A stretch of 64,000 bases of DNA. Origin: Asparagopsis taxiformis. Taxonomy: Eukaryota; Rhodophyta; Florideophyceae; Bonnemaisoniales; Bonnemaisoniaceae. The stretch lies in the NCBI GenBank assembly GCA_030407315.1, contig JALQPE010000069.1:62001-126000 (forward strand). Reading direction: 5' to 3'. This document shows, piece by piece, positions 1 through 64,000 of the stretch. Both the position numbers and the translations under genes were made by a program. The notes beneath the pieces were generated by a model. The model did not search any database. It had not been told where the DNA came from and saw nothing but the letters and a program-made list of their open reading frames with translations. Numbering within the stretch: position 1 is the stretch's first letter; every line of letters begins with the position of its first letter.

Positions 1-1044
1 CAGTGCCTTGGTGAAACGCTCGTTCAGCGGCTTGATTTCCTCTAGCCCGGGGTAGGAGGAGTCTTGATGTTCCCCCAGGTGCGAGTCTCTCGCCATACGA
101 GTATTGGCGGTAGTCTCGCGCATGAGGGCGACCCAACGGCGGGCTGCCTCGTGTTCCTTATCCCCCCTAGCGGGAGTAACTTCCCGCTGTATGGGCGGTT
201 CGGCGGGTGCCAAAAGAGGAGCTTCCTCACGCACGTTCACGTCGCTCCGACGGGACTGTGGGCTCTGTGGAGGCTGGCTTGCCTGCATATCCAAGACCAC
301 ATCCCTAACGAAAAGGGGTAATTCAGCTTGGAAAGCTGCACGGAGTTTCTCGTAAACTCCGTCCACGACCCTGGTCTCCATGTGGCGACTTACGATCGGA
401 ACAATCTCAGAAATGAGTGATGCGCGCATATCCTCGTAGGATTGCTGCGGGTGTATATCCCGGTCCAGCTTGATCTCCTCGCGAGCGATTTCGCGGGCAA
501 CGACCCGGAAATGGCGCATGCTGTTAACGTCAGGAATGGGCGGTTTTTGTGTCACCTTGCTGCTCGAAGCAACAGCCAACGGTGGCAACTTCGGCGGTCG
601 GTCCGAAAACAGCCCGCTAGACGGTAATGCAGTCAACTCCAAGTTGGGTAGAGGGTCGACGGAAAAGGGAGCGTTGCGAATCACTCGCTTCCCGTCGTCA
701 TGCCCCTCGGTCCGGGTAGAAGTTGGCGCGGTTGCCGTCGGTCGCGCTTCCTCGGGTGGAAACGGAGCTACCGGTGGTAGGGTAAGGGGCTCGGCGCCCG
801 GTCCCGTGTCGACACTTCCAAGTGTGTCGGCCTTCCCTACCACGGGTAGTGGCGATCTAGGCGAAGCGCCTGCTGAGGCCGCCGACGCGGCCTTCTTTTT
901 CCTCGCGCTAGCGCGCGTTCGACGAGGGGATGCTCGAGGCGTACTCACCGAACCTCCCCTCGAGCGGCTGTTGTCAGCCGCGGCCAGGGATTTTCTTTCC
1001 CTGGCAAGTGAGCTGGCCGTCGGATCGTTGATTCCGGGGGCCAT
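1..1044 (-). CDS. Gag-like retroelement protein, C-terminus beyond the left edge
   Basis: A minus-strand frame opens at an ATG (1044-1042) and stays open for 348 codons until it leaves the window at base 1, so the C-terminus is missing. The first half is low-complexity, rich in Ser, Pro, Ala and Arg, with a basic patch (RRTRASARKKK) near residues 40-50. From about residue 195 the protein becomes charged and helical, typical of the structural part of a Gag. No zinc knuckle or protease appears before the edge. Upstream lies a 1-kb stretch with LTR-like features. I infer gag of an LTR retrotransposon, but no diagnostic motif is visible. The open frame is strong; the name is moderate. Confidence 0.55.
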   Translation of the reverse strand, partial: MAPGINDPTASSLARERKSLAAADNSRSRGGSVSTPRASPRRTRASARKKKAASAASAGASPRSPLPVVGKADTLGSVDTGPGAEPLTLPPVAPFPPEEARPTATAPTSTRTEGHDDGKRVIRNAPFSVDPLPNLELTALPSSGLFSDRPPKLPPLAVASSSKVTQKPPIPDVNSMRHFRVVAREIAREEIKLDRDIHPQQSYEDMRASLISEIVPIVSRHMETRVVDGVYEKLRAAFQAELPLFVRDVVLDMQASQPPQSPQSRRSDVNVREEAPLLAPAEPPIQREVTPARGDKEHEAARRWVALMRETTANTRMARDSHLGEHQDSSYPGLEEIKPLNERFTKAL

Positions 1045-2110
1045 TTTCTTCTCACAAATGAGTAGTTCTCCAACTTTGAGGTTATTCTTCTCCAAGGGTT
1101 TAACGTCTGTCGACGGTTATTACACACGACTCGAGGTCGGATTTACAGTAACCTGCGACTCCGGGCGTACCCGTTTCGACTTTCTTCGTACCTCTCCTTG
1201 TACGGATGGATCCTCTTGTAACGCTGATTAGCGGTGTACCAAGCCCACGCGGCGAAGATGTTCTAGCAACTGAGGGTCCGAGAAAACTCGTAGAATCACG
1301 TTTCTAGGTCGAGAGACCAAATGTAGGACTTATTTCTCGCTGCGAAGCGATAGAATTCTCCGGAAACGGAGTAGCGCAAGCGACAACGAGGAAAGCCCCG
1401 ATCCAGCGAGTACGCAGTAGAAATGATCTCCAATCGGCGGTGATCAGCCGGATTCCGAAAGGAGGAAAATGAGTAATACTCGAGGATCGAGTCCTGCAAC
1501 GGCCTTCGACTAAGAAATCGGTAGAGTGGTAGAGCGGGTCTTCCACGAGATTCCTCCGACCAGGAGTATTTCGGTCTGCCGTCCCCAACCTACTTAAAGG
1601 TTAGCTGGGCTCGTGAATCCTCCGAACGGAGTATCTCCTTGTGCGAGTCGGACCGGATGGGGTGCGCGACTGCCAGCACCGGATCTGGTCTTACTACCTC
1701 GCGGTAGGAGTCTCCTGCACAGCCGTGACTCGGCGTCACGGCGCGTCGCGGTGTGTCGTGCGGTTCACGCGCGACGGAACACGATTGGGAATCGTAGATC
1801 TACTCTCGCGAGAGAGGTTGCGCGCTGAAGAGCGGCTGTAAAGCGCTTTCCAGGCGAATAGGATGTAGTCCACAATAGTGCTGACTTTATTGCATCCGTT
1901 GCGGTGAGTCACCGTACTAAATACGTTAAAGTCGGATCTCGGTTGGCCAGGACCGATGGTCCTGGCCAACCAGTGGGGTGGACCTTGTGGTCCCTACAAA
2001 TTCCCCACTACACTGACACTTTTCGTGTACTTCTACTACAGTAAACTAATATTGACACTATAGCTAATAGTGTCGCTACTAGTGTAGAGTGACGTGTACG
2101 CGCGCCGGCG
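1045..2110 (-). repeat. Probable LTR and leader of the left-edge retroelement
   Basis: No coding frame is convincing here. On the minus strand it precedes the gag-like frame. It contains a poly(A) signal (AATAAA, bases 1891-1886 on the minus strand), a perfect 14-bp-stem hairpin at 1941-1971 and further short inverted repeats at about 2050-2120 (GACACTAT/ATAGTGTC and GTGTACGC/GCGTACAC). These fit a long terminal repeat plus leader. The second LTR copy would lie outside the window, so the limits are not defined. Confidence 0.35.
1941..1971. repeat. Perfect hairpin, 14-bp stem and 3-nt loop
   Basis: The arm GGTTGGCCAGGACC is followed by GAT and its exact reverse complement. It lies in the presumed LTR of the left-edge retroelement, about 50 bases from the poly(A) signal. 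Confidence 0.8.
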
Positions 2111-2366
2111 TACACGCGTGGAAAGGCTCGCGTCCCTGCTGTCCCCCGCGCTAATACACGTGTCCGTGAATTCGAGTTAAGATTGGCGCCAACCCTTCGG
2201 ATCCATCGCTCGCTGCGCCCGTTACCTTTGTTCCCGATCCTTCAGCCACGTCCGTACGCACTCGCGACCGCTCAGCGATCCTCCCTAGCTCCTTAGCTGT
2301 TTTTGATGCAATTAATTTGCATGCTCGCCCCCTGCAGAAGCGCAGTGTCCCACAGGCATACTCGGT

Positions 2367-2795
2367 GACAAGGGATATCAGGGAGGAACAAGACACATCA
2401 GGATGATTCATCCAGTTAAGAAGCCAATTAATGGGACTCTGACTGCTGACGAGAAGGTGTTCAATGAGGAGCTGTCAAGTGACAGAATTATTGTGGAGAA
2501 CTATTTTGGTCGCCTGTCAAGCTCATGGACTGTCATGTCCAACAAGTACAAGTGGAACGAAGACACATACGATCTGGTTTTCCGTACTTGTGTGGCACTG
2601 ACAAACATCCACGTCAAGTTCAATCCGCTTCGTGACAGTGACCAGTCCTTCTATAAGTCGCTACAGAACTATCTTGTCAATACTGGAGACAACATCTCTC
2701 GTAAGAGGGCCCGCTCCCAGGAGCTCTATAGGGACAGGGTAAGGAGGAGGCTGGCGATGGAGTTTGATGACTTGCCTGGATATGATAGTATGTAG
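2367..2795 (+). pseudogene. Truncated DDE transposase (C-terminal part only)
   Basis: The frame encodes the last ~140 residues of the same transposase found intact-but-shifted at 3763-5008. It begins abruptly at the DKGYQG motif (2367) and keeps the acidic catalytic-region signature around ENYFGRLSS and the ALTNIHVKFNPLR segment, ending in a basic tail. The N-terminal two thirds, including the first catalytic Asp, are absent, so it cannot be active. The two copies differ at many residues and are old relatives rather than a recent duplication. Family (DDE_Tnp_4, PIF/Harbinger-like) is assigned from the motif pattern. Confidence 0.75.
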
Positions 2796-2836
2796 GGTTG
2801 ACCATGCTCCAGACTTGATTCACCAGTAAAAATTCG

Positions 2837-3160
2837 ATGTTCGAACCCTTTCAGGTAGGGGCAGGCTCTGAAAAAAACTTTGTCGTTGATTACATCCATA
2901 GTGGAAGCTGCATTCAGGAAATGACATTTAGTCGTTCATTGTACTGTTCGAAGGCTAGTAGTGTGCTGAGTAGTTTGATTGGACAAGCTTCCAGCGTAGC
3001 ATTGGAGCGAACTTTGTCCCGCACACACTTTTCACCTTCCAGTACAAATCATCCTCATTACAGCAATTACCCAAGAGCAATCAACGTGACAGGATTCGAA
3101 CTGAGAAACTCAGTCAGTGCACTGTCTGATTTCAGGATGGACTTACAGTGTAATATGTAG
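2837..3160 (+). pseudogene. Small ORF shared by both DDE transposon copies
   Basis: A 107-codon frame lies 40 bases after the truncated transposase. Its segment SRSLYCSKASSV and a later GFELRNSVSALSDF match the frame at 5170-5484, which sits at the same place in the second copy (SRSLYCKGASSA, GFELETNARAPLSDF). The shared position suggests conserved element sequence. Whether it is translated is unclear, since both copies diverge at the ends. Right end of this copy is near 3410, where the terminal sequence GTCTAGTGCA remains. Confidence 0.3.
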
Positions 3161-3669
3161 CTGAGTATGCCAGCAGCCTCGACCAAGGGCGGGAGGGTAT
3201 TGGCAAACACCCTGTATTTTGTTAAAGAAAAGGGAATACTTTTTGTACTGAGTAGTTTTGAAATGTTTGCGTATTTTCCTACTTGACGGACCTTTGATTA
3301 AAATATACAAATTTTTTATTTTAGTTTGTAATGCAGGAAATGATGAAGCAATTAGGAAATGACTCGATCTTTAAGGAAATACCCCGTATTTGAATACGAG
3401 GTCTAGTGCACGTTGCGAGTAGCGGTAGAGCTTTCAGTCAGTTATTGAAAATATGCTCAATTACATTAGTTTATTCATGAGAACAAGGAAAACGACCAAG
3501 AAAAACAAAAAATGATCAAAAATATCATTTTTATTGGTAAATTGACCAAATCATCAAAAATCCAGTATTTGATCAAAGACCGACCTATTTCCTAATTCAC
3601 GCATCTCTTCCTGAGCACTAGATCAACTCCGAGAAGATCTGTTCCTCTAGAAAAAGATGCTTCTTAGCG

Positions 3670-3677
3670 TATAAATA
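3670..3677 (+). promoter_or_regulatory. TATA box of the DDE transposase
   Basis: TATAAATA lies 86 bases before the transposase ATG at 3763, inside the element, a normal distance for a core promoter. Confidence 0.55.
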
Positions 3678-3762
3678 GAGTCTTTTACCTTGTACAACAA
3701 TATCAACACTCTCTCACCACACTCATAACTCTTTCATATCACCAATCTTCAATTTTCCAACG

Positions 3763-5008
3763 ATGCAACGCTCCGATGAATTCCGCGCCTTGCGCATGCT
3801 TTCTGAAGTATCTGAGGAGCGCAGGGAGCGAATTACGGCGTACCAAGACCGTCCGCGCCCAGAGAGCGCAGATGAAGACAAGTCATCCAGCCCCGTGATG
3901 GATGGATTTTTCGAGGAAGAAGGCACAGAGGCTATCAAACAGACGACAAATTTTACACCATCCGAATTTGGATCACTCTGGAAGACTATTGCTAATCATG
4001 TGAAGTCCAAGTGGAACGTTGGAAGAGGCCGCAAGTCTGACCAAGAACCAAAGGACGTCTTGTTCATGACTCTTTCAGTACTCAAGCACGGTGGCACGTG
4101 GGATTACATGGGGAGGATGTTCAAAATCAAGGGCTCAGCATTTGAGAAGCTTATCATCGGGTTCCTCAAAGTGGTGTCAGGAGAGCCTTATAAGGTGCTC
4201 GTGGCTAAACTAAGGGCCAAATACAGTATGGAAAAAGATATTGAAGAAAACAAAACGTTTTCCAAGTTCCCATACTGTAGGTATGCCACTGATGTCACAT
4301 TCCAGCAGACGAATCGCCAAACTGGAAATATACAGGAATCTAAGCCATACTTTAGCGGCAAGCACAAGCTGTACGGGTACAAGGTTGAAGTTTCAGTCAT
4401 TCCACGTGGCTTCGCCATTGGGTGCACTACGCACTTTGCAGGGTCTATTAATGACATTGATATATTTTATGATAAACTTGAATTTCATGAACTGGTATTG
4501 CAGAAAAAATGAATCATCCGAAGTGGAAGATGATGGATATCTTGTTTCTAAATATCCCGATCAGTGGGGCATACTAGCAGACAAGGGATATCAAGGAGCG
4601 GCGCATCACATCAGGCTGATTCATCCGATGAAAAAGCCTAACATTCGGGACCTTTTTCTCAGTGAGATACAGATGAACAATGAGATTTCAAGTGATCGCA
4701 TCATCGTAGAAAATTTTTTCGGTCGTCTGTCTAGCCTGTGGGGTGTGATGACTAACAAGTACAGGTGGAAGGAAGACAGCTACGATATGATATTTGAAAT
4801 GTGCCTTGCACTGACTAATCTGCATATCAAGTTCAACCCACTTCGTGCTGAAGATTTGTCGTTCTATGATGCTCTTCAGAATTACTTGTATGACATAGGA
4901 TCTCAGCGGGCACAGAAGAGGCGCATTTCGCAGAGGTCTTATAGGCGTAGAACTATGCGTAGGCTTACAATGGAGTTTGAGGAGGAGGATGGTGATGACA
5001 TCATTTAG
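3763..5008 (+). pseudogene. DDE transposase (DDE_Tnp_4 type), one frameshift
   Basis: The first frame starts at ATG 3763 and runs to a stop at 4510-4512; the second carries on to 5008. They join at a run of six A (4504-4509): dropping one A makes one continuous protein of about 414 residues. Visible motifs are the first catalytic region (CRYATDVTFQQTN), the region near GSINDIDIF, then LADKGYQG and the ENFFGRLSSLWG region that carries the acidic residue, typical of PIF/Harbinger and IS5-like nucleases. The N-terminus has no recognised DNA-binding domain. The C-terminus is very basic. No Myb-like partner gene of the kind Harbinger elements use is seen. Single-base insertion in a homopolymer could be decay or a read error. 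Confidence 0.8.
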
Positions 5009-5169
5009 ATAGATCGCAGCCCACCTGCATTGATAGCAAGTAAATGAGGGTAGAAATCTCTAGAAGTGATATCCTGGGGTTATACCAAACACAAATTCGA
5101 TCAAAAACAGTGTAGGAGATCTGACATGTCCCGGGGGGAAAGAGTTGTTGGATCCATCGCTGAAGCTGA

Positions 5170-5484
5170 ATGCTGGAAATGGCGTTGAGCCGTTCGTTGT
5201 ACTGTAAGGGGGCTAGTAGTGCGCATGAATTGGTGGACCAGAGAGATTCATGCGTGACGAATGCAACGAACTTTGTGCCGTACACACATTTCACCCCCAG
5301 TACAAGTCATCCATATGACAGCATTTACCCAGGACCAGGCAACTCAGTGGGATTTGAACTCGAGACCAATGCCCGAGCACCACTTTCTGATTTTGGATTA
5401 TTCGCCAATAATATAAGAACAAGTTACAGGTCATCCAGCAGACCAGCGTGCCAAGGGTTTGCTCAAGATCTGGAAATTTTCTAA
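5170..5484 (+). pseudogene. Conserved small ORF downstream of the DDE transposase
   Basis: A 104-codon frame matches the frame at 2837-3160 in the other copy of this transposon. Function unknown. The region contains Ser/Thr-rich sequence without motifs. It may be a second transposon protein, part of a spliced transposase C-terminus, or simply conserved non-coding sequence. Confidence 0.3.
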
Positions 5485-5733
5485 AATATTTAATTTTTGA
5501 TTAGGTTTACTGTAACTCTAAAATAATGAGTGTTTTTGAGAAAGAGTCAATCTATGCTCAAAAGCTATATTTATAAGAAATCACACAGTTCTACTCGAAA
5601 TGACTCCGTATTTAGGAAATAACTTGATCTTTAATTGAAGTCTAGGTAACTGAGTTTGCGGTCTAGTGCTCAGTTTATTGGGTCCATCCGGAAAATCGCA
5701 TTCCACCACTTCGCCACTTTATGATAGTCATCT

Positions 5734-5740
5734 TATAAAG
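5734..5740 (+). promoter_or_regulatory. TATA-like box
   Basis: TATAAAG lies 187 bases upstream of the ATG at 5921 and just outside the right end of the DDE transposon. Confidence 0.3.
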
Positions 5741-5920
5741 CGAAGTCTACCACTTCACCTCTCCGCCAAATCAAAAGTTGTGAAATAAGGGAACTGTAAT
5801 GAGATAGTATTCATGGGAAGATATTTGTGCACACACCTGTTTGCATGGAAAGTCTCCTCTGCAATATTCGTACTCAACGCAAAGCGACTCCTCACCACTG
5901 CCCGGGCTCATTAATAACAG

Positions 5921-6349
5921 ATGGCCGAGGTCAATCCTTCACTTCTATTCCCGATTTCGTCTGCCACTGGAGCAACAGGAGAACCAGGCACCAATGACGT
6001 CTCTACACAAAACCCTTCCATTGGAAGTGAACCAGCGCTGGACAGTTCACCAAAAAAGACGAAGAAACGTACGACGAGAGCTGGTGTGCCTGTAGTATAC
6101 GTGGCCAATTCGAAAATGGCAAATATTTACGTTTTCCGCGGAATTCGAATTTCGGCGGATCTTAGCGATAACAGCAATGTACGAACATTGCTAGCGCGAG
6201 CGTGCGCGCAACCGGCACACGTGTGCAGCGAACGAACTGGCACGCGGCCAACGGACCAACGGGTCCCCACGTGCGACCCACAAGGTCCTTTCCAATTCGG
6301 GGACGTTACGAGCAGTGTTTACACTGTAATGCGATGCCATCGTGGCTAA
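5921..6349 (+). CDS. Hypothetical protein, probably a truncated N-terminus
   Basis: ATG at 5921, 142 codons. Residues 1-60 look like a natural disordered N-terminus with a basic nuclear-signal-like patch (KKTKKRTTRAG). After about residue 65 the sequence becomes unlike a protein core and GC-rich, as though the gene has been cut by a repeat near 6110-6200. No family recognised. It may be the first part of a broken transposon or host gene. Confidence 0.25.
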   Translation: MAEVNPSLLFPISSATGATGEPGTNDVSTQNPSIGSEPALDSSPKKTKKRTTRAGVPVVYVANSKMANIYVFRGIRISADLSDNSNVRTLLARACAQPAHVCSERTGTRPTDQRVPTCDPQGPFQFGDVTSSVYTVMRCHRG

Positions 6350-6867
6350 ATAGGTATTGGAAACGTGCCGGGAGGGAAACTTTCCCTTGAAGGGGACAAT
6401 TAACGATCGGGCAACGTGCTCTAGTCTACGACTGACTTCTACGTTTTACGTTTACGTTTACGCCTAACGAGGCTTCGTCTCCGTCGAGCTGCGTACTCCC
6501 TGCCCATTGTCAAACGTGAGGCTGATCGCGTGTCGTGCCTACGGGTTTGGTTGAGAGCGCCTCCGGTGACGTACCACCTCGTTTGGTGACGTAATCCTCG
6601 CGTGGACTGTTGCGTTGTGACGCTCGTGTCTACTCGCTAACCTACTCTCTCTACCTTCTACCTTTCTACCAATACAGTCAAACACCAGCGGGTGTCACTG
6701 TTTCGTTGTTTCGTTCGAAGGACAGCGTGCCCACTGGCTCGTACCAGCTACTCTAGAACTAAGTACCACACTGGTCTTCCGACCTAGAAGTTGCTACGAG
6801 CAAAACGACAACCAACGAGGTTGAGCTCTTTTACGTTACGAAAGCTACGTGCTAAAGACTACGGTCT
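6350..6867 (+). other. Leader-like region before the gag-like frame, no gene seen
   Basis: About 500 bases without a convincing frame. A pyrimidine-rich patch (6640-6680) and ACGTTTACG-like repeats are visible. Position suggests LTR or leader of the broken retroelement whose gag-like frame starts at 6868. Confidence 0.3.
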
Positions 6868-7449
6868 ATGAATTACGCTATGTCTAATTCGCATACGTCG
6901 GCCAGGCAACAGTTGCTAACGTCAGCGGACGCCGAAGCCGATGTGGTCTTGTCAGCAGAAGCGATCTTCGCGACCGATCGATCTATCCCGCCGGATATCG
7001 AGGCGATCGGCCAGCTACCACGTACGGTAAGCCCGTTTGAGTCCTTGGGTATGGACCCCGCAACGCGCGGTCAGCTCGAGCAAGGGAACGTGACTCCCAC
7101 GGCACTACATGTAGTGTACGAAGACCTTCGGGGTCACATCGAAAGGGCGAGCGACGCGGCCGTCGACGAAGCCGTAAGGCAGAGACTCGGAGTCTCGTAG
7201 CGCGAGGCTTCTGCGTTACGTGAACGCTCAGCGACCCTCGAACGGGAAAACGAAGGCTTACGAAACCGCCTCTCCGCCGCGGAGGGAAGACTCGACTCGT
7301 TTGTCGTAGTATTTAACGAAATCGTCGCCAGACGTTCCGCTCCGCCGAGCGGAAGCGATCCGAGTTACGAAGAAGGCTCGCGCGCCTATAACTCGCAATC
7401 CTCCCCGGCCGTCCCGGGAGGATACCTCTCAACACCCGGACCTACAAAT
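6868..7449 (+). pseudogene. Gag-like fragment with internal TAG, cut by element E1
   Basis: ATG at 6868. The frame reads 110 codons to a TAG (7198-7200) and then stays open in the same frame as a clear coiled coil (ALRERSATLERENEGLRNRL) up to about 7447, where the left inverted end of E1 begins. It resembles the N-terminal, helical part of a retroelement Gag. The single stop and the abrupt end at the E1 boundary indicate a dead copy interrupted by insertion. I did not find the rest of this frame to the right of E1, so the insertion model is not closed. Confidence 0.4.
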
Positions 7450-7491
7450 CTGTGTTCTCGGAAATGGACGCGGACGTCCACAACCTCTAGT
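7450..7491 (+). repeat. E1 left terminal inverted repeat
   Basis: Pairs with 28219-28260. The first 30 bases differ at two positions; a CTCTAGTAC block follows in both. Confidence 0.65.
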
Positions 7492-7640
7492 ACACCTAGT
7501 ATTACTAGGCGGACGTCCATGTTCTCCAGTATTTTTGGATGTCCGCCTAGAACCGGACGTCCATGCGGTCTAGTACGTCTAGTATTACTAGGACGACATT
7601 CATTGTTTCTAGTACCACGGATGTCCCCCTCGGGATGGAC
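7473..7640 (+). repeat. E1 left subterminal repeats
   Basis: Several copies of GGACGTCC (or GGATGTCC) separated by TCTAGTAC and CTAGTATTACTAGG blocks. The same building blocks, in reverse orientation, make up the 43-bp units at the right end (27919-28133). Confidence 0.6.
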
Positions 7641-7789
7641 TTCCACCATGTCTATGTCAACCTAGGACGGGCGCCGGTTCAGAAATTCAAAAATTTCGAC
7701 CCCAGAAATTTCTGCCGCCGTGCTCGACATGGATGTCCGCATCCATCATGGCGACCACTCTATTTTACTTGTCAGTCGACTCCAATTTC

Positions 7790-8560
7790 GTCTTTAATTT
7801 TTTCATCCTCTCGCTCACACCCCCTTCCTGTTGGTGCTCACCTCCCCCGTACTGTACCTCAAACACCCCCAATACCACTTTAGCACGCATTTTCAGCTAC
7901 CTATCCACGCTTCCACGGTGCACACCTCCATTCCATACCTACTTTTCTGCTCTACCCTACAGATTTCGTATAACCAGTCCTCATACTACCTCAGAATAGG
8001 GAAAAACACCCCCTATCTCCTCGACCATGCTCTCCCCCAACACCTTTGCAACGTATTGTTCTTCAATACCCTCTCTCCTCTACCCTCAACCCCTCTCCTT
8101 CGCCCTCTCCACAAACTTCCCTGCAGCTTACTCTTCGAAAACCTCTCACTCCCCATCCCGTACCCGACCTGCTCCACCCTGCCCTCCCTCAGCTGCTCCA
8201 TGCCCCCACGCCATCCGCATCTTCGATACCGTATACACCACCACCACCGGCCCACGCTCCCGCTCCCCCGCCGTCTCCCCAGAAACCTCCCCGCTCTGAA
8301 ACACATATCAACCCCCCACTTCGCACCCTTCCTCCCACTCCCCTCCCTCCCCAAATACAATAACCCCCTTCTTCTCCATCACATCCCCACTCACCACAGC
8401 CAGAACAGACGCCACACCCTTCCCGCCTCTTTCTCCTCAGTTTCCTGAAAACCCCTCCTCTCGGGGCCTTCAACCGCACCCTCCTACGGTCCCACCTAAA
8501 CACCTCCTCCGCCCTCACTACCCCAACACCCCGCAGCGTCTCCCCAATCCCCATAATATG
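7790..8560. other. G-poor, pyrimidine-rich strand tract
   Basis: The plus strand is almost devoid of G for about 770 bases (runs of CCC, CTC, ACC). Every frame stays open on both strands, which is a composition effect. No trustworthy gene on the plus strand. Confidence 0.6.
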
Positions 8561-8667
8561 CTTGTCGGCACTCCTCTCCGAATCACACTCCATTCTAAAC
8601 CCGCACTCCGTACATTTCCACCTCCCCCTGTACCATCCCAAGATTGCATCCCTCCACAGAACACATC
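8189..8667 (-). pseudogene. Possible remnant encoding a C2H2-like zinc finger
   Basis: The minus strand of the G-poor tract is open for about 160 codons. Near the start it has WKCTECGFRMECDSERSADKH, with paired cysteines and a His that resemble a degenerate zinc finger; later it is Gly/Arg/Cys-rich low complexity. There is no ATG before the finger. It could be the eroded N-terminus of a transposase (the intact one at 25598 also starts with a finger) or a product of the biased composition. Confidence 0.2.
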
Positions 8668-9067
8668 CTCATACCACAGAAGAATTTTCTTCCTCTCATA
8701 CCTCATCCTTAAAACCTCCATCTGCTCCATGTAAATTTCGATGTAAATATTTTCTCCACTATGCAATCTCAAACATGTACGAGCCTATGGCTTTCCGCTT
8801 TGTCAACCCTGAATATTGGTACTCATGTATTCATAAAATAGGGCCACCCACATCCCTATCCCGTTCTGCAAGCTTTACAAACCACTAGACGCATACTCCA
8901 CAACTATACAACAAACACTACTCGCTATTTCAGACGACGCGGTACACAAGTAGCGTAGTCTCAACCTTCCGTGCAGCCTTCCCTGATGCGTAAAAGTGCG
9001 AAACACGTCTAGACTATTACTACTACGATATAGTATATCAGAAGTGACTGCGGGAATTTTCGGCACA
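8668..9067. other. No gene recognised
   Basis: About 400 bases with no convincing frame, RNA motif or repeat. Confidence 0.5.
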
Positions 9068-9172
9068 GGAGATGCTGGGCCACCAAATTGATTTTTCGGA
9101 AGTTTTAGAATTTCTGGGCTGGCCAGCAGTGCAATCGAGCTGGACATCCACCGGACGTCCATTTCAGGTTGA
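9068..9172 (+). repeat. Partial copy of the E2 terminal repeat
   Basis: The block GAATTTCTGGGCTGGCCAGC followed by a GAGCTGGACATCC and GGACGTCCATTTC block matches the inner half of the E2 ends (14640-14690, 15930-15990 and, inverted, 19770-19830). The outer half is missing. It lies in the same orientation as the E2 left end, so an older related element may once have extended from here across the dioxygenase and ParB genes. Confidence 0.65.
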
Positions 9173-9445
9173 TCGTGTATCGTGCACGTCCACCCATTAC
9201 CGGAAGCAAGTAGGCGATGAAGCACGTACAAACCCAATTGTTCTGCTATTTCTAGCATAGACCATCGAGTCTAGAGATGTGAGGGAATCGTCCTGGAAAT
9301 CATGCTCCAACCCACGAGGGAATGGACAATCTAGTTTGAAAGCATGGAACGGAAGTACATTATAGTAGGTTCATAGATTGAAAGTGATAAAGGAGATGAT
9401 TATATTCTCGATAATTGTTTGCTAAAGTAGTAGTTGTTAAGCTAT
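9173..9445. other. No gene recognised
   Basis: Short AT-rich stretch between a repeat copy and the 3' end of the dioxygenase pseudogene; nothing identified. Confidence 0.5.
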
Positions 9446-11514
9446 CTAGCCGTCGGAATATTGTTCTTCCTCTTCGTCCCCACTATAATCAGGATCTCCC
9501 GGCAGAATAACCATCAACGGGACATCACTAATTGTGTAGGCTATAGGCTTGCGTTCTGGCTTGCGTTCTGTCGTCTTCATCCGCATCATTCCGAGCTGCC
9601 CTGTCTTCGGCCTACGATCTTTCTTGACCGGGATGGGAACAACTGTCTTGTGGCGAACATTGACAGGTGCCGGTTGACTTTGCCTGGCAGACCGGCGCGG
9701 AGCATTGGGGATTACTTCTTCTTCGAATCCCAACCGCCTGATGAAACCAAACGAAACATTGTCGGGAATCGGATACGACGCATTCCTGAAATACGTGTGA
9801 TACCTCGTTGTCGTGTGTGACACAACTCTGTCGACATGACCTGCCCCGGCGTGTTGTACATGGCCGTGACCGATGAAGACTGAACATGGTGGAACGATTA
9901 CCTTCTTCAGCTTCATCGTCTTGGCGTACATATCTAATTCTAGCGCTTTGGAAAAGACGTACTTGTGGGACCCTGGACACACCTAGATAGGGAATGGGTC
10001 ATCTCCGTTGGCAATAACAAAGTAACCCGGAAGTTGATCTTTGCGGTCGCGAGGAGGAACAGGGAAATCATTGTGTGGGACCTGCCGAGGACACCCCTTT
10101 CCCGTTATCAAAAACCGTCCCCCAGATGCCGGCATGACAAGTTTTTCTCCCGGTAAACCGCACTCCTCCAGCCCTATCAGCCGGACAAGGATTCCCAACC
10201 ACACATCCAGCAGGGCTCGTCGCGTCACAAACTTGAACCGGTCGGTACGCGACTCGTCGTTCTCGGCATAGTCAACCAGGCAGTGGCGCGTAGACGTGAA
10301 GCGAGCCCTCCCCTCATTCCGGTTCTTCTCATCTGTTTCATCGTCCCCTGTATTGACAATGGGACTCCACAGCTGCCGGTTCCCAGGGTCCTTGTGCACC
10401 TGCTCCCCCTCCCATGTTCCCAAGAAGTACCGAAACAATTCCTGGTTAGGAATTTCTTCCATGAGACCCAAGTCAAATGGGAACTTGTCCGACGCATCGA
10501 GGTAGCTTACATCCGCGAAATTGTGCATCACCGTATACCCTCGCTCGTTGATTTCCGTTCGGCAATTGTGGAAGTACGCCATACCAGTGCCGGCCTCATA
10601 CGAATCCTTCCAGCTTGTAGACATTCGCGCAACCTGGGCGAAGTCCAGCCTCAAGGGTAGAAACGTCGATGTAGGCTCACACATCGCCTTGGCAGCCATC
10701 TTCCACGCTTCGAAAAACATCGGATAGATGGTGTCGATCTCCAAAACAAGATGACGAGCCCGATGTTGTTCCGGAATATGCAGCCCCTCAAACACAGGGT
10801 CCATCGCCACTTGCTTCAAATACCTCACCTCTCTGCCCTCCTCATCGATTTCCACACTCTCCAATAACAACCTGAGCTCAATCGGGGGCAGACAGCCAAC
10901 CCTCACCGATGCGATGACGTCCGCGGGACGCTGCGCCAGATGATGCCCTTCGGCTCGGTCTTTGACTTGGAAATCTTCAGGAAGAGATGGCATACGGTCG
11001 TCGAACAGGAGGTCGTGTTCAGAAGGAGAGTCACGAACGATGTAACCGTCTTCATCGACTTCCACTCCTTCCGGAACAGTGAATGTAATTGTCACTTCGC
11101 GGACCCCCTTGCTTTCGACTTGGCCCTCGTCTGCACCCTGTTTGTCTTCCTCGTCCGAAGCGGTATGGACAGATTCTTGGTTGGAGGGAGTCGCACCAGC
11201 ACGTTGGTTATCTTGGGGGACAATCTCAACGGCAGAATCGGGGGAACGGGCGGAGTCTTCGTCACCCTCATCACCGGAAGCAGTGGCTTGTTGTTGATCG
11301 GTGGGTTTATCAACAACGGCCTGCTCTTCTTCCCCGGCGGATTGTTGTACCACAACCGGCTCTTCTTCCTCGAGGCGTGTGCTCCCCGTCGAGCGAAGTC
11401 GCTGTGAACGGCGGCGGATGCCATGCGAAGCAGGCTCATGTTCGACATTTCGCTGCTTCTTGTGAGTGAGTCTCACATTGGCAGCAGAAGGGCGGCGTTT
11501 GCGTCGAGCCTTAT
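9446..11514 (-). pseudogene. 2-oxoglutarate/Fe(II) dioxygenase-like protein, one stop, start lost
   Basis: Two consecutive minus-strand frames in one register are split by a single TAG (9985-9983). Together they give about 690 residues: an acidic disordered N-terminus (to ~170), a middle helical domain, then a double-stranded beta-helix core. The core shows an H-x-D metal pair in VPHNDFP (His codon 10076-10074), a GSHKYV segment just after the stop, a distal His in VQHAGAG (codon 9853-9851) and an Arg in RYHTYF for the 2OG carboxylate. The stop falls where such cores usually have Trp, so TGG to TAG is likely. No in-frame ATG exists at the 5' end: the frame runs into the repeat starting at 11515, so the start was cut off. 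Substrate unknown; DNA or chromatin is a guess from context. Confidence 0.55.
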
Positions 11515-12206
11515 GTAGGACCAGCCGGGGTGGCGATCGCTAAGGGAGTTCTAGAATTGCAACCGTGTCAGGGCGAGATGAACCGTAACGCGCTGGTTGA
11601 ACTTGCGTTTCGCGCGTCGCTCGGTCGCGCTGGCGAACGGGTGGTACAACGGCGGAACGCGTAGGGAACGATCGCAACACGGGATTCGCGGGCCGGCGCA
11701 AGCCGTGATCTCAGGGTGAGATCACCGAGTAAACTCGAGCACAACGCGATCCACACAGGGGTCGTAAATCCCTGGCCTAGTGGCGTGCGACGCAACGCGC
11801 GCTATCGCGGTGCGACGCGGTTCGACGATCGGTTTATGCGCAGCGCGCACGCGAACGTCGGCGATCGTGAGCAACCCGCACGCAACGTTGTAACGCAATC
11901 GGTCCTCGCGATTCGCTAAACGCCTAGCTCGTAGCTGCGAAGGTGTTGGCTGTTTATTGGTAAGGTGCGAAGCAGAACAACCATTAGTAGCTAACTACCT
12001 AGGACAGGTTGTCCTTGCGCGGCCGGCCGGCGGCCGCTCGCTCGCACGCAAAAAAAGGAAATATTTGGGAAAAAGACTTTCGTCATAAAAACCCAAAAAA
12101 GGGAAAATAAAGGGAAATTCGCAAAAGGCGCTACACGTGGCGCCAAGCTCGCTGGTTCGCACGCGTTCGCGCAGGCGCGCCGTGACACGTAATGGAATCG
12201 CTACGC
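11515..12206 (+). repeat. R1 repeat, copy a
   Basis: About 690 bases match, inverted, the block at 29332-30003. It begins TGTAGGACCAGCC and ends near GAATCGC. It contains no open frame shared by both copies. It separates the truncated dioxygenase from the ParB gene and seems to have removed the dioxygenase start. It could be a solo LTR or another short element. Confidence 0.75.
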
Positions 12207-12223
12207 GTACGCTCGCTTACTAA

Positions 12224-14164
12224 CTAATTCGCGGAAGCATGCGGACTCAGCCAGACGCAGTCGTTACGAGCGCGCGCGCGTCGACCGAATAAATTGTACC
12301 ACACCTTCGTCTTCTTCTTCAATGTCGGATTGAAAAACTCTTTCAAGTTCGTTTCCAAATCCTGTAAACGCGTGGTTCTCCGTCGCATTCGAACCTCACT
12401 GCTCCGGTCGTCCCCTCTATACATTGCAATGGCATTGGTGAGATGCCATTGCAACTCCTTCGGCTGCTTAACCGACCCAATTGCCATCTCTGTGCTCAGA
12501 AATGACTTGCGCATAATACTCTTTGGGCGCCCATACGCAGCGTACAGAGAATTTGCTATTGCAGTCACGCGACGGACGTATGTATAGAAGTCGTTCACGT
12601 CAAAGCGTCCATCCGGACGTCCACCATGAGCAGGGTTCAAGTACTCCAAAAGACCACGCAAGACGAAGACAAAGTTTTCTTCCAGCAACTCGCGCACTAT
12701 CTTGTCGTCCAGGTGCTTTATCCCAATCTCGTTGCGGCGCTCGGAATTGTTCAGCTCACGCAACACTTCGTCGAGAACAGGATGCTTCAGCGTTGCTATA
12801 GCCAAACGCGTCCACCGCCGGGCCGTGTTCGTTGAATTCATCATCCCCATGAACTGCGCCTCGAACAATGTTCGGATGACATCAGACTCACGCAAGTCGC
12901 CAGCGTTTTCCACGTTATTTGCAACAGCAATCGTACGGATGAACTGCTGGATGGACGACAAGATTCGAACCAGGGAGCGCTCCGTCAGTTGCGTCCCAGT
13001 CGTATGGTTCGACGCTGCACTCTTGTGGATGATCCCATGAGGCTGAAGATCACTGTCGTCCTTGCGGCGAAGGCAGTACACATCCAGAGGCTGAGTAACC
13101 CAGCGCAAGCGGTTTGCGTCCTGTGGCAGCTTGGTTCTGTGCATACGGGTGAGGCGCGTGAAGTCATCCGCAATGCTATGCATAGCATTGAGACGATGCA
13201 GTCCGTCGATCACGGTCACGTTTGCATTGGCATGGAATTGGCCATTCTGGAACAGACGCGTGTCGGGGGACAGATGCGTGTTCTGCGACCTCAGCACCGT
13301 CACAGTGATACGCGAAGAGCTCACATACCCCACCGCCAACATATTGTTGCGCAGGTCCTCCACGTGGTCTTCTTTCACATCCCGAAGGGTCACGACCGGT
13401 TCCACTAGCTGACTCACCAACACAGTCGCTCCTTCTCCGACGTAATCCGACGTCACAAACTTGGGCACCGTAATTTGCGTCCCCTGCTGCTCACGAATGC
13501 TTTCCGCCACCTCCGGTTCGTCGTCCACCTCGGTTACGTCCTGCGTAGTAGCTTCGGTGACGTTGGAGCGAGCAGGGTGCTTCGTGCCTCCACTGGAGGC
13601 TCTAGCAGAGCGAGCAGGGCGCTTCGTGCCTCCCGAAACCGGGACGGAGCGTGCTGGATGCTTCGTACCCCCCGAACCAGTGATTTCGCCTGCTGGACCG
13701 GTACTGGGCATCCGTCCCGAGCTGGCCTGGTTCGTCGCTGCGTTGAAGTTTGACGCTGCAGCAGGGGTACGAATGTCGCTAGGGCTATTCTCCGCCATCC
13801 GAGTATCCCAAGGGGAAAACGCCGCAGCGTATGCTCCACCCATCGTCTCCGGCGGTCCCTCGGCGCCATCAAACATGTACGGGAACGCGAGGTCCTTGAA
13901 CTTGTCCTTAGTCGCAATGTTGCGCACGACGATATAGTCCGCCTCGTCGGTTTCCGGCAGCTTGTGGTTGTGCAGCGTGCGCGGAAGGCCAACATCGCCA
14001 CCAGCAGTGCTCACCGAAGCCGTCCCAATATGCACAGCCGCACCGTCCACGTCCGCGAACAAATTGACATCGAAGCCGCGCTTGAGTCCGCGCGACTCCG
14101 CTGACGCGCTCACTTGATCGCCGCAAACCGTTGAAAACAAACTGCTGAAATGCGTATCCGCCAT
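12224..14164 (-). CDS. ParB/sulfiredoxin-fold domain protein
   Basis: ATG at 14164 chosen because it starts the likely native sequence MADTHFSSLFS; the frame is open further upstream. 646 residues. Residues ~1-250 are disordered and include three near-repeats of SGGTKxPARS. Residues ~265-350 resemble a ParB N-terminal domain: a VTLRDVKEDHVEDLRNNM helix, then a beta strand into VTVIDGLHRLNAM, the D-G-x-H-R signature of ParB/sulfiredoxin folds. A helical C-terminal domain follows (to 646), ending in a basic tail. In bacteria such domains bind or hydrolyse CTP or occur next to DNA methyltransferases. A nuclear copy inside a transposon is unusual. Orientation matches the dioxygenase. Function unknown; nucleotide or DNA binding is inferred. 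Confidence 0.65.
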   Translation of the reverse strand: MADTHFSSLFSTVCGDQVSASAESRGLKRGFDVNLFADVDGAAVHIGTASVSTAGGDVGLPRTLHNHKLPETDEADYIVVRNIATKDKFKDLAFPYMFDGAEGPPETMGGAYAAAFSPWDTRMAENSPSDIRTPAAASNFNAATNQASSGRMPSTGPAGEITGSGGTKHPARSVPVSGGTKRPARSARASSGGTKHPARSNVTEATTQDVTEVDDEPEVAESIREQQGTQITVPKFVTSDYVGEGATVLVSQLVEPVVTLRDVKEDHVEDLRNNMLAVGYVSSSRITVTVLRSQNTHLSPDTRLFQNGQFHANANVTVIDGLHRLNAMHSIADDFTRLTRMHRTKLPQDANRLRWVTQPLDVYCLRRKDDSDLQPHGIIHKSAASNHTTGTQLTERSLVRILSSIQQFIRTIAVANNVENAGDLRESDVIRTLFEAQFMGMMNSTNTARRWTRLAIATLKHPVLDEVLRELNNSERRNEIGIKHLDDKIVRELLEENFVFVLRGLLEYLNPAHGGRPDGRFDVNDFYTYVRRVTAIANSLYAAYGRPKSIMRKSFLSTEMAIGSVKQPKELQWHLTNAIAMYRGDDRSSEVRMRRRTTRLQDLETNLKEFFNPTLKKKTKVWYNLFGRRARARNDCVWLSPHASAN

Positions 14165-14510
14165 GGTTGTTGAGTTGGAAAGGAAAAGAGATGGTTGACG
14201 TTGACGTATTGGAGTGATGTGGATGGTAGGTTTCACGTTGCGTTGAAGAATGGTCGTGAACGCCAATCGCTGGAAATAATAACACAATAGAAACGAAATT
14301 TTGTTAGGTACAGACCTATCGTGACCGCTGGAATGCAAGAGAGGCAATCGAGATGTGAGTGTCCGTTCGGAACGGGCCCGAGTCGGGCTCTCCAAACCTG
14401 ACGAGGTGGCGTGAAGCAGGCAGTGTCCTTGATGTGTAATGTGTTAAAATTACAGTTATCAAGCTAGGCGGCTTTTGGGGCGGCTACGAGCACCCCTTTA
14501 TCCGGGGGAC

Positions 14511-14690
14511 ACCCTGATTTGAGTTAAAATTTGGGCTATTCTCAAAAACATGCACATGTGAACATGTTTTTGAGATGGGGGTGTGCCGTACGGCACAATC
14601 GACCCGCTGAAATCAAGGTTTTTTACAATATTTTTGCTGCCCGAAATTCTACAATTTCTGGGCTGGCCAGCAATGCAATAGCTATCTGCT
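14511..14690 (+). repeat. E2 terminal repeat, left copy
   Basis: Contains CCTGATTTGAGTTAAAATTT, then a hairpin (CAAAAACATG ... CATGTTTTTG), a perfect 14-bp palindrome GTGCCGTACGGCAC, and the GAATTTCTGGGCTGGCCAGC-like block. Matches 15798-15985 directly and 19779-19970 inverted. Confidence 0.85.
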
Positions 14691-15193
14691 CTAAACCGAT
14701 TCTAACAAGCAGAAAGAATCCTCTCCTTCATGACGATGCTCTCGAATTGAGTGCAATGCAACGGACTCCCTCCAAGAGAACGACAAAGCATCGTCTTTTC
14801 CAAGGCATTTCCGTACGAAAAATAGTCGAAACACATATTTGACTTTTAACCTAACAGCTATCGCGAGCACCGTACTCAGCTATATTTCCTCTGTAATTTC
14901 CTTCCTCCAACCAATCAATAGCCGCTTGGTCACAGGCTTAAAAGCGTTCCACTATCTGTCCTATCCATCGAAGAGGGTTCGATCCAGGCCTTGATGGTTG
15001 TGCAACCCGAGAAATTGAAAATGGAACATATTGCGACAGAGACGAGATGTCATTCTCTTTCGTTTAATTTTTTCTAACAAGATTCTAAACGTCTACGGAG
15101 CGGAACAAACCCTATGTCGTCCGTCCGTTTTCATCCCGGAGAGATGTGGATGTAAGGTAAGACGCAGTGGTGATGTCTTGTTGATTCCCACAG
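14691..15193. other. No gene recognised
   Basis: About 500 bases inside E2 between its left repeat and the Gly-codon repeats. No clear frame or motif. Confidence 0.45.
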
Positions 15194-15510
15194 ACGGATG
15201 TGGAGGAGGTGGCTACGGAGGAAGCCTGGAGAACTTCTCCGGTACTGACATCTCACATGTTGAACATGTGAGATGTCAGTACCCATGGATGAGAAGAAAA
15301 ACATGTTGAGGTCCGGTTCGGATATTGTTGCCATTAACGGAGGCGGAGGAGGCGGCTACGGTGGAAGCCTGCAGAACATGTGACTCACATCTCGGAGATG
15401 TCAGTACCCATGGATGAGAAGAAAAACATGTTGAGGTGCGGTTCGGATATTCGATCCATTAACGGAGGTGGTGGAGGAGGCTATGGTGGAAGCCTGGAGA
15501 AGAATAGAGT
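15194..15510 (+). repeat. Three tandem units with glycine-codon blocks
   Basis: Each unit has a GGAGGxGGxGGAGGxGGCTA block reading GGGGGYGGSLE, then an ACATCTC/GAGATGT segment and a CCCATGGATGAGAAGAAAAA block. Units start near 15194, 15338 and 15460. Frames across them are short (92 and 65 codons), so coding is uncertain. The gly-rich reading resembles disordered RNA-binding tails. Confidence 0.6.
15241..15283. repeat. Perfect 43-nt palindrome
   Basis: The 21-base arm beginning GGTACTGACATCTCACATGT and its exact reverse complement surround a single G. It lies in the first of the tandem Gly-codon units; the second unit keeps only half of it. Confidence 0.85.
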
Positions 15511-15797
15511 AGTCCTATACCCATGGATCACAAGAAGACGTTGTTGGGCTCCTTTTCGAAGCCCATTCGTCTCTTGAATAAATTTAGCACCCGAATCATA
15601 TACGATTGCCGAGTTGACACCCCGTATGTCTCGTTGGTAGAAATAGCAGGGGTTCCACCACTCAGCTGGCGGGAAGTAGTTACTGATTATATGAGATATG
15701 GCTTAGCTCCCGCCAAAACCGATAGCTCTGGGCTCAGGTTCTCCAAATGTGGTTATACGAATGTGTTCTGACAATGCTAGAAGACGAATATCTGCAT

Positions 15798-15985
15798 CCT
15801 GATTTGAATTAAAATTTGGGCTATTCTCAAAAACATGCACATGTGAACATGTTTTTGAGATGGGGATGTGCCGTACGGCACAATCGACCGCCCAAATCGA
15901 TGTTTTTTGCAATATTTTTTCTGCCCGAAATTGTAGAATTTCTGGTCTGGCCAGCAATGCATCTGAGCTGGACATCCCCATGTCC
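15798..15985 (+). repeat. E2 terminal repeat, internal direct copy
   Basis: Closest match to the inverted right copy, with the same palindromes. It lies about 340 bases before the ATG of the first E2 frame, so either E2 carries a duplicated left end or a smaller element (15798-19970) was extended. Confidence 0.85.
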
Positions 15986-16327
15986 AGTGGCCGTCCGGAT
16001 GTCGCTCACCTGGTAAGCGTGATGCACCTGTGACAACCTATGTGACTGCAGTCACAGCCGCCATGGCGGCCGTGCAGTACAACACTCAAAGACAGGGAAT
16101 CACAATCTTTTTAATATTTTTCTCTACCACGTATCCGTCACAACTTATTACCTACACCGGTTACGGGTTTCAAGACCTTTCCAGTGCTGTGTACCCGTAT
16201 ACTCTGTTCCGTTCGATATCAACCAGTGTTCCTCACGAAAGAGTGCAAACGTCACGAGATACGTCGTCAAATTTGACTGTCTCGCCGAGCGGTCGCCATC
16301 CTGTACCGAATTTCCACTCATTCCATT
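15986..16327 (+). promoter_or_regulatory. Upstream region of the E2 genes
   Basis: Between the internal repeat copy and ATG 16328. It contains paired GGACATCC/GGATGTC blocks near the repeat. No clear TATA box was seen. Presumed promoter by position only. Confidence 0.3.
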
Positions 16328-16945
16328 ATGACGAATAAGCGCAGGCGCAACAGCAATCCGATCGTTGACGACGCAACCGTGCCAATTCTGCGCGAACCCG
16401 CTAGCCCTTGGGAGGATTCTAGTGACATGGGTACACGTCGAAACGTAGGTCGCGCCGCCCGCGAAACTACTCTCGCTGGCAAAGACTTCCTCCGCCTCTT
16501 GCTGGATTTATTCGCCCACTCAAGTTTCGCAGACTTGACGGACAAGCCGGGAGGTTTCACATACGCGGACCTTGGCGCTTGGGTTGCGCAGGGCACGGAA
16601 GAACAATTTGCGGCGCTGCAAGGTCGACTCAGCATGGCCTTCAGCGGTCGTTCGAAGAATGCTGGAGTCGAGGCGGATGTTGCCGAAATCGTCATGGCAG
16701 AGATGAACGTTGAGCGAGCCAAGCAGATTGTTCGTCTGGCATTACCGATTGCCGAGTTTTCAAGACAGGATGAGCGTATCGGGCAATGGGTTGAGCACTG
16801 CATCCTTTCTGGGATCGTGCCGCAGACCTTCCTTATTGGATGTAACATGCTTCCTTCGCCACTACAGGCGCCGCCACTACAGGCGCCGCAGCGCGGGAAC
16901 CAAGCGCCTTCGTTCTTGCTCCACCGGAAACGTTCGAGGTATTGA
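16328..16945 (+). CDS. N-terminal part of the E2 methyltransferase protein
   Basis: ATG at 16328, 205 codons, stop TGA 16943-16945. It has a nuclear-signal-like start (MTNKRRRNS) and a helical domain (residues ~45-170) with no recognised family. After about 16850 the natural-looking sequence continues in another frame (EPSAFVLAPPETFEVLM leading into the next gene), while this frame turns into repeats of PLQAP encoded by a 15-bp tandem repeat (16857-16886). I infer that this is the N-terminus of one larger gene, joined by a frame change or tiny intron between about 16842 and 16870. If so the full protein is about 1,060 residues. Confidence 0.55.
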   Translation: MTNKRRRNSNPIVDDATVPILREPASPWEDSSDMGTRRNVGRAARETTLAGKDFLRLLLDLFAHSSFADLTDKPGGFTYADLGAWVAQGTEEQFAALQGRLSMAFSGRSKNAGVEADVAEIVMAEMNVERAKQIVRLALPIAEFSRQDERIGQWVEHCILSGIVPQTFLIGCNMLPSPLQAPPLQAPQRGNQAPSFLLHRKRSRY

Positions 16946-19536
16946 TGTATTTCCAAGCGTTGTCTATCATCCGAAATCACAACAAGAACCTGCCGCGTCG
17001 CCGAATAGGCGACGCGGCCGAAGAGGGGAACGAAGCCGCACGCGTCCCAGCCCATCGGAAAAGCACTAATCGAGCTTGTTACGTGGTTCAAGTTTTATAC
17101 CATGCTTGGACCGATGTGGCCTTCGCCGCAAAGTTTTCCAGCTTCGAAGAGTTGATGGCGCCGTACATCATTTTCGACAGCAGTGAGCATTGGTTTGACG
17201 TGCTCGATGAAGGTCTATTCGCACCGATGGAGCAGAAGCTAGATCTCTACCACGACAAAGCTCCCCTATCTCATCCTGATGGATATGGTGGAAAAGTAGA
17301 GACAAGAACCAGTGCGCAGCACAGTGCATTTAGGGACCTTGTGAGGAAGTTCTTCGACCGGTTGCAGTTTCTTATCGTCAACCCGGACCTGTACACCTGG
17401 CCGGAGTCCGACCGCTGGGGGGCGCTGGAAATATACTTGTCAAGCGGAAATCCGGACAAGCTGCCAGCGTACTTTGACACCCTCGACGAAGACGTTATGG
17501 CTGTCCTCCGCCCGGCACCACAAGCCGCGGACGCAGAAAAGGTCCCCAAGCCGGTTGATGACACTCCCACTCGTCGCAACACAGGAGGGAGAGGTTTGGT
17601 TCCGTCGACAAGACACACAACCAGGCTTCAACTTGGACCTGGGAGGACCAGTCTTACTGCCCAAGGGCCGTCTCCCCCGTCACCGTCACCCCATGCGACA
17701 GAAGAGCAGGAAAGTGAAGGGCAGGCTCTCGCAAAGGACTTTCTTTCGAAAATGAGTCAGTATTGCCGGGTGTACGACGTCCCTTTCGAAGATTTGGTCA
17801 GTGCCGACGAGAGCCGAGAACACGTGCCCATCACGGGCAACGTTCAGCTCATTCTGACTGATCCGCCCTACAATGTTCGTCGTAAGAGGAACGATTCCAA
17901 CTCTTCGTACGACAGGCTAACTGCAGAAGATATGCAGGCTAGCATCGAAGTGTTTGACGAGCTGTTGCGCCCCGGTGGCCACGGCATCGTGTTCTGCTCC
18001 GTTTTGCAGTTCTACGAATGGTTCCATTACTTGGAAACGTACAAAGGACCGCAGTCAGAAGGCCCAACCGATGCTGCTGCCAGTGATGACGGGTCGGATG
18101 AAGAAGAGGTTACGTCCATGAATTCGGACTCCGAAGCATCGCAGCACAGTGGCGAAGAAAGTGCGGATGAGGAGGAGGAGGAGGAGGAGGACGTCGTTCG
18201 GAATTCAGTTTTCTTCGTTGACGAGGTACCTCTGTTGTTTGTCCGACTACCTGGGCACCTCTATCAAATGCCGGGGCGGAAGAGGTACCAACGCATGAAC
18301 ATGGCAGAGGTCGCTATCCACTTCTGGAAGCGAGGTGTTCCGTTCAAGACTGGAAGCGAGATGGTGGCCTATAGGAACCACGGATACATGGACGGCACGT
18401 ACCCGGCGTGGTGCAACGTCACCATCAATATGCCCGCCATCGATTCGAATGAGATGGTGTGGCGAACAAGGAGCACAACCGGTGCTACGGTCAGAGTTCG
18501 TGCAGAGCAGAAGAGCGTCGCTCTCATGATGGAGTTGATCAGCCAGCATTCACAGCCTGGTGATATTGTTGTCGATCCATTCTCTGGCACTTTCGCAACG
18601 GGAAAAGCAGCTATGAGCTTGCCTGAGCACCGTGTTTTCGTCGGCAGTGACATGGACAAATTGTGTGTGGCACGATCGCTTCCAAAGCTGTGTGCAGTCA
18701 TGTCACGTGTAATTCTTTCAAACAACACTGACATGAGGGTCACGACAGAAGCGAAACAGAGTGCTGAGAAGTTCTTGGCGTCCCCCTCTGTCACGATGCG
18801 TACGCAGAGGGAACGCAGGATCATCGAACCCCCACCTGGCCTTCCCCTGTACCAGAGGTTCCCGAAATATATTCGGCAGTACCTCTGGCAGCTGTGCCCA
18901 GAGTCGATTGCGTCGCACGAGCACATGGAAAAACCGGTACATTATTGGCCACCTTCCCTGCGCCGCTGGTTGCAAACTGAAAACCCTCGCGTGATGCGGG
19001 CACACGATTGTGTTGCGAAAAAATTGAGCGTTCGACCATCGCTGATTAAGCATCCAAATGCAGGAAGAGGGCTCTTCGCTGAACAGACATTTAATGTTGG
19101 CGACGAAGTATGTGCATACTACGGAACTGTTGTGTACTCTGATATGAGCAAGGAGTCGATGAGGTTCGCGTACGGAGAGGGTCACATGGCGATAACGAAG
19201 GAAACATTCTTGATGTATGCCATCAAGCTGTATGCAACAGCGGAGGACGACGAAAACATCGAGCATCCAATTTGGATTGTTCCGGCTCCGTTCTGTTCGG
19301 CGCAGTTCATCAACGACCCGCGGTATTTGCGAGGTGAGGACACTCCGGCGGAAGACACCAGGCGGATGGCCAACGTCGAGTTTGTCGAGAACTACAGCAG
19401 CGGTTCGACGGGGAAGAAGCTCAAGGCGAAGGACCTAGAAAATCCGAAGATCATTGTAGTACGTGCAATCCGCGATATCCGTCCAGGGCAGGAGCTCTAC
19501 GTTCATTATGGGACAGCGTTTAGAGCATGGAATTAG
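16945..19536 (+). CDS. DNA amino-methyltransferase (beta class) fused to a SET domain
   Basis: 863 residues counted from ATG 16945. Motif IV is LTDPPYNV (Asp at residue 306), then a target-recognition and acidic linker region (a Glu/Asp run ~395-425), a helix with EQKSVALM where HPTQKPxxL is usual, and motif I DPFSGTFATGKAAM (Asp 544). This IV-then-I order marks the beta class of N6-adenine/N4-cytosine methyltransferases, which are bacterial in origin. Residues ~703-860 form a SET domain: HPNAGRGLFA, FINDP in place of the usual NHS motif, ANVEF, and a closing ELYVHYGTAF tyrosine motif. It should methylate DNA amino groups and possibly protein lysines. A comparable fusion of an acquired N4C methyltransferase to a chromodomain is known in bdelloid rotifers. 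Intact catalytic motifs argue for function. Confidence 0.85.
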   Translation: MYFQALSIIRNHNKNLPRRRIGDAAEEGNEAARVPAHRKSTNRACYVVQVLYHAWTDVAFAAKFSSFEELMAPYIIFDSSEHWFDVLDEGLFAPMEQKLDLYHDKAPLSHPDGYGGKVETRTSAQHSAFRDLVRKFFDRLQFLIVNPDLYTWPESDRWGALEIYLSSGNPDKLPAYFDTLDEDVMAVLRPAPQAADAEKVPKPVDDTPTRRNTGGRGLVPSTRHTTRLQLGPGRTSLTAQGPSPPSPSPHATEEQESEGQALAKDFLSKMSQYCRVYDVPFEDLVSADESREHVPITGNVQLILTDPPYNVRRKRNDSNSSYDRLTAEDMQASIEVFDELLRPGGHGIVFCSVLQFYEWFHYLETYKGPQSEGPTDAAASDDGSDEEEVTSMNSDSEASQHSGEESADEEEEEEEDVVRNSVFFVDEVPLLFVRLPGHLYQMPGRKRYQRMNMAEVAIHFWKRGVPFKTGSEMVAYRNHGYMDGTYPAWCNVTINMPAIDSNEMVWRTRSTTGATVRVRAEQKSVALMMELISQHSQPGDIVVDPFSGTFATGKAAMSLPEHRVFVGSDMDKLCVARSLPKLCAVMSRVILSNNTDMRVTTEAKQSAEKFLASPSVTMRTQRERRIIEPPPGLPLYQRFPKYIRQYLWQLCPESIASHEHMEKPVHYWPPSLRRWLQTENPRVMRAHDCVAKKLSVRPSLIKHPNAGRGLFAEQTFNVGDEVCAYYGTVVYSDMSKESMRFAYGEGHMAITKETFLMYAIKLYATAEDDENIEHPIWIVPAPFCSAQFINDPRYLRGEDTPAEDTRRMANVEFVENYSSGSTGKKLKAKDLENPKIIVVRAIRDIRPGQELYVHYGTAFRAWN
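16998..17024. repeat. GC hairpin inside the methyltransferase frame
   Basis: GCCGCGTCGCC, loop GAAT, then GGCGACGCGGC: an 11-bp perfect stem just after the start of the second frame. It may matter for translation or for the frame change, but could be chance. Confidence 0.6.
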
Positions 19537-19778
19537 GGTCACGAAAGATGTTTTCATTTCGACTACAAATAAAGCTACGTTCCAGAGTTGAAGTATATCA
19601 TATAATGCAGCATGTCCAGCCACCATTAGTCCAGGGTGAAACCTATTCGGCAGTACTCGCCTGTCAAAAACCAATCGTTCACACTCTAGGTGCACTTCGT
19701 CCGAGCAGTGAACCTGACTGCTTGGATGCTGTTATGCGTGCAGATGCAAAATACAAGACCAAGTTGAAATGGACGCCC

Positions 19779-19970
19779 GGTGGATGTCCAGCTCAGTTGC
19801 ATTGCTGTCCAGCCCAGAAATTCTACAATTCAGGGCAGAAAAAAATATTGCAAAAAACATCGATTTCAGCGGGTCGATTGTGCCGTACGGCACACCCCCA
19901 TCTCAAAAACATGTTCACATGTGCATGTTTTTGAGAATAGCCCAAATTTTAATTCAAATCAGGACGTCTT
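19779..19970 (-). repeat. E2 terminal repeat, right copy
   Basis: Inverted relative to the left copies, about 240 bases after the stop of the methyltransferase-SET gene. Keeps the 14-bp palindrome and the CATG hairpin. Confidence 0.85.
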
Positions 19971-20196
19971 CCGGACATAGGGGTGCTCGCGGCCTAGCTC
20001 GACAGCTGTAATTGTACCTCATTAAATACTGTTGATGACTGCCTACCGTATACAATCTGGGCTGTTGGCGTATTCTCCGGTACTTGACCTGACCTGAACG
20101 TTCATCGCAGACCGTTGTGGTTACCGACACTATACAGCAATCTTTTTTGTATCTCGTGCAACTCAATCGTTCCATCGCTTCCGGGAAGGCTTCATT

Positions 20197-22479
20197 ATGC
20201 CGCCGCGTATTGCGAAGAAAGCTCCAAAGCCTCCGGGCCTCCAGAAAAACCGGTCAGCAGCTGCTGTATCGAGTGCCCGACAATCCCGTGCGAAGAAGCG
20301 GTCTGGGCCTACCGGCAGCATTGAACCGCGGTCCGGTAGTCGCAAGACGGACCGGCGCAGAACTGGGGATCCGCAGCGAGAAAGTGAGGAAGGAGGAACG
20401 GCGCGGAGAGAGATGGGGCTTGACCGAGGCAAGCGTGCTCGCAGGGACAGTGAACATCATGATGATGACATGATAGTGGCTCAAAACATGTTGGAATTGC
20501 GGCAGAGTGCTATGGCAAAGGTAGTTCCTCCCGGGTTGGCAGATGCGGAGGTGCTGCAGACGGAGTCCCAGCCGGGGGTTCCGAGACACTGGAGGCTGTG
20601 ACCCCCACTGCGCCAACTATGCCGAGTACATCAGCCCCAGCAGGTAATGCAGTCAGGGACCCGAGGATAGCGGCAAGGGATGTTGTTTCTGAGCAACGTT
20701 CACAGGATGCCAACTATCATCGGCGGTCAGGTGGTACTGAGGGGAGAGAGCAGCCGGAGTGCGGGCCTCGTCACAACAGACTGTCATTGGTGCCAAATAT
20801 GCGCGTAACGCCCCCGCGACGTCAGGCTATTGCCGATGGAGGACATCATAATCCCGATAGCGTGCGAGATGGGGGGACGGTGAGGGCAGAGAGGTTGCAT
20901 CCGCCGGAATCCATCGATTTAATGGCGAGTCGCATCAATGCGCAGAAGAAGAAGATCGCGGAGCTGGAAAAAAGTGTTTAGCCAGGACATAGCAAACAAG
21001 GCGCTCACCACGGAGATAGTTGCGTTGGAGGCTAAGGTGAAGACTCTGCAGGCGGAAAATGCCAGCCTTACTGCAATTGCGAGAACAGGTAGAATCAGTG
21101 ATCACGGTGGCGGTAAGTCGAAAATACAGAAAGCCATTCCTGTGAAATACCTTGGAGTTCTTAGGGCGGTTGAGGAAAACCTGACAAAGTGGTGCAAGAA
21201 CGAGACTATGGAGCTGGACCCTATAGCGGAACAAACGCAGAGACGTTGGACTGGACGTACCATCGAGGTAGAGCCGGTAGAAGGGACACTTTGGAGCGAA
21301 AACGGTGTAGGATATATTGCTACCCCTCCGGGCTATATCATCAAGAATCTGCAGTGGTATACACCTTCGTACAGGGACGAGAGTGATCTGCTGAATGACT
21401 TGGTGCGACACGTACTGCGTCAAAGTCCGTGGTGTGATGTGTTTTCCGATGAGGAGCAGCGTGTGTGCTGTCAAGAGGCTGTGGCGGGGAGCAAGGAATT
21501 GAAAGTGAAGGTGACGCAGAAACTGTCCGACGTGATGAGTGCACGGAAGCGTAATGCGAGGGACAGATTGTTCGGTTCGCTGGGGTACACGAAATTAATG
21601 TCTAGATGCACGATGCTGACGACGCGAGCTGAGATGGACGAGCGAGAGGATCAAAAGCGCGAAGCGTCTGAGAAGCTTTTGAAACGGGAAAGCAACGGTG
21701 ATTTGGATATGGGGAGGTGGCGAACGGCACCGTTCTCAGAGCTGCGATACAGCAAAGGCATGGTTCCTGACAGCTTCGAAATGGAAGTGAATGGTGATGC
21801 ATGGTTTAACAACCGAGTAGCTGTGAATGTGCTGGACATCTTCAGGGGTTATTCGATACGACCAGAACAAGTAATGGACATAGAGACGAGCATACTAACG
21901 CTGGCGCGCCTGGATGCTTGGCTAGTGACTACTGTGGAGTGTTTGGATGAACCGAAGGGGAAAGGAGGTGCACGGCAGAAGGAGTTTACAAGGCGGTACA
22001 GTCAATATGTGGGGGTAGCTTTTCAGCAATTAGTTGGTATGGTGGTGTACTGCATGTCTTGTCTCCAAGGCTCGCAAGCAAGGGAAGAAACGGACGTTGT
22101 CGAGAGCGAACAGCGGACTAGTGCACAGTCACGGCATGTGTTTGCAAGCCGTACTGTGACGAGAGAGGCTGTTGAAGTGTGGCAAAGCGGAGAGGGGTCT
22201 GGAATTGTTCATGTCGTTGATGATGTAAACCGCTGCTCATCACTTGTTCTAGTGTCCGAGGATTGGATTCAATCGCATATTACGTCAAACCTCGGTGCTG
22301 TAATGGATTGTGTGATTGCGCAAGGACTAATTGGCGCAGAACTTTTCGTCGTTGACCCATATGCTGGACACCTGAGTGCAAACCTGAATGTCGAAATCAA
22401 TGCCCCACAGTATGGGGGCATGGAGCGGCGCCATGCAGCCACTGCTGATAACGGTTTTGGCGTAATGGAGGATGGTTGA
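20197..22479 (+). pseudogene. Coiled-coil partner gene of the E1 transposase, two frameshifts
   Basis: Three overlapping frames (20197-20601, 20598-20981, 20938-22479) read as one protein of about 760 residues if one G is added to the G run at 20574-20578 and one A is removed from the A run at 20968-20973. The N-terminus is basic and disordered. A heptad-type coiled coil (KKKIAELEK ... EIVALEAKVKTLQAENASL) spans the second join. The C-terminal 450 residues form an unrecognised helical domain. The gene converges on the transposase, with only 77 bases between stops, so both probably belong to E1. No family identified; a DNA-binding or assembly partner is a guess. Confidence 0.55.
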
Positions 22480-22556
22480 AATTAGTGCAGTAAATGTGAC
22501 GTTGACTAGAAGGCTTATCATGTAGTACATTATCAATAGAGTGCTGCGATTTAGAT

Positions 22557-25500
22557 TTATTCTTCTTCATTATCATCTGTGAACTGGTAATCAGTGTTGG
22601 TGTAGAAGCGGTTGAGATAGAAACGGTGGTCCGACCAGTGCATTTGTTTCGTAAATGGCTTGACTGGAAAGTTACTTCGTACGATGTGCACGGTGCCAGA
22701 TATAGTAGATGCAGGAATGAGGTCAAACCAAGGACCACCTGCACTGTGGGATGCAGTGTCATTGCTGTCAACGGATCCGTTGTCCGGGTCCCATGTGGAC
22801 CACTTTAAACAAATGCACCCAAGTGATTTTTCCACAGCGGTTTTTGGGGCAAAGCAGGTCATATACTGAACGAAAGCGAGTTCTACAGGTTGAAACAGGT
22901 TTGGAGACTGCAGGCGTACCAGTGCCAGGACGCGCCCTACCCATATGGTTCTGTAGTCATCGGCAGTTCCGGAGATGACGACAAAGGAGTACTGCGATCT
23001 CTTTGCGGGGCCGAATGATGAAGTTGCAAAGACGCGCTGCTGCTTGTGCCTCGACACGTTTGTGGGGCGAAGCATGCCACTGTGCGGGTCAAAGTCGTCG
23101 GCATCTGGGACGTACCCTCCCATGACGTAGGCGGACTTTACCACGGTGACGGAAATGTCCATGTCATGTATTGGAGGGCCTTCTGCCGTGGCGCGCAGTC
23201 TAGCGAGGGTGAGGAACGCTTGTGCAGCTGTGTCACCGAGTTGCTGGAATAGCGTTATGGTGCCAGACGGGAACGAGGAGTTGTGCAGAGGCAAAAGAGT
23301 GGCAGGATCGGGCTGTCCGTCGATATCTGCAACGAGGAGGGTTGCATCGGGCAGCAGGGAGGCAAAGTCGTGCAGTGCAACGGTGAATCCGTCGCGAACG
23401 AGTACTGCACCGTCTGTGGGCGATATCATGCGTGGGTTTCCCAATGTGTTCGATGGGGTGTGACCAGTTGGAGTGGCCAAGGAGAATTCCATGTGGCGAA
23501 TAGTCTCTTCCATGGCTGTGGAGCGCCTTCGAGAGGTTTTCCTATAACTCTGTTTGAACAGAAGATGCGAGTGTTCGTAGGGGCCTGCATCAATGTGTTC
23601 CAGGGCGCCATATCTCTGCAAGTCACCGGGAAGATGGTCTAGAAGATGGAACTTGAAAGTTTTGAGACCTGTGGTGTGGAATGGGCCGAGGGTGGAGAGC
23701 ATTGATTGTTTGAAATAGGAAATGGAGTTCTGGAGGCTTTCTAGTTCGGCGGCAGTCCAGTGCTTGATGCGACCGCGTTTCATGACCCATGCGACGAGGT
23801 CAGAGTATTGCGTGCAGATGGAAGTGAGGGGGGCTGTCTCTACTTCGTCACAGCATGTGTCAATGAATGCTGCGATGAAAGGGAACACCATGTCGACATG
23901 GTGATAGTCTTTGGCTGCGAGCATGCCGCGTATGCCGTCCTCCGTGAAGAGGCCGTTCAAATTGGTGCCCTTCTCACCCTTGGAGAAGTCGACATGAAGA
24001 CCGGTGATGTAGTAGTCGCGTTCGATAGCGGACAGAATGCTGTTTGAGCCGGCGAGGATGGATTTTTTCACCTTCTTGAAGGTGCGAGGTGTCCCGGAAT
24101 GGGAGGCAGTGGTGGTGGTGAGGTCTGGGGAGCTGAGGCGGTGGACAATGCACTGTTTGATGAGCTTTGAGATGCCGAGGTGGAGATTGTGCAGAGGCTC
24201 GAAGGAGAAAATGTTGTAGGGGTCTAGGGGACTGTTGGTGGGTAAAAGAGCGGTCGATTCGAGGACAGAGTGTTGTTCGAGGAGGGAGAGAGCTTCGAGC
24301 GGAGCAGTTGTATGCTCCTGAGCGCTCTCTTGGCGTGCAGAGCGTGTATCATCGAGGGAGCGGGGCTGGTGTGGCGCGGTGGATTCAAGTTGAGTGGCGG
24401 GGATGTAGCAGCGGTGGCAGGGATGTGTGGTGGTAGTGCTGTTGCGAGTGCATGACAGCTCTTTGGCCTCTGGAAAGTCGCAGCAATAATTGGCTAGGAT
24501 GGGAAAGCATTGGCGGGCAGTTGCAGTGGAGTCTGTGCAGGGGAACCCGGAAGAGAACGCGGTGGATAGGGACGAAAACACTTTTTCGAGTGCTTTATGA
24601 AGAATATCAATTTTGCGAGCGCGACTAGCAGAACTAGAGGTTGTCGGCATTTCATCACCGAACAAGGCGTTGGACGAAGGGTTAACAATGTACGGAAGAT
24701 ACCCGACGATGGTGAGGCCGGTACGGATGCAGTGGCGACGGAGGGGGGCGGAGAAGTTGAGCAGTGTGACGTGTATGGGGTATGCGACGATTGCGGAGCT
24801 CTTGAGGCTTGTGCTGCTCTTGTCGGAGTACACTTGGAGGAGGCCGGCAAAGGAGGAAGCGGTGGGATCAGTTTCCTCTGCCCATACGACCTGTGGATCT
24901 TCCGAGAGCTGCACGCGCTGTCTAGTAACCTGGTGCAGCGTTTTCGCGAATTCTGTGTGTAGGGGATGAGAAAATATTGCGGTGCCGTCTGGGGCGGTCT
25001 GTGGGGAGGGGTGGAAGAGAGTATTTTGGTCGTTAGCCAGTGCTAACTGCCTGCGGAGCATGTCGACTGGGTCGCGGAGGTACAGCTGTGCCGAGTACTT
25101 ACCAGTTTTGTCTGGAATGATGTGGCTCTTGTAACCTTCGGTGCGGAAATGTGTTTCGACCATGGAAGCGGTAACGTGGCGACATTCTTCTACGGTGCGA
25201 ACGGCGCTGTTGAACTTTTCTAGGGAGAATGCGGGGTCTTGTAGGATGGTGATGACTTCGCTCACGCGGCCAGCGCCGGCCTTGTACTCGAGGGTTGTGA
25301 GACTGGCGGCGAGGGATTGCACGAGGAGGTCTGCGCGGGAGGGGGTTGAGGTTGGTGGCAGTGGAGCGTCACAGGGTGAGTCGCTGGAGGAAGCACGACC
25401 AGATTCTGGGTCTGGGGAGCTGGGTTGCGGGGAATCATGGTCGCCGTTTCGAGCAGGCTCATGGGTGACGGCAGGGACACGAGCGTTGTTGAAATGTTGG

Positions 25501-25598
25501 GGAGAGGGGTTGAAACGGTAGCGACACGTTCGCTCATGCAGCGCGAGCGCATAAGCATCTACGCAGTAGTAGAAGCACCCTTCATACTTGCATTCCAT
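22557..25598 (-). CDS. Plavaka-type transposase
   Basis: A full-length 1013-residue frame with ATG at 25598. It begins with a C2HC-like finger (CKYEGC ... LHERTC). A disordered Pro/Ser segment follows to ~110. The core has the family landmarks: LLQVYSDKSSTS (catalytic Asp region), IVGYLPYI, PCHRCYIPATQLE and FEPLHNLHLGISKLI, then a KFHLLDHLPGDLQRYGALE motif with YEHSHLLFKQSYRKTSRR near residue 700. These fit Plavaka transposases (CMC/CACTA-related, common in fungi). The frame is uninterrupted over 3 kb, unlike its neighbours, so it may be active. It is the best candidate to mobilise E1. Exact catalytic triad not proven by eye. Confidence 0.8.
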   Translation of the reverse strand: MECKYEGCFYYCVDAYALALHERTCRYRFNPSPQHFNNARVPAVTHEPARNGDHDSPQPSSPDPESGRASSSDSPCDAPLPPTSTPSRADLLVQSLAASLTTLEYKAGAGRVSEVITILQDPAFSLEKFNSAVRTVEECRHVTASMVETHFRTEGYKSHIIPDKTGKYSAQLYLRDPVDMLRRQLALANDQNTLFHPSPQTAPDGTAIFSHPLHTEFAKTLHQVTRQRVQLSEDPQVVWAEETDPTASSFAGLLQVYSDKSSTSLKSSAIVAYPIHVTLLNFSAPLRRHCIRTGLTIVGYLPYIVNPSSNALFGDEMPTTSSSASRARKIDILHKALEKVFSSLSTAFSSGFPCTDSTATARQCFPILANYCCDFPEAKELSCTRNSTTTTHPCHRCYIPATQLESTAPHQPRSLDDTRSARQESAQEHTTAPLEALSLLEQHSVLESTALLPTNSPLDPYNIFSFEPLHNLHLGISKLIKQCIVHRLSSPDLTTTTASHSGTPRTFKKVKKSILAGSNSILSAIERDYYITGLHVDFSKGEKGTNLNGLFTEDGIRGMLAAKDYHHVDMVFPFIAAFIDTCCDEVETAPLTSICTQYSDLVAWVMKRGRIKHWTAAELESLQNSISYFKQSMLSTLGPFHTTGLKTFKFHLLDHLPGDLQRYGALEHIDAGPYEHSHLLFKQSYRKTSRRRSTAMEETIRHMEFSLATPTGHTPSNTLGNPRMISPTDGAVLVRDGFTVALHDFASLLPDATLLVADIDGQPDPATLLPLHNSSFPSGTITLFQQLGDTAAQAFLTLARLRATAEGPPIHDMDISVTVVKSAYVMGGYVPDADDFDPHSGMLRPTNVSRHKQQRVFATSSFGPAKRSQYSFVVISGTADDYRTIWVGRVLALVRLQSPNLFQPVELAFVQYMTCFAPKTAVEKSLGCICLKWSTWDPDNGSVDSNDTASHSAGGPWFDLIPASTISGTVHIVRSNFPVKPFTKQMHWSDHRFYLNRFYTNTDYQFTDDNEEE

Positions 25599-26195
25599 GT
25601 CGAGTTTTGACGCAAAAGGGAGGATTGCGAGCTGAACAGGGGAGACTGTGCCGTCCAGATGCGACCAATTTTATTTTTGTGGTGCTTTCGAGACTTGGAA
25701 TGTAACGTGTTCGTAGTTTTGTGGGTAGTAGTTTTGTGCTCACTCCAGCTGACATCCCAACGGTGGAATTTAACCGAGAGTTCAATCATTTCCAACTGTT
25801 ACATCACATTGCGTGCTGGCAACGTGTGCATGGAAGGACGAACGACTGCCCTGGGAGATGAATTTTCAATTAATTCATTTGTAATAATAAACTTTTTTAT
25901 TTCCGAACTTCGTGGAATCTGAATGTGCTTTACAGCGGATATGCCACGGATCATGTAAGGAAAGCAAATGGATTCTCATATATATGATTATATGTTTATA
26001 TTCGTTGTTCTCGATCCGGATCTCATTGTTCGGGGAATCAGAGACCATGGCTTGGGCCATACTCAATCTCACTGCCGGCGATGATTTCGAGTATGCACAG
26101 CAAGACTTAAGCGGACGCTGAAAGCTGTCCGGTCGACGCCGCAGGCTCCACTCCGCCCTCATCACCGACTGATATTCTTTGACCGCCTTTGCTTT
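25599..26195 (-). promoter_or_regulatory. Upstream region of the transposase
   Basis: About 600 bases, AT-rich in places (25860-26030). No gene recognised. Presumed to hold the transposase promoter. Confidence 0.3.
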
Positions 26196-26233
26196 GTACG
26201 TGCGCGAATCTTGATCAAGATTCTCGCACGTAC
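26196..26233. repeat. 38-nt near-perfect palindrome
   Basis: GTACGTGCG and CGCACGTAC flank GAATCTTGATCAAGATTC, with one mismatched pair. It lies between the transposase promoter side and the micro-exon array of E1. Confidence 0.8.
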
Positions 26234-26269
26234 CTTCGTTCCATCCTCTACCCTCGAGGGTATGCATTG

Positions 26270-27290
26270 AGGGAAGCGTGGGTTTTGAGTCTGACTATTT
26301 CCGTTGATGCGATATTTTTCATTGGAAGCCTGTTGACTCATGGTGTGTATTGAGCGGAGGATGGAAGAGAGGTACGTGAAGTTTTGAAAGTATGCTGTGA
26401 GGGAAGGTTGGTTTTGAGTCTGACTGTTGTGGTTGATTCCGATGTTGTGTAGATGATGCAGGAATGTTGATGACGGAAGGTAAGTTTCATTGAGTGCCAA
26501 GATGTGCTTTGCGAAGATATGGACTGCTGACTATGATTATTATTCATTGCAAGGTTTTTGGATCATGGTTTGTATTGTGTGTAGGATGGATGAGAGGTAC
26601 ATTTGCGAGTTCTCAGGGTATGTAGCGAGGGAAACGTTGGTTTTCAATCTGACTGTTGCGATTGATTCCGATGTTGCGTAGGTGATGGAGGAATAGTGAT
26701 GACGGAAGGTAAGTCACATTGGGCGCCCAGACCGGTTGTGCGAAGATGCGGAATGCTGACTACTTTTCTTGGCTACACGATTACGTGATTTATGGTTTTT
26801 ATTGTGTGCAGGATGGAACAGGTAAGGTAAGTGTGCGAGTTTTGAAAGTAAGCAGCGAGGGAAGGTTGGTTTTGAGTCTGACTATTTCTGTTGATGCGAT
26901 ATTTTCATTAGAAGCCTATTGAGTCATGGTGTGTATTGTGTGGAGCGAAGGTAAGTGTGCGAGTTTTGAAAGTAAGCAGCGAGGGAAGGTTGGTTTTGAG
27001 TCTGACTGTTGTGGTTGATTCCGATGTTGTGTAGATGATGCAGGAATGGTGATGACGAAGGTAAGTTTCATTGAGCGCCAGGATGTGTTTTGCGAAGATA
27101 TGGACTGCTGACTTTGATTATTCATTGCAAGGTTTTTGGATCATGGTTTGTATTGTGTGTAGGATGGATGAGAGGTAAGTAAGGGAGTTTCTAGGATATC
27201 TGTCGTGGTAAGCGTTGCTTTTGAATCTGACTGTTGGGGTTGATGTTTTGTATGTGATGCAGGAGTGGTGAAGCAGGAACGGCAGGACTG
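26270..27290 (+). repeat. Tandem array of intron-like units separating micro-exons
   Basis: Two alternating unit types recur. Type A (26480-26584, 26709-26811, 27061-27163) starts GTAAGT and ends TGTGTAG or TGTGCAG; type B (26372-26452, 26597-26681, 26951-27034, 27176-27260, plus a variant at about 26827) starts GTACGT, GTACAT or GTAAGT and ends GTGTAG, GCGTAG or GATGCAG. Both contain a CTGAC branch-like site. They flank short segments such as GATGGATGAGAG (12 nt) and a 27-nt segment. This is the layout of introns of about 80-105 nt around micro-exons, duplicated in tandem. No long frame exists across the DNA. Confidence 0.5.
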
Positions 27291-27615
27291 AAGAGAGTGA
27301 AGAAGGGATCTAGGAAGATGGGGAATGAAGCTGTGAGGTGTTTCTGGTATGTGTATATTTTGGGGCATACGATAGAAGTGAGAGTGGGTTTCAAGTGGTG
27401 TAAGATTTTGCTGACCATGTTCGTGTTTGATGTCTTGATGATTTAATGGGCTGGGGTGGTGTCGAGGAAAGCGGGATGGAATTGGGAAGGAGCGGATTTT
27501 TTGTAATCAGGTCGTGAGGGTTCTTGAAGTATGTGCGGATGGTGGTGCATGGCGTTCGGATGGTAGGGAGAACGCGATAGTGAGGGAGATGGGTGATCGA
27601 CGATATGCTGACAGG
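27291..27615. other. No gene recognised
   Basis: About 325 bases between the array and a minisatellite. It may hold the last exon of the array gene (open from 27261), but no motif is visible. Confidence 0.35.
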
Positions 27616-27735
27616 TATTTTGTATTCTGGCTGGATACGTATTTCATATTCTGGCTGGATACATATTCCGTATTCTGACTGGATACGTATTTCGTATTCT
27701 GGCAGGATACATATTCCGTATTCTGGCTGGATACG
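27616..27735 (+). repeat. 24-bp minisatellite, five units
   Basis: Unit of the form TATTTCGTATTCTGGCTGGA plus TACR, five copies, with more degenerate copies to about 27790. Confidence 0.85.
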
Positions 27736-27918
27736 TATTTTCTAACCGGGTATTTATTTCCTATTCTGACCAGATATGTATTTCCTATTCTAGAGAGACG
27801 TATTGTATACGAGCAGTTTCGTAAATGAGAGAATAAAATACGGTCCGATATGGGCCCTGAATTTACCATCCGCTGTAATTTCTTCCCTCCCGGTTTTCGC
27901 TGATATATTGTATACTGG

Positions 27919-28133
27919 ATGTCGGGTCCTAGTATTCCGCTGTATGTACTAGAGAACGTGGATGTCGGGTCCTAGTATTCCGCCATATGTACTAGAGAAA
28001 GTGGATGTCGGGTCCTAGTATTCCGCCAAACGTACTAGAGAAAGTGGATGTCGGGCCCTAGTACTCCGCCATATGTATTAGAGAAAGTGGATGTCGGGCC
28101 CTAGTATTCCGCCAAACGTACTAGAGAAAGTGG
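27919..28133 (-). repeat. 43-bp tandem repeat, five units (E1 right subterminal)
   Basis: Units start at 27919, 27962, 28005, 28048 and 28091. Each contains GATGTCGGGTCCTAGTATTC and GTACTAGAGAAAGTG. In reverse orientation these blocks match those at the left end of E1. Confidence 0.9.
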
Positions 28134-28180
28134 ACGTCCGCATCCAAAAAAAATTTTATTTTTTTTGGACGCGGACGTTC
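28132..28180. repeat. Hairpin with A/T loop
   Basis: GGACGTCCGCATCC and an A run face a T run and GGACGCGGACGTTC; about 22 bp pair with two mismatches. Part of the E1 right end. Confidence 0.75.
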
Positions 28181-28218
28181 ATTTGTTCTAGTAAATCTCG
28201 GGGCCGACTAGGACCCGT

Positions 28219-28260
28219 ACTAGAGAGACGGGACGTCCGCGTCCACTTCCGAAAACACAG
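28219..28260 (-). repeat. E1 right terminal inverted repeat
   Basis: Pairs with 7450-7491; see the E1 entry. Confidence 0.65.
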
Positions 28261-29331
28261 ACGTGACCAGCTGTACAGTACAATGTAAGCCTAACTGGCA
28301 ATAACCTCGCGGGTAGGCGAGTGCCGTTAACTGGGCTCTGGTTGGTCAATAACTGGGTATTTATTCCTAGCCACTAACCCTAGCTTACAGTAGACTTAGT
28401 ATAAATACGCCACTGGAATAGCCAGTAGGCACGGTTTCTAGAGTAACGTAAACTCAAGTGGAATTACGACCCACTGGAACAGTGTTCGCATACCTATTGT
28501 TCAACCCCTCTCCGGGAAAACCTTAGGGTTAGCCAACAGCTCGACGGATTACGTCACTTTGCTCCATTAATACGCACCTCGCGTGAGCGCTATAATCGCA
28601 CAACCCCCTCCGGGTAGCGATACCTTCTCTCATACGAGATTACCGGCTGGTTACGTTATAAGGTTCATCTGCTCTACCATCTCCTCTACCGAGGCTCGGG
28701 ACACCTGTCGGGTGGTTTGCCGCTCTAGCGGATTTTCTACCTGCTACACTGTCACAGACCTTACACTTGTTCACTCGCTTGTGAGATGGGGGCTTCCCAT
28801 ACTTCGCAACGCGTGATTGAGCAGCCCTATGAGTATTGACAGAGGCTTCTTAGGGAATAAACTGTAAATTGTGACCTGTTGTACTCTCACCGATTTTGGG
28901 GCGGTCGGAAGAGGATGAGGGGCGGTTCGCACGCGCAGTGGGAGGAGTCTGATCGGTATCAGCGAGGTGTTCTCAACCTGTATTGGTGACAGGGGTACTG
29001 GGCCTTATGCGTGCCTCGGCACAGTCGGACCGGGCGTTTTCTGGTCCGTTAGCGGCCTGGTAGGCCCACTGGACCCGTCTTCATTGCTCCTGTATGACCC
29101 GCGGGTCGTTTGATGCGCTCTTCGTTCTCGCCACTTTAATTCACGTTAGATTCCAGCTTTCACCTTCTTTTGGGGGTTATTTTCTTTTTTACTTACTTTG
29201 CTTCTTTTCTTTTTAGTTTTCTTTTCTTTTTTTTGTTACTTTTCCCCCCTTTTTTCTTTTTTGGTTTCTTTTGCTTTTTTTCTTTTTCAACGTCTAAAAA
29301 CTATTACCGAAGTAATCTGACAAAGTCTGCC
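28261..29331 (+). other. LTR-like region with TATA box, then T-rich tract
   Basis: No gene seen. A TATAAATA at 28400-28407 and a possible LTR start TGTAAGCCTAAC at 28284 suggest the LTR of another retroelement; a primer-site-like GGTATCAGCGAG lies near 28955. Bases 29160-29290 are a T-rich tract (runs of T broken by C). No partner LTR was found in the window, so this remains tentative. Confidence 0.3.
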
Positions 29332-30003
29332 AAATGTTCCGGCGATTCAATTACTTGTCACTGCGCGCCTGCGCGAGCGCGTGCAATTGCGAGCCAGGCG
29401 CCACGTGTAGCTATTTCTACGAGTTTCCCTTTATTTTCCCTTTTTCGGTTTTTTATGACGAAAGTCCTTTTCCCAAACATTTCCCTTTTTGCGTGCGAGC
29501 GCGCAGTCGCCGGCCGGCTGCGCAAGGAAAACCTTTCCTGAGTAGTTAGCTATTAATTGTTGTTCTACTTCGCACCTTGCCGATAAACAGTCAGCACTTT
29601 CGCAGCTACGATTAAACCGTCTAGCGCGTCGCGAGGACCGATTGCGTTGTGACGTTGCGTGCAGATTGCTCACTATTGCCGACGTACGCGCGCGCGCGCC
29701 GCGTTTACCGACCGTTGAACTGCGTCGCAAACTACTCGGCCAGGGATTTACGACCCTTGCGTAGATCGCGTTGTGCTCGAGTTTACTCGGTGAACTCACC
29801 CTGAGATCACGGCTTGCGCCGGCCCGCGAACCCCGTGTTGCGATCGATCCCTGCGCGTTCCGCCGTTGTACCACCCGGCCGCCTCCGCGACCGAGCGACA
29901 CGCGAACGCAAGTTCAATTGCGCGATCCGGTTCACCCCGCCCTGACACTGCTAGCAATTCTAGAACTCCCGTAGCAGCCTCCATTTCGGCTGGTCCTACA
30001 GGC
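29332..30003 (-). repeat. R1 repeat, copy b (inverted)
   Basis: Inverted match to 11515-12206 over its whole length with scattered differences. Shared landmarks are GTGATCTCAGGGTGA, GGCGCCACGTGTAG (or its inverse) and the TGTAGGACCAGCC end. Confidence 0.75.
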
Positions 30004-30008
30004 TGGAA

Positions 30009-30263
30009 GTGCGCAATCGGGGCAAAGGGGTGCCGGAGGGATGGATGGTGTATTTTCCGCTGAGGGGGGTTGGTTGTTTGTTGGATGATGGTATGGAATT
30101 TCCAGAAACCGGTTTGGTACCGCTGGTTATATACCCATCAACTGGCGAGGAATTTTCCTCCGCCAGGGGTAGAGCTAATTTGCGCGGCGGTGGTGGTAAA
30201 TTTAATAAACCAAATCTAATTTCTAGCGAATTATTTGATCAAAATATTTGTCGTCGCGAATAA
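30009..30263 (+). pseudogene. Protein fragment of unknown family
   Basis: An 84-codon open frame directly beside R1 copy b. Its sequence looks protein-like (FPETGLVPLVIYPSTGEEFS) and ends in a normal stop, but there is no plausible start, so it may be the last part of a gene cut by R1. A second copy was not found. No function assigned. Confidence 0.25.
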
Positions 30264-30427
30264 TTACAGTAGGTAGTCTGTAAAGGATGACAGATTAACT
30301 TTAGATTAACTTCAGGTTGTGGTCTGAAAAAAAGTACCAGAGAACCAATTTTAGTGTGGCCATCTGTCACACTACCTAAAATACTGTGGGTATCGAAGGT
30401 GCGAATCCGAGAATAATCTAACAATAT

Positions 30428-30650
30428 TGTTGTACGTGGCCACGGGACGGGGAGAGAAAACGATGTAGGTTGTAGAAACGTAGATAGATGATTTTTCTAA
30501 GTCTAGCTTATCTCCCCTTAGGTTATTCCGACCGCTGGGAGCTGTATTTAGCTTCCTACGGTTGGACGGCTGGAAACTTCCAGACGTCCATCTAACCCTA
30601 AATTAAAATTCTGGTAGAAATTACCTGTAGAATTTTTCTTGTAAAAGTCA
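30428..30650 (-). repeat. 3' LTR
   Basis: On the minus strand this is the downstream LTR. No difference from the 37221-37443 copy was found. Confidence 0.9.
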
Positions 30651-30670
30651 TTTCCACATGACCCCCCGGC
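30651..30670 (-). promoter_or_regulatory. Polypurine-tract candidate
   Basis: On the minus strand CCGGGGGGTCATGTGGAAA leads directly into the LTR start TGACTTTT. This is the expected place for plus-strand priming, though the tract is imperfect. Confidence 0.4.
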
Positions 30671-30722
30671 CAGACCGAGGCACCGAGGATGTCTAATTTC
30701 GCAGGTTCTGGGCCGCGCTCGG

Positions 30723-30729
30723 TATAAAA
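30723..30729 (+). promoter_or_regulatory. TATA box of the antisense gene
   Basis: TATAAAA on the plus strand, 263 bases before the ATG at 30992 and inside the retrotransposon. It gives the antisense gene its own promoter, separate from the LTR. The stretch 30797-30850 contains paired TTACAGT/ACTGTAA blocks. Confidence 0.6.
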
Positions 30730-30991
30730 GCCGGCAGTACTTTCGCGTGGGCCTGGACTCCAGACCCTCTTCCACCGCTGACCCCTTCCTTACTGTAAGC
30801 ACTGTAAGTACTTTACAGTAGTTGGTAGCTTACTGTAGTGCGATAACTTACAGTAAACGTCTGTTTGCAGCCATCCCACTTCCCGTCTTCCCTTAGGTCG
30901 TCTCTCCGAGCACCCTGCGTAGTCGCGGTCATCGATTTGTTGAGATCTTGCTTACGTGGGCCTTTCGGTACCTGGTAGGTGATCCATTGAG

Positions 30992-32451
30992 ATGGCCAAG
31001 ACGAAACAGACCGCAAAGAAGTCGACTGGGGGACTGCCCCTCGGCAGGAGCTAGCTGCTCGGGCGGCGCGGATTCCCAGACGAGACCCTCCCGCGGCTCC
31101 TGGCACCTACCGTCGCGAGGGCGGCCAGGAGGTACGCTATCGCCCCGGGGAAGCCGTCCCCGTGCGGGCCAACGAGGTTAACTTCGACGACAAATCCCAT
31201 CGGGGAATTCGTCAGAACCTCTTCCGTTGGTTCGGACGTGAAGACGTCCAGAACATCCGCCGCTCCTCCGACCACCGTGGTCGTTTCGTCGTCGACTTTG
31301 GCCGAAATCGTCGCGATCCGTGCCAAGTGACGGCCAGGGAACTAGAGTTCCTCTTCGGGCCTCAGATCGTCGAATTCGCCTCCGATCCGGCCATCTCCAT
31401 CCTTACCGCGGAGATGGCTTGTCGTCTCGGTCTCACCGAATCCCACGGTGACACCGAGAAGTACGCCGAATGCCCCGACGACACCGATTGGATCATCGAG
31501 AAGATCTGGTTGTCGAAGGGCGGTGAGAACGGCGAACTGGAAGGCTGCTTCTATGCCTCCGCCGAAGGGGAGCGAACCGGCCATCGAATCGATCTGTATA
31601 CCATGGTTTTCCGTCAGGTCTCCGAACCGGCGGAGCGCGACGCGGCACTCCAGGAGCAGGATAACCCCTCTCCTGTGACCAGAGGGAATGGTCAACCCTC
31701 GCGGGTGAGTTTAATAGCCAGCATCGACGCTTGGTGTTACAAGAAACCTGGGAAGAAGAAACGAGTCAATGTCGCCATGGCTCGGGTGCCCTCCCTCGAA
31801 GCCTCCCCATTCTTCGTGGGGACTCCTCGGAACCGCGTGGTGGTACCTGTGCAGGACTTCACCAACAACTGCCTGCGTGCCGCGGCCGCCAATGGGATCG
31901 CTCTCGTGTGCGATTTTAACACGGCCGATAGGTTTTTCCGTCGGGAGCTGGCTCGGGACGAAGAAGAACGCCTTGTTCGAGGTTATTGTACTAGTGTCGT
32001 GGACTTTGGTTCTGTCTCGAAGGCCATCGATGATCGTGCTCCTTCAACAGTGACTCTGCCCCGGGTGGCGATCCCCCATTTCGACCTAGGAGCCCCAGAT
32101 CCGCGCTCTAGGCAATGGGCGTGGTTACGGGAGAAACTTTCGAGGGAGCCGGACGTATACGTGGTGCAGGTTTGGAGTCGAGATGGCCTGAAACACGCCA
32201 TATGTATCGACTCTCGTACCTGGCCTGGTCTCATCTACGACTCCTCTGAAGCCTTTGTGATGAGTCTAGAGCCTCGGGCATTCTTCTTATGTTGTAGCAC
32301 CAGTAAGTCGTCGGATTTCTCCTCCTTCAATGATCTTCGACGCGTCCAACGGGAGGGTTCAAATCCAGAGGAGAAGCGCGCTAAGCGACAGCGCATGAGG
32401 AAGCGCGAGAAGGTTCGCAAAGCGAAGATCGACGGTGAGGGGTTGTCTTAG
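30992..32451 (+). CDS. Antisense retroelement protein with a histone H3 tail-like N-terminus
   Basis: From ATG 30992 the sequence is AKTKQTAKKSTGG after the initiator Met, matching histone H3 residues 1-13 except R2K and R8K. One base then seems missing in the C run at 31037-31040. In the next frame the match resumes with RQELAARAAR (H3 17-26) and, after an insert, RYRPGEAVPVR (H3 40-49). The H3 histone fold is absent. The protein then continues for ~410 residues. A later part has NNCLRAAAANGI and KHAICIDS ... YDSSE, which could be the Cys and His of a papain-fold peptidase, a weak guess. The tail is very basic. K4 and K9 are kept; K14 and K27 are not. It is convergent with gag-pol. Confidence 0.7.
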
Positions 32452-32617
32452 CACAGAACGATTTGATAGAGAAGGAAATGAATCGTATTGAGTAGACTAG
32501 CTAGTAATGGGTAGAGAGATCTAGAATTGAAATGAATGCATAGACAAGGGTTGAATGATTAAAAAGGGATTATGCATAAAAGGGAGTGTGCAAACGAAGG
32601 GTTTCCCTAATGGAAAC

Positions 32618-35600
32618 TTAATGCAGTAGATGTAGTGGACGCCTACGGAAGAGAAGTAGACGTCTCGCATGGATGGGGCGGCGTGATACCTTCGCTTGGT
32701 CGGAGGCGAGTAGGTATCGGGGGTGGCTAGATTGGATGACCTTAAACGGTCCGTACCACTTAGTTTCGAACAGCGACAGCTTCGTCGTTCCGAAAGCCTT
32801 CCCTTCGCCACCAGGACCTCGTCGCCTACCTCGAACCTTCGTTCAGGTAGGTGGGCTCGAGCTTGGGTATTGCGTAGATGCATTTCTACCCTGCTCGCTC
32901 GTTGCGACTGGAGAGCTAACATCTCAAACAGTCGGGATTGAGGGTCCAGCGGACGGTCCAGAAGCGGTGACGGGTCGTGGGCGACTACCCTTGGTACCAC
33001 TCCGTACATCAGTTCGAAGGGTGAGGTGCCGCCTGTCATGCAACGACGGCGGTAACCGTAGAGCACGTGCGGGAGTAGGATGTCCCATTCGACCGAGTCC
33101 CTGCCTTTAACTTTGGCTAAGGACCTCTTGATGGTCCCTACCATTCGCTCGGCTCGCCCATTAGACATGGGGGAGTACTCAAGCACGGTCTTCCAATCGA
33201 TCCCGTTGCTCTTCATGAAACTCGCGAGTGTCGCAGCTGTGAAACACCCCGCATTGTCGAATACAATGGTAGTTGGGGGGCCGAACGAGTAGATGATCTC
33301 ATCCTTCACGAAATTGAGTACGACATCCGCGGTACTAGCTGCGGTGGCCCTGGCGATAGGCCAGCCAGTGAGGTGTTCGACGGCGATGAGAAGGAATCGG
33401 TTACCTTTGGCCGTGCGCGGGAGCGGCCCCGCAAAGTCGATGGAAAACGTGTGGAAAAGGCCTGTCAACGGCTGACTCAGGGTAGTCCGATAGCAGGGTA
33501 CCGGTTTATTCTTCTGACACCCCTCACAACTCCGAACGTAGTCGTGAATGTCCTTGCCCATACGCGGCCACCAGTAACGTTCCACGATAAACTGGCGGGT
33601 CGAGGCAGCGTCCCAATGACCGATGTTGTCGTGGAACATTTGCAGGATCTTGATTCGGAGCGGAATCGGTGCGACTACCTTGGGTCCCAACGCGGTGCGG
33701 CGAAAGAGCTGGTCTTCCCAGACTAAGAAATCCTTGGAACTCCGTCGAACCTTTTGTCGAGCGAGACCCTCTACTTCGGGCTCAGCTCCACCCCGTAAGT
33801 ATTGGAACACTGCGACTAGGTCAGGTTCTATGCGGAGGGTTTCCGGAATGGCGAGCAGTGCGAGGTCGCCCTCATCTTCTCCTGACCCCGGAGCGGTATG
33901 GGTTTGTTCTAGACGGGACAGAAAGTCTGCAGCGGAGTTCTGTTTTCCCGGCCTGAACGATATGACGAAGTCGTATTCCGCGAGGAAGTCGAGCCAACGG
34001 GCAAGTCGCCCGTGTATATCCTTCTTCTGGAATGCGTATTGCAACGCTTGGTGATCCGTCATCAGCTTGAAGGGCTGGGTGGACAGAAGGTAGAGTCGGA
34101 ATTTCTTCAGTGCGAAGATAACTGCTAGGGCCTCTCGTTCGCATGCCGAATATTTTCGTTCGGCCGCATTCATCGTCCTACTCGCGAATTGAATAGGATG
34201 AATACGCCCGTCTTCCTTCTTCTGCGCTAGTACAGCTCCGACGGATACGGAGGAGGCATCTGTCTCGACTACGAAGGGAGTATCGAAGTCAGGGAAGGAA
34301 AGGACGGGAGCCGAAGTTAGTTTTTCCTTCAGCGTCCAGAAGGCCTGATTCATCTCCTCTGTCCATTCGAAGGAACGTCCAGAAGAGGTATATGGGAATA
34401 GAGAAGCCGAGATGTCAGCAAACCCCTTAATGAACCGGCGATAGTAGCCCGCCAAACCGAGGAAGCTGCGGAGCTCGGAAGCGGTTTGCGGCGGAGCTAC
34501 GTCTCTAATGGCAGAAATCTTGGCGGGGTCTACTGACACCCCATCGTGGCTAACGATGTGACCAAGCAACTCGACTTTAGGTTGAGCGAAGAAGCATTTG
34601 ACGATCTTCAGCTTCAAACCCCTCTGACTCAAAGTCTCGAAAAGGATACGAAGGTGGGAGACGTGTTCTCCCATGTTTTTAGAGAATACCACAACGTCGT
34701 CGAGATACGCTCGGACGAATGGAAGATCCTTGACCATCTCATCCATCATCCTCTGGAAGGTGGACGGGGCATTCATTAGTCCAAACGGCATAACTTCGAA
34801 CTTATAGGTACCGTAACGGGTGACGAAAGTCGTCATCTCTTTGCAAGCGGTATCCATTCAAATCTGCCAATACCCAGAGAAGAGATCGAGAGTGGTGAAG
34901 AGGGAATTTCCTCCCAATTCATCGAAAATCTCTTCGATCCTGGGTAAGGGCCAACGATCGGGTTTGATCTTCCGATTCAGGATGCGGTAGTCGACGCAGA
35001 AACGAGGTTTCCCGTCCTTCTTCGTAGCTATGACCACCGGGAAGGACCATGCTGATGAGGCCGGGGTGATGATTCCCGCTTCCAGCATGCGATCGATTTC
35101 GGATCGTACTACCTCGTTGTGTTTCGGCGACAACCGACGAGGTTGGTGGTAGACAGGGGTGTCGTCTTCCAGCTCAAAAGAGTGTTTAACAGGGACGTCG
35201 GCTTTCCTGAGATCGTGAAAGGACCAAGCTACTATTCCGTAGTCCTTCAACGACTCCGATATAACTCGTCTATCCGAGGGTGATAGATGCACGAGTTTTT
35301 CTTCGATGAGCTTGTCATGCTCTTCGGTCTCAGAGAGGTCGCTCTCCTCTTCGACCGCTATTTGCGGCTTGGCGAAATCAACGTGGGTGACAATTAGCGT
35401 ACCTTCGTCTTCTTCGCCTGAAGAAGTCGTCGAGGCTCCTTCATCGGTGCTGAGAGACGTGAAGTCTTCGCTTTCACTACCACCCTGGGGAAGGAAGTGG
35501 AGGCCGTTATCGGGTTCTAGCCCAACCCTTGCCGATTCTTTGCCGAGTTGTATCTCAACGACTCGACTCCCAATGTCCAGTTTAGCCTGAAGATCCTCCA

Positions 35601-37221
35601 TGGCCGGTAAGCCGATGATGAGGCCGATAGGTGCTTTTTCAATGGTGAGGAAATCCATGGAAGCTGTGAGGTTTCCAAAGGTTATGAGCACATCTTTGAC
35701 ACGACCAATGCAGTTGGCGCTCGACCCATCTGCGACCCTAATCCTCTGCTTGGTACGCTTCGGCAGGAGGCACAACTGACGGGCGAGATCTGCAGAGATG
35801 ATATTGGGTATAGCTCCAGTATCCAGGAGCGCACGAATCTCTCGACCATAGATACGAACTGGCGCGACCATCAGAACTCGTTTGTTCTGAACGTTTAAGG
35901 CTGGCGCGGCCTTACTCGGTCGGCGATTCTTAAGGGGCGAGAAGAGACGTCGCATCTCTTTGGCGGCTTCGGCGGCGTCTCCACGGAGGAGTTGGTCGAA
36001 CGTGAGGCCTGTAGACGCATTAGCGAGCTCTCCAACAACGTCGTACTTTCCGACGTGATCTTGAAGAACCTTCTTGGAAGTGTTCTTTTTCTTCGCCTTG
36101 CGGTTTTTCTTCCCTCGGATGGGAAGAGGCTCCAGTTGCAAGGGAGGTAGGATACGACCAGGCGTTGGGTGCATCAGGTTTTCAGTATTGATCCCCTCAG
36201 CTCGACGTTGCTTCGGAACCGCTTCTCCAGTCATGGTACGTTTCGTAGTACCAACAACATCGGGAGTTGCGGTTACAACGGTAACTTGATTCGAACGGGA
36301 GGAATCGTCCCTGCCGGTAGAGGGGCTCCTCTGCTTCTCCGTGCCCTTCTGGCGACTATAGGAAGTCGCGACAGAATGACCCAGACGACCACATTTTGAG
36401 CAACGGGTGTCTCGGTGAGGGTTTTCGGGGCAGGAGTTAGCCCCATGTCCAGGCTTCTGACAGAAGGAGCAAGGACGAGGCGTTTCGCGCCTATCCGATG
36501 AGTATGCTCCTGTCTGCTTGCGGACGATGAGGGAGAGCTCAGCGAGTTGCTCCGCTAGCTTGTCTACCTTGTTCTCCACCTGTGACGTTCGTGCGTCGGG
36601 ACGGTTCAGGACCCGCTTAGATCCAAAGGTGGAATCGAGCGGGTGCTGTTTCCCTGTATCGTGATACGGGACGGAAGAGAGGAAGTCCTTGCGACCCTGG
36701 TCGAAGTCACGCACTACTTTCTTGAGGTCGGTGTAGTGCGTGGCACCGCGATAGATCGCGAACTGGGCCAGTTCTGGGAAGCGGGAGAGTGCATTCCTCA
36801 GAAGGCCAAACTTAGCTTCATCATTGAAAGATGCCTTTTCGAACAGACGATCCATAGTTTTGAGCGATCCGACAAGATCCTCGGGATCCAGTACCGCATT
36901 GATGGCACTGTGGATCTCGTCACTCGGCTCTGTCTTGACTCCGAAACGATCGATGAAGGCCTTCTTGACGAGGGCGTAGTTCATAGCCTCTTCCGTCAGC
37001 GCTCCATCCTTGGCGAACGTTTCGTAGTAGAAGTCGAATGCCTCGCCCTCGAGGTGGGCGAGAAGTTCGAGCGCTTTCTCCTCGTCGGACTTGCCGCACA
37101 TAGCGACGTTCTCGAAGAAGAAGAAGAACTTCTTGACGTCGGAAGAGAGAGAGCCGTCCATCTTAGCAGTGGATGGACCCGCCTGCTGGTTCGGGTCGTC
37201 GGCCCTCCTCAAGAGTACCAT
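32618..37221 (-). pseudogene. Ty3/gypsy Gag-Pol polyprotein, one stop and one frameshift
   Basis: ATG at 37221 lies at the LTR/primer-site junction. Order: Gag; zinc knuckle CSFCQKPGHGANSC (~36475-36430) and a second knuckle whose last Cys is Ser; protease LLDTGA (~35830); reverse transcriptase with FCVDYRILN, a TGA (34860-34858) after GYWQI where CGA is likely, then YLDD; RNase H (VVETDASS); integrase with HHCC finger (H-x3-H ... CEGCQKNKP) and D, D, E residues near 33438, 33260 and 33150. At 32803-32801 one G is missing in a G run, shifting the frame. In the restored register the chromatin-facing tail of the integrase ends at a TAA at 32620-32618. With the stop this copy cannot make full Pol. 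Confidence 0.9.
37204..37220 (-). promoter_or_regulatory. Primer-binding-site candidate
   Basis: On the minus strand TGGTACTCTTGAGGAGG follows the 5' LTR end (ACA) directly. TGG complements the CCA end of a tRNA; I cannot name the tRNA. Confidence 0.5.
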
Positions 37222-37443
37222 GTTGTACGTGGCCACGGGACGGGGAGAGAAAACGATGTAGGTTGTAGAAACGTAGATAGATGATTTTTCTAAGTCTAGC
37301 TTATCTCCCCTTAGGTTATTCCGACCGCTGGGAGCTGTATTTAGCTTCCTACGGTTGGACGGCTGGAAACTTCCAGACGTCCATCTAACCCTAAATTAAA
37401 ATTCTGGTAGAAATTACCTGTAGAATTTTTCTTGTAAAAGTCA
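37221..37443 (-). repeat. 5' LTR
   Basis: Upstream LTR of the minus-strand element, from which gag-pol would be transcribed. Confidence 0.9.
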
Positions 37444-38409
37444 TTTCACAAATATCTGCTCCGTTTCTCCCAATTCACACCGTATGTGCCAATACAAAAA
37501 TTCAGAAGCTGCAGCAGCAAACCTCGATATCGGTTTGTCCACTTGTCGTATCGATGTAAGCTGGCCGTTTTGCGATACTGTGCTGTAGCGGATACACCCA
37601 ACCTGGGCAGTACACTATACCATACACTATCACAGTGTACATGCTGGCCATAAAGCTACCAACGACACTCAGTGTCATCGTAAATTGGTAGCAGTTTCGC
37701 CGTACTGTACCACTGGCCCCGGTCACGGCCACATGCACGCACCCCCACCCCGTGGGACACGCTGTCCCATACTCTGTGCATCCACCACCATCCCTGCGCT
37801 GCTCCGCGCACGCCAGCACTCCCCGCCAACCTTCCCCGCTCCCACCACCCTCTCCGATCCCCTTGCCCACCGCATCCCCCACCCCTGCGCACTCCAGACG
37901 CTCGCCAAGCGCGCGTTTAGCACTTGTTCTCCTTAATCGCCCATCAGCCTAGATTGGAAAGCAGAGGTAGAAGATGTAATATGTAGACCAGATATTACTT
38001 TTATGAGGTTATGTGGTCCTACCGGGCTCATTTGTTCGGACCCGGCCCGCCTGGAAGCAACATGGAGATGTAAGCGATGAAGTGCCAGCACGATGCAAGA
38101 CAGTAGTAGTTCCTGCAGTCTCGACTCGTCTGCTTTGTTGTTGTACCATTGTTTCAATACAGTGCTACCATGTGATGAGATTGTTCAAAATATCTACATC
38201 CCGAGTGGTATGGACCTGTTGTGCTGTTAAAGAAATTTTGTTTGTATTTGTCGTAATATCAATGTTTTTGAATTAGCACCCCCTGTCTATTTTTTTAATG
38301 TTTCGTCCCGTGCTGTTATAAAGTTCACTTTGGGAACTTTACATTTCGTGGCGCAATGGGACGGCATTAGCTTCGAAACGAGAAAATTACTTTCTCTAGT
38401 ATGAAATTG
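37444..38409. other. No gene recognised, boundary of the transposon region
   Basis: About 960 bases. Bases 37720-37920 are C-rich on the plus strand and open in several frames, probably by composition. A TATAAAG at 38317-38323 could serve the RNA candidate that follows. Confidence 0.4.
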
Positions 38410-38597
38410 ATCAGGTATGAAAAATTGCTGGATCGTGAAGAGCGGATGCCCCTTTGGACCAGTGGCAGTTTTTAGATTTGGTCAAACTGCTGCCCCATGA
38501 CTCACTAGGCGTGAGAGGAAAGGCTGGCAACCTATGTTGGTGTCATTTACCGTGCCACTGTCGTGCGGTTTCTCGTCCATGATCCAGCTTACCTGAT
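38410..38597 (+). ncRNA. Candidate structured RNA of unknown family
   Basis: The ends pair: ATCAGGTA (38410-38417) with TACCTGAT (38590-38597), 8 bp; then CTGGATCGTG (38428-38437) with CATGATCCAG (38578-38587), 10 bp including one G-U. Inside is a hairpin GCAGTTT/AAACTGC (38465-38471/38484-38490) and a GAGAGGAAAGGCTGGCAACC segment. A TATA box lies about 90 bases upstream and no frame crosses the region. Such nesting suggests a stable RNA. I could not match it to U snRNAs or SRP; RNase P/MRP is possible from the GGAAAG segment but unproven. Confidence 0.35.
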
Positions 38598-39246
38598 TTA
38601 GTTCGTATTGGCGTCTAAGCGGAAATCAGAAAAATATAGCTTCCGGTCACGGCAGTGAAGGCATCGACTAGCAACCTCATAACACCGCTATCCCCTACGC
38701 AGCGTCCATGTTGTGCAGCTCAACGCAAGGCGGGAGTCATACAAGCGAATGAATAACATTTGGGAAGTGTCTCTCTCTCTTATGACAGCTCACGCATGGA
38801 TTTTGATTCATTTGCACTTTTTCATTCAATGATATACGATTCAGAAATGATGAATACCTAGTAGATTTCACCTAATGCCCCTTTATATCAATGCTGTCCT
38901 ACGACAGCTGATTCACGCAATATTTCGTGGTGATCGCTGGTTAAATCCATTACATCAACCTGATCGCTTTGGATTCTTCTCTTCGAAGGTAGTTCACCAC
39001 TTGTCCAGCATATGGTGTTCAATTCCTTGAACATCAGTCTATTTTCATCATGAGTCAATTGAAACCCATCCCCTCCTGCGATGGTAGCGCACATTAGCCT
39101 CGACATGCGATATGCGCATGTATATAACTGCTGCCAACGACATGCGATTCATGACATCATCTCTACCGGCATCAACTCGGTTCTCAACTGACAGCAGCAA
39201 ACTGTGCAACTTCTACCAATTCAAATTCACAACAATTGATTTGAAA
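38598..39246. other. No gene recognised
   Basis: About 650 bases. A TATATA at 39121-39126 fits a promoter for the gene starting at 39247. Confidence 0.4.
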
Positions 39247-39570
39247 ATGTCGGCTCTCAAAGACCATCTGAGCAAGCTGTTCAAGTCGGATTACACGGCA
39301 AATATGGTTTCCTGGGGTGGGCAGCCGTGGTCGCCGGCGCCAAATGTACGCATTGAAGAAGTATGGGAAGTCGAGAAAATATGGCTGATTGACGAGCCAC
39401 CGCTTTTCGAATTTGAACTGGATCAAGGACCAGACAGTTTGCAATCGGTCGAGTCTAGTGACAGCAAAAGCTCACCGACTGTGAAGAAGGATATTCGTCA
39501 CTATCTTCGCAACATTTGGAAGACAATTGGTCCCGTAGAAAAGAAACTGACTCGATCGCGATCCATTTAA
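39247..39570 (+). CDS. Small hypothetical protein
   Basis: 107 residues. ATG 39247 was chosen because it is the first in-frame ATG far enough after the TATA box at 39121; the frame is open to an ATG at 39112. The protein has a basic helical start (MSALKDHLSKLFKSDY), an acidic Trp/Pro-containing middle (EEVWEVEKIWLIDEPPLFEFELD) and a basic end. No signal peptide or membrane segment. No family recognised. The protein-like composition and the TATA box support a real gene. Confidence 0.45.
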   Translation: MSALKDHLSKLFKSDYTANMVSWGGQPWSPAPNVRIEEVWEVEKIWLIDEPPLFEFELDQGPDSLQSVESSDSKSSPTVKKDIRHYLRNIWKTIGPVEKKLTRSRSI

Positions 39571-40168
39571 ATGGCAGGGTGGATTGTACATATTGATATG
39601 GTGCGATGGATAGATTTGATAGGTATGGCAATTGAAGGATCTGTGGCCTACCTATTTTTAGAGAAGTGGATTTCAAGAATCTGCGGACAGAGCGGACTTG
39701 CGAGTGAGGAGCAAGTGAGTGTACATGTGAACTGTGATAGTATTGTAGGAAAATGAATTGAACAATAAGTGGTTTTGTTGAAGCAGTAGTTATCTGACAG
39801 AAGATCGGCGGGTTGAGCGAAGCATGGTGGAACGACTGATCGTGGCAAAGAATTGAGGGGTACGGGTATATGGAAGTGCTTTTGCTTGACGTTGCTGAAC
39901 GGGCGTATAGTAATGCAGTCAGTTTGGCCTATAGATAAACGTTACAGTCGAATTTAACATGGAATGTACAGTAGATGCAAGCGATTAGAGGGTCAAGTGT
40001 CACTGGATGAAAATCTTCCAAGATTGTGATGATGAGGAAGAACCCTAATTTAATTTAAGTTACAGTGACACACTATTACGCAGTTGTACGTGGGATCGCA
40101 CATCACTCTCCCGCTGCAAATGATTCGTCGGACGCGACGTACAATATTTTTAGTAGCCTCTTGCCAAC
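39571..40168. other. No gene recognised
   Basis: About 600 AT-rich bases between two small frames. A TGATGATGAG stretch at 40028 looks snoRNA-like, but no partner box was found. Confidence 0.4.
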
Positions 40169-40381
40169 ATGACTGCACCTCGTCAGAAGAGATGTACTTG
40201 TACGCACGATCAATCTACAGCCAAATGCCGCGAACAGGGGCTCAATCCGGCGATTTGCTCAACTGGGATCCCACCCTTTTTCGGCACAAACTTCAAGTGG
40301 CACAAATTGCACACCGTTGTTTCCACACAGCCGTCAGATGGGGCCACGTGGTCCAGCACTAAAAAACAATGCACCCAATGA
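40169..40381 (+). CDS. Very small Cys-containing hypothetical protein
   Basis: 70 codons from ATG 40169, with cysteines spaced as RCTCTHDQSTAKC and a Trp-rich middle. It lies 375 bases before the MAP kinase. No family recognised; it could be chance or an upstream transcript part. Confidence 0.2.
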   Translation: MTAPRQKRCTCTHDQSTAKCREQGLNPAICSTGIPPFFGTNFKWHKLHTVVSTQPSDGATWSSTKKQCTQ

Positions 40382-40755
40382 GCACGCGAGAAAAAATTTG
40401 CACGCGTGTTCATCCAGCAAGGCGTCTGTGCGCACACTGACTGACTTGCACCGATTCCAGCGCTTACTAGGCTACCGTTCCGCAACTATCCGTCCATACC
40501 CGTCTTCACACGGCTGCATGTGCCCAAAATCAAACCGGCTCCCTTTCAGTAACCCCCCGGTTGCTCCACTCCTGCTGTACGCACACACACATTCCTCGAC
40601 TTCATTGCTTGTACCGTCACACCAACCCAACTAGCAATATTACCAGCGCCCGAGTACGCCCCAACCCCTCTCGCGAACATCCTCCTGTTCTCCATAACCA
40701 CCTCTCCCCAGTCTACTCTCACCCACCAGTTTCATCCGGCTCCCAATCCGAAATC

Positions 40756-42147
40756 ATGGGCGACAAGCCGTTACTTGCGAATCGCTATTGCCTCAACCAG
40801 GTCATAGGCGAGGGCGCGTACGGCGTAGTGGCCTCAGCGCAGGACATGGTAACCGGCAATCATGTCGCCGTAAAGCGTATAAAGCACGTTCTGGACACTT
40901 ATCCAATGGCCACTCGTATTCTCCGCGAATTGAAGTTTCTCCGCCTCCTGCGCGGTCACAATAACGTCATCGAAGTGAAGGACATCCTCGTGCCCTCCGA
41001 CCGTGACCGTTTCAACGACACTTTCGTCGTCTTTGAACTCATGCCATGCGATCTTTCTCGCGTCATCCTTTCGTCAGCCCCTCTCAACGCCGCCAACATC
41101 AAGTATCTCATGTTCCAACTCCTGCGCGGCATTCAGTATCTCCACACAGCCGGCGTGCTTCACCGTGATCTCAAGCCCTCCAACATCCTCGTCGACAGTC
41201 GTTGCAGCCTCAAGATCTGTGATTTCGGTCTTGCCCGCGCCGCCTTCCGCGCCGAGAACGATTCCGACCATGTGCTGTGGACCGATTATGTGGCTACCCG
41301 TTGGTACAGAGCGCCCGAGCTCATCATGCCTCAGGCCAATAACTACGGACCTGCGATAGACATCTGGTCCGCCGGCTGCATCTTTGCGGAGATGTTGCTG
41401 CGCAAGCCGCTATTTCCGGGCAATGATGAGCTCGACCAGCTGCGACGCATCACCGAGTTCACTGGAACGCCCAGTTTGGACATCGTGGCAAAGCTACGCA
41501 ATGAAAGAGCGCAAAGTTATCTTCGCAGTCTTGTTCCGAGTCGTCCCGCAGATTTGAATGCCATTTTCCCACCACATTCAGACCCACAGGCTGTGCAGCT
41601 TATTTCCGCTATGCTGGAGTTTGATCCTGAAAAGAGAATTAAGGCCCATAGTGCATTAATGTTTGACTACTTCAAAGAATGGCGCGATCCACTTGGCTTT
41701 GGTCCCCGGCCACATGCACTCTCGGAAGAGGAATTTGATTTTGAGAACAGGCTGGGCATGAACACTCAAGCCGGGTTGGCATACATTCGAAAGGAGCTTC
41801 TCGAGGAGATTCTGTTCTACCATCCGGAAAAGAGAGATGAACTTTATGGCAACGGGTCAAGCTACGAAATGAGTAGTGAGGCAGAGAGCTTTGCAGTAGC
41901 CATGGACCGGCAAAGAAAGGGACAGGCACCAGTCACTTTGGTCAAGTCGATGCCGAAGAATGCGATGAAAAATATTGTCATCTCGCAGACGGAGCGGCGT
42001 ATAGCACTAAGAAAGAAGACGTTGCCTAGCGATGAAATGAACAAGTTATACAACCATAGTATTACCGACAACAACGGCGCTGCCGAGGCTGCTGCAGCCG
42101 CGGCGGCATCTACGAAGCCAAATGACGATGCAAACATGCAGGGTTGA
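40756..42147 (+). CDS. Mitogen-activated protein kinase, TDY type
   Basis: 463 residues. ATG 40756 puts the kinase domain 11 residues from the start; the upstream open frame has no kinase-like sequence. Visible: glycine loop IGEGAYGVV, catalytic lysine in VAVKRI, HRDLKPSN loop, DFGLAR, and an activation loop WTDYVATRWYRAPEL with the dual phosphorylation motif T-D-Y at residues 176-178 (41281-41289). TDY rather than TEY is typical of plant group-D and many algal MAPKs. The MAPK insert and a C-terminal helix (EEEFDFENRLGM) are present. The last ~100 residues are an extension with a poly-Ala run. It acts in a phosphorylation cascade in cytosol and nucleus. No introns. Confidence 0.93.
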   Translation: MGDKPLLANRYCLNQVIGEGAYGVVASAQDMVTGNHVAVKRIKHVLDTYPMATRILRELKFLRLLRGHNNVIEVKDILVPSDRDRFNDTFVVFELMPCDLSRVILSSAPLNAANIKYLMFQLLRGIQYLHTAGVLHRDLKPSNILVDSRCSLKICDFGLARAAFRAENDSDHVLWTDYVATRWYRAPELIMPQANNYGPAIDIWSAGCIFAEMLLRKPLFPGNDELDQLRRITEFTGTPSLDIVAKLRNERAQSYLRSLVPSRPADLNAIFPPHSDPQAVQLISAMLEFDPEKRIKAHSALMFDYFKEWRDPLGFGPRPHALSEEEFDFENRLGMNTQAGLAYIRKELLEEILFYHPEKRDELYGNGSSYEMSSEAESFAVAMDRQRKGQAPVTLVKSMPKNAMKNIVISQTERRIALRKKTLPSDEMNKLYNHSITDNNGAAEAAAAAAASTKPNDDANMQG

Positions 42148-42651
42148 CACAGTTTTGACGGCATAGCGACGTGGCATTTGGTCCGGTGTTGCACGATCAA
42201 TGCACAGCAGGCGCGACATCCGTGCCCGCTGATAGATGCTGTTCAGATTGCACGCTGCGTCAATTGAATCTGCAGGGGAGCAAATCAAGGCAGAGAGTAT
42301 CGCTCGCGTTCGTTGTTTCATTACTGCGTTAAACACACTACCATTAAAATCGTCGATACATCTTGTACATTTTCTATCAACTTGTCTCCAACCTTACTGA
42401 GGAGTCCATATATTACCGACAAGCATCTCGGAGATCAAACGACAGCGTGTAGGGCGCTCAAAATAAAAACTGTCCCGACCGCAATCGCGTGTGCAGCCAA
42501 TTACAACATGGCAGCGTCAACGCACCAGCACGCAACGTACGGAAACAAATGCGAGTCATTGCAGTCCCCCAACTGCACCGACAGTGTTTCCAGCTCATCT
42601 CGAAAATAGCCGCTCGAGAATGTTCAACACTAACAGTAGTTACAAAGCGTA
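42148..42651. other. Convergent intergenic region
   Basis: 500 bases between the stop codons of the MAP kinase and the p27-like gene. No gene or RNA recognised; presumably both 3' ends. Confidence 0.5.
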
Positions 42652-43635
42652 TTAGCAAACTTTTGCACGCGCCGTCCTAACAGCACTAATCGTATTAGCG
42701 GCATCGGTCATAGCTTTGCAAATCGCTGTACAGCTGGACAACTCTGTCGCGTTATCCAAACGATGCCTGAGCCACTTGAGAGTGCTCGCCGCCGCTTTCT
42801 CAGCAAGCCTCAATTCATTATCAACATCAATCTCGGCGTCAGCCAGCGCATCTTCGGTCATTTGAGCGGGTGGCAGTAATGGTGTCTGTTCATGCGTCAT
42901 TCGCAAGGGTCTCATCTGAGGATGAGGCCGGGACTGACGAGCATCTGGACGTCTCTCGTGTGCAGTCATATCATGCTCTGCGCGCAGCACGGTACGATCA
43001 CGTCCGTTTACGACTGCTGACTCGTGATTTGCAATCACGGCAGTATCTCGATTCGCGACGACAGCTGTATCACGGTTGGCAATAGCAGAGGGGTCTGGAC
43101 GGGTTACGGCTCGCTGCGACTGATCGGGAGAAGTCTGCTGCGGGCCGTCTGGTTCGCAGGTGACGCAGAGAAGTTTGCCGGCGGCGTTTCGTAACAGAGG
43201 AGTTGGACAGTGTGGACATGAATTTTGTAGCATAGTCCAGCCCTGGAGGAGTTTCTCGCCCATGGCAGCTGAGGCGGCATCGCGGTCTCGGCGCGGACGG
43301 GCGATTGTCATGACGTTGGATGGGGGATCAGGTTGGGACGGGGAATGGGGTTCGGGATCCGACTCGGAGAGCGGGGTCGAGGTGCCGTTTGGAAGGGGCT
43401 CGGGTGGAGTGGTAGAGGTTCTAACGTCGAGACGACAGTTGGTGCAGACGGTTCTGGAGGCGTCTCTGGATCTGGCGAGTGGCATGCTGCAATTAGGTCG
43501 GGGACAGACGTCGGCGAGCATGGTCCAACCTTCGAGGAGAAGGCGGGAGAGTTGATTGACGCCCTCGGTATTATCAGGCGGAACCGGAGGCGACAGTTGA
43601 GATGAGTCCATGGTTGTGGGGTTGGAGGTAACCAT
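42652..43635 (-). CDS. Autoantigen-p27 family zinc protein with two domains
   Basis: 327 residues from ATG 43635. Two copies of the Sjogren/scleroderma autoantigen-1 (ZNRD2) zinc domain are visible: residues ~33-70 (LLEGWTMLADVCP ... CSMPL ... VCTNC) and ~128-165 (LLQGWTMLQNSCPHC ... LLCVTC). Each has the GWTML helix and two CxxC-like pairs that bind zinc. Between them is a Pro/Ser-rich linker; after them disordered sequence and a C-terminal helix (residues ~265-325). Function in the family is poorly known; human ZNRD2 has been linked to telomere and mitotic factors. Divergent from the next gene, sharing 660 bases of upstream DNA. Confidence 0.8.
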   Translation of the reverse strand: MVTSNPTTMDSSQLSPPVPPDNTEGVNQLSRLLLEGWTMLADVCPRPNCSMPLARSRDASRTVCTNCRLDVRTSTTPPEPLPNGTSTPLSESDPEPHSPSQPDPPSNVMTIARPRRDRDAASAAMGEKLLQGWTMLQNSCPHCPTPLLRNAAGKLLCVTCEPDGPQQTSPDQSQRAVTRPDPSAIANRDTAVVANRDTAVIANHESAVVNGRDRTVLRAEHDMTAHERRPDARQSRPHPQMRPLRMTHEQTPLLPPAQMTEDALADAEIDVDNELRLAEKAAASTLKWLRHRLDNATELSSCTAICKAMTDAANTISAVRTARAKVC

Positions 43636-44297
43636 GGTGATGGTCGGTGCGGTGCGGTGGGCCGACGCGGACGGGAGTGAAGGTTAATTATCCGCGTGGG
43701 GGAGGAAAGTTGGAGGGGAGTGTAAGCGTGTGGAATTACAGTGGGTCTAGCACCCTTGGTGAAGGGAAATGCCGCGTGCACGGGGTGGGCCCCACGTATT
43801 GGGCTACTATGGGATCTAGAAAAGTGACAACGTGACGAGATTGTGACGGGATTACGTGTACAGTATAATGTGTGCAGCAGAGTTAATATCTGGGACATGG
43901 TGTGTATTGCGATTTGCTTCCATTGATTGTGCCATTCCCTGGTTCAAGTTTACATTGGCTGTATTATTGACACAAATTATGCAGCAGCTCGCGTAACACA
44001 ATGCGTCAAACCAAAGCCAAATGCACGCAGACGCCCATTCAGCCGCTGCGCTCTTGTGCGCGCCGCCCCATCTGTCACGTTTTGACACCGCGTCCCGTAG
44101 ATAACATAACTCCACCATTGCGTCTAACGACTCCAACGCATCTCACTTGCTGCATCTATTCGCACCACCCATCCTGACAGCAGCAGCGGCGGCACACTCA
44201 ACTAGACAATCGTTCCCCGCTAGCTAGCCACCACCGCCGCCGCCACCACCGCCACCGCGCTCATTCATTGCCCGCCGTTCCGCCGCGATCCACCGCC
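43636..44297. promoter_or_regulatory. Divergent promoter region
   Basis: 660 bases between two outward-facing starts. No TATA box stands out. A CCACCG/CCGCCG triplet repeat at 44228-44257 lies in the presumed 5' leader of the right-hand gene. Confidence 0.45.
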
Positions 44298-44747
44298 ATG
44301 GGCTGCATTCAAGCCAAGCAAGCGCCGACCAAGCGCGTGGGCGAACTCGAGGAGGAGCGCGCCATCCAACAACTCGCGCAACAAAAAGCCAACGCGTCTG
44401 GCGCAACGGACACCGATCCAAAATCGCCACCGCGCGACACCGCCGTGCTACGCAAGGCCGGCGCATTCGACAAACTGCACGAAGACGCGCTACGCGCCCC
44501 CGAACTGCAGCGCGACGTGCACGTCACAGTCGGCCAGCACAGTCAGCGGCTGTTGCAAGGCTTTGAACAGAAGGAGGCCGAGGCGCGTGCCATGCCGCAA
44601 CTTGTCAAGGTCGAACGCGCGGTGAGTACGCGTCTGATGGAGACACTGGCCGAGCTGGAGGCCAATGACGCGCGCGCCGCAGCAGAGCCCAAGCTGGAGA
44701 AAACGTTTATGGAGAAGGAGAGGGAAAGGCTGTCGACAGTTGTTTGA
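44298..44747 (+). CDS. Probable lipid-anchored small protein (MGC start)
   Basis: 149 residues. ATG 44298 is preferred over the upstream open frame because it yields MGCIQAKQ, where Gly2 suits N-myristoylation and Cys3 palmitoylation. The rest is charged and helical without membrane segments: an early EEERAIQQLAQQKA helix and a long C-terminal helical region rich in Glu/Ala (MPQLVKVERAVSTRLMETLAELEAN). This suggests a membrane-attached coiled-coil protein, such as a BORC- or Ragulator-like subunit, but I cannot name a family. No introns. Confidence 0.7.
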   Translation: MGCIQAKQAPTKRVGELEEERAIQQLAQQKANASGATDTDPKSPPRDTAVLRKAGAFDKLHEDALRAPELQRDVHVTVGQHSQRLLQGFEQKEAEARAMPQLVKVERAVSTRLMETLAELEANDARAAAEPKLEKTFMEKERERLSTVV

Positions 44748-46335
44748 GCATGTGTGCGTGTATAGTGGAGCTAGGTTGTGGTTAATATGCTTTTTCCGAG
44801 TAGGTTGGTTGTAGGATTTTAGAGTTTGGTAACACAATTTCTGTTTTCGTGCACCCGGCACCGCTCTTCTACCGACTGATACTGCCTCGTATTGATGTTT
44901 GAGCGTAGACGGCGTACGGCGATTGTAACTCGCTGTGCTTTGCTCTGCACGCTGCGTTGAGCGACGGCACGCACGCGTTGCACCCGTAAAACTTTGTCCA
45001 ACACACAAGACGCAAATTGTATCTACTGTGCTGCGCAGCGCAGCGCTTTGCTGTGTTTGCGGCCCACTGGATGCATGCTGCAAAGTCGTTTTTGTGAATT
45101 GTTGCCCTCTCACGTTTAGCATGCAGGCCACATGTCCACCTGTATTGTGCTGTAATTTCCATATACATCCATATATTGGTCCAATCATCTCTCATCTTTT
45201 CTCTTTCATAAATTCGTCATCTTTTCGTGTGCTCGGTAGCCTTTCGGTAGCCTCCTCCGTAGCCTCCTGCCATCGTCTAAATTTAGAAGCGCATCTTCTT
45301 GTCAACTATTGGAAACCCGTCCTCTCCTTGCAATCCTTGCGAAATGTCTTGGTCTCTTCTTTGTGCTTTTCCACGTTTCCCTGTGCGGTGCCATGCCGTG
45401 CGATTGCCGAATAAATACAAACGCTTCTATTGCATCCCTCCAAGCACGTGTCACATCCCCATCAATCACCAATTGGTTATGGGAATCAGCAGGCATTGCA
45501 CAAGGAAACGACGTTGGAGATTGTGCGGTGGAAATCGCTTGCACACCACAGGTGCTCGAGGAGGAGCGATAGTACATAGCATGTGAACGGCTCGATGGCT
45601 GAGGAGGAATAGTCGTAAGGCATGGAGTGAGAAGGTAACATAATTCCGTAACGGGTGGGTCACCGCTCTGCTTACATACGTCATACGGATATAAAACAGT
45701 GGGGGAGAGATCTTGAATAGCTGATGGCGCAAAACACCGTCGTACGGCAGCCGCATTGTAACCCAGCAGACTTGAAAAGTAGAAGAAAAAACAATGCGTC
45801 CAGCTGCTCGCCTATTGGCGGGAAAAATGAAAATTTCAAATGAAACCTGCAAGCTGCTCATCACACCATCTGCAAGCCACGTGCCTGATAGCTGATCGAT
45901 TTTTAAATCGGCTCGTCTATTTCATTTAAAATTTCAGCACAACCATAAAAGACCATCATCCAATAGGTACCTCACCGCCGACGTTTTGAAATTTCAAATT
46001 GAAACTCACACTCGGCACGCACCCCGTATTCTTTACGCCATGCCTGTCCCTGCCACTCCCCATCCAGCGCTCCCAACGATCGCTTTCGCGCTGCCTTTCC
46101 ATGCAGTCCATCCGCACTCTTCGACGCCACCAAATCATTGATTCCCACCCCAACCGTTCACCGCCGACCCAACCCGACACCAGCCAGCTGTCGGTACCGA
46201 CGCCCGTCCTTCCCCTCTCAGCTTATTCAACTCACGCAGCTCCCTCCGCAGTATGCATGCTTAATCGCACTACATAACCGATTTCACACGCTTTCTACAC
46301 GTTCGACCACACTCTCGCATTCATCCCCACAGAGT
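44748..46335. other. No gene recognised
   Basis: About 1.6 kb. Several short frames exist on both strands, none with an ATG plus protein-like sequence. Bases 45228-45265 hold a small TCGGTAGCC/CCGTAGCCTCC repeat. The right part should contain the MYB promoter. Confidence 0.45.
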
Positions 46336-49260
46336 ATGGAAAGCGCTTCAACCCCGACCATTGGAGCTGACCATTCAGATTGTCCAGAAGATTCACAACT
46401 GTCCAATGCACAATTTACCCATCCCCTCCAATCCTCGGCAATCCAAACTCCGATCGATCTGTCCATTCCATCATCAGTCCCGCTCTCGTCCTCCCAACCG
46501 CTCAATTTCAATACCTCTTTCAATCTCCCAGTGCACATGAATCTCTCCTCGAATTATATGTATCTTCCGGACGAAATTTATCCAAAGGACGAGTCCGTTC
46601 CCTCCCAGCAAGTATCACGCGAGGTCGATGCATTGGTCGTTTCCCCATCTAAATTGCTTCAGCCACAGATGCGTCTGCAACAGCAGCAACAGATTCTCTC
46701 TCAAAATTTTCAAGCCGCTTTGCAACAGCCCTTTCAACCTCAGAGCGAAACTGTTCTCCCGTCTAATTTTAACGAACAACTATTCGCACTACGACGCCAA
46801 CGTCTGCAGGAGGCTCGTCTCGCGCCCTCAACCTCGCGCCCCGTTCAAATTCTCCCTAATCAGCCTGCAACCGAGCCCGTTACGCGCGTTGCCGCTTCAC
46901 ACGTTCGAAAACCGCGTCCGACAAAGTCCAAGGCCAGACCCCAACGTACTGTTTCCACTGCCGAGGCCGTGCGAATGGTCGCTCAGATGGACCGCCCACC
47001 CACCCGTAGATCTTCCAAGGGTGGCTGGACCAGGGATGAGGACGATATGCTGCGCGTAGTAGTCATGGAGCATAATGAAAAAAATTGGAAGAACATTGCT
47101 AAATCGCTCAACTCTTCTTTTCCGGGCAGCAGTAGAAACGATGTGCAATGTCTTCATCGCTGGCAAAAAGTGCTCCAACCTGGACTCAAGAAGGGGCCAT
47201 GGACTCAGTATGAAGATGAAACCATTACTAGATTGGTCGCAGAACTTGGTGCCAACAAATGGAGCCTAATTGCCAAGCAGTTACCTGGTCGCATTGGTAA
47301 GCAGTGTAGGGAACGGTGGTTTAATCACCTCAATCCAGAAATTAATAAGGATCCTTGGACTGAGGAGGAGGAACGAATCTTGCGAGAGGCTCACCAGAAA
47401 ATTGGCAACAAATGGGCGTTGATTGCGAAATATCTTCCCGGTCGAACTGACAATGCCATTAAGAACCACTACAACGCAACTCAGAGGAGAGCAGCCACTC
47501 GGAAGCAAGGGAAGAAGGCAAAGGCCAGAATAATTCACTCGTCTGCCTCCGGTGCTTGCGATACTACTAGTTCGGCTTCGACTGGAGTGGAGAAGGAGAA
47601 CTCTCGAGCAAATGCATCTAGAACGGAGAGTCTCGCTCCGCGACCGTCCGCTACAGATTCTAAGTCACCATCGCTGCACTCTAATACTCTTCTGACCGAG
47701 TCTGTTCATAGTGGCAAAACAACTTCCTATTCTAAGGAAGATGAAGATATGCCGCCGCCACCAGTGCCAGTCAAAGTATTCTCTGATATTACGAACAAAG
47801 CAACCAAGCAAGGGAAGTATGTATCTGTCAAGAAAAGACCGCAAGGTCCGCTGTCACGAAGCGAAGACACCTGTAAAAAGGTGAAGACATCGAATCGGTC
47901 GAGTAAGGACTCGAAATCTGAAACGAGCTCCCGCAGCTCTTTACCCAGAGACCTGGGCAATTTGAAGGAGGAAGAGGTGAACGAATCTTGTAACCTGTCT
48001 AGCCACGAGAGAAGTCCAGAGAGAATGGCATGTGAAAGCAGGAAATGTAACAGCGACGGCGTGGAGACAAGTATTGACCTTGTAGCGGAAAATCACAACC
48101 GACTTTCAATGGCGGACTCGGTGGGGGGCATCCCTCCTCCAAAATTGGACAGCAGTTCTTCTGAAGATCGGTTTGACTTTCAGTTACAGGTTTTGCAACA
48201 TATCGATAGTGATAAGATGGATGAGAGGTCGAAATCGGAACCATCATCCTCCAAAAATCAGCAAACCAATCGACAAAAGAAGGCTAGTACGCCAAATTCT
48301 ACATCCAAGGAAGGCAATGAGACTGGAGAAAGTAAGACACCAGGAGGCGAAAGTGACAAAAACGTGTTGTTACATACGGACTTTGGTAGCACACTTCTCG
48401 TCCACACGGAAGGCAACAAATTGGCCTCCCCCACCACAACCACAAGGCCAAACAGGAATATTCTGCCGTTCTCTACACCACCGCGAGACTCACTTTTCTC
48501 TGGGATTCGGGATCCAATGCTCAGTACCGCCGAGAGCCCATCAGGGGGTTTCTTGTTACGGCCTATGAACCTTGAAGGCACTCCCGGTCTTCTTGGTATC
48601 ACGCCTCTTGGCAAGTCGCCAGCATCTATGTTTCTGAATTCATCCCCTAACAGGAGTGGGGGAGGTTCTGTGGTGAATGGGGGATTCCCCTGTCGATCTG
48701 GTGGGTTGTTTACGCCTGGTGGACTTTTCGGATCAACTCCGGGTAACCGAAGCCGATTTATGGCTGGTAGTCTTCCGTCGCCGTTCGATTCATCAAAGAA
48801 CCATGGATTCTCCGGATCTGGAATCACTCCTACGAAACTCGGTGCGGGTCCAAGTGGTCGTGACCTGTTGCCTCCTCTTTTCTCCCCTCCCGCTTCAGAT
48901 GCAAAGTCAAGAATAGGATTGCTTTCTCAGGATGCTAAAGAGGGCCGTGACATTCTCGACGGGAAAACGGGGAGATCTAACGGAGACAGCGAGCTGAGGA
49001 TACGAGGTATTGGGTTGACGCCAGCGGAAGGCAGAAGCCGTCTCTCCGATGATTTAGGTGGTGCTGTATGCACGCCAAGAAGACTAAAATCACCTTCAAC
49101 ACCACGGCAGTTGTTCTGGTCTACTCCACAACAGCCGATGGGCGGCAGTGAGAGTGGACGCCGTGACGGCGCATTCAGCAGGGGCATTGTGCCAAGTGGG
49201 GATGCCATCAACTCGATTGACCAGTTTCTTGCTCCTACGCCCGACTCAAGGAGGAAGTAG
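46336..49260 (+). CDS. Three-repeat MYB transcription factor (MYB3R-like)
   Basis: 974 residues from ATG 46336, the first ATG in a longer open frame. Residues ~229-390 hold three MYB repeats: R1 [13 protein letters not shown]2 [16 protein letters not shown] with [13 protein letters not shown], and R3 [13 protein letters not shown] with [14 protein letters not shown]2 and R3 have the regularly spaced tryptophans that read DNA. The N-terminus is Gln/Pro/Ser-rich. The 580-residue C-terminal part is disordered with Ser/Pro motifs that may be CDK sites. In plants and animals such proteins (c-Myb, MYB3R) control G2/M cell-cycle genes, in plants through MSA elements. Single exon, nuclear. Confidence 0.92.
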
Positions 49261-49574
49261 GATACGCTCTGTTGAGGGTATACAGGGACTTAGATTTGTA
49301 GAGAAGTACTTGTGTATAAAGAAAGATATTTTGTAGTAGCAACCGAAGTGTGTCACAGTACACATGCTCTGGACCTTCAGGGTCGTCTGAAATAAAAGAT
49401 ATGTGTCAATGAGGAGCCTTTTGACGTCTTTGAAAACACTGGATAGCACAGATGTTCCCAATCCCAAGATGATGCAATGGCGTTGTTGATTTACTTAACA
49501 ACGCTCCAATGTTAGTACAGTACATTATAGATTAGCGTAAGTACAAGTTCCCTTGGAGGGATACAATGCCGCAA

Positions 49575-51172
49575 CTAGAAAAGCCTTTCCCCAGTTCCAA
49601 ACGCATTGAATACGGCAGTACCTAACAAGTAGAAAAATATCGCGATGCCAAAGACATATGACCAGGAGCTGGTTGCGTCGAGGATGAATCCAGTAAGCGC
49701 CACTCCTACAATGCCTGGTATAGCTGCTGCTGTGTTGCTGATTCCCAGGAGGATGCCAGAATATTCGGGTCCAATATCTTGATGGTTGGAGTATACACCG
49801 CTTTGTGAGAATGAGCCGAGAGCGAGCGCAGCAGTCATGTAGGTGACTGCAAGTGAGGGTTCATGGGTAACGGAGACAAGTCCTAAGAATAATGCAGGAC
49901 CGAGAAATCCAATCGATTGCATGATCTTTCGGACATGGGTAGTGGACACACCACGTGCTAACATTGTATCTGCAATCACACCACCAGCGTTTGACGAGAG
50001 AAACATAGCCAACCACGGGACAATGGACAGAAACGAGGACGCTGCCAAGTCGAAACCGAGCTCCTGGTTGAAGTAAGTCGGCAACCATGACAACAATACA
50101 AAGTAACCTTTCGGACAGAGCAGAAGAATAAATGAGGTCAGAATACATAGTTTGCAGTGGTGCAGCATTGAAATATTGGGCATAGATACGAACCCCATGT
50201 AACGCAAAAGTGAGCAATAATGATAGCCCATGTAGCCTTCTCACTCAAAAGTAGTTTCCAGGGAACACCGTCCAGTCCAATTTTCTTCTTAGTGCTGATT
50301 GAGCGATTGGCGTAAATGTACTCTTTCTCCTTCTCAGAGATTGTGGCCGACTGCTCTGGCGTTGACTCTGTGAGGAATTGCCATGCTGCCCACCAGAAAA
50401 TCCCGAGAGCTCCGAAGAAGTAAAAGACACTTTGCCATCCAAACTGCACAATGAGTGTCGGACACATCAACAACCCTATCACAGAACCGAGGTACATTCC
50501 GCTATAGGTAAGAGAAAGAGAACGGGATCGTTCTGATTCGGGTACCCATTTAGATATTATGTTATTCATGGCTGGCATTGCAACACCTTCTCCCACACCC
50601 AGCAACGCTCTTGCCGCGAGTAGAACACCGAGACTCGTCGACGCCGCTATGGGAGTGAGCATGGTCATAATGGACCACATCACGACGCCGCACGCAAGCA
50701 CTTGCTTCCCGCCAAACTTATCTGCGAGATACCCGCCAGGGATTTGGGTGAGAACATAGCCCCAAAAAAACGCCGACTGCACAATTCCCACAGTGGTCTG
50801 CGACCATCCATAGTATTTGGCCATGGGCAAAATGGCGACGGAGATATTAATGCGATCACAATTGCAAATGACAAACGACAAGAAACAGAGGATCACGACG
50901 CGAACACGGTGCGGCCATTGCAGAGGATTGACGAGACGCGACAATTCTCGCAGAGAAGATTTGCGGGAAGGAACGAGATGGGGATCCGGATCCGACGACT
51001 CATTGCGTAATGTCGCGGAGAGCTTGCGCAATGGCGCGGGACGTGAGTGACGAACAGGAAGTACTGGTGTTGAAGTCGAACGCAGGAAATGGCGCGACGC
51101 TACAAAGCTGGAAATGAAAGCGGTGCGAGGGCGACGATAAATTTGGAAGGCCACGACCATCGTTCTTGACAC
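49575..51172 (-). CDS. PHT4/SLC17-like anion transporter with one intron
   Basis: Two frames join across an 86-nt intron (50193 to 50108): exon 1 is 51172-50194 and exon 2 is 50107-49575. The splice makes THE junction W-G-Y-F-V-L-L-S-W-L-P, matching the conserved helix-7 region of the family; 503 residues. The first ~65 residues are basic and Ser/Arg-rich, likely a plastid transit peptide. Twelve membrane helices are expected; seen are CDRINISVAI (helix 1), GYVLTQIPGGYLADKFGGK and RALLGVGEGVAMP. These mark the SLC17/PHT4 branch of the major facilitator superfamily, moving phosphate or other anions such as ascorbate, probably in the chloroplast envelope. Divergent from the pfkB gene with 271 bases between starts. 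Confidence 0.9.
50108..50193 (-). other. Spliceosomal intron, 86 nt
   Basis: On the minus strand it starts GTTCGT and ends CCGAAAG, with a CTGAC branch-like site followed by a pyrimidine-rich stretch. Removing it restores the transporter frame. Confidence 0.85.
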
Positions 51173-51342
51173 TGAAACACCAGCGGTATAAATCAGCGGC
51201 TCGTGAGGTGCAGTGGTACCTTGCGATGGTTACGTTGTAAAATTTGCGGTTTATTCGGTATTTCCATTCTTGTTGATGTAGGAGCTCACGTTGTGGTGCA
51301 AGAGATTATCTTCTCGTATCCAATCTTGTACTGACTAGTTCA

Positions 51343-51348
51343 TATATA
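51343..51348. promoter_or_regulatory. Shared TATA-like box
   Basis: TATATA, symmetric, lies about 100 bases before the pfkB ATG (51444) and 170 bases before the transporter ATG (51172, other strand). Confidence 0.45.
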
Positions 51349-51443
51349 GCGCGCTCTAATATCCAATTGGCTTCCATCAACGTTTAAACACTGTTACCTA
51401 CTTCGTAACACCATTCCGTCAGTGATTCGCATCGCCGAACACC

Positions 51444-52568
51444 ATGAAGCCTAGCGTAATATGTTGCGGACTCAGTTGCATAGATATGGAACTCCACTCC
51501 TGCGGATATCCAACAACCGCGGAGGCTATAACAACGTTCGACAATGCCACCTTCACAGCCGGCGGTTCAGCTCCTCAGACATCACGCGCACTGGCCGCAC
51601 TTTCGGTACCTGTCGCTGCGATTGGCATGATAGGCCGTGATCCACACGGAAAGATGTTAGCCGAATTGCTCCAATCAGATGGTGTAGATTCCTCACATCT
51701 TGTCGTAGACGAGTCTGTATGTACTTCCCTAGCAGTTCTTCCTCTCTTTCGAGATGGTACTCGTGGGTGCTTCGTGACGCTGGCTGCAAATAACACCGCC
51801 ACTGTGGATGCTTTATTATCTCGAAGCGACCTATGCTTCAGTGATGCACTGCGCGTCTTTCATTTTGGGTACCCCCATCTTATGCCCTGTGTCCAGGGTG
51901 CGCAGCTTCGCCATATGTTTGAACGGGTACGAAAGGCTGCACCGCGTGTCATCCTTACTCTAGACCTGAATGGAGTACATTGCTCCGAAGAGCAGAAACA
52001 AGTTCTGAGTGCGGCATTGCCACTAACTGCGGCTGTACATGCCAATCTGGAGGAAGCGTGTACGGTCACTGGCTATTCGTCTTCGCAGACGAGTCATACA
52101 TTGTGTGTCTCGCAGATACGTGAGCTAGGTGAATGGTTTACGAAGCGTAGAGCTGCAATGGTTTTTATCACATGTGGGAAGGATGGTGTTGTTGTTGTGA
52201 CAGATGCCGCTGAACGTGACGAAGCATGGGAGAAACGATTGAATCTTTCGCGCGCTTTAGAGAGAGATGTTTGCTTGTATCGTCAAGCGTTTGCAGTCGC
52301 GCCGAACATTACGGTAAATGCAAGCGGAGCTGGTGATGCGTTCACGGCCGGCTTTGTCGCTGAGCTTGCCAATAGTGCTGGTGAACGGGGTTTGGAGAGG
52401 ATTACTGACGCGGGTTTAGCGTCGGCTCTTCTGCGAATTGACAAGACACTTTCTGCAAACGGTGAGCGATATGAGATCAGTGAGCTAGTTGATGAAGTGA
52501 GAAAGAAGCGAAAAAGACTACAGGCTCGTGATAGTATGGCGGGAGATAAGTATTCAACGATCAATTAG
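51444..52568 (+). CDS. pfkB-family carbohydrate kinase (ribokinase-like)
   Basis: 374 residues from ATG 51444. The N-terminus has the family substrate region (FTAGGSAPQTSRALAAL) and IGMIGRDPHGKML. Near residue 295 is the signature NASGAGDAFTAGF, whose Asp is the catalytic base and whose glycines form the anion hole for ATP transfer. The length is slightly more than usual (300-340) because of a basic C-terminal tail. It phosphorylates a sugar or nucleoside. Specificity cannot be fixed by eye. No transit peptide is obvious, so probably cytosolic. Single exon. Confidence 0.9.
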   Translation: MKPSVICCGLSCIDMELHSCGYPTTAEAITTFDNATFTAGGSAPQTSRALAALSVPVAAIGMIGRDPHGKMLAELLQSDGVDSSHLVVDESVCTSLAVLPLFRDGTRGCFVTLAANNTATVDALLSRSDLCFSDALRVFHFGYPHLMPCVQGAQLRHMFERVRKAAPRVILTLDLNGVHCSEEQKQVLSAALPLTAAVHANLEEACTVTGYSSSQTSHTLCVSQIRELGEWFTKRRAAMVFITCGKDGVVVVTDAAERDEAWEKRLNLSRALERDVCLYRQAFAVAPNITVNASGAGDAFTAGFVAELANSAGERGLERITDAGLASALLRIDKTLSANGERYEISELVDEVRKKRKRLQARDSMAGDKYSTIN

Positions 52569-52640
52569 TTGACGAATGATATAACTGTACAAACTGGCTG
52601 AGGTTTAATCTCGAAAGATACATGTGTCGTGCTCTCTAGC

Positions 52641-54032
52641 TCACTGTGATGTGCTGAGGTTAATTGTACCACCTGCCCTAATCTGACCCCAGCCGATAAG
52701 ACGCCAATGCTTATCAATTCTACGCGACAAAGCTATCTTCTCTCCGACCGACGTGCACACCGGATTCGACAGTGAGAATTTTGCCAAATCACGCTTCACT
52801 GCAAGCACACGACCCCCGGTGCTTGTACTACCAATATTCATCATGAGCATTTCACCCTTATCAAGCCGTGAAACCTTTGCCTGTTTACTATCGCCTTCTG
52901 TCTTCATCCCAAGCAGGCGACGAAGAAGGAAAAAGTTGACCTCCAGTTCGCAGTACACATCTGGCAGCTGACCCTTGTTACCCAAAACGTGTCCCACAAG
53001 TCGATCGGCACGCGTGAGCGTTGGATCGATTTTTGTTCCCACACCGATAAGACCACCAGGCACTGCATATTGCAAATCGTTTTGCTCTGCATGCATGGAG
53101 CGAATGACACTAACAATGGGACTGCATGCCATCTTGCCGTTGGCATCGCGGTAACTGATACCAGGTCTAACTTCAATGGCGTCTCCTACACTGAGTACGC
53201 CCTGCATAATCGAACCACCTGCGACACCACCCTTGAGATCTTCAACTTCCTCGCCAGGCTTGTTGACATCGAAGGAGCGGATAACGATCATACGCGGCGT
53301 ACTGAGGAAATCACGTTTGGGGACGGGCACCTTTTTGATAAGGTATTCCACCACAACGTCGATATTATATTTGAGCTGTGCGGAAATAGGGATGATAGGG
53401 GAATCTTCGGCGACAGTTCCAGTAGTAAACTCGCGGATCTGCTGGTACTGCGCCTCTGCGGCTGTCTCCTTAACAAGATCGATCTTGTTTTGAAGGATGA
53501 TAATGTTTCGCAGCTTCATGATCTCCACGGCAGCAAGATGTTCACTGGTCTGTGGTTGGGGACATGGTTCGTTACCAGCAATGAGGAGCAGGGCAGCATC
53601 CATGACTGCGGCGCCGTTGAGCATGGTAGCCATGAGAATATCGTGGCCTGGGCAATCAACGAAAGAGACGTGACGCTTGAGATCCATGAGACCGGTACAG
53701 CCGGGGACTTCGCATTCGGGGGCGTCTTCCTTGGAAGAACCGTAGGCACGGTAGCAGGACGGACGAGGACATGTATTGTCGGAACATTTGTAGAGCTTTG
53801 CGTTGGCGTAACCGAGTTTGATGGTGATGTTACGCTCGTGTTCAGTCTTGAAGCGAACGGTCTGAACGCCGGATATAGCTTTGACGACTGTGGACTTGCC
53901 GTGGGCCACATGACCGATGGTGCCGATGTTGATGGTTGCTTGGCGGGAGATCACCTGAGGGGAAAGCGGGTTGAGGGAGGCGACATCTAGTGTGGCAAGG
54001 TCCTGCACAGCCAGGCCACGCGAGTCGGACAT
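52641..54032 (-). CDS. Translation initiation factor eIF2, gamma subunit
   Basis: 463 residues from ATG 54032 (MSDSRGLAV...); the open frame extends upstream but without family sequence. GTPase motifs: GHVAHGKST (G1), switch I with [22 protein letters not shown] (G3), NKID (G4). The zinc-ribbon region between them has CSDNTC and CEVPGC. Domains II and III follow and the C-terminus is full length. It binds initiator Met-tRNA and GTP and, with alpha and beta, delivers the tRNA to the 40S subunit. Single exon. A single highly conserved gene in eukaryotes, useful as a phylogenetic marker here. Confidence 0.97.
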
Positions 54033-54327
54033 GATGGGGAGGGCGGTGAAGTGTGTGGAGAGCGTTGGGGAGACGCGCGGAGCGGCGGTTGTCGTCGATG
54101 TGCAGTGGAGCGTGGGCGGGCGGGAGGCGGTACGGTCGGCGGGCGGGTTGAAAATGTATGATTTATTTTTCAAGTTTTTAGTTTGTTATTTTATACAGAC
54201 CAATTTTGATTTCGACATGTCACTGAGACTTGCACGATATCTCAACGTATCTGATATATTGGTAGCTTTACAGATGCAATTGAGGGCTCATGAAAGTAAG
54301 CGGGGACTAGAGAGGGACAAGATGATT
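54033..54327. promoter_or_regulatory. eIF2 gamma upstream region
   Basis: 295 bases between the eIF2 gamma start and the end of the B-box-like gene (both minus strand). Presumed promoter; no TATA box recognised. Confidence 0.35.
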
Positions 54328-54846
54328 TCACTCTGCTGAGCTAGAAACACTGAAGCCAGCATCTGTACCATCATCGGCGGTACTGTCGCTTTCGTCGCGT
54401 TTGTCAGTAGATGAACGATGTTTACTAGAATCATCGCTGCGCCTCGACCTACCCTTCCTCTTCCTTCCAATTTCCTCTACGATGGCTCTCTTCACAATGT
54501 CACCAGCGGGCTTGACTTTGGAGTCGGTGACTGCAAAGCCGATATGACATTCACCACAGAGGGCGTACACCTCGCCGTTTGCATAGCGAACGGCGGGACG
54601 AGCGCGACAAGCGACGCACAATGCGAGCACGCCGACACTGCGATGGAGGTCGTTCAACCTGCGTCCGCGACATGTACGTGGCGGATGCGACTTGGAGGCA
54701 CGGCCGCGCACGTGCAACTGCTCTGCGCACGTGGAGCAAGCGCATTCGGCACAATCTGGACAGTAGACGCTTGCGCTTGCGCGCTCGCAGCCGTCGCACA
54801 GGACGCGGACGACCTTGAGCGATCGTTTCCGCGGGTCCTTGTCCAT
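54328..54846 (-). CDS. B-box-like zinc-finger protein
   Basis: 172 residues from ATG 54846 (MDKDPRKRS). Residues ~17-48 have a B-box pattern (CDGCERASASVYCPDC ... CSTCAEQLH), and a second set of paired cysteines (CVACRARPAVRY ... LCGECH) at ~85-115 resembles another zinc-binding unit. The last 60 residues are basic then Ser/Asp-rich, with a nuclear-signal-like GRKRKGRSRR. In plants B-box proteins act in light and circadian transcription; here no CCT domain is present, so that role is only suggested. The open frame extends upstream without family sequence. Confidence 0.7.
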   Translation of the reverse strand: MDKDPRKRSLKVVRVLCDGCERASASVYCPDCAECACSTCAEQLHVRGRASKSHPPRTCRGRRLNDLHRSVGVLALCVACRARPAVRYANGEVYALCGECHIGFAVTDSKVKPAGDIVKRAIVEEIGRKRKGRSRRSDDSSKHRSSTDKRDESDSTADDGTDAGFSVSSSAE

Positions 54847-56062
54847 CTTGGGGAAGGGCGACGCCCGGGCGGGTGGGGTGCGGCGGAAGGTAAGGGTGAG
54901 GACTGGCGAGCAAACGGGGGAGAGGAAGCGATTGGGACGGTGTGCGTAGACAGACGGATAAATGGGGCGTTTATGACGGCGCGTGTGCACCGGGTGGAGA
55001 TTATTGTGTTTGGTATGGAGGCGAGAAATGGGCAACGAATCTGGGCGCTTGACCAAACAGCGCACGGCTGTGGCGCAGCGGTGACGCGAGTGGAGGAAAT
55101 GTCGACGATGGATAAGCGCAAGCGCCACCAGCAGGAGACGCCTGTTGGTGAAATGGCTGAAATGGGTGGTTGTGATTGGCTTGTGACGTTTTACGCTGAG
55201 GCGGTGCAGCGAAGCGTGCAGATATTTTTCTGCGCCACCAATAGAGATGTGCCAAGTGGATGCAGCATCACATCGGACGTGATTCTGCGCTCAAGCGGTG
55301 GAAATCGATGATGTTGGAGGCTGTTTGATCATGTTTTGGAGGCGGCTGATTGGACACTTGTTGACGTTTGGTGAGTGCAACTTTATCCCAAGATTTTAAT
55401 CACGCAGCAACAGGTACACCAGAACGAAAAATACAAACGCAAACAAAAACAACATACACATATGTCCGCCGCTGCGCGAAGCCGCCAGCCGCCTCAATTC
55501 ACCCATCGTTCTGGACAGCGCATCATCCGCCGAGCCCATGGTATTGCCTATCCCGTCCAGCAATACATTCTGTTCATTCACTTCCGTTCCTATGTTGATC
55601 ACCAACTAGACATATCTTGCACGCGTCCATGTCAGTATCATTCATCGCAAATGCACACCACCGCACCATACGCAATCGCTTACCTCTCGCATTTCGCCAA
55701 CTCGTCCGCGCAATCTATCGACACTGTTCTCATTCGCACACTCTACCATTTCTCGTTCGTGCGCCGCAACAATTCCCTCATGTCCGCTTTCTCGTCCCCG
55801 TTCCCCGCCTCCCTGCACGTTGACCCGCCGCTGCGCTCCCTCCCCAAACAGCAACGCGCGCTTGCTTGCCCCGTGTGTAGCCATGCGAGTCGATCGCGTG
55901 CGCACACTTCCCATCAGTCAACTTGCCCGTTTATATACAACAAATTTCAAAACAAAAAAAATCCATCTGCATTTCATTTCCGTCCAATCATATCTCAACC
56001 GTTCCGTTGCTCATAGCAAACAGCCGCCTCCGCTCCCGCCCATCCGCTCGCTAAATCCTTCT
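54847..56062. other. Divergent intergenic region
   Basis: 1.2 kb between the B-box-like gene (minus) and ADA2 (plus). Frames exist but none is convincing. A TATATA at 55932-55937 lies 126 bases before the ADA2 start. Confidence 0.45.
55932..55937 (+). promoter_or_regulatory. TATA box candidate of ADA2
   Basis: TATATA in an AT-rich patch 126 bases before ATG 56063. Confidence 0.4.
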
Positions 56063-59000
56063 ATGCTCCACGACCACATCCTCCCATTCCTCCCGTCTAC
56101 AAATCTCCCAACTATGCGCTTTTCCCGTCGAGCATCCATCTCCACAACCCCGACAACGCCCTCCCCTGGCCCCTTTTGCACATATTGTCAGTACGACCTC
56201 TCGTCACAACCAGCCCACATCATCTGCGCCAGCCCCCAATGTCTCAATGCTCCCTATTGCGTAGACTGCTTTTCTGTCGGCGCCGCAACCCTCCCCCACG
56301 CATCCAACCATCCCTATCGCGTCTCGGAGCGCGTTCAAACCGCAGTATACGCCGCCGATTGGACCGCCAATGAAGAGTTCCGACTCCTCCACGCTCTCTC
56401 CTCCTACGGCCCTTGTCACTGGCGTGCAGTTGCAGACTATGTCCGAACAAAGTCCGTTCGCAAATGTGAATTGCACTATGCACAAGTCTACCTCGAATCC
56501 AAAACTGCCCCCTTCCCTGACGAATCCGCTCTGCAACCACCCGCCCAAAGACCACCCTCTCCATCGCCCCCACCCCCAGACGCTCCCGACCGCACCGTTC
56601 GTCCCCCCGCATCGACAACCCCCGGCGCCCTAGAAGGCTACATGCCGTTGCGAGGCGACTTTGACACCGAATGGGACGACGAAGCAGAGCTCCTCATCTC
56701 CGATCTTTCAATTTCTCTCGAAGACACCTCCGAGGAAACCGACTTGAAAATACGCCTCCTCGAACTCTACAATCAGCGATTGAAAACCCGCGAAGCTGTC
56801 AAGCAGTTCCTTTTCGAAAACCGTCTGCTCGACTTTGATGCGCACAAAACTTCAGATAGACGCACCACTCGCGATGAAAAGGAACTCTCAGCTCGCTTGC
56901 GCATTTTCGCCCATCTCCTTTCTCCCGAGCAGTATACAGCTTTCACCAGCTCTGTGCTCGCCAAGTATCGTCTCTCTCGCGACCTCCATCGACATACCAT
57001 GGCCAGAGCAGCGGGTGCACGAACAAAACCAGAAGTTGACTTTTACGAATTTGAACGACGCATGCGCGCTACACGTCTTGCACCCAAACCTAAGCCACGC
57101 CAACCACAACCTGATGCGCAGCACCCTACACTTCCGGAGAAAACTGCTCCGACATCTACAGAGCTGCGACGCGCCCGCGAAGCAAAACGTGTTCAGAAAA
57201 GCGTCTACCCACAGGTAGAAGCAATGCCCATCCAGCATTTACAAGACGTGCATATGCTTACTCTGTCGGAGAAGAAATTGTGTTCAGCTCTGCACATTCC
57301 ACCGGTCGAATTTTTGCGCTTACGTGATTCTATGCTCTATGCCAGTGAGCAGGAACTTGGCCGTGCCGATAGGAAACAGGGGGTCATTCTCAAACTGCGT
57401 GCTGTTCGTAAGGACGCAGATGCTATAAATGTCGCGCAGGTTGAACAACGGAAGACGCTCGGGCAGGATGATGAGAGATGCCGGACGCGGAGGGAGGTTG
57501 CGAAGCGAGGTGCTTATCGAGTGCAGACAACACTGTCTCGTGCAACCGTGAACATGCAAAATATACCGGATACGGCTATTGCTGGCACAGCAGCTTTGAC
57601 TGCAGCGCCAACAAATGTGAAAATGTCCACAGTTAGAGTCGAGCGTGTCCAGACGCGAAGTGTTTCAAAGGCTGCGAACGCTGCAATGCAACCACCAGCA
57701 TCGGGTCTGGAGCAATTAGCTAGAGGTATGTGTCACGGGACAGCGTTAACGACCAAGCACCGTGTTTCTGGAACAACCACAGGAGTCAACCAAAACACAA
57801 TCTTACCACCCAATGCGCTAGACCCCCCTGCAAGTACAGCAAACAGGTCCGTTGTAAACTCCCTCGCTGTACATTTTTACGAGCCACATCTCAAAAAGGT
57901 TGACAACGAAGAGACGCTGCAACGGTTCATATTGGGCATTGTCGAGGAGCGTATCGAAGCGGCCATATCGACTTGTCCCGGTCAACCAATGCAGCAACCC
58001 AGATTGCGTCTAACCCTTAAAGGTAGTATGGGCCAAAACGTTGAACCCAACGCGCCGATTGTCCCAAATGATCATTGCAGCATTGAAAAAAGCCAGACTG
58101 CGGACAAAGCTCAAGATGCTCGTGACAAAGTAGAAAAGGAACGCGGACCGGACCTGATGCAAGTAGATTCGCAACCTGAAAAGACAAACGAAATCACATT
58201 TCAACCAGCGAAGAAAGTTCGAATCAACGAAAAGCCACCAAGTTTCGCTCCATCTGGCGGTACGCAACCTCAGCCAAAGACGCTTATCTTACGACAAATG
58301 GAGAAACCCGACCGTTCGACAGCCTCCAATGGGAAAAACAATGATGCACCCCGACGGAGGAGAAAAAGGAGTATCAACATATCGGAAGACGAATTTTCCA
58401 GTAGCGATGAGTTGGCACAGGATAAGGCGTCCAAAGCCAATGGTGAACCTGATTTGTTGAACAAAAGTCAAGCGTCCCTCGCCCAACCTGATGAAGATCA
58501 GAAAGAGAATCAATCACTGGCAAATGCTATCCTTGGCAAACGTAGAAGACAAGAGGATGAGCCAGATAATGGTAATCAAGCCACCCAGAAGGGGCTGATT
58601 ACTGCTCGTAGTGCCCATGACTTGGTAGAAATAGCTGGTGGAGACGCAACTCAGAATGCAGCCCAACACCCAGAAAATGATACTGCTAAGATAGTACCCG
58701 ACTCTGGAGACTGTCCGGAAAACGTGAAAAAACTTGCGAAACGTGACACTGCTGAAAAGAGTATACCAGCCACGCAAAAAGGGTTACGCGATGGAGATTC
58801 GAAAGTAGATGCTGCCATGGACCATGGTGGAACTGTGGAAGAATATGTACTTGACGAAGGAGTTCTTGATCCTCCACGAAAGGAGACAACCTCCTCCTAT
58901 GTGGTGTTAGCAGCGCAACAAAGTGATGCCTCTAGTGACTACCTTGAAATTCGTGGGGCTCCGAAACAACCGTCGCAGGACGACAATCCTGAGCATTTAA

Positions 59001-59527
59001 GAAAGCGAGATGACAGCCACCAGCAGGAGCGCAATAATAAGGCCTCCCCAAGCGAGGCCAGTGCATCTGGAAGCGATGTAGACTTCCGTGTTGAGAGTCA
59101 AGAGTTGATGTCTTCTGGAGAGGAAAATGGTTCAGACATTGTCAGCAACGTGCCAGACGTACAACGTGATCGCGTAACGCCAACAAGAAGATCAACACGA
59201 ATCAAGAAGAAAATTCAACTGGGAGAAGAAAGCCCTGAACAGGTAGTGAAAACTCGAAAAAGGACGAAGCGAGGTCGAGGACGCCCGCCGGGTTCTAAAT
59301 CTGCAAAGAAGAATGCTGTTCTAACAAGCAATCCCGATTCCGACAAGGGATTAGCGAATAATTCGGGCAACTATGAAGCCCAAAAACGCCCCATCACATC
59401 GGCAACGCAAACACCCGATGATACAGCTCAGGAAGATAAGGGAAGCACAAGAAAAAGGCCCGAGCCGAAGACACCTACCAAGTCGAGGTATGGAGGAAAT
59501 CGCTATAGCTTCAGAAACAGAAGCTAA
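56063..59527 (+). CDS. ADA2: Transcriptional adaptor ADA2 with a long C-terminal extension
   Basis: 1,154 residues if ATG 56063 is used (an ATG at 56114 is also possible; 56063 is the first after the TATA box). Residues ~37-85: ZZ zinc finger (FCTYCQYDLS ... YCVDCF). ~98-145: SANT domain (DWTANEEFRLLHALSSYG). ~193 onward: GYMPLRGDFDTEWDDEAELL, the ADA2 hallmark, then a coiled helical region. ~400-435: SWIRM-like (LSEKKLCSALHIPPVEFLRLRD). The following ~700 residues are disordered, acidic/basic, with an AT-hook-like RGRGRPPGSK near 1072. ADA2 activates the GCN5 histone acetyltransferase in SAGA-type complexes. Usual ADA2 proteins are 400-550 residues, so the extension is unusual. Confidence 0.93.
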   Translation: MLHDHILPFLPSTNLPTMRFSRRASISTTPTTPSPGPFCTYCQYDLSSQPAHIICASPQCLNAPYCVDCFSVGAATLPHASNHPYRVSERVQTAVYAADWTANEEFRLLHALSSYGPCHWRAVADYVRTKSVRKCELHYAQVYLESKTAPFPDESALQPPAQRPPSPSPPPPDAPDRTVRPPASTTPGALEGYMPLRGDFDTEWDDEAELLISDLSISLEDTSEETDLKIRLLELYNQRLKTREAVKQFLFENRLLDFDAHKTSDRRTTRDEKELSARLRIFAHLLSPEQYTAFTSSVLAKYRLSRDLHRHTMARAAGARTKPEVDFYEFERRMRATRLAPKPKPRQPQPDAQHPTLPEKTAPTSTELRRAREAKRVQKSVYPQVEAMPIQHLQDVHMLTLSEKKLCSALHIPPVEFLRLRDSMLYASEQELGRADRKQGVILKLRAVRKDADAINVAQVEQRKTLGQDDERCRTRREVAKRGAYRVQTTLSRATVNMQNIPDTAIAGTAALTAAPTNVKMSTVRVERVQTRSVSKAANAAMQPPASGLEQLARGMCHGTALTTKHRVSGTTTGVNQNTILPPNALDPPASTANRSVVNSLAVHFYEPHLKKVDNEETLQRFILGIVEERIEAAISTCPGQPMQQPRLRLTLKGSMGQNVEPNAPIVPNDHCSIEKSQTADKAQDARDKVEKERGPDLMQVDSQPEKTNEITFQPAKKVRINEKPPSFAPSGGTQPQPKTLILRQMEKPDRSTASNGKNNDAPRRRRKRSINISEDEFSSSDELAQDKASKANGEPDLLNKSQASLAQPDEDQKENQSLANAILGKRRRQEDEPDNGNQATQKGLITARSAHDLVEIAGGDATQNAAQHPENDTAKIVPDSGDCPENVKKLAKRDTAEKSIPATQKGLRDGDSKVDAAMDHGGTVEEYVLDEGVLDPPRKETTSSYVVLAAQQSDASSDYLEIRGAPKQPSQDDNPEHLRKRDDSHQQERNNKASPSEASASGSDVDFRVESQELMSSGEENGSDIVSNVPDVQRDRVTPTRRSTRIKKKIQLGEESPEQVVKTRKRTKRGRGRPPGSKSAKKNAVLTSNPDSDKGLANNSGNYEAQKRPITSATQTPDDTAQEDKGSTRKRPEPKTPTKSRYGGNRYSFRNRS

Positions 59528-59598
59528 AGCTTGTACATATTGCAAAATTCGGGCTGCTGTATTGTAGATAAAGATGTAATCACACCCTAATACCACAT

Positions 59599-60482
59599 TC
59601 AATATGTCCTTCGAGTAGTCTGAACAATCGTCGAAATGGTACCTGTTACCGCATCGGATACCCCCATGACCTTTGCAAACGCCGAACCGAAACCAGAGCG
59701 AAGCTCACCCGAGCGTCGAATGTTGTTCTCCAGAAATCGCCAAGTATCAGCACGACCTTCCGACTTGTCAGTCAACCAAAATAACTCTGTAGAATGGTAC
59801 ATCACACCCAGAGCAGCTCGATCCATATACCAAGCAAACTTTATCATTCAAAAAGCACCAAACAACGTCAGCCAAGCGTGCAAACACACGGACGCGTTCC
59901 AAATCAAGTGATACAACTTCAACTTACATCCGGGGAGCGGTATCCAGCAAAATGCGCAATTTCATCCACCATCAACGCAGAGGACCTAACCGCACGTGGC
60001 GCGTTTTGTGGTAGAGTCTGCAATGCGAGCGCCTGAGCCCACGAAGCATGGAACGGCTCATTCATTGAAAGCCTGGTCCGAATTGCGAAAGCAGCACGCT
60101 CACTCGGACTAGACGGATCGTCTTTCTGTGGAATGGCGAGTCTTTCCGCAAGCTGCACATTGCACCTGCGGACAAACAGCTCGGCAACCTGGACGGGCCC
60201 GCGTGCAAGCATGCCTTTAGCGGCTGGCGACCAATCTACATCACGAAGGGCTGCTGCGATCGCCTTGTCCGTCCAACCATGCTCTGGCACTTGCTTCAGA
60301 ACGGCGTCGCAGAGAATTGTCAGCTCGTCTGGCTGCTCCTGGTTGGGCGTCTCAGTCTCAGGGCTTGCTGTCGGATCTGGCGATGGTGTTGAGGGCGGTT
60401 CAGAGCTGAAATTTACTGAGAGGTTTGGAAGGCGCCGGTGGACGAGATTGGGGAGTCGACGCGAAAGTTGAATTAGCGCCAT
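59599..60482 (-). CDS. COQ9: COQ9, ubiquinone biosynthesis protein, one intron
   Basis: Exon 1 is 60482-59928 and exon 2 is 59838-59599, 264 residues. The first ~40 residues are basic and Ser/Pro-rich, a likely mitochondrial presequence. After splicing the conserved region reads HFAGYRSPD joined to FAWYMDRAALG, then STELFWLTDKS, matching the COQ9 C-terminal helices that bind isoprene lipids and present the quinone precursor to COQ7. Earlier segments (DAVLKQVPEHGWTDKAI) fit the family start. The TetR-like helical fold and length are normal. The gene ends 70 bases from ADA2, with which it converges. Confidence 0.92.
59839..59927 (-). other. Spliceosomal intron, 89 nt
   Basis: On the minus strand GTAAGT to GATAAAG, with GGCTGACG as branch-like site. 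Removal restores COQ9. Confidence 0.9.
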
Positions 60483-60705
60483 TGGGATTCGGGTGGTCGG
60501 TCTGGCGTGAGTGAGGACACACGTGGAATAGCGCAGCTTTGTAGACTTGACGCGGCTGATGCTGTTGGGTCAGTTGTTTGCGCTGTTTGTACAGTAGCGA
60601 TTGTGGAATTGGCATCACGTCATTTTAGATGCGGCGTTGTGTGCAAACAGATTAATAGCCTTCTGCGCTTGACAAGATTTATTGTACCACAACAATGTTG
60701 GGTGG

Positions 60706-63700
60706 TCAAGCCATTTCGACGTCTCTCTCATCACGTTGCAATTGATTTGACGCGTCAGTACTACCAATTTGCAAAACGTCCTGCAGGCTTATCGTTTGTT
60801 CGCCTTGTGCAGAATGTCGCCGTGAAGCAGCCAGCTTCAAAATCTTATCCTCGATAGTATTGCTGACTATAACACGATGCACGTAAGTAGGGTGTACCTG
60901 CCCAATTCGATGAACACGACCGACAGCCTGCGCTTCCAACGATATATTCATGCTCGGCTCCACCAACACCACGTGACGTGCCTCAGTAAGGTTCAGTCCA
61001 GCACCCGCACGACGCAGCGGTAGTAACAGAACGTTGAAATCTATGCTTGATTTGAACTTGTCCACCATCTTCGCAAACACCATAGAACCTTTCTCAAGCG
61101 CACCGTTCAAATGCGTAATACCGTTCATTTCGAATGCTGTCGAGATCATTTGCAACACGCTCTGCCACTCGGAGAATACCAGAACTTTTCGCGTAGCGTC
61201 CACTTGCCATATGCCGCGCAATAATCGGATTATAGCACTTGCTTTAGCTCCAACAAGCCCGCGCACCGCAGCTGTGCTGTCATAGAAAATTGACCTTCGT
61301 TCACCGCTAGTCGCTTCCGCCTTTTGTCGTTTTCGACTTGGCGAGATTAAAGCGTCTACGTCTTCCTCTTCTTTTGAACCGGGCGACTGCGGCAGCCCAC
61401 TACCACCACCTTTCGTTTTTCCACGTCCACCAAGAACAGTAAAACTAATTTCATCTACAGGGCAACGTACACGACACGTCGGACAAGCAATGCTCTGTAC
61501 TCTCGTTCGCAACTCCTGTTTCTTAATCATCATTAATGTGCAGTCGCAACAAAATGCATGACCGCACACAAACAACGCAATTCGCATCTGTTCCATATTA
61601 AACTCGGCCAGACAAACAGCACAATGCCTTATCTCAGCACTCACCGCCACTTTGGCCGATTCGTCTTCAGATCCCTTTGCCGCTTTCTGTAGTGACCGCA
61701 GGTAAACCAGACTTCCTCGTTTGACTCCAAAATCCGCTTCTGCTATCGCTTTGCCGTTGGAGAATTCGACATTGCGCGCAGGTAGGGTTGACGGGATGAA
61801 ATGATGTAGTAGGTCATATTCTGTCAGGCGCGACGTATCTTCGTCCTCGTCCAGGAGAGTGCTTCTCTTCAAAGACATGTTCACTTCGTCCATTCTAGCC
61901 AATAGTGTACGCTGGGCTTCAAACACCTTCTTGGCGCAGCCGTGCTCCTTCTTCAATTGGTTGAAGTCGGCGAGCCATTCGTTCATACCATTTTGGACAT
62001 CTGGACTTCCAAACTTGCGAACAATCGAAGCCAGCTGCAGCAAAATCGTTTCAACTTCTCCTTGAAACTGCAGGCCTGCGTTTTGTTGCGGACCCCGTTC
62101 ATCTTCCCGTTCCTCGCTTTCATCGATCTCGCCGCTCTCATCTAGCTCCATTATCTCATGATTTTCATTCTCCCTCAATGAATACATTCGCCTTTCCACT
62201 TCAGTGAACAAGTATTCAGAACGACAATGTTTGCATGTTTGCCCAGTACCATTTTCGCGACACTTTGAACAAAGACCAGATTCCGCCACGTCCGCCGCAG
62301 AAGGTGAAACAGATCCAGGAAGACGAAAGAGTGTGTTTGAAAGACGCGTTCGCGCCTTTTGTAGCGCCTTGAGTTCAGAATGTATCACGACATTGATCGA
62401 GTTGAATGAATGCAGCCGATTTGCTAAAGTGCGAATTCCCAGTTCACTGCCTGGAATGGCATCGATCAGCTTCCGGACGACCCTGTCCAAGAATGCATCT
62501 CTGTCCTGTACCATTGCAAGAGCCACTTCCCACCATGTTCCTTTCGACGTGTTCTGCTCCGATAAAATAGCTTCTAAGGACTTATCTGCACCATCATTTC
62601 CTTCCCCTTCTCTCCCTTCGGTTTCACCAGCTTCCATATTTGCCCCAGTTATATCGACGTTGCCATCTGCATGAGCTTTGGGACGATTTTCATCATCCAC
62701 ATCACCCCCTGCGTTTGTCGTGCGAGTATGTTCGTCATTGATGCCCGCCTCCTCTATTCTTTCAAAAGTGGATCCAACATCGACATCTCCCTCTGAATGA
62801 GCTGCCGAGGTGGTTTCTTCTACAATCAGAGGTTCTGGGGTGAGATTCTCACTTATCAATTTGTAGTCTGCTGTGGCCACAATGAGCTCGTTCTGCGCTT
62901 CGGAAACGTATTCTCTCTTTATATCATCAACTTCTTTCAGCAAATCGCCATCCCGCAGAGTCATTCCCACGTCAGAAAGTTTGCATAAGGCTTCACGACA
63001 ATTACCAAGAAGCAATCGTCTACGAACTTTTCCCACTTCTTGTAGGGCGTCATGCAAATTGTACAATATATGCATTCTTTGTGTTCTATCCATGGTAACC
63101 AGTTCTTTGTTTTGCTCTGCAAGACTGAGCGCCTCCCTATAAATCCCAATCGCTGTGACAAGAAAGTCAACATTTGTAGAGTTTGGGGATAATATAGAAT
63201 GTTGCAATAGAAGGACTCCGGAGAGACCGTTACTCTGTGCGATAACCGTACGCATTGAATCAAGACAGTCTAGCTTAGCCTTCATTACCAACGCATCGAG
63301 TACGGTGTTCATATCCACAGGGCTCTCTGCTCTCTTCGTTGCATCTTCAACCACTCGTCCTCGCTTTCGACTATTTTGGCGATTTCGCAGGACATGTCGT
63401 ACTGCAGGAGGTAATAGCGCACGGCCAGAGGAACCAATTTGTGGATGACAACATGCTTGTCGCAGCATTGTTAGCAGATCATTTGAGACAGATTGGGTTC
63501 GGCTCGTTCCTGAAGGTCGATCGTTTGGTGTTGCTCCGCGCACAGTATCTTGAAGCGATGAATAGTGATACTTTTCTACCGGGCCAAAATTCGTTCTCAC
63601 CACATCTGTGGTCTGCGGAGGAAGCGTCAATTCTTCTCCCTCTACATCGTCCTTCAATGAACGCCACATTACCTTTCGCAAAACACCAACCAACCGTCTT

Positions 63701-64000
63701 TCGTCCGCCTCAAAAATGCTGGGTGCCAGAACCACTTCCCATTTCAGCTCCGTACAGGATCCACCTTTCAGTCGCAGAAATTCAAGCATGGGGACAATAT
63801 CATGCAAGTGGCGTGAAATTGGAGTACCGGTCACACACCATCGATAGTTTGCATGCAAGTAGGATGCCATTTCTGCAGCTTGAGACAGTCCGCTCGTCCC
63901 CAGCATTTGAGATTCGTCTAAAGCTACTCTGTGCCAACGCATCGTCAACAGAGGCACAGGAGTGGGGCGATATCGTCTTTTGTGACGCAAGTTTGAACGC
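60706..64000 (-). CDS. SHPRH-like SNF2 ATPase with RING finger, N-terminus beyond the right edge
   Basis: The frame is open to base 64000, so the N-terminus lies outside the window; about 1,098 residues are present. Visible: helicase motif II as WHRVALDESQML (DESQ, where family members have DEAQ/DEAH), TGTPISR (motif III), then a ~550-residue insert with a CSKCRENGTGQTCKHC zinc cluster, a C3HC4 RING (CAVCLAEF ... CGHAFCCDC ... CPTCRVRC), and the second helicase lobe (VFSEWQSVLQM, GAGLNLTEA, AVGRVHRIGQ). The split helicase with RING inside marks SHPRH/Rad5-type DNA-damage ubiquitin ligases, which modify PCNA at stalled forks. The insert between lobes is long and acidic. Confidence 0.92.
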   Translation of the reverse strand, partial: RSNLRHKRRYRPTPVPLLTMRWHRVALDESQMLGTSGLSQAAEMASYLHANYRWCVTGTPISRHLHDIVPMLEFLRLKGGSCTELKWEVVLAPSIFEADERRLVGVLRKVMWRSLKDDVEGEELTLPPQTTDVVRTNFGPVEKYHYSSLQDTVRGATPNDRPSGTSRTQSVSNDLLTMLRQACCHPQIGSSGRALLPPAVRHVLRNRQNSRKRGRVVEDATKRAESPVDMNTVLDALVMKAKLDCLDSMRTVIAQSNGLSGVLLLQHSILSPNSTNVDFLVTAIGIYREALSLAEQNKELVTMDRTQRMHILYNLHDALQEVGKVRRRLLLGNCREALCKLSDVGMTLRDGDLLKEVDDIKREYVSEAQNELIVATADYKLISENLTPEPLIVEETTSAAHSEGDVDVGSTFERIEEAGINDEHTRTTNAGGDVDDENRPKAHADGNVDITGANMEAGETEGREGEGNDGADKSLEAILSEQNTSKGTWWEVALAMVQDRDAFLDRVVRKLIDAIPGSELGIRTLANRLHSFNSINVVIHSELKALQKARTRLSNTLFRLPGSVSPSAADVAESGLCSKCRENGTGQTCKHCRSEYLFTEVERRMYSLRENENHEIMELDESGEIDESEEREDERGPQQNAGLQFQGEVETILLQLASIVRKFGSPDVQNGMNEWLADFNQLKKEHGCAKKVFEAQRTLLARMDEVNMSLKRSTLLDEDEDTSRLTEYDLLHHFIPSTLPARNVEFSNGKAIAEADFGVKRGSLVYLRSLQKAAKGSEDESAKVAVSAEIRHCAVCLAEFNMEQMRIALFVCGHAFCCDCTLMMIKKQELRTRVQSIACPTCRVRCPVDEISFTVLGGRGKTKGGGSGLPQSPGSKEEEDVDALISPSRKRQKAEATSGERRSIFYDSTAAVRGLVGAKASAIIRLLRGIWQVDATRKVLVFSEWQSVLQMISTAFEMNGITHLNGALEKGSMVFAKMVDKFKSSIDFNVLLLPLRRAGAGLNLTEARHVVLVEPSMNISLEAQAVGRVHRIGQVHPTYVHRVIVSNTIEDKILKLAASRRHSAQGEQTISLQDVLQIGSTDASNQLQRDERDVEMA

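Follow-up and report, generated by a model that had tools for sequence, protein, structure and literature searches.

Chromoviruses encode a reader of histone H3, the chromodomain, and among the viral proteins held to imitate H3 the case of SARS-CoV-2 ORF8 is reportedly disputed in one paper (PMC10833455). Viral H3 mimics include ARSK in influenza NS1, ARKS in SARS-CoV-2 ORF8, and AKKRS in adenovirus protein VII, and the histone mimics covered in section 5 of the review PMC10208167 are either such short motifs or whole viral histones. PMC11963269 describes antisense accessory open reading frames that separate pol from the 3' LTR in the plant gypsy elements Retand, Grande, and RIRE2.

The locus analyzed here resembles both. 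As in the viral cases (PMC10208167), a parasite protein imitates residues of the H3 tail; however, the viral motifs span 4 to 5 residues, whereas here about 27 residues are in register, stand at the N terminus, are carried by a retrotransposon, and are fused to a protease-like domain. The gene has the same place and orientation as the antisense frames of Retand, Grande, and RIRE2, but those of Retand mostly encode a TRP28 domain and the main text of PMC11963269 does not contain the word histone; a Pfam search found no match of any kind at E<=10, TRP28 (PF04195) included, in P0001 or P0002, two of the proteins studied here. Chromodomain gypsy elements also deal with H3, whereas this element encodes an H3 ligand, and its pol frames gave no chromodomain match in the Pfam listing at E<=1.

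The gypsy element and its antisense accessory gene

The window (the whole 64,000-nucleotide stretch analyzed, C69:62001-126000) belongs to a 141.5-Mb assembly of 3156 contigs, which was the genome searched. It contains a Ty3/gypsy element on the minus strand (Table 1), recognized by a pair of identical LTRs flanked by a target duplication (the latter seen by eye) and by Pfam matches in the order protease, reverse transcriptase, RNase H, and integrase across two minus-strand frames, with the reverse transcriptase split between both.

Table 1. Features of the gypsy element and its accessory gene, in window coordinates
Feature	Position	Strand	Basis or remark
Presumed target-site duplication AATAT	30423..30427 (left copy); 37451-37455 (right copy)	.	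Flanks, by eye
3' LTR	30428..30654	-	227/227 identity with 5' LTR; end at about 30658 by eye
TATA-like site	30723..30729	+	269 bases upstream of the accessory ATG
H3-tail mimic (27 residues where the frame is intact)	30992..31071	+	Frame break at about 31037 in the window copy
RYRPG-containing linker (residues 28-60 where the frame is intact)	31072..31170	+	Little conservation between lineages
N-terminal domain, fold unassigned, residues 61-205	31171..31605	+	Low-confidence model
Putative papain-like cysteine protease domain, residues about 245-455	31723..32355	+	Predicted fold
Presumed catalytic Cys294	31870..31872	+	Same in representatives of five lineages
Presumed catalytic His402	32194..32196	+	Invariant in 13 alignment rows
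Asp407, candidate third catalytic residue	32209..32211	+	Alignment; alternative is Asp417, 32239-32241
Basic C-terminal tail and stop, possible nuclear localization signal	32353..32451	+	K/R-rich ends
Remaining reverse transcriptase, RNase H, integrase	32521..34857	-	Pfam
Gag region, aspartic protease, start of reverse transcriptase	34858..37236	-	Pfam
5' LTR	37221..37447	-	Identity with 3' LTR; end at about 37450 by eye

An earlier note, made from the sequence of this stretch, had placed the accessory gene antisense inside the retroelement. The opposite orientation to gag-pol holds, but the gene (30992-32451, plus strand) occupies a separate region, with the end of pol on one side and the 3' LTR on the other; its stop lies 69 bases short of the pol frame end at 32521, which leaves the two frames without overlap. 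The ATG of the window copy opens MAKTKQTAKKSTGG, after which the frame breaks and, in a different frame from 31036, APRQELAARAAR follows and then the linker; what the earlier note read in the sequence is confirmed. Beyond the linker, a 429-codon open frame runs to the stop.

That note had counted against its own reading any family in which other copies lacked the tail frame or lacked an open frame across 31037-31042, but other copies do carry the tail frame, unbroken: of 88 match rows found in the genome to which the window belongs, 13 are 489- to 490-codon open frames without stops, continuous across that point, and an H3-like tail opens all 13. The unbroken lineage-1 protein P0001 (486 amino acids, from locus L003) begins MAKTKQTAKKSTGGTAPRQELAARAAR. 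Lineage 2, found in the same genome and about 40% identical to lineage 1, begins MARTNQTAKRSTGGRAPRKDLAAAAAR, and P0003 (438 amino acids, public source 'lgn'), which a tail-less profile search recovered at E=1.4e-47 and which is 28% identical to P0001, begins MARTKQIASKSTGGRAPRKQLASKCAR. An in-frame stop four codons upstream of the Met makes the tail truly N-terminal in lineage 1, and the start in lineage 2 is presumed, since the frame there is open for 65 to 124 codons upstream of the tail. A further protein search recovered only P0003 itself among the best 8000 word-sharing candidates; that number of candidates was scored in each of the three protein searches, in one of which H3 words may have crowded the candidate list, and further relatives may exist. 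Scans of viral and prokaryote contigs gave no match.

The association with the element extends beyond the window. The accessory gene lies inside all 11 LTR pairs recognizable by eye among the best 40 of 112 LTR candidate rows, and at three lineage-2 loci (L048, L052, and L055) a 53%-identical integrase adjoins it on the opposite strand; the remaining lineage-2 loci gave no pol match within the sequence stretch examined. The TATA-like site is found at -269 in 16 of 23 distinct lineage-1 leaders and at -260 to -268 in 3, and is absent from 4. A TATA-type site occurs at -195 to -208 in 6 of 10 lineage-2 leaders; the other 4 have none, and for one of these (L064) the leader comprises only about 100 bases. 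By eye, the presumed 5' leader of the window copy, downstream of the TATA-like site and ahead of the ATG, is crowded at 30780-30860 with direct and inverted ACTGTAA/TTACAGT motifs.

Elsewhere in the window, a 1013-codon open frame at 22557-25598 (minus strand) matches a Plavaka transposase (E=2.3e-24) and marks another mobile element in the vicinity of the gypsy element. Together with a host H3 of fungal appearance, this match suggested that the genome is probably fungal. A cluster of tandem arrays with units of 229, 24/48, and 43 bases occupies 26278-28138. GC skew is most extreme at 8001-9000 (-0.61 among 64 one-kilobase steps), where no tandem array was found.

Resemblance of the tail to histone H3 and its conservation

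Over 27 residues, the tails of P0001, P0003, and lineage 2 share 20 residues with H3 in two cases and 22 in the third; shuffling each tail 200,000 times never gave more than 14. In phmmer searches of PDB sequences, both P0001 (E=2.7e-7) and the independent homologue P0003 (E=2e-6) matched histone H3. A whole-genome search with 52 residues of host H3 gave 54 rows at E<=1, of which 3 are host H3, 50 were assigned to the mimic family, and 1 is at chance level (E=0.96); the family assignments were made by coordinates for 49 rows (with C2686:39046 lying 1.6 kb off its match) and by reading for C2232. The window's own broken copy is absent from these 54 rows. The genome search, phmmer, and the shuffles together identify an H3-type N-terminal tail and rule out chance resemblance, and the unbroken tail-bearing copies elsewhere in the genome rule out an artefact specific to one copy.

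The absence of a histone fold, also asserted beforehand, was upheld. No Pfam histone match was obtained for P0001, P0002, or P0003 at E<=10, and none of the 17 rows of a genome search with PF00125 falls at a mimic-family locus, which excludes an H3 gene or a histone-fold protein. An HMMER alignment ran to residue 90, but we rejected by judgement an H3 likeness reaching into the fold, since neither lineage 2 nor P0003 visibly shares it. As a separate observation, L043 and L039 (C2491) together probably make up the gene of a centromeric H3 variant; an intron appears to divide it, and its N-terminal tail is very different.

Between lineages, the tail is conserved far better than its surroundings: P0001 and lineage-2 L050 are 74% identical in the tail (20/27), 18% in the linker (6/33), and 40% over residues 61-455 (152/382). 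The pN/pS ratios of 7 lineage-2 copies agree with this, the tail standing at 0.15 and the linker at 0.60. Among 14 lineage-1 copies, the ratio is similar in tail (0.40) and linker (0.37) and lower further on (0.25 and 0.14), so that the tail is not singled out within that lineage. Fifteen of the 26 non-Met positions are common to H3 and all three lineage representatives, namely, A1, T3, Q5, A7, S10, T11, G12, G13, A15, P16, R17, L20, A21, A25, and R26. Between the lineages and within lineage 2, the protein thus contains a selectively maintained H3-like segment outside a histone. At the level of sequence, the histone mimicry proposed in the earlier note is well supported, since three divergent lineages carry the tail and conserve it better than the linker and the remaining protein. 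That it has stayed H3-like while the rest diverged suggests that the element takes on the guise of a histone and in this way acts on host chromatin.

The residues retained are only partly those on which attention had first centered. S10, T3, and T11 are invariant, but lineage 2 has N4 and R9 in place of K4 and K9, R8 is mostly replaced across the tails, and none of the five tail lysines is kept in all three lineages (P=0.007). Counted by cells, 7 of 15 lysines are retained versus 52 of 63 other residues (Fisher P=0.007); both P values are only approximate, because Lys and Arg often replace each other and the lineages share ancestry. At position 14, no tail counted has lysine: 38 of 38 have Thr or Arg (28 T and 10 R). 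For this count, two stop-containing tails were set aside and the pattern used in the search prescribed most of positions 1-7; L061 is frame-shifted beyond residue 17, and some of the loci, L027 and L029, overlap. In P0003 the residue is Arg.

A comparison of codons had been proposed for telling capture of a host H3 gene from convergence. Codons identical to those of host H3 number 5 of 19 in lineage 1 (expected, 5.6) and 8 of 19 in lineage 2 (expected, 5.6; standard deviation, 1.8), so that identity is near expectation in both lineages and the comparison does not separate the two origins; the lack of a clear codon likeness beyond expectation indicates that the tail is either old or convergent.

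A putative papain-like protease domain

The suggestion of a cysteine-peptidase-like domain gained support from the predicted fold and from a common Cys, His, and Asp. Papain-like peptidases carry the Cys at the start of a helix and the His and Asp on following strands. In the structural model, C294 opens the helix at 70-82, H402 lies on the strand at 177-183, and D407 and D417 follow, so that both the fold and the order of the Cys at a helix start with His and Asp downstream agree with a papain-like peptidase at the level of the motif, as distinct from a residue-level superposition. Cys294 is present in 10 of the 11 alignment rows that cover it (L050 has Phe), the His and Asp are invariant in 13 of 13 rows, and all three residues are common to representatives of five lineages; 2 of the 13 rows (L071 and L073) were dropped before the tree was built. 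A full-length model of 486 residues was discarded (pLDDT 37).

Predicted fold and Cys/His/Asp arrangement are like those of the C39 peptidase domain of PCAT1 and of the staphopain, Josephin, and UfSP types. Structural alignments to papain-like peptidases show 6 to 14% identity, and the 50 rows of a second-look Foldseek alignment include a few non-peptidases by title (silicatein, phytochelatin synthase, and P210 CD lyase). In sequence, by contrast, the accessory protein without its tail has no significant match in Pfam or among PDB sequences, with four weak Pfam rows below the cut-off (NOMO_6th, SH2, HTH_50, and PAXIP1_C), and L065 gave three weak rows against PDB sequences (E 0.36-1.8). From the model, the accessory protein looks like a papain-like cysteine protease. 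Its C-terminal end is K/R rich in lineage 1, lineage 2 (L048), and P0003, which may point to a nuclear role.

Two further families (L065, L066, L068, L070, L072, and L073), consisting of 385-residue open frames or fragments, have the papain-like domain in common, and no H3 tail was seen in them. L065 and L066, which belong to one of these families, are nearly identical, suggesting recent mobility.

Possible roles of the H3-like tail

We give about an even chance to an explanation in which the element encodes a papain-like, probably nuclear protease whose copy of the H3 tail serves as bait for host proteins. The protein would be encoded opposite gag-pol behind a promoter-like site of its own, removal of the Met would expose Ala1 as in H3, and the basic C-terminal end would direct the product to the nucleus. 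There, the tail may dock the protease on, or block, host proteins that bind the H3 tail and that would grip the core of its backbone (A1, T3, Q5, A7, S10-G13, A15-R17, and L20-A21), and in this way weaken the silencing of the element or ease its access to chromatin. Since the modifiable lysines are the residues that are not kept, the arm is probably an unmodifiable ligand or pseudosubstrate rather than a substrate for marks. More tentatively, and with less than even expectation, we hypothesize that this long exposed pseudosubstrate jams or traps the host's enzymes and readers of the H3 tail and that the attached protease acts on the trapped complex, as an anti-silencing weapon. A Pre-SET search of the host genome gave no match, and its controls were likewise silent.

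The main rival is that the protease cleaves H3 tails and that its own N terminus is a substrate-like prosegment, either an autoinhibitory or a self-cleaved target sequence. It ranks first because all three lineages retain Leu20 and Ala21 with a small residue after them, and this part of H3 is where enzymes of the cathepsin type cut: cathepsin L is an H3-clipping enzyme, and an A21/S22 clip is described for Plasmodium (PMC12269491). A papain-like protease and the Leu20-Ala21 region of H3 thus occur together there as here, where a papain-like fold is likewise predicted, except that in the present case the tail would belong to the predicted protease itself. However, residues 3-17, which lie away from the cleavage site, are equally conserved, and the tail-less relatives would require a different target, and we consider a prosegment unlikely.

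It is improbable that the tail serves instead as a ticket for nuclear import or chaperone handover, lending H3's own signal to the protein or to a complex of the element. H3 tails carry nuclear import information and the basic C terminus also hints at the nucleus, yet import signals depend on basic residues while it is the lysines that the tail has failed to keep, and looser conservation would suffice for such a role. We likewise see little probability in a relic, an H3 tail captured once and carried along without present use: the codons would make such an event old, and lineage-1 tails are under no special constraint by pN/pS, but 20 to 22 of 27 H3 residues are kept despite 28 to 40% identity elsewhere, the flanking linker is less conserved, and P0003 keeps the tail at the same level. 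A chance basic N terminus or an assembly chimera with H3, for which only the short length of the tail speaks, is extremely improbable given the shuffles, the occurrence at many distinct loci of one genome and in a further public source, and tails that deviate from true H3 at particular positions and lack H3 codons.

None of the matches listed in a search of the open-access literature (bioRxiv excluded) reports a transposable element that carries an H3-tail mimic. If the bait reading is right, a deeply kept H3 tail of about 27 residues, fused to a protease-like domain in a retrotransposon, would be a new route for selfish DNA against chromatin silencing, and its variants would serve as a natural mutational scan of the H3-tail residues that matter for recognition besides the modifiable lysines. 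The genomic setting adds to the interest. Among the chromodomain matches in the genome (the best 150 of 1826 candidates were scored), many lie in open frames of 1100 to 1634 codons; these frames look like chromodomain gypsy elements and probably represent a large chromovirus load, and in a genome so rich in chromodomain matches an element that offers an H3 ligand, not a reader, stands in striking contrast.
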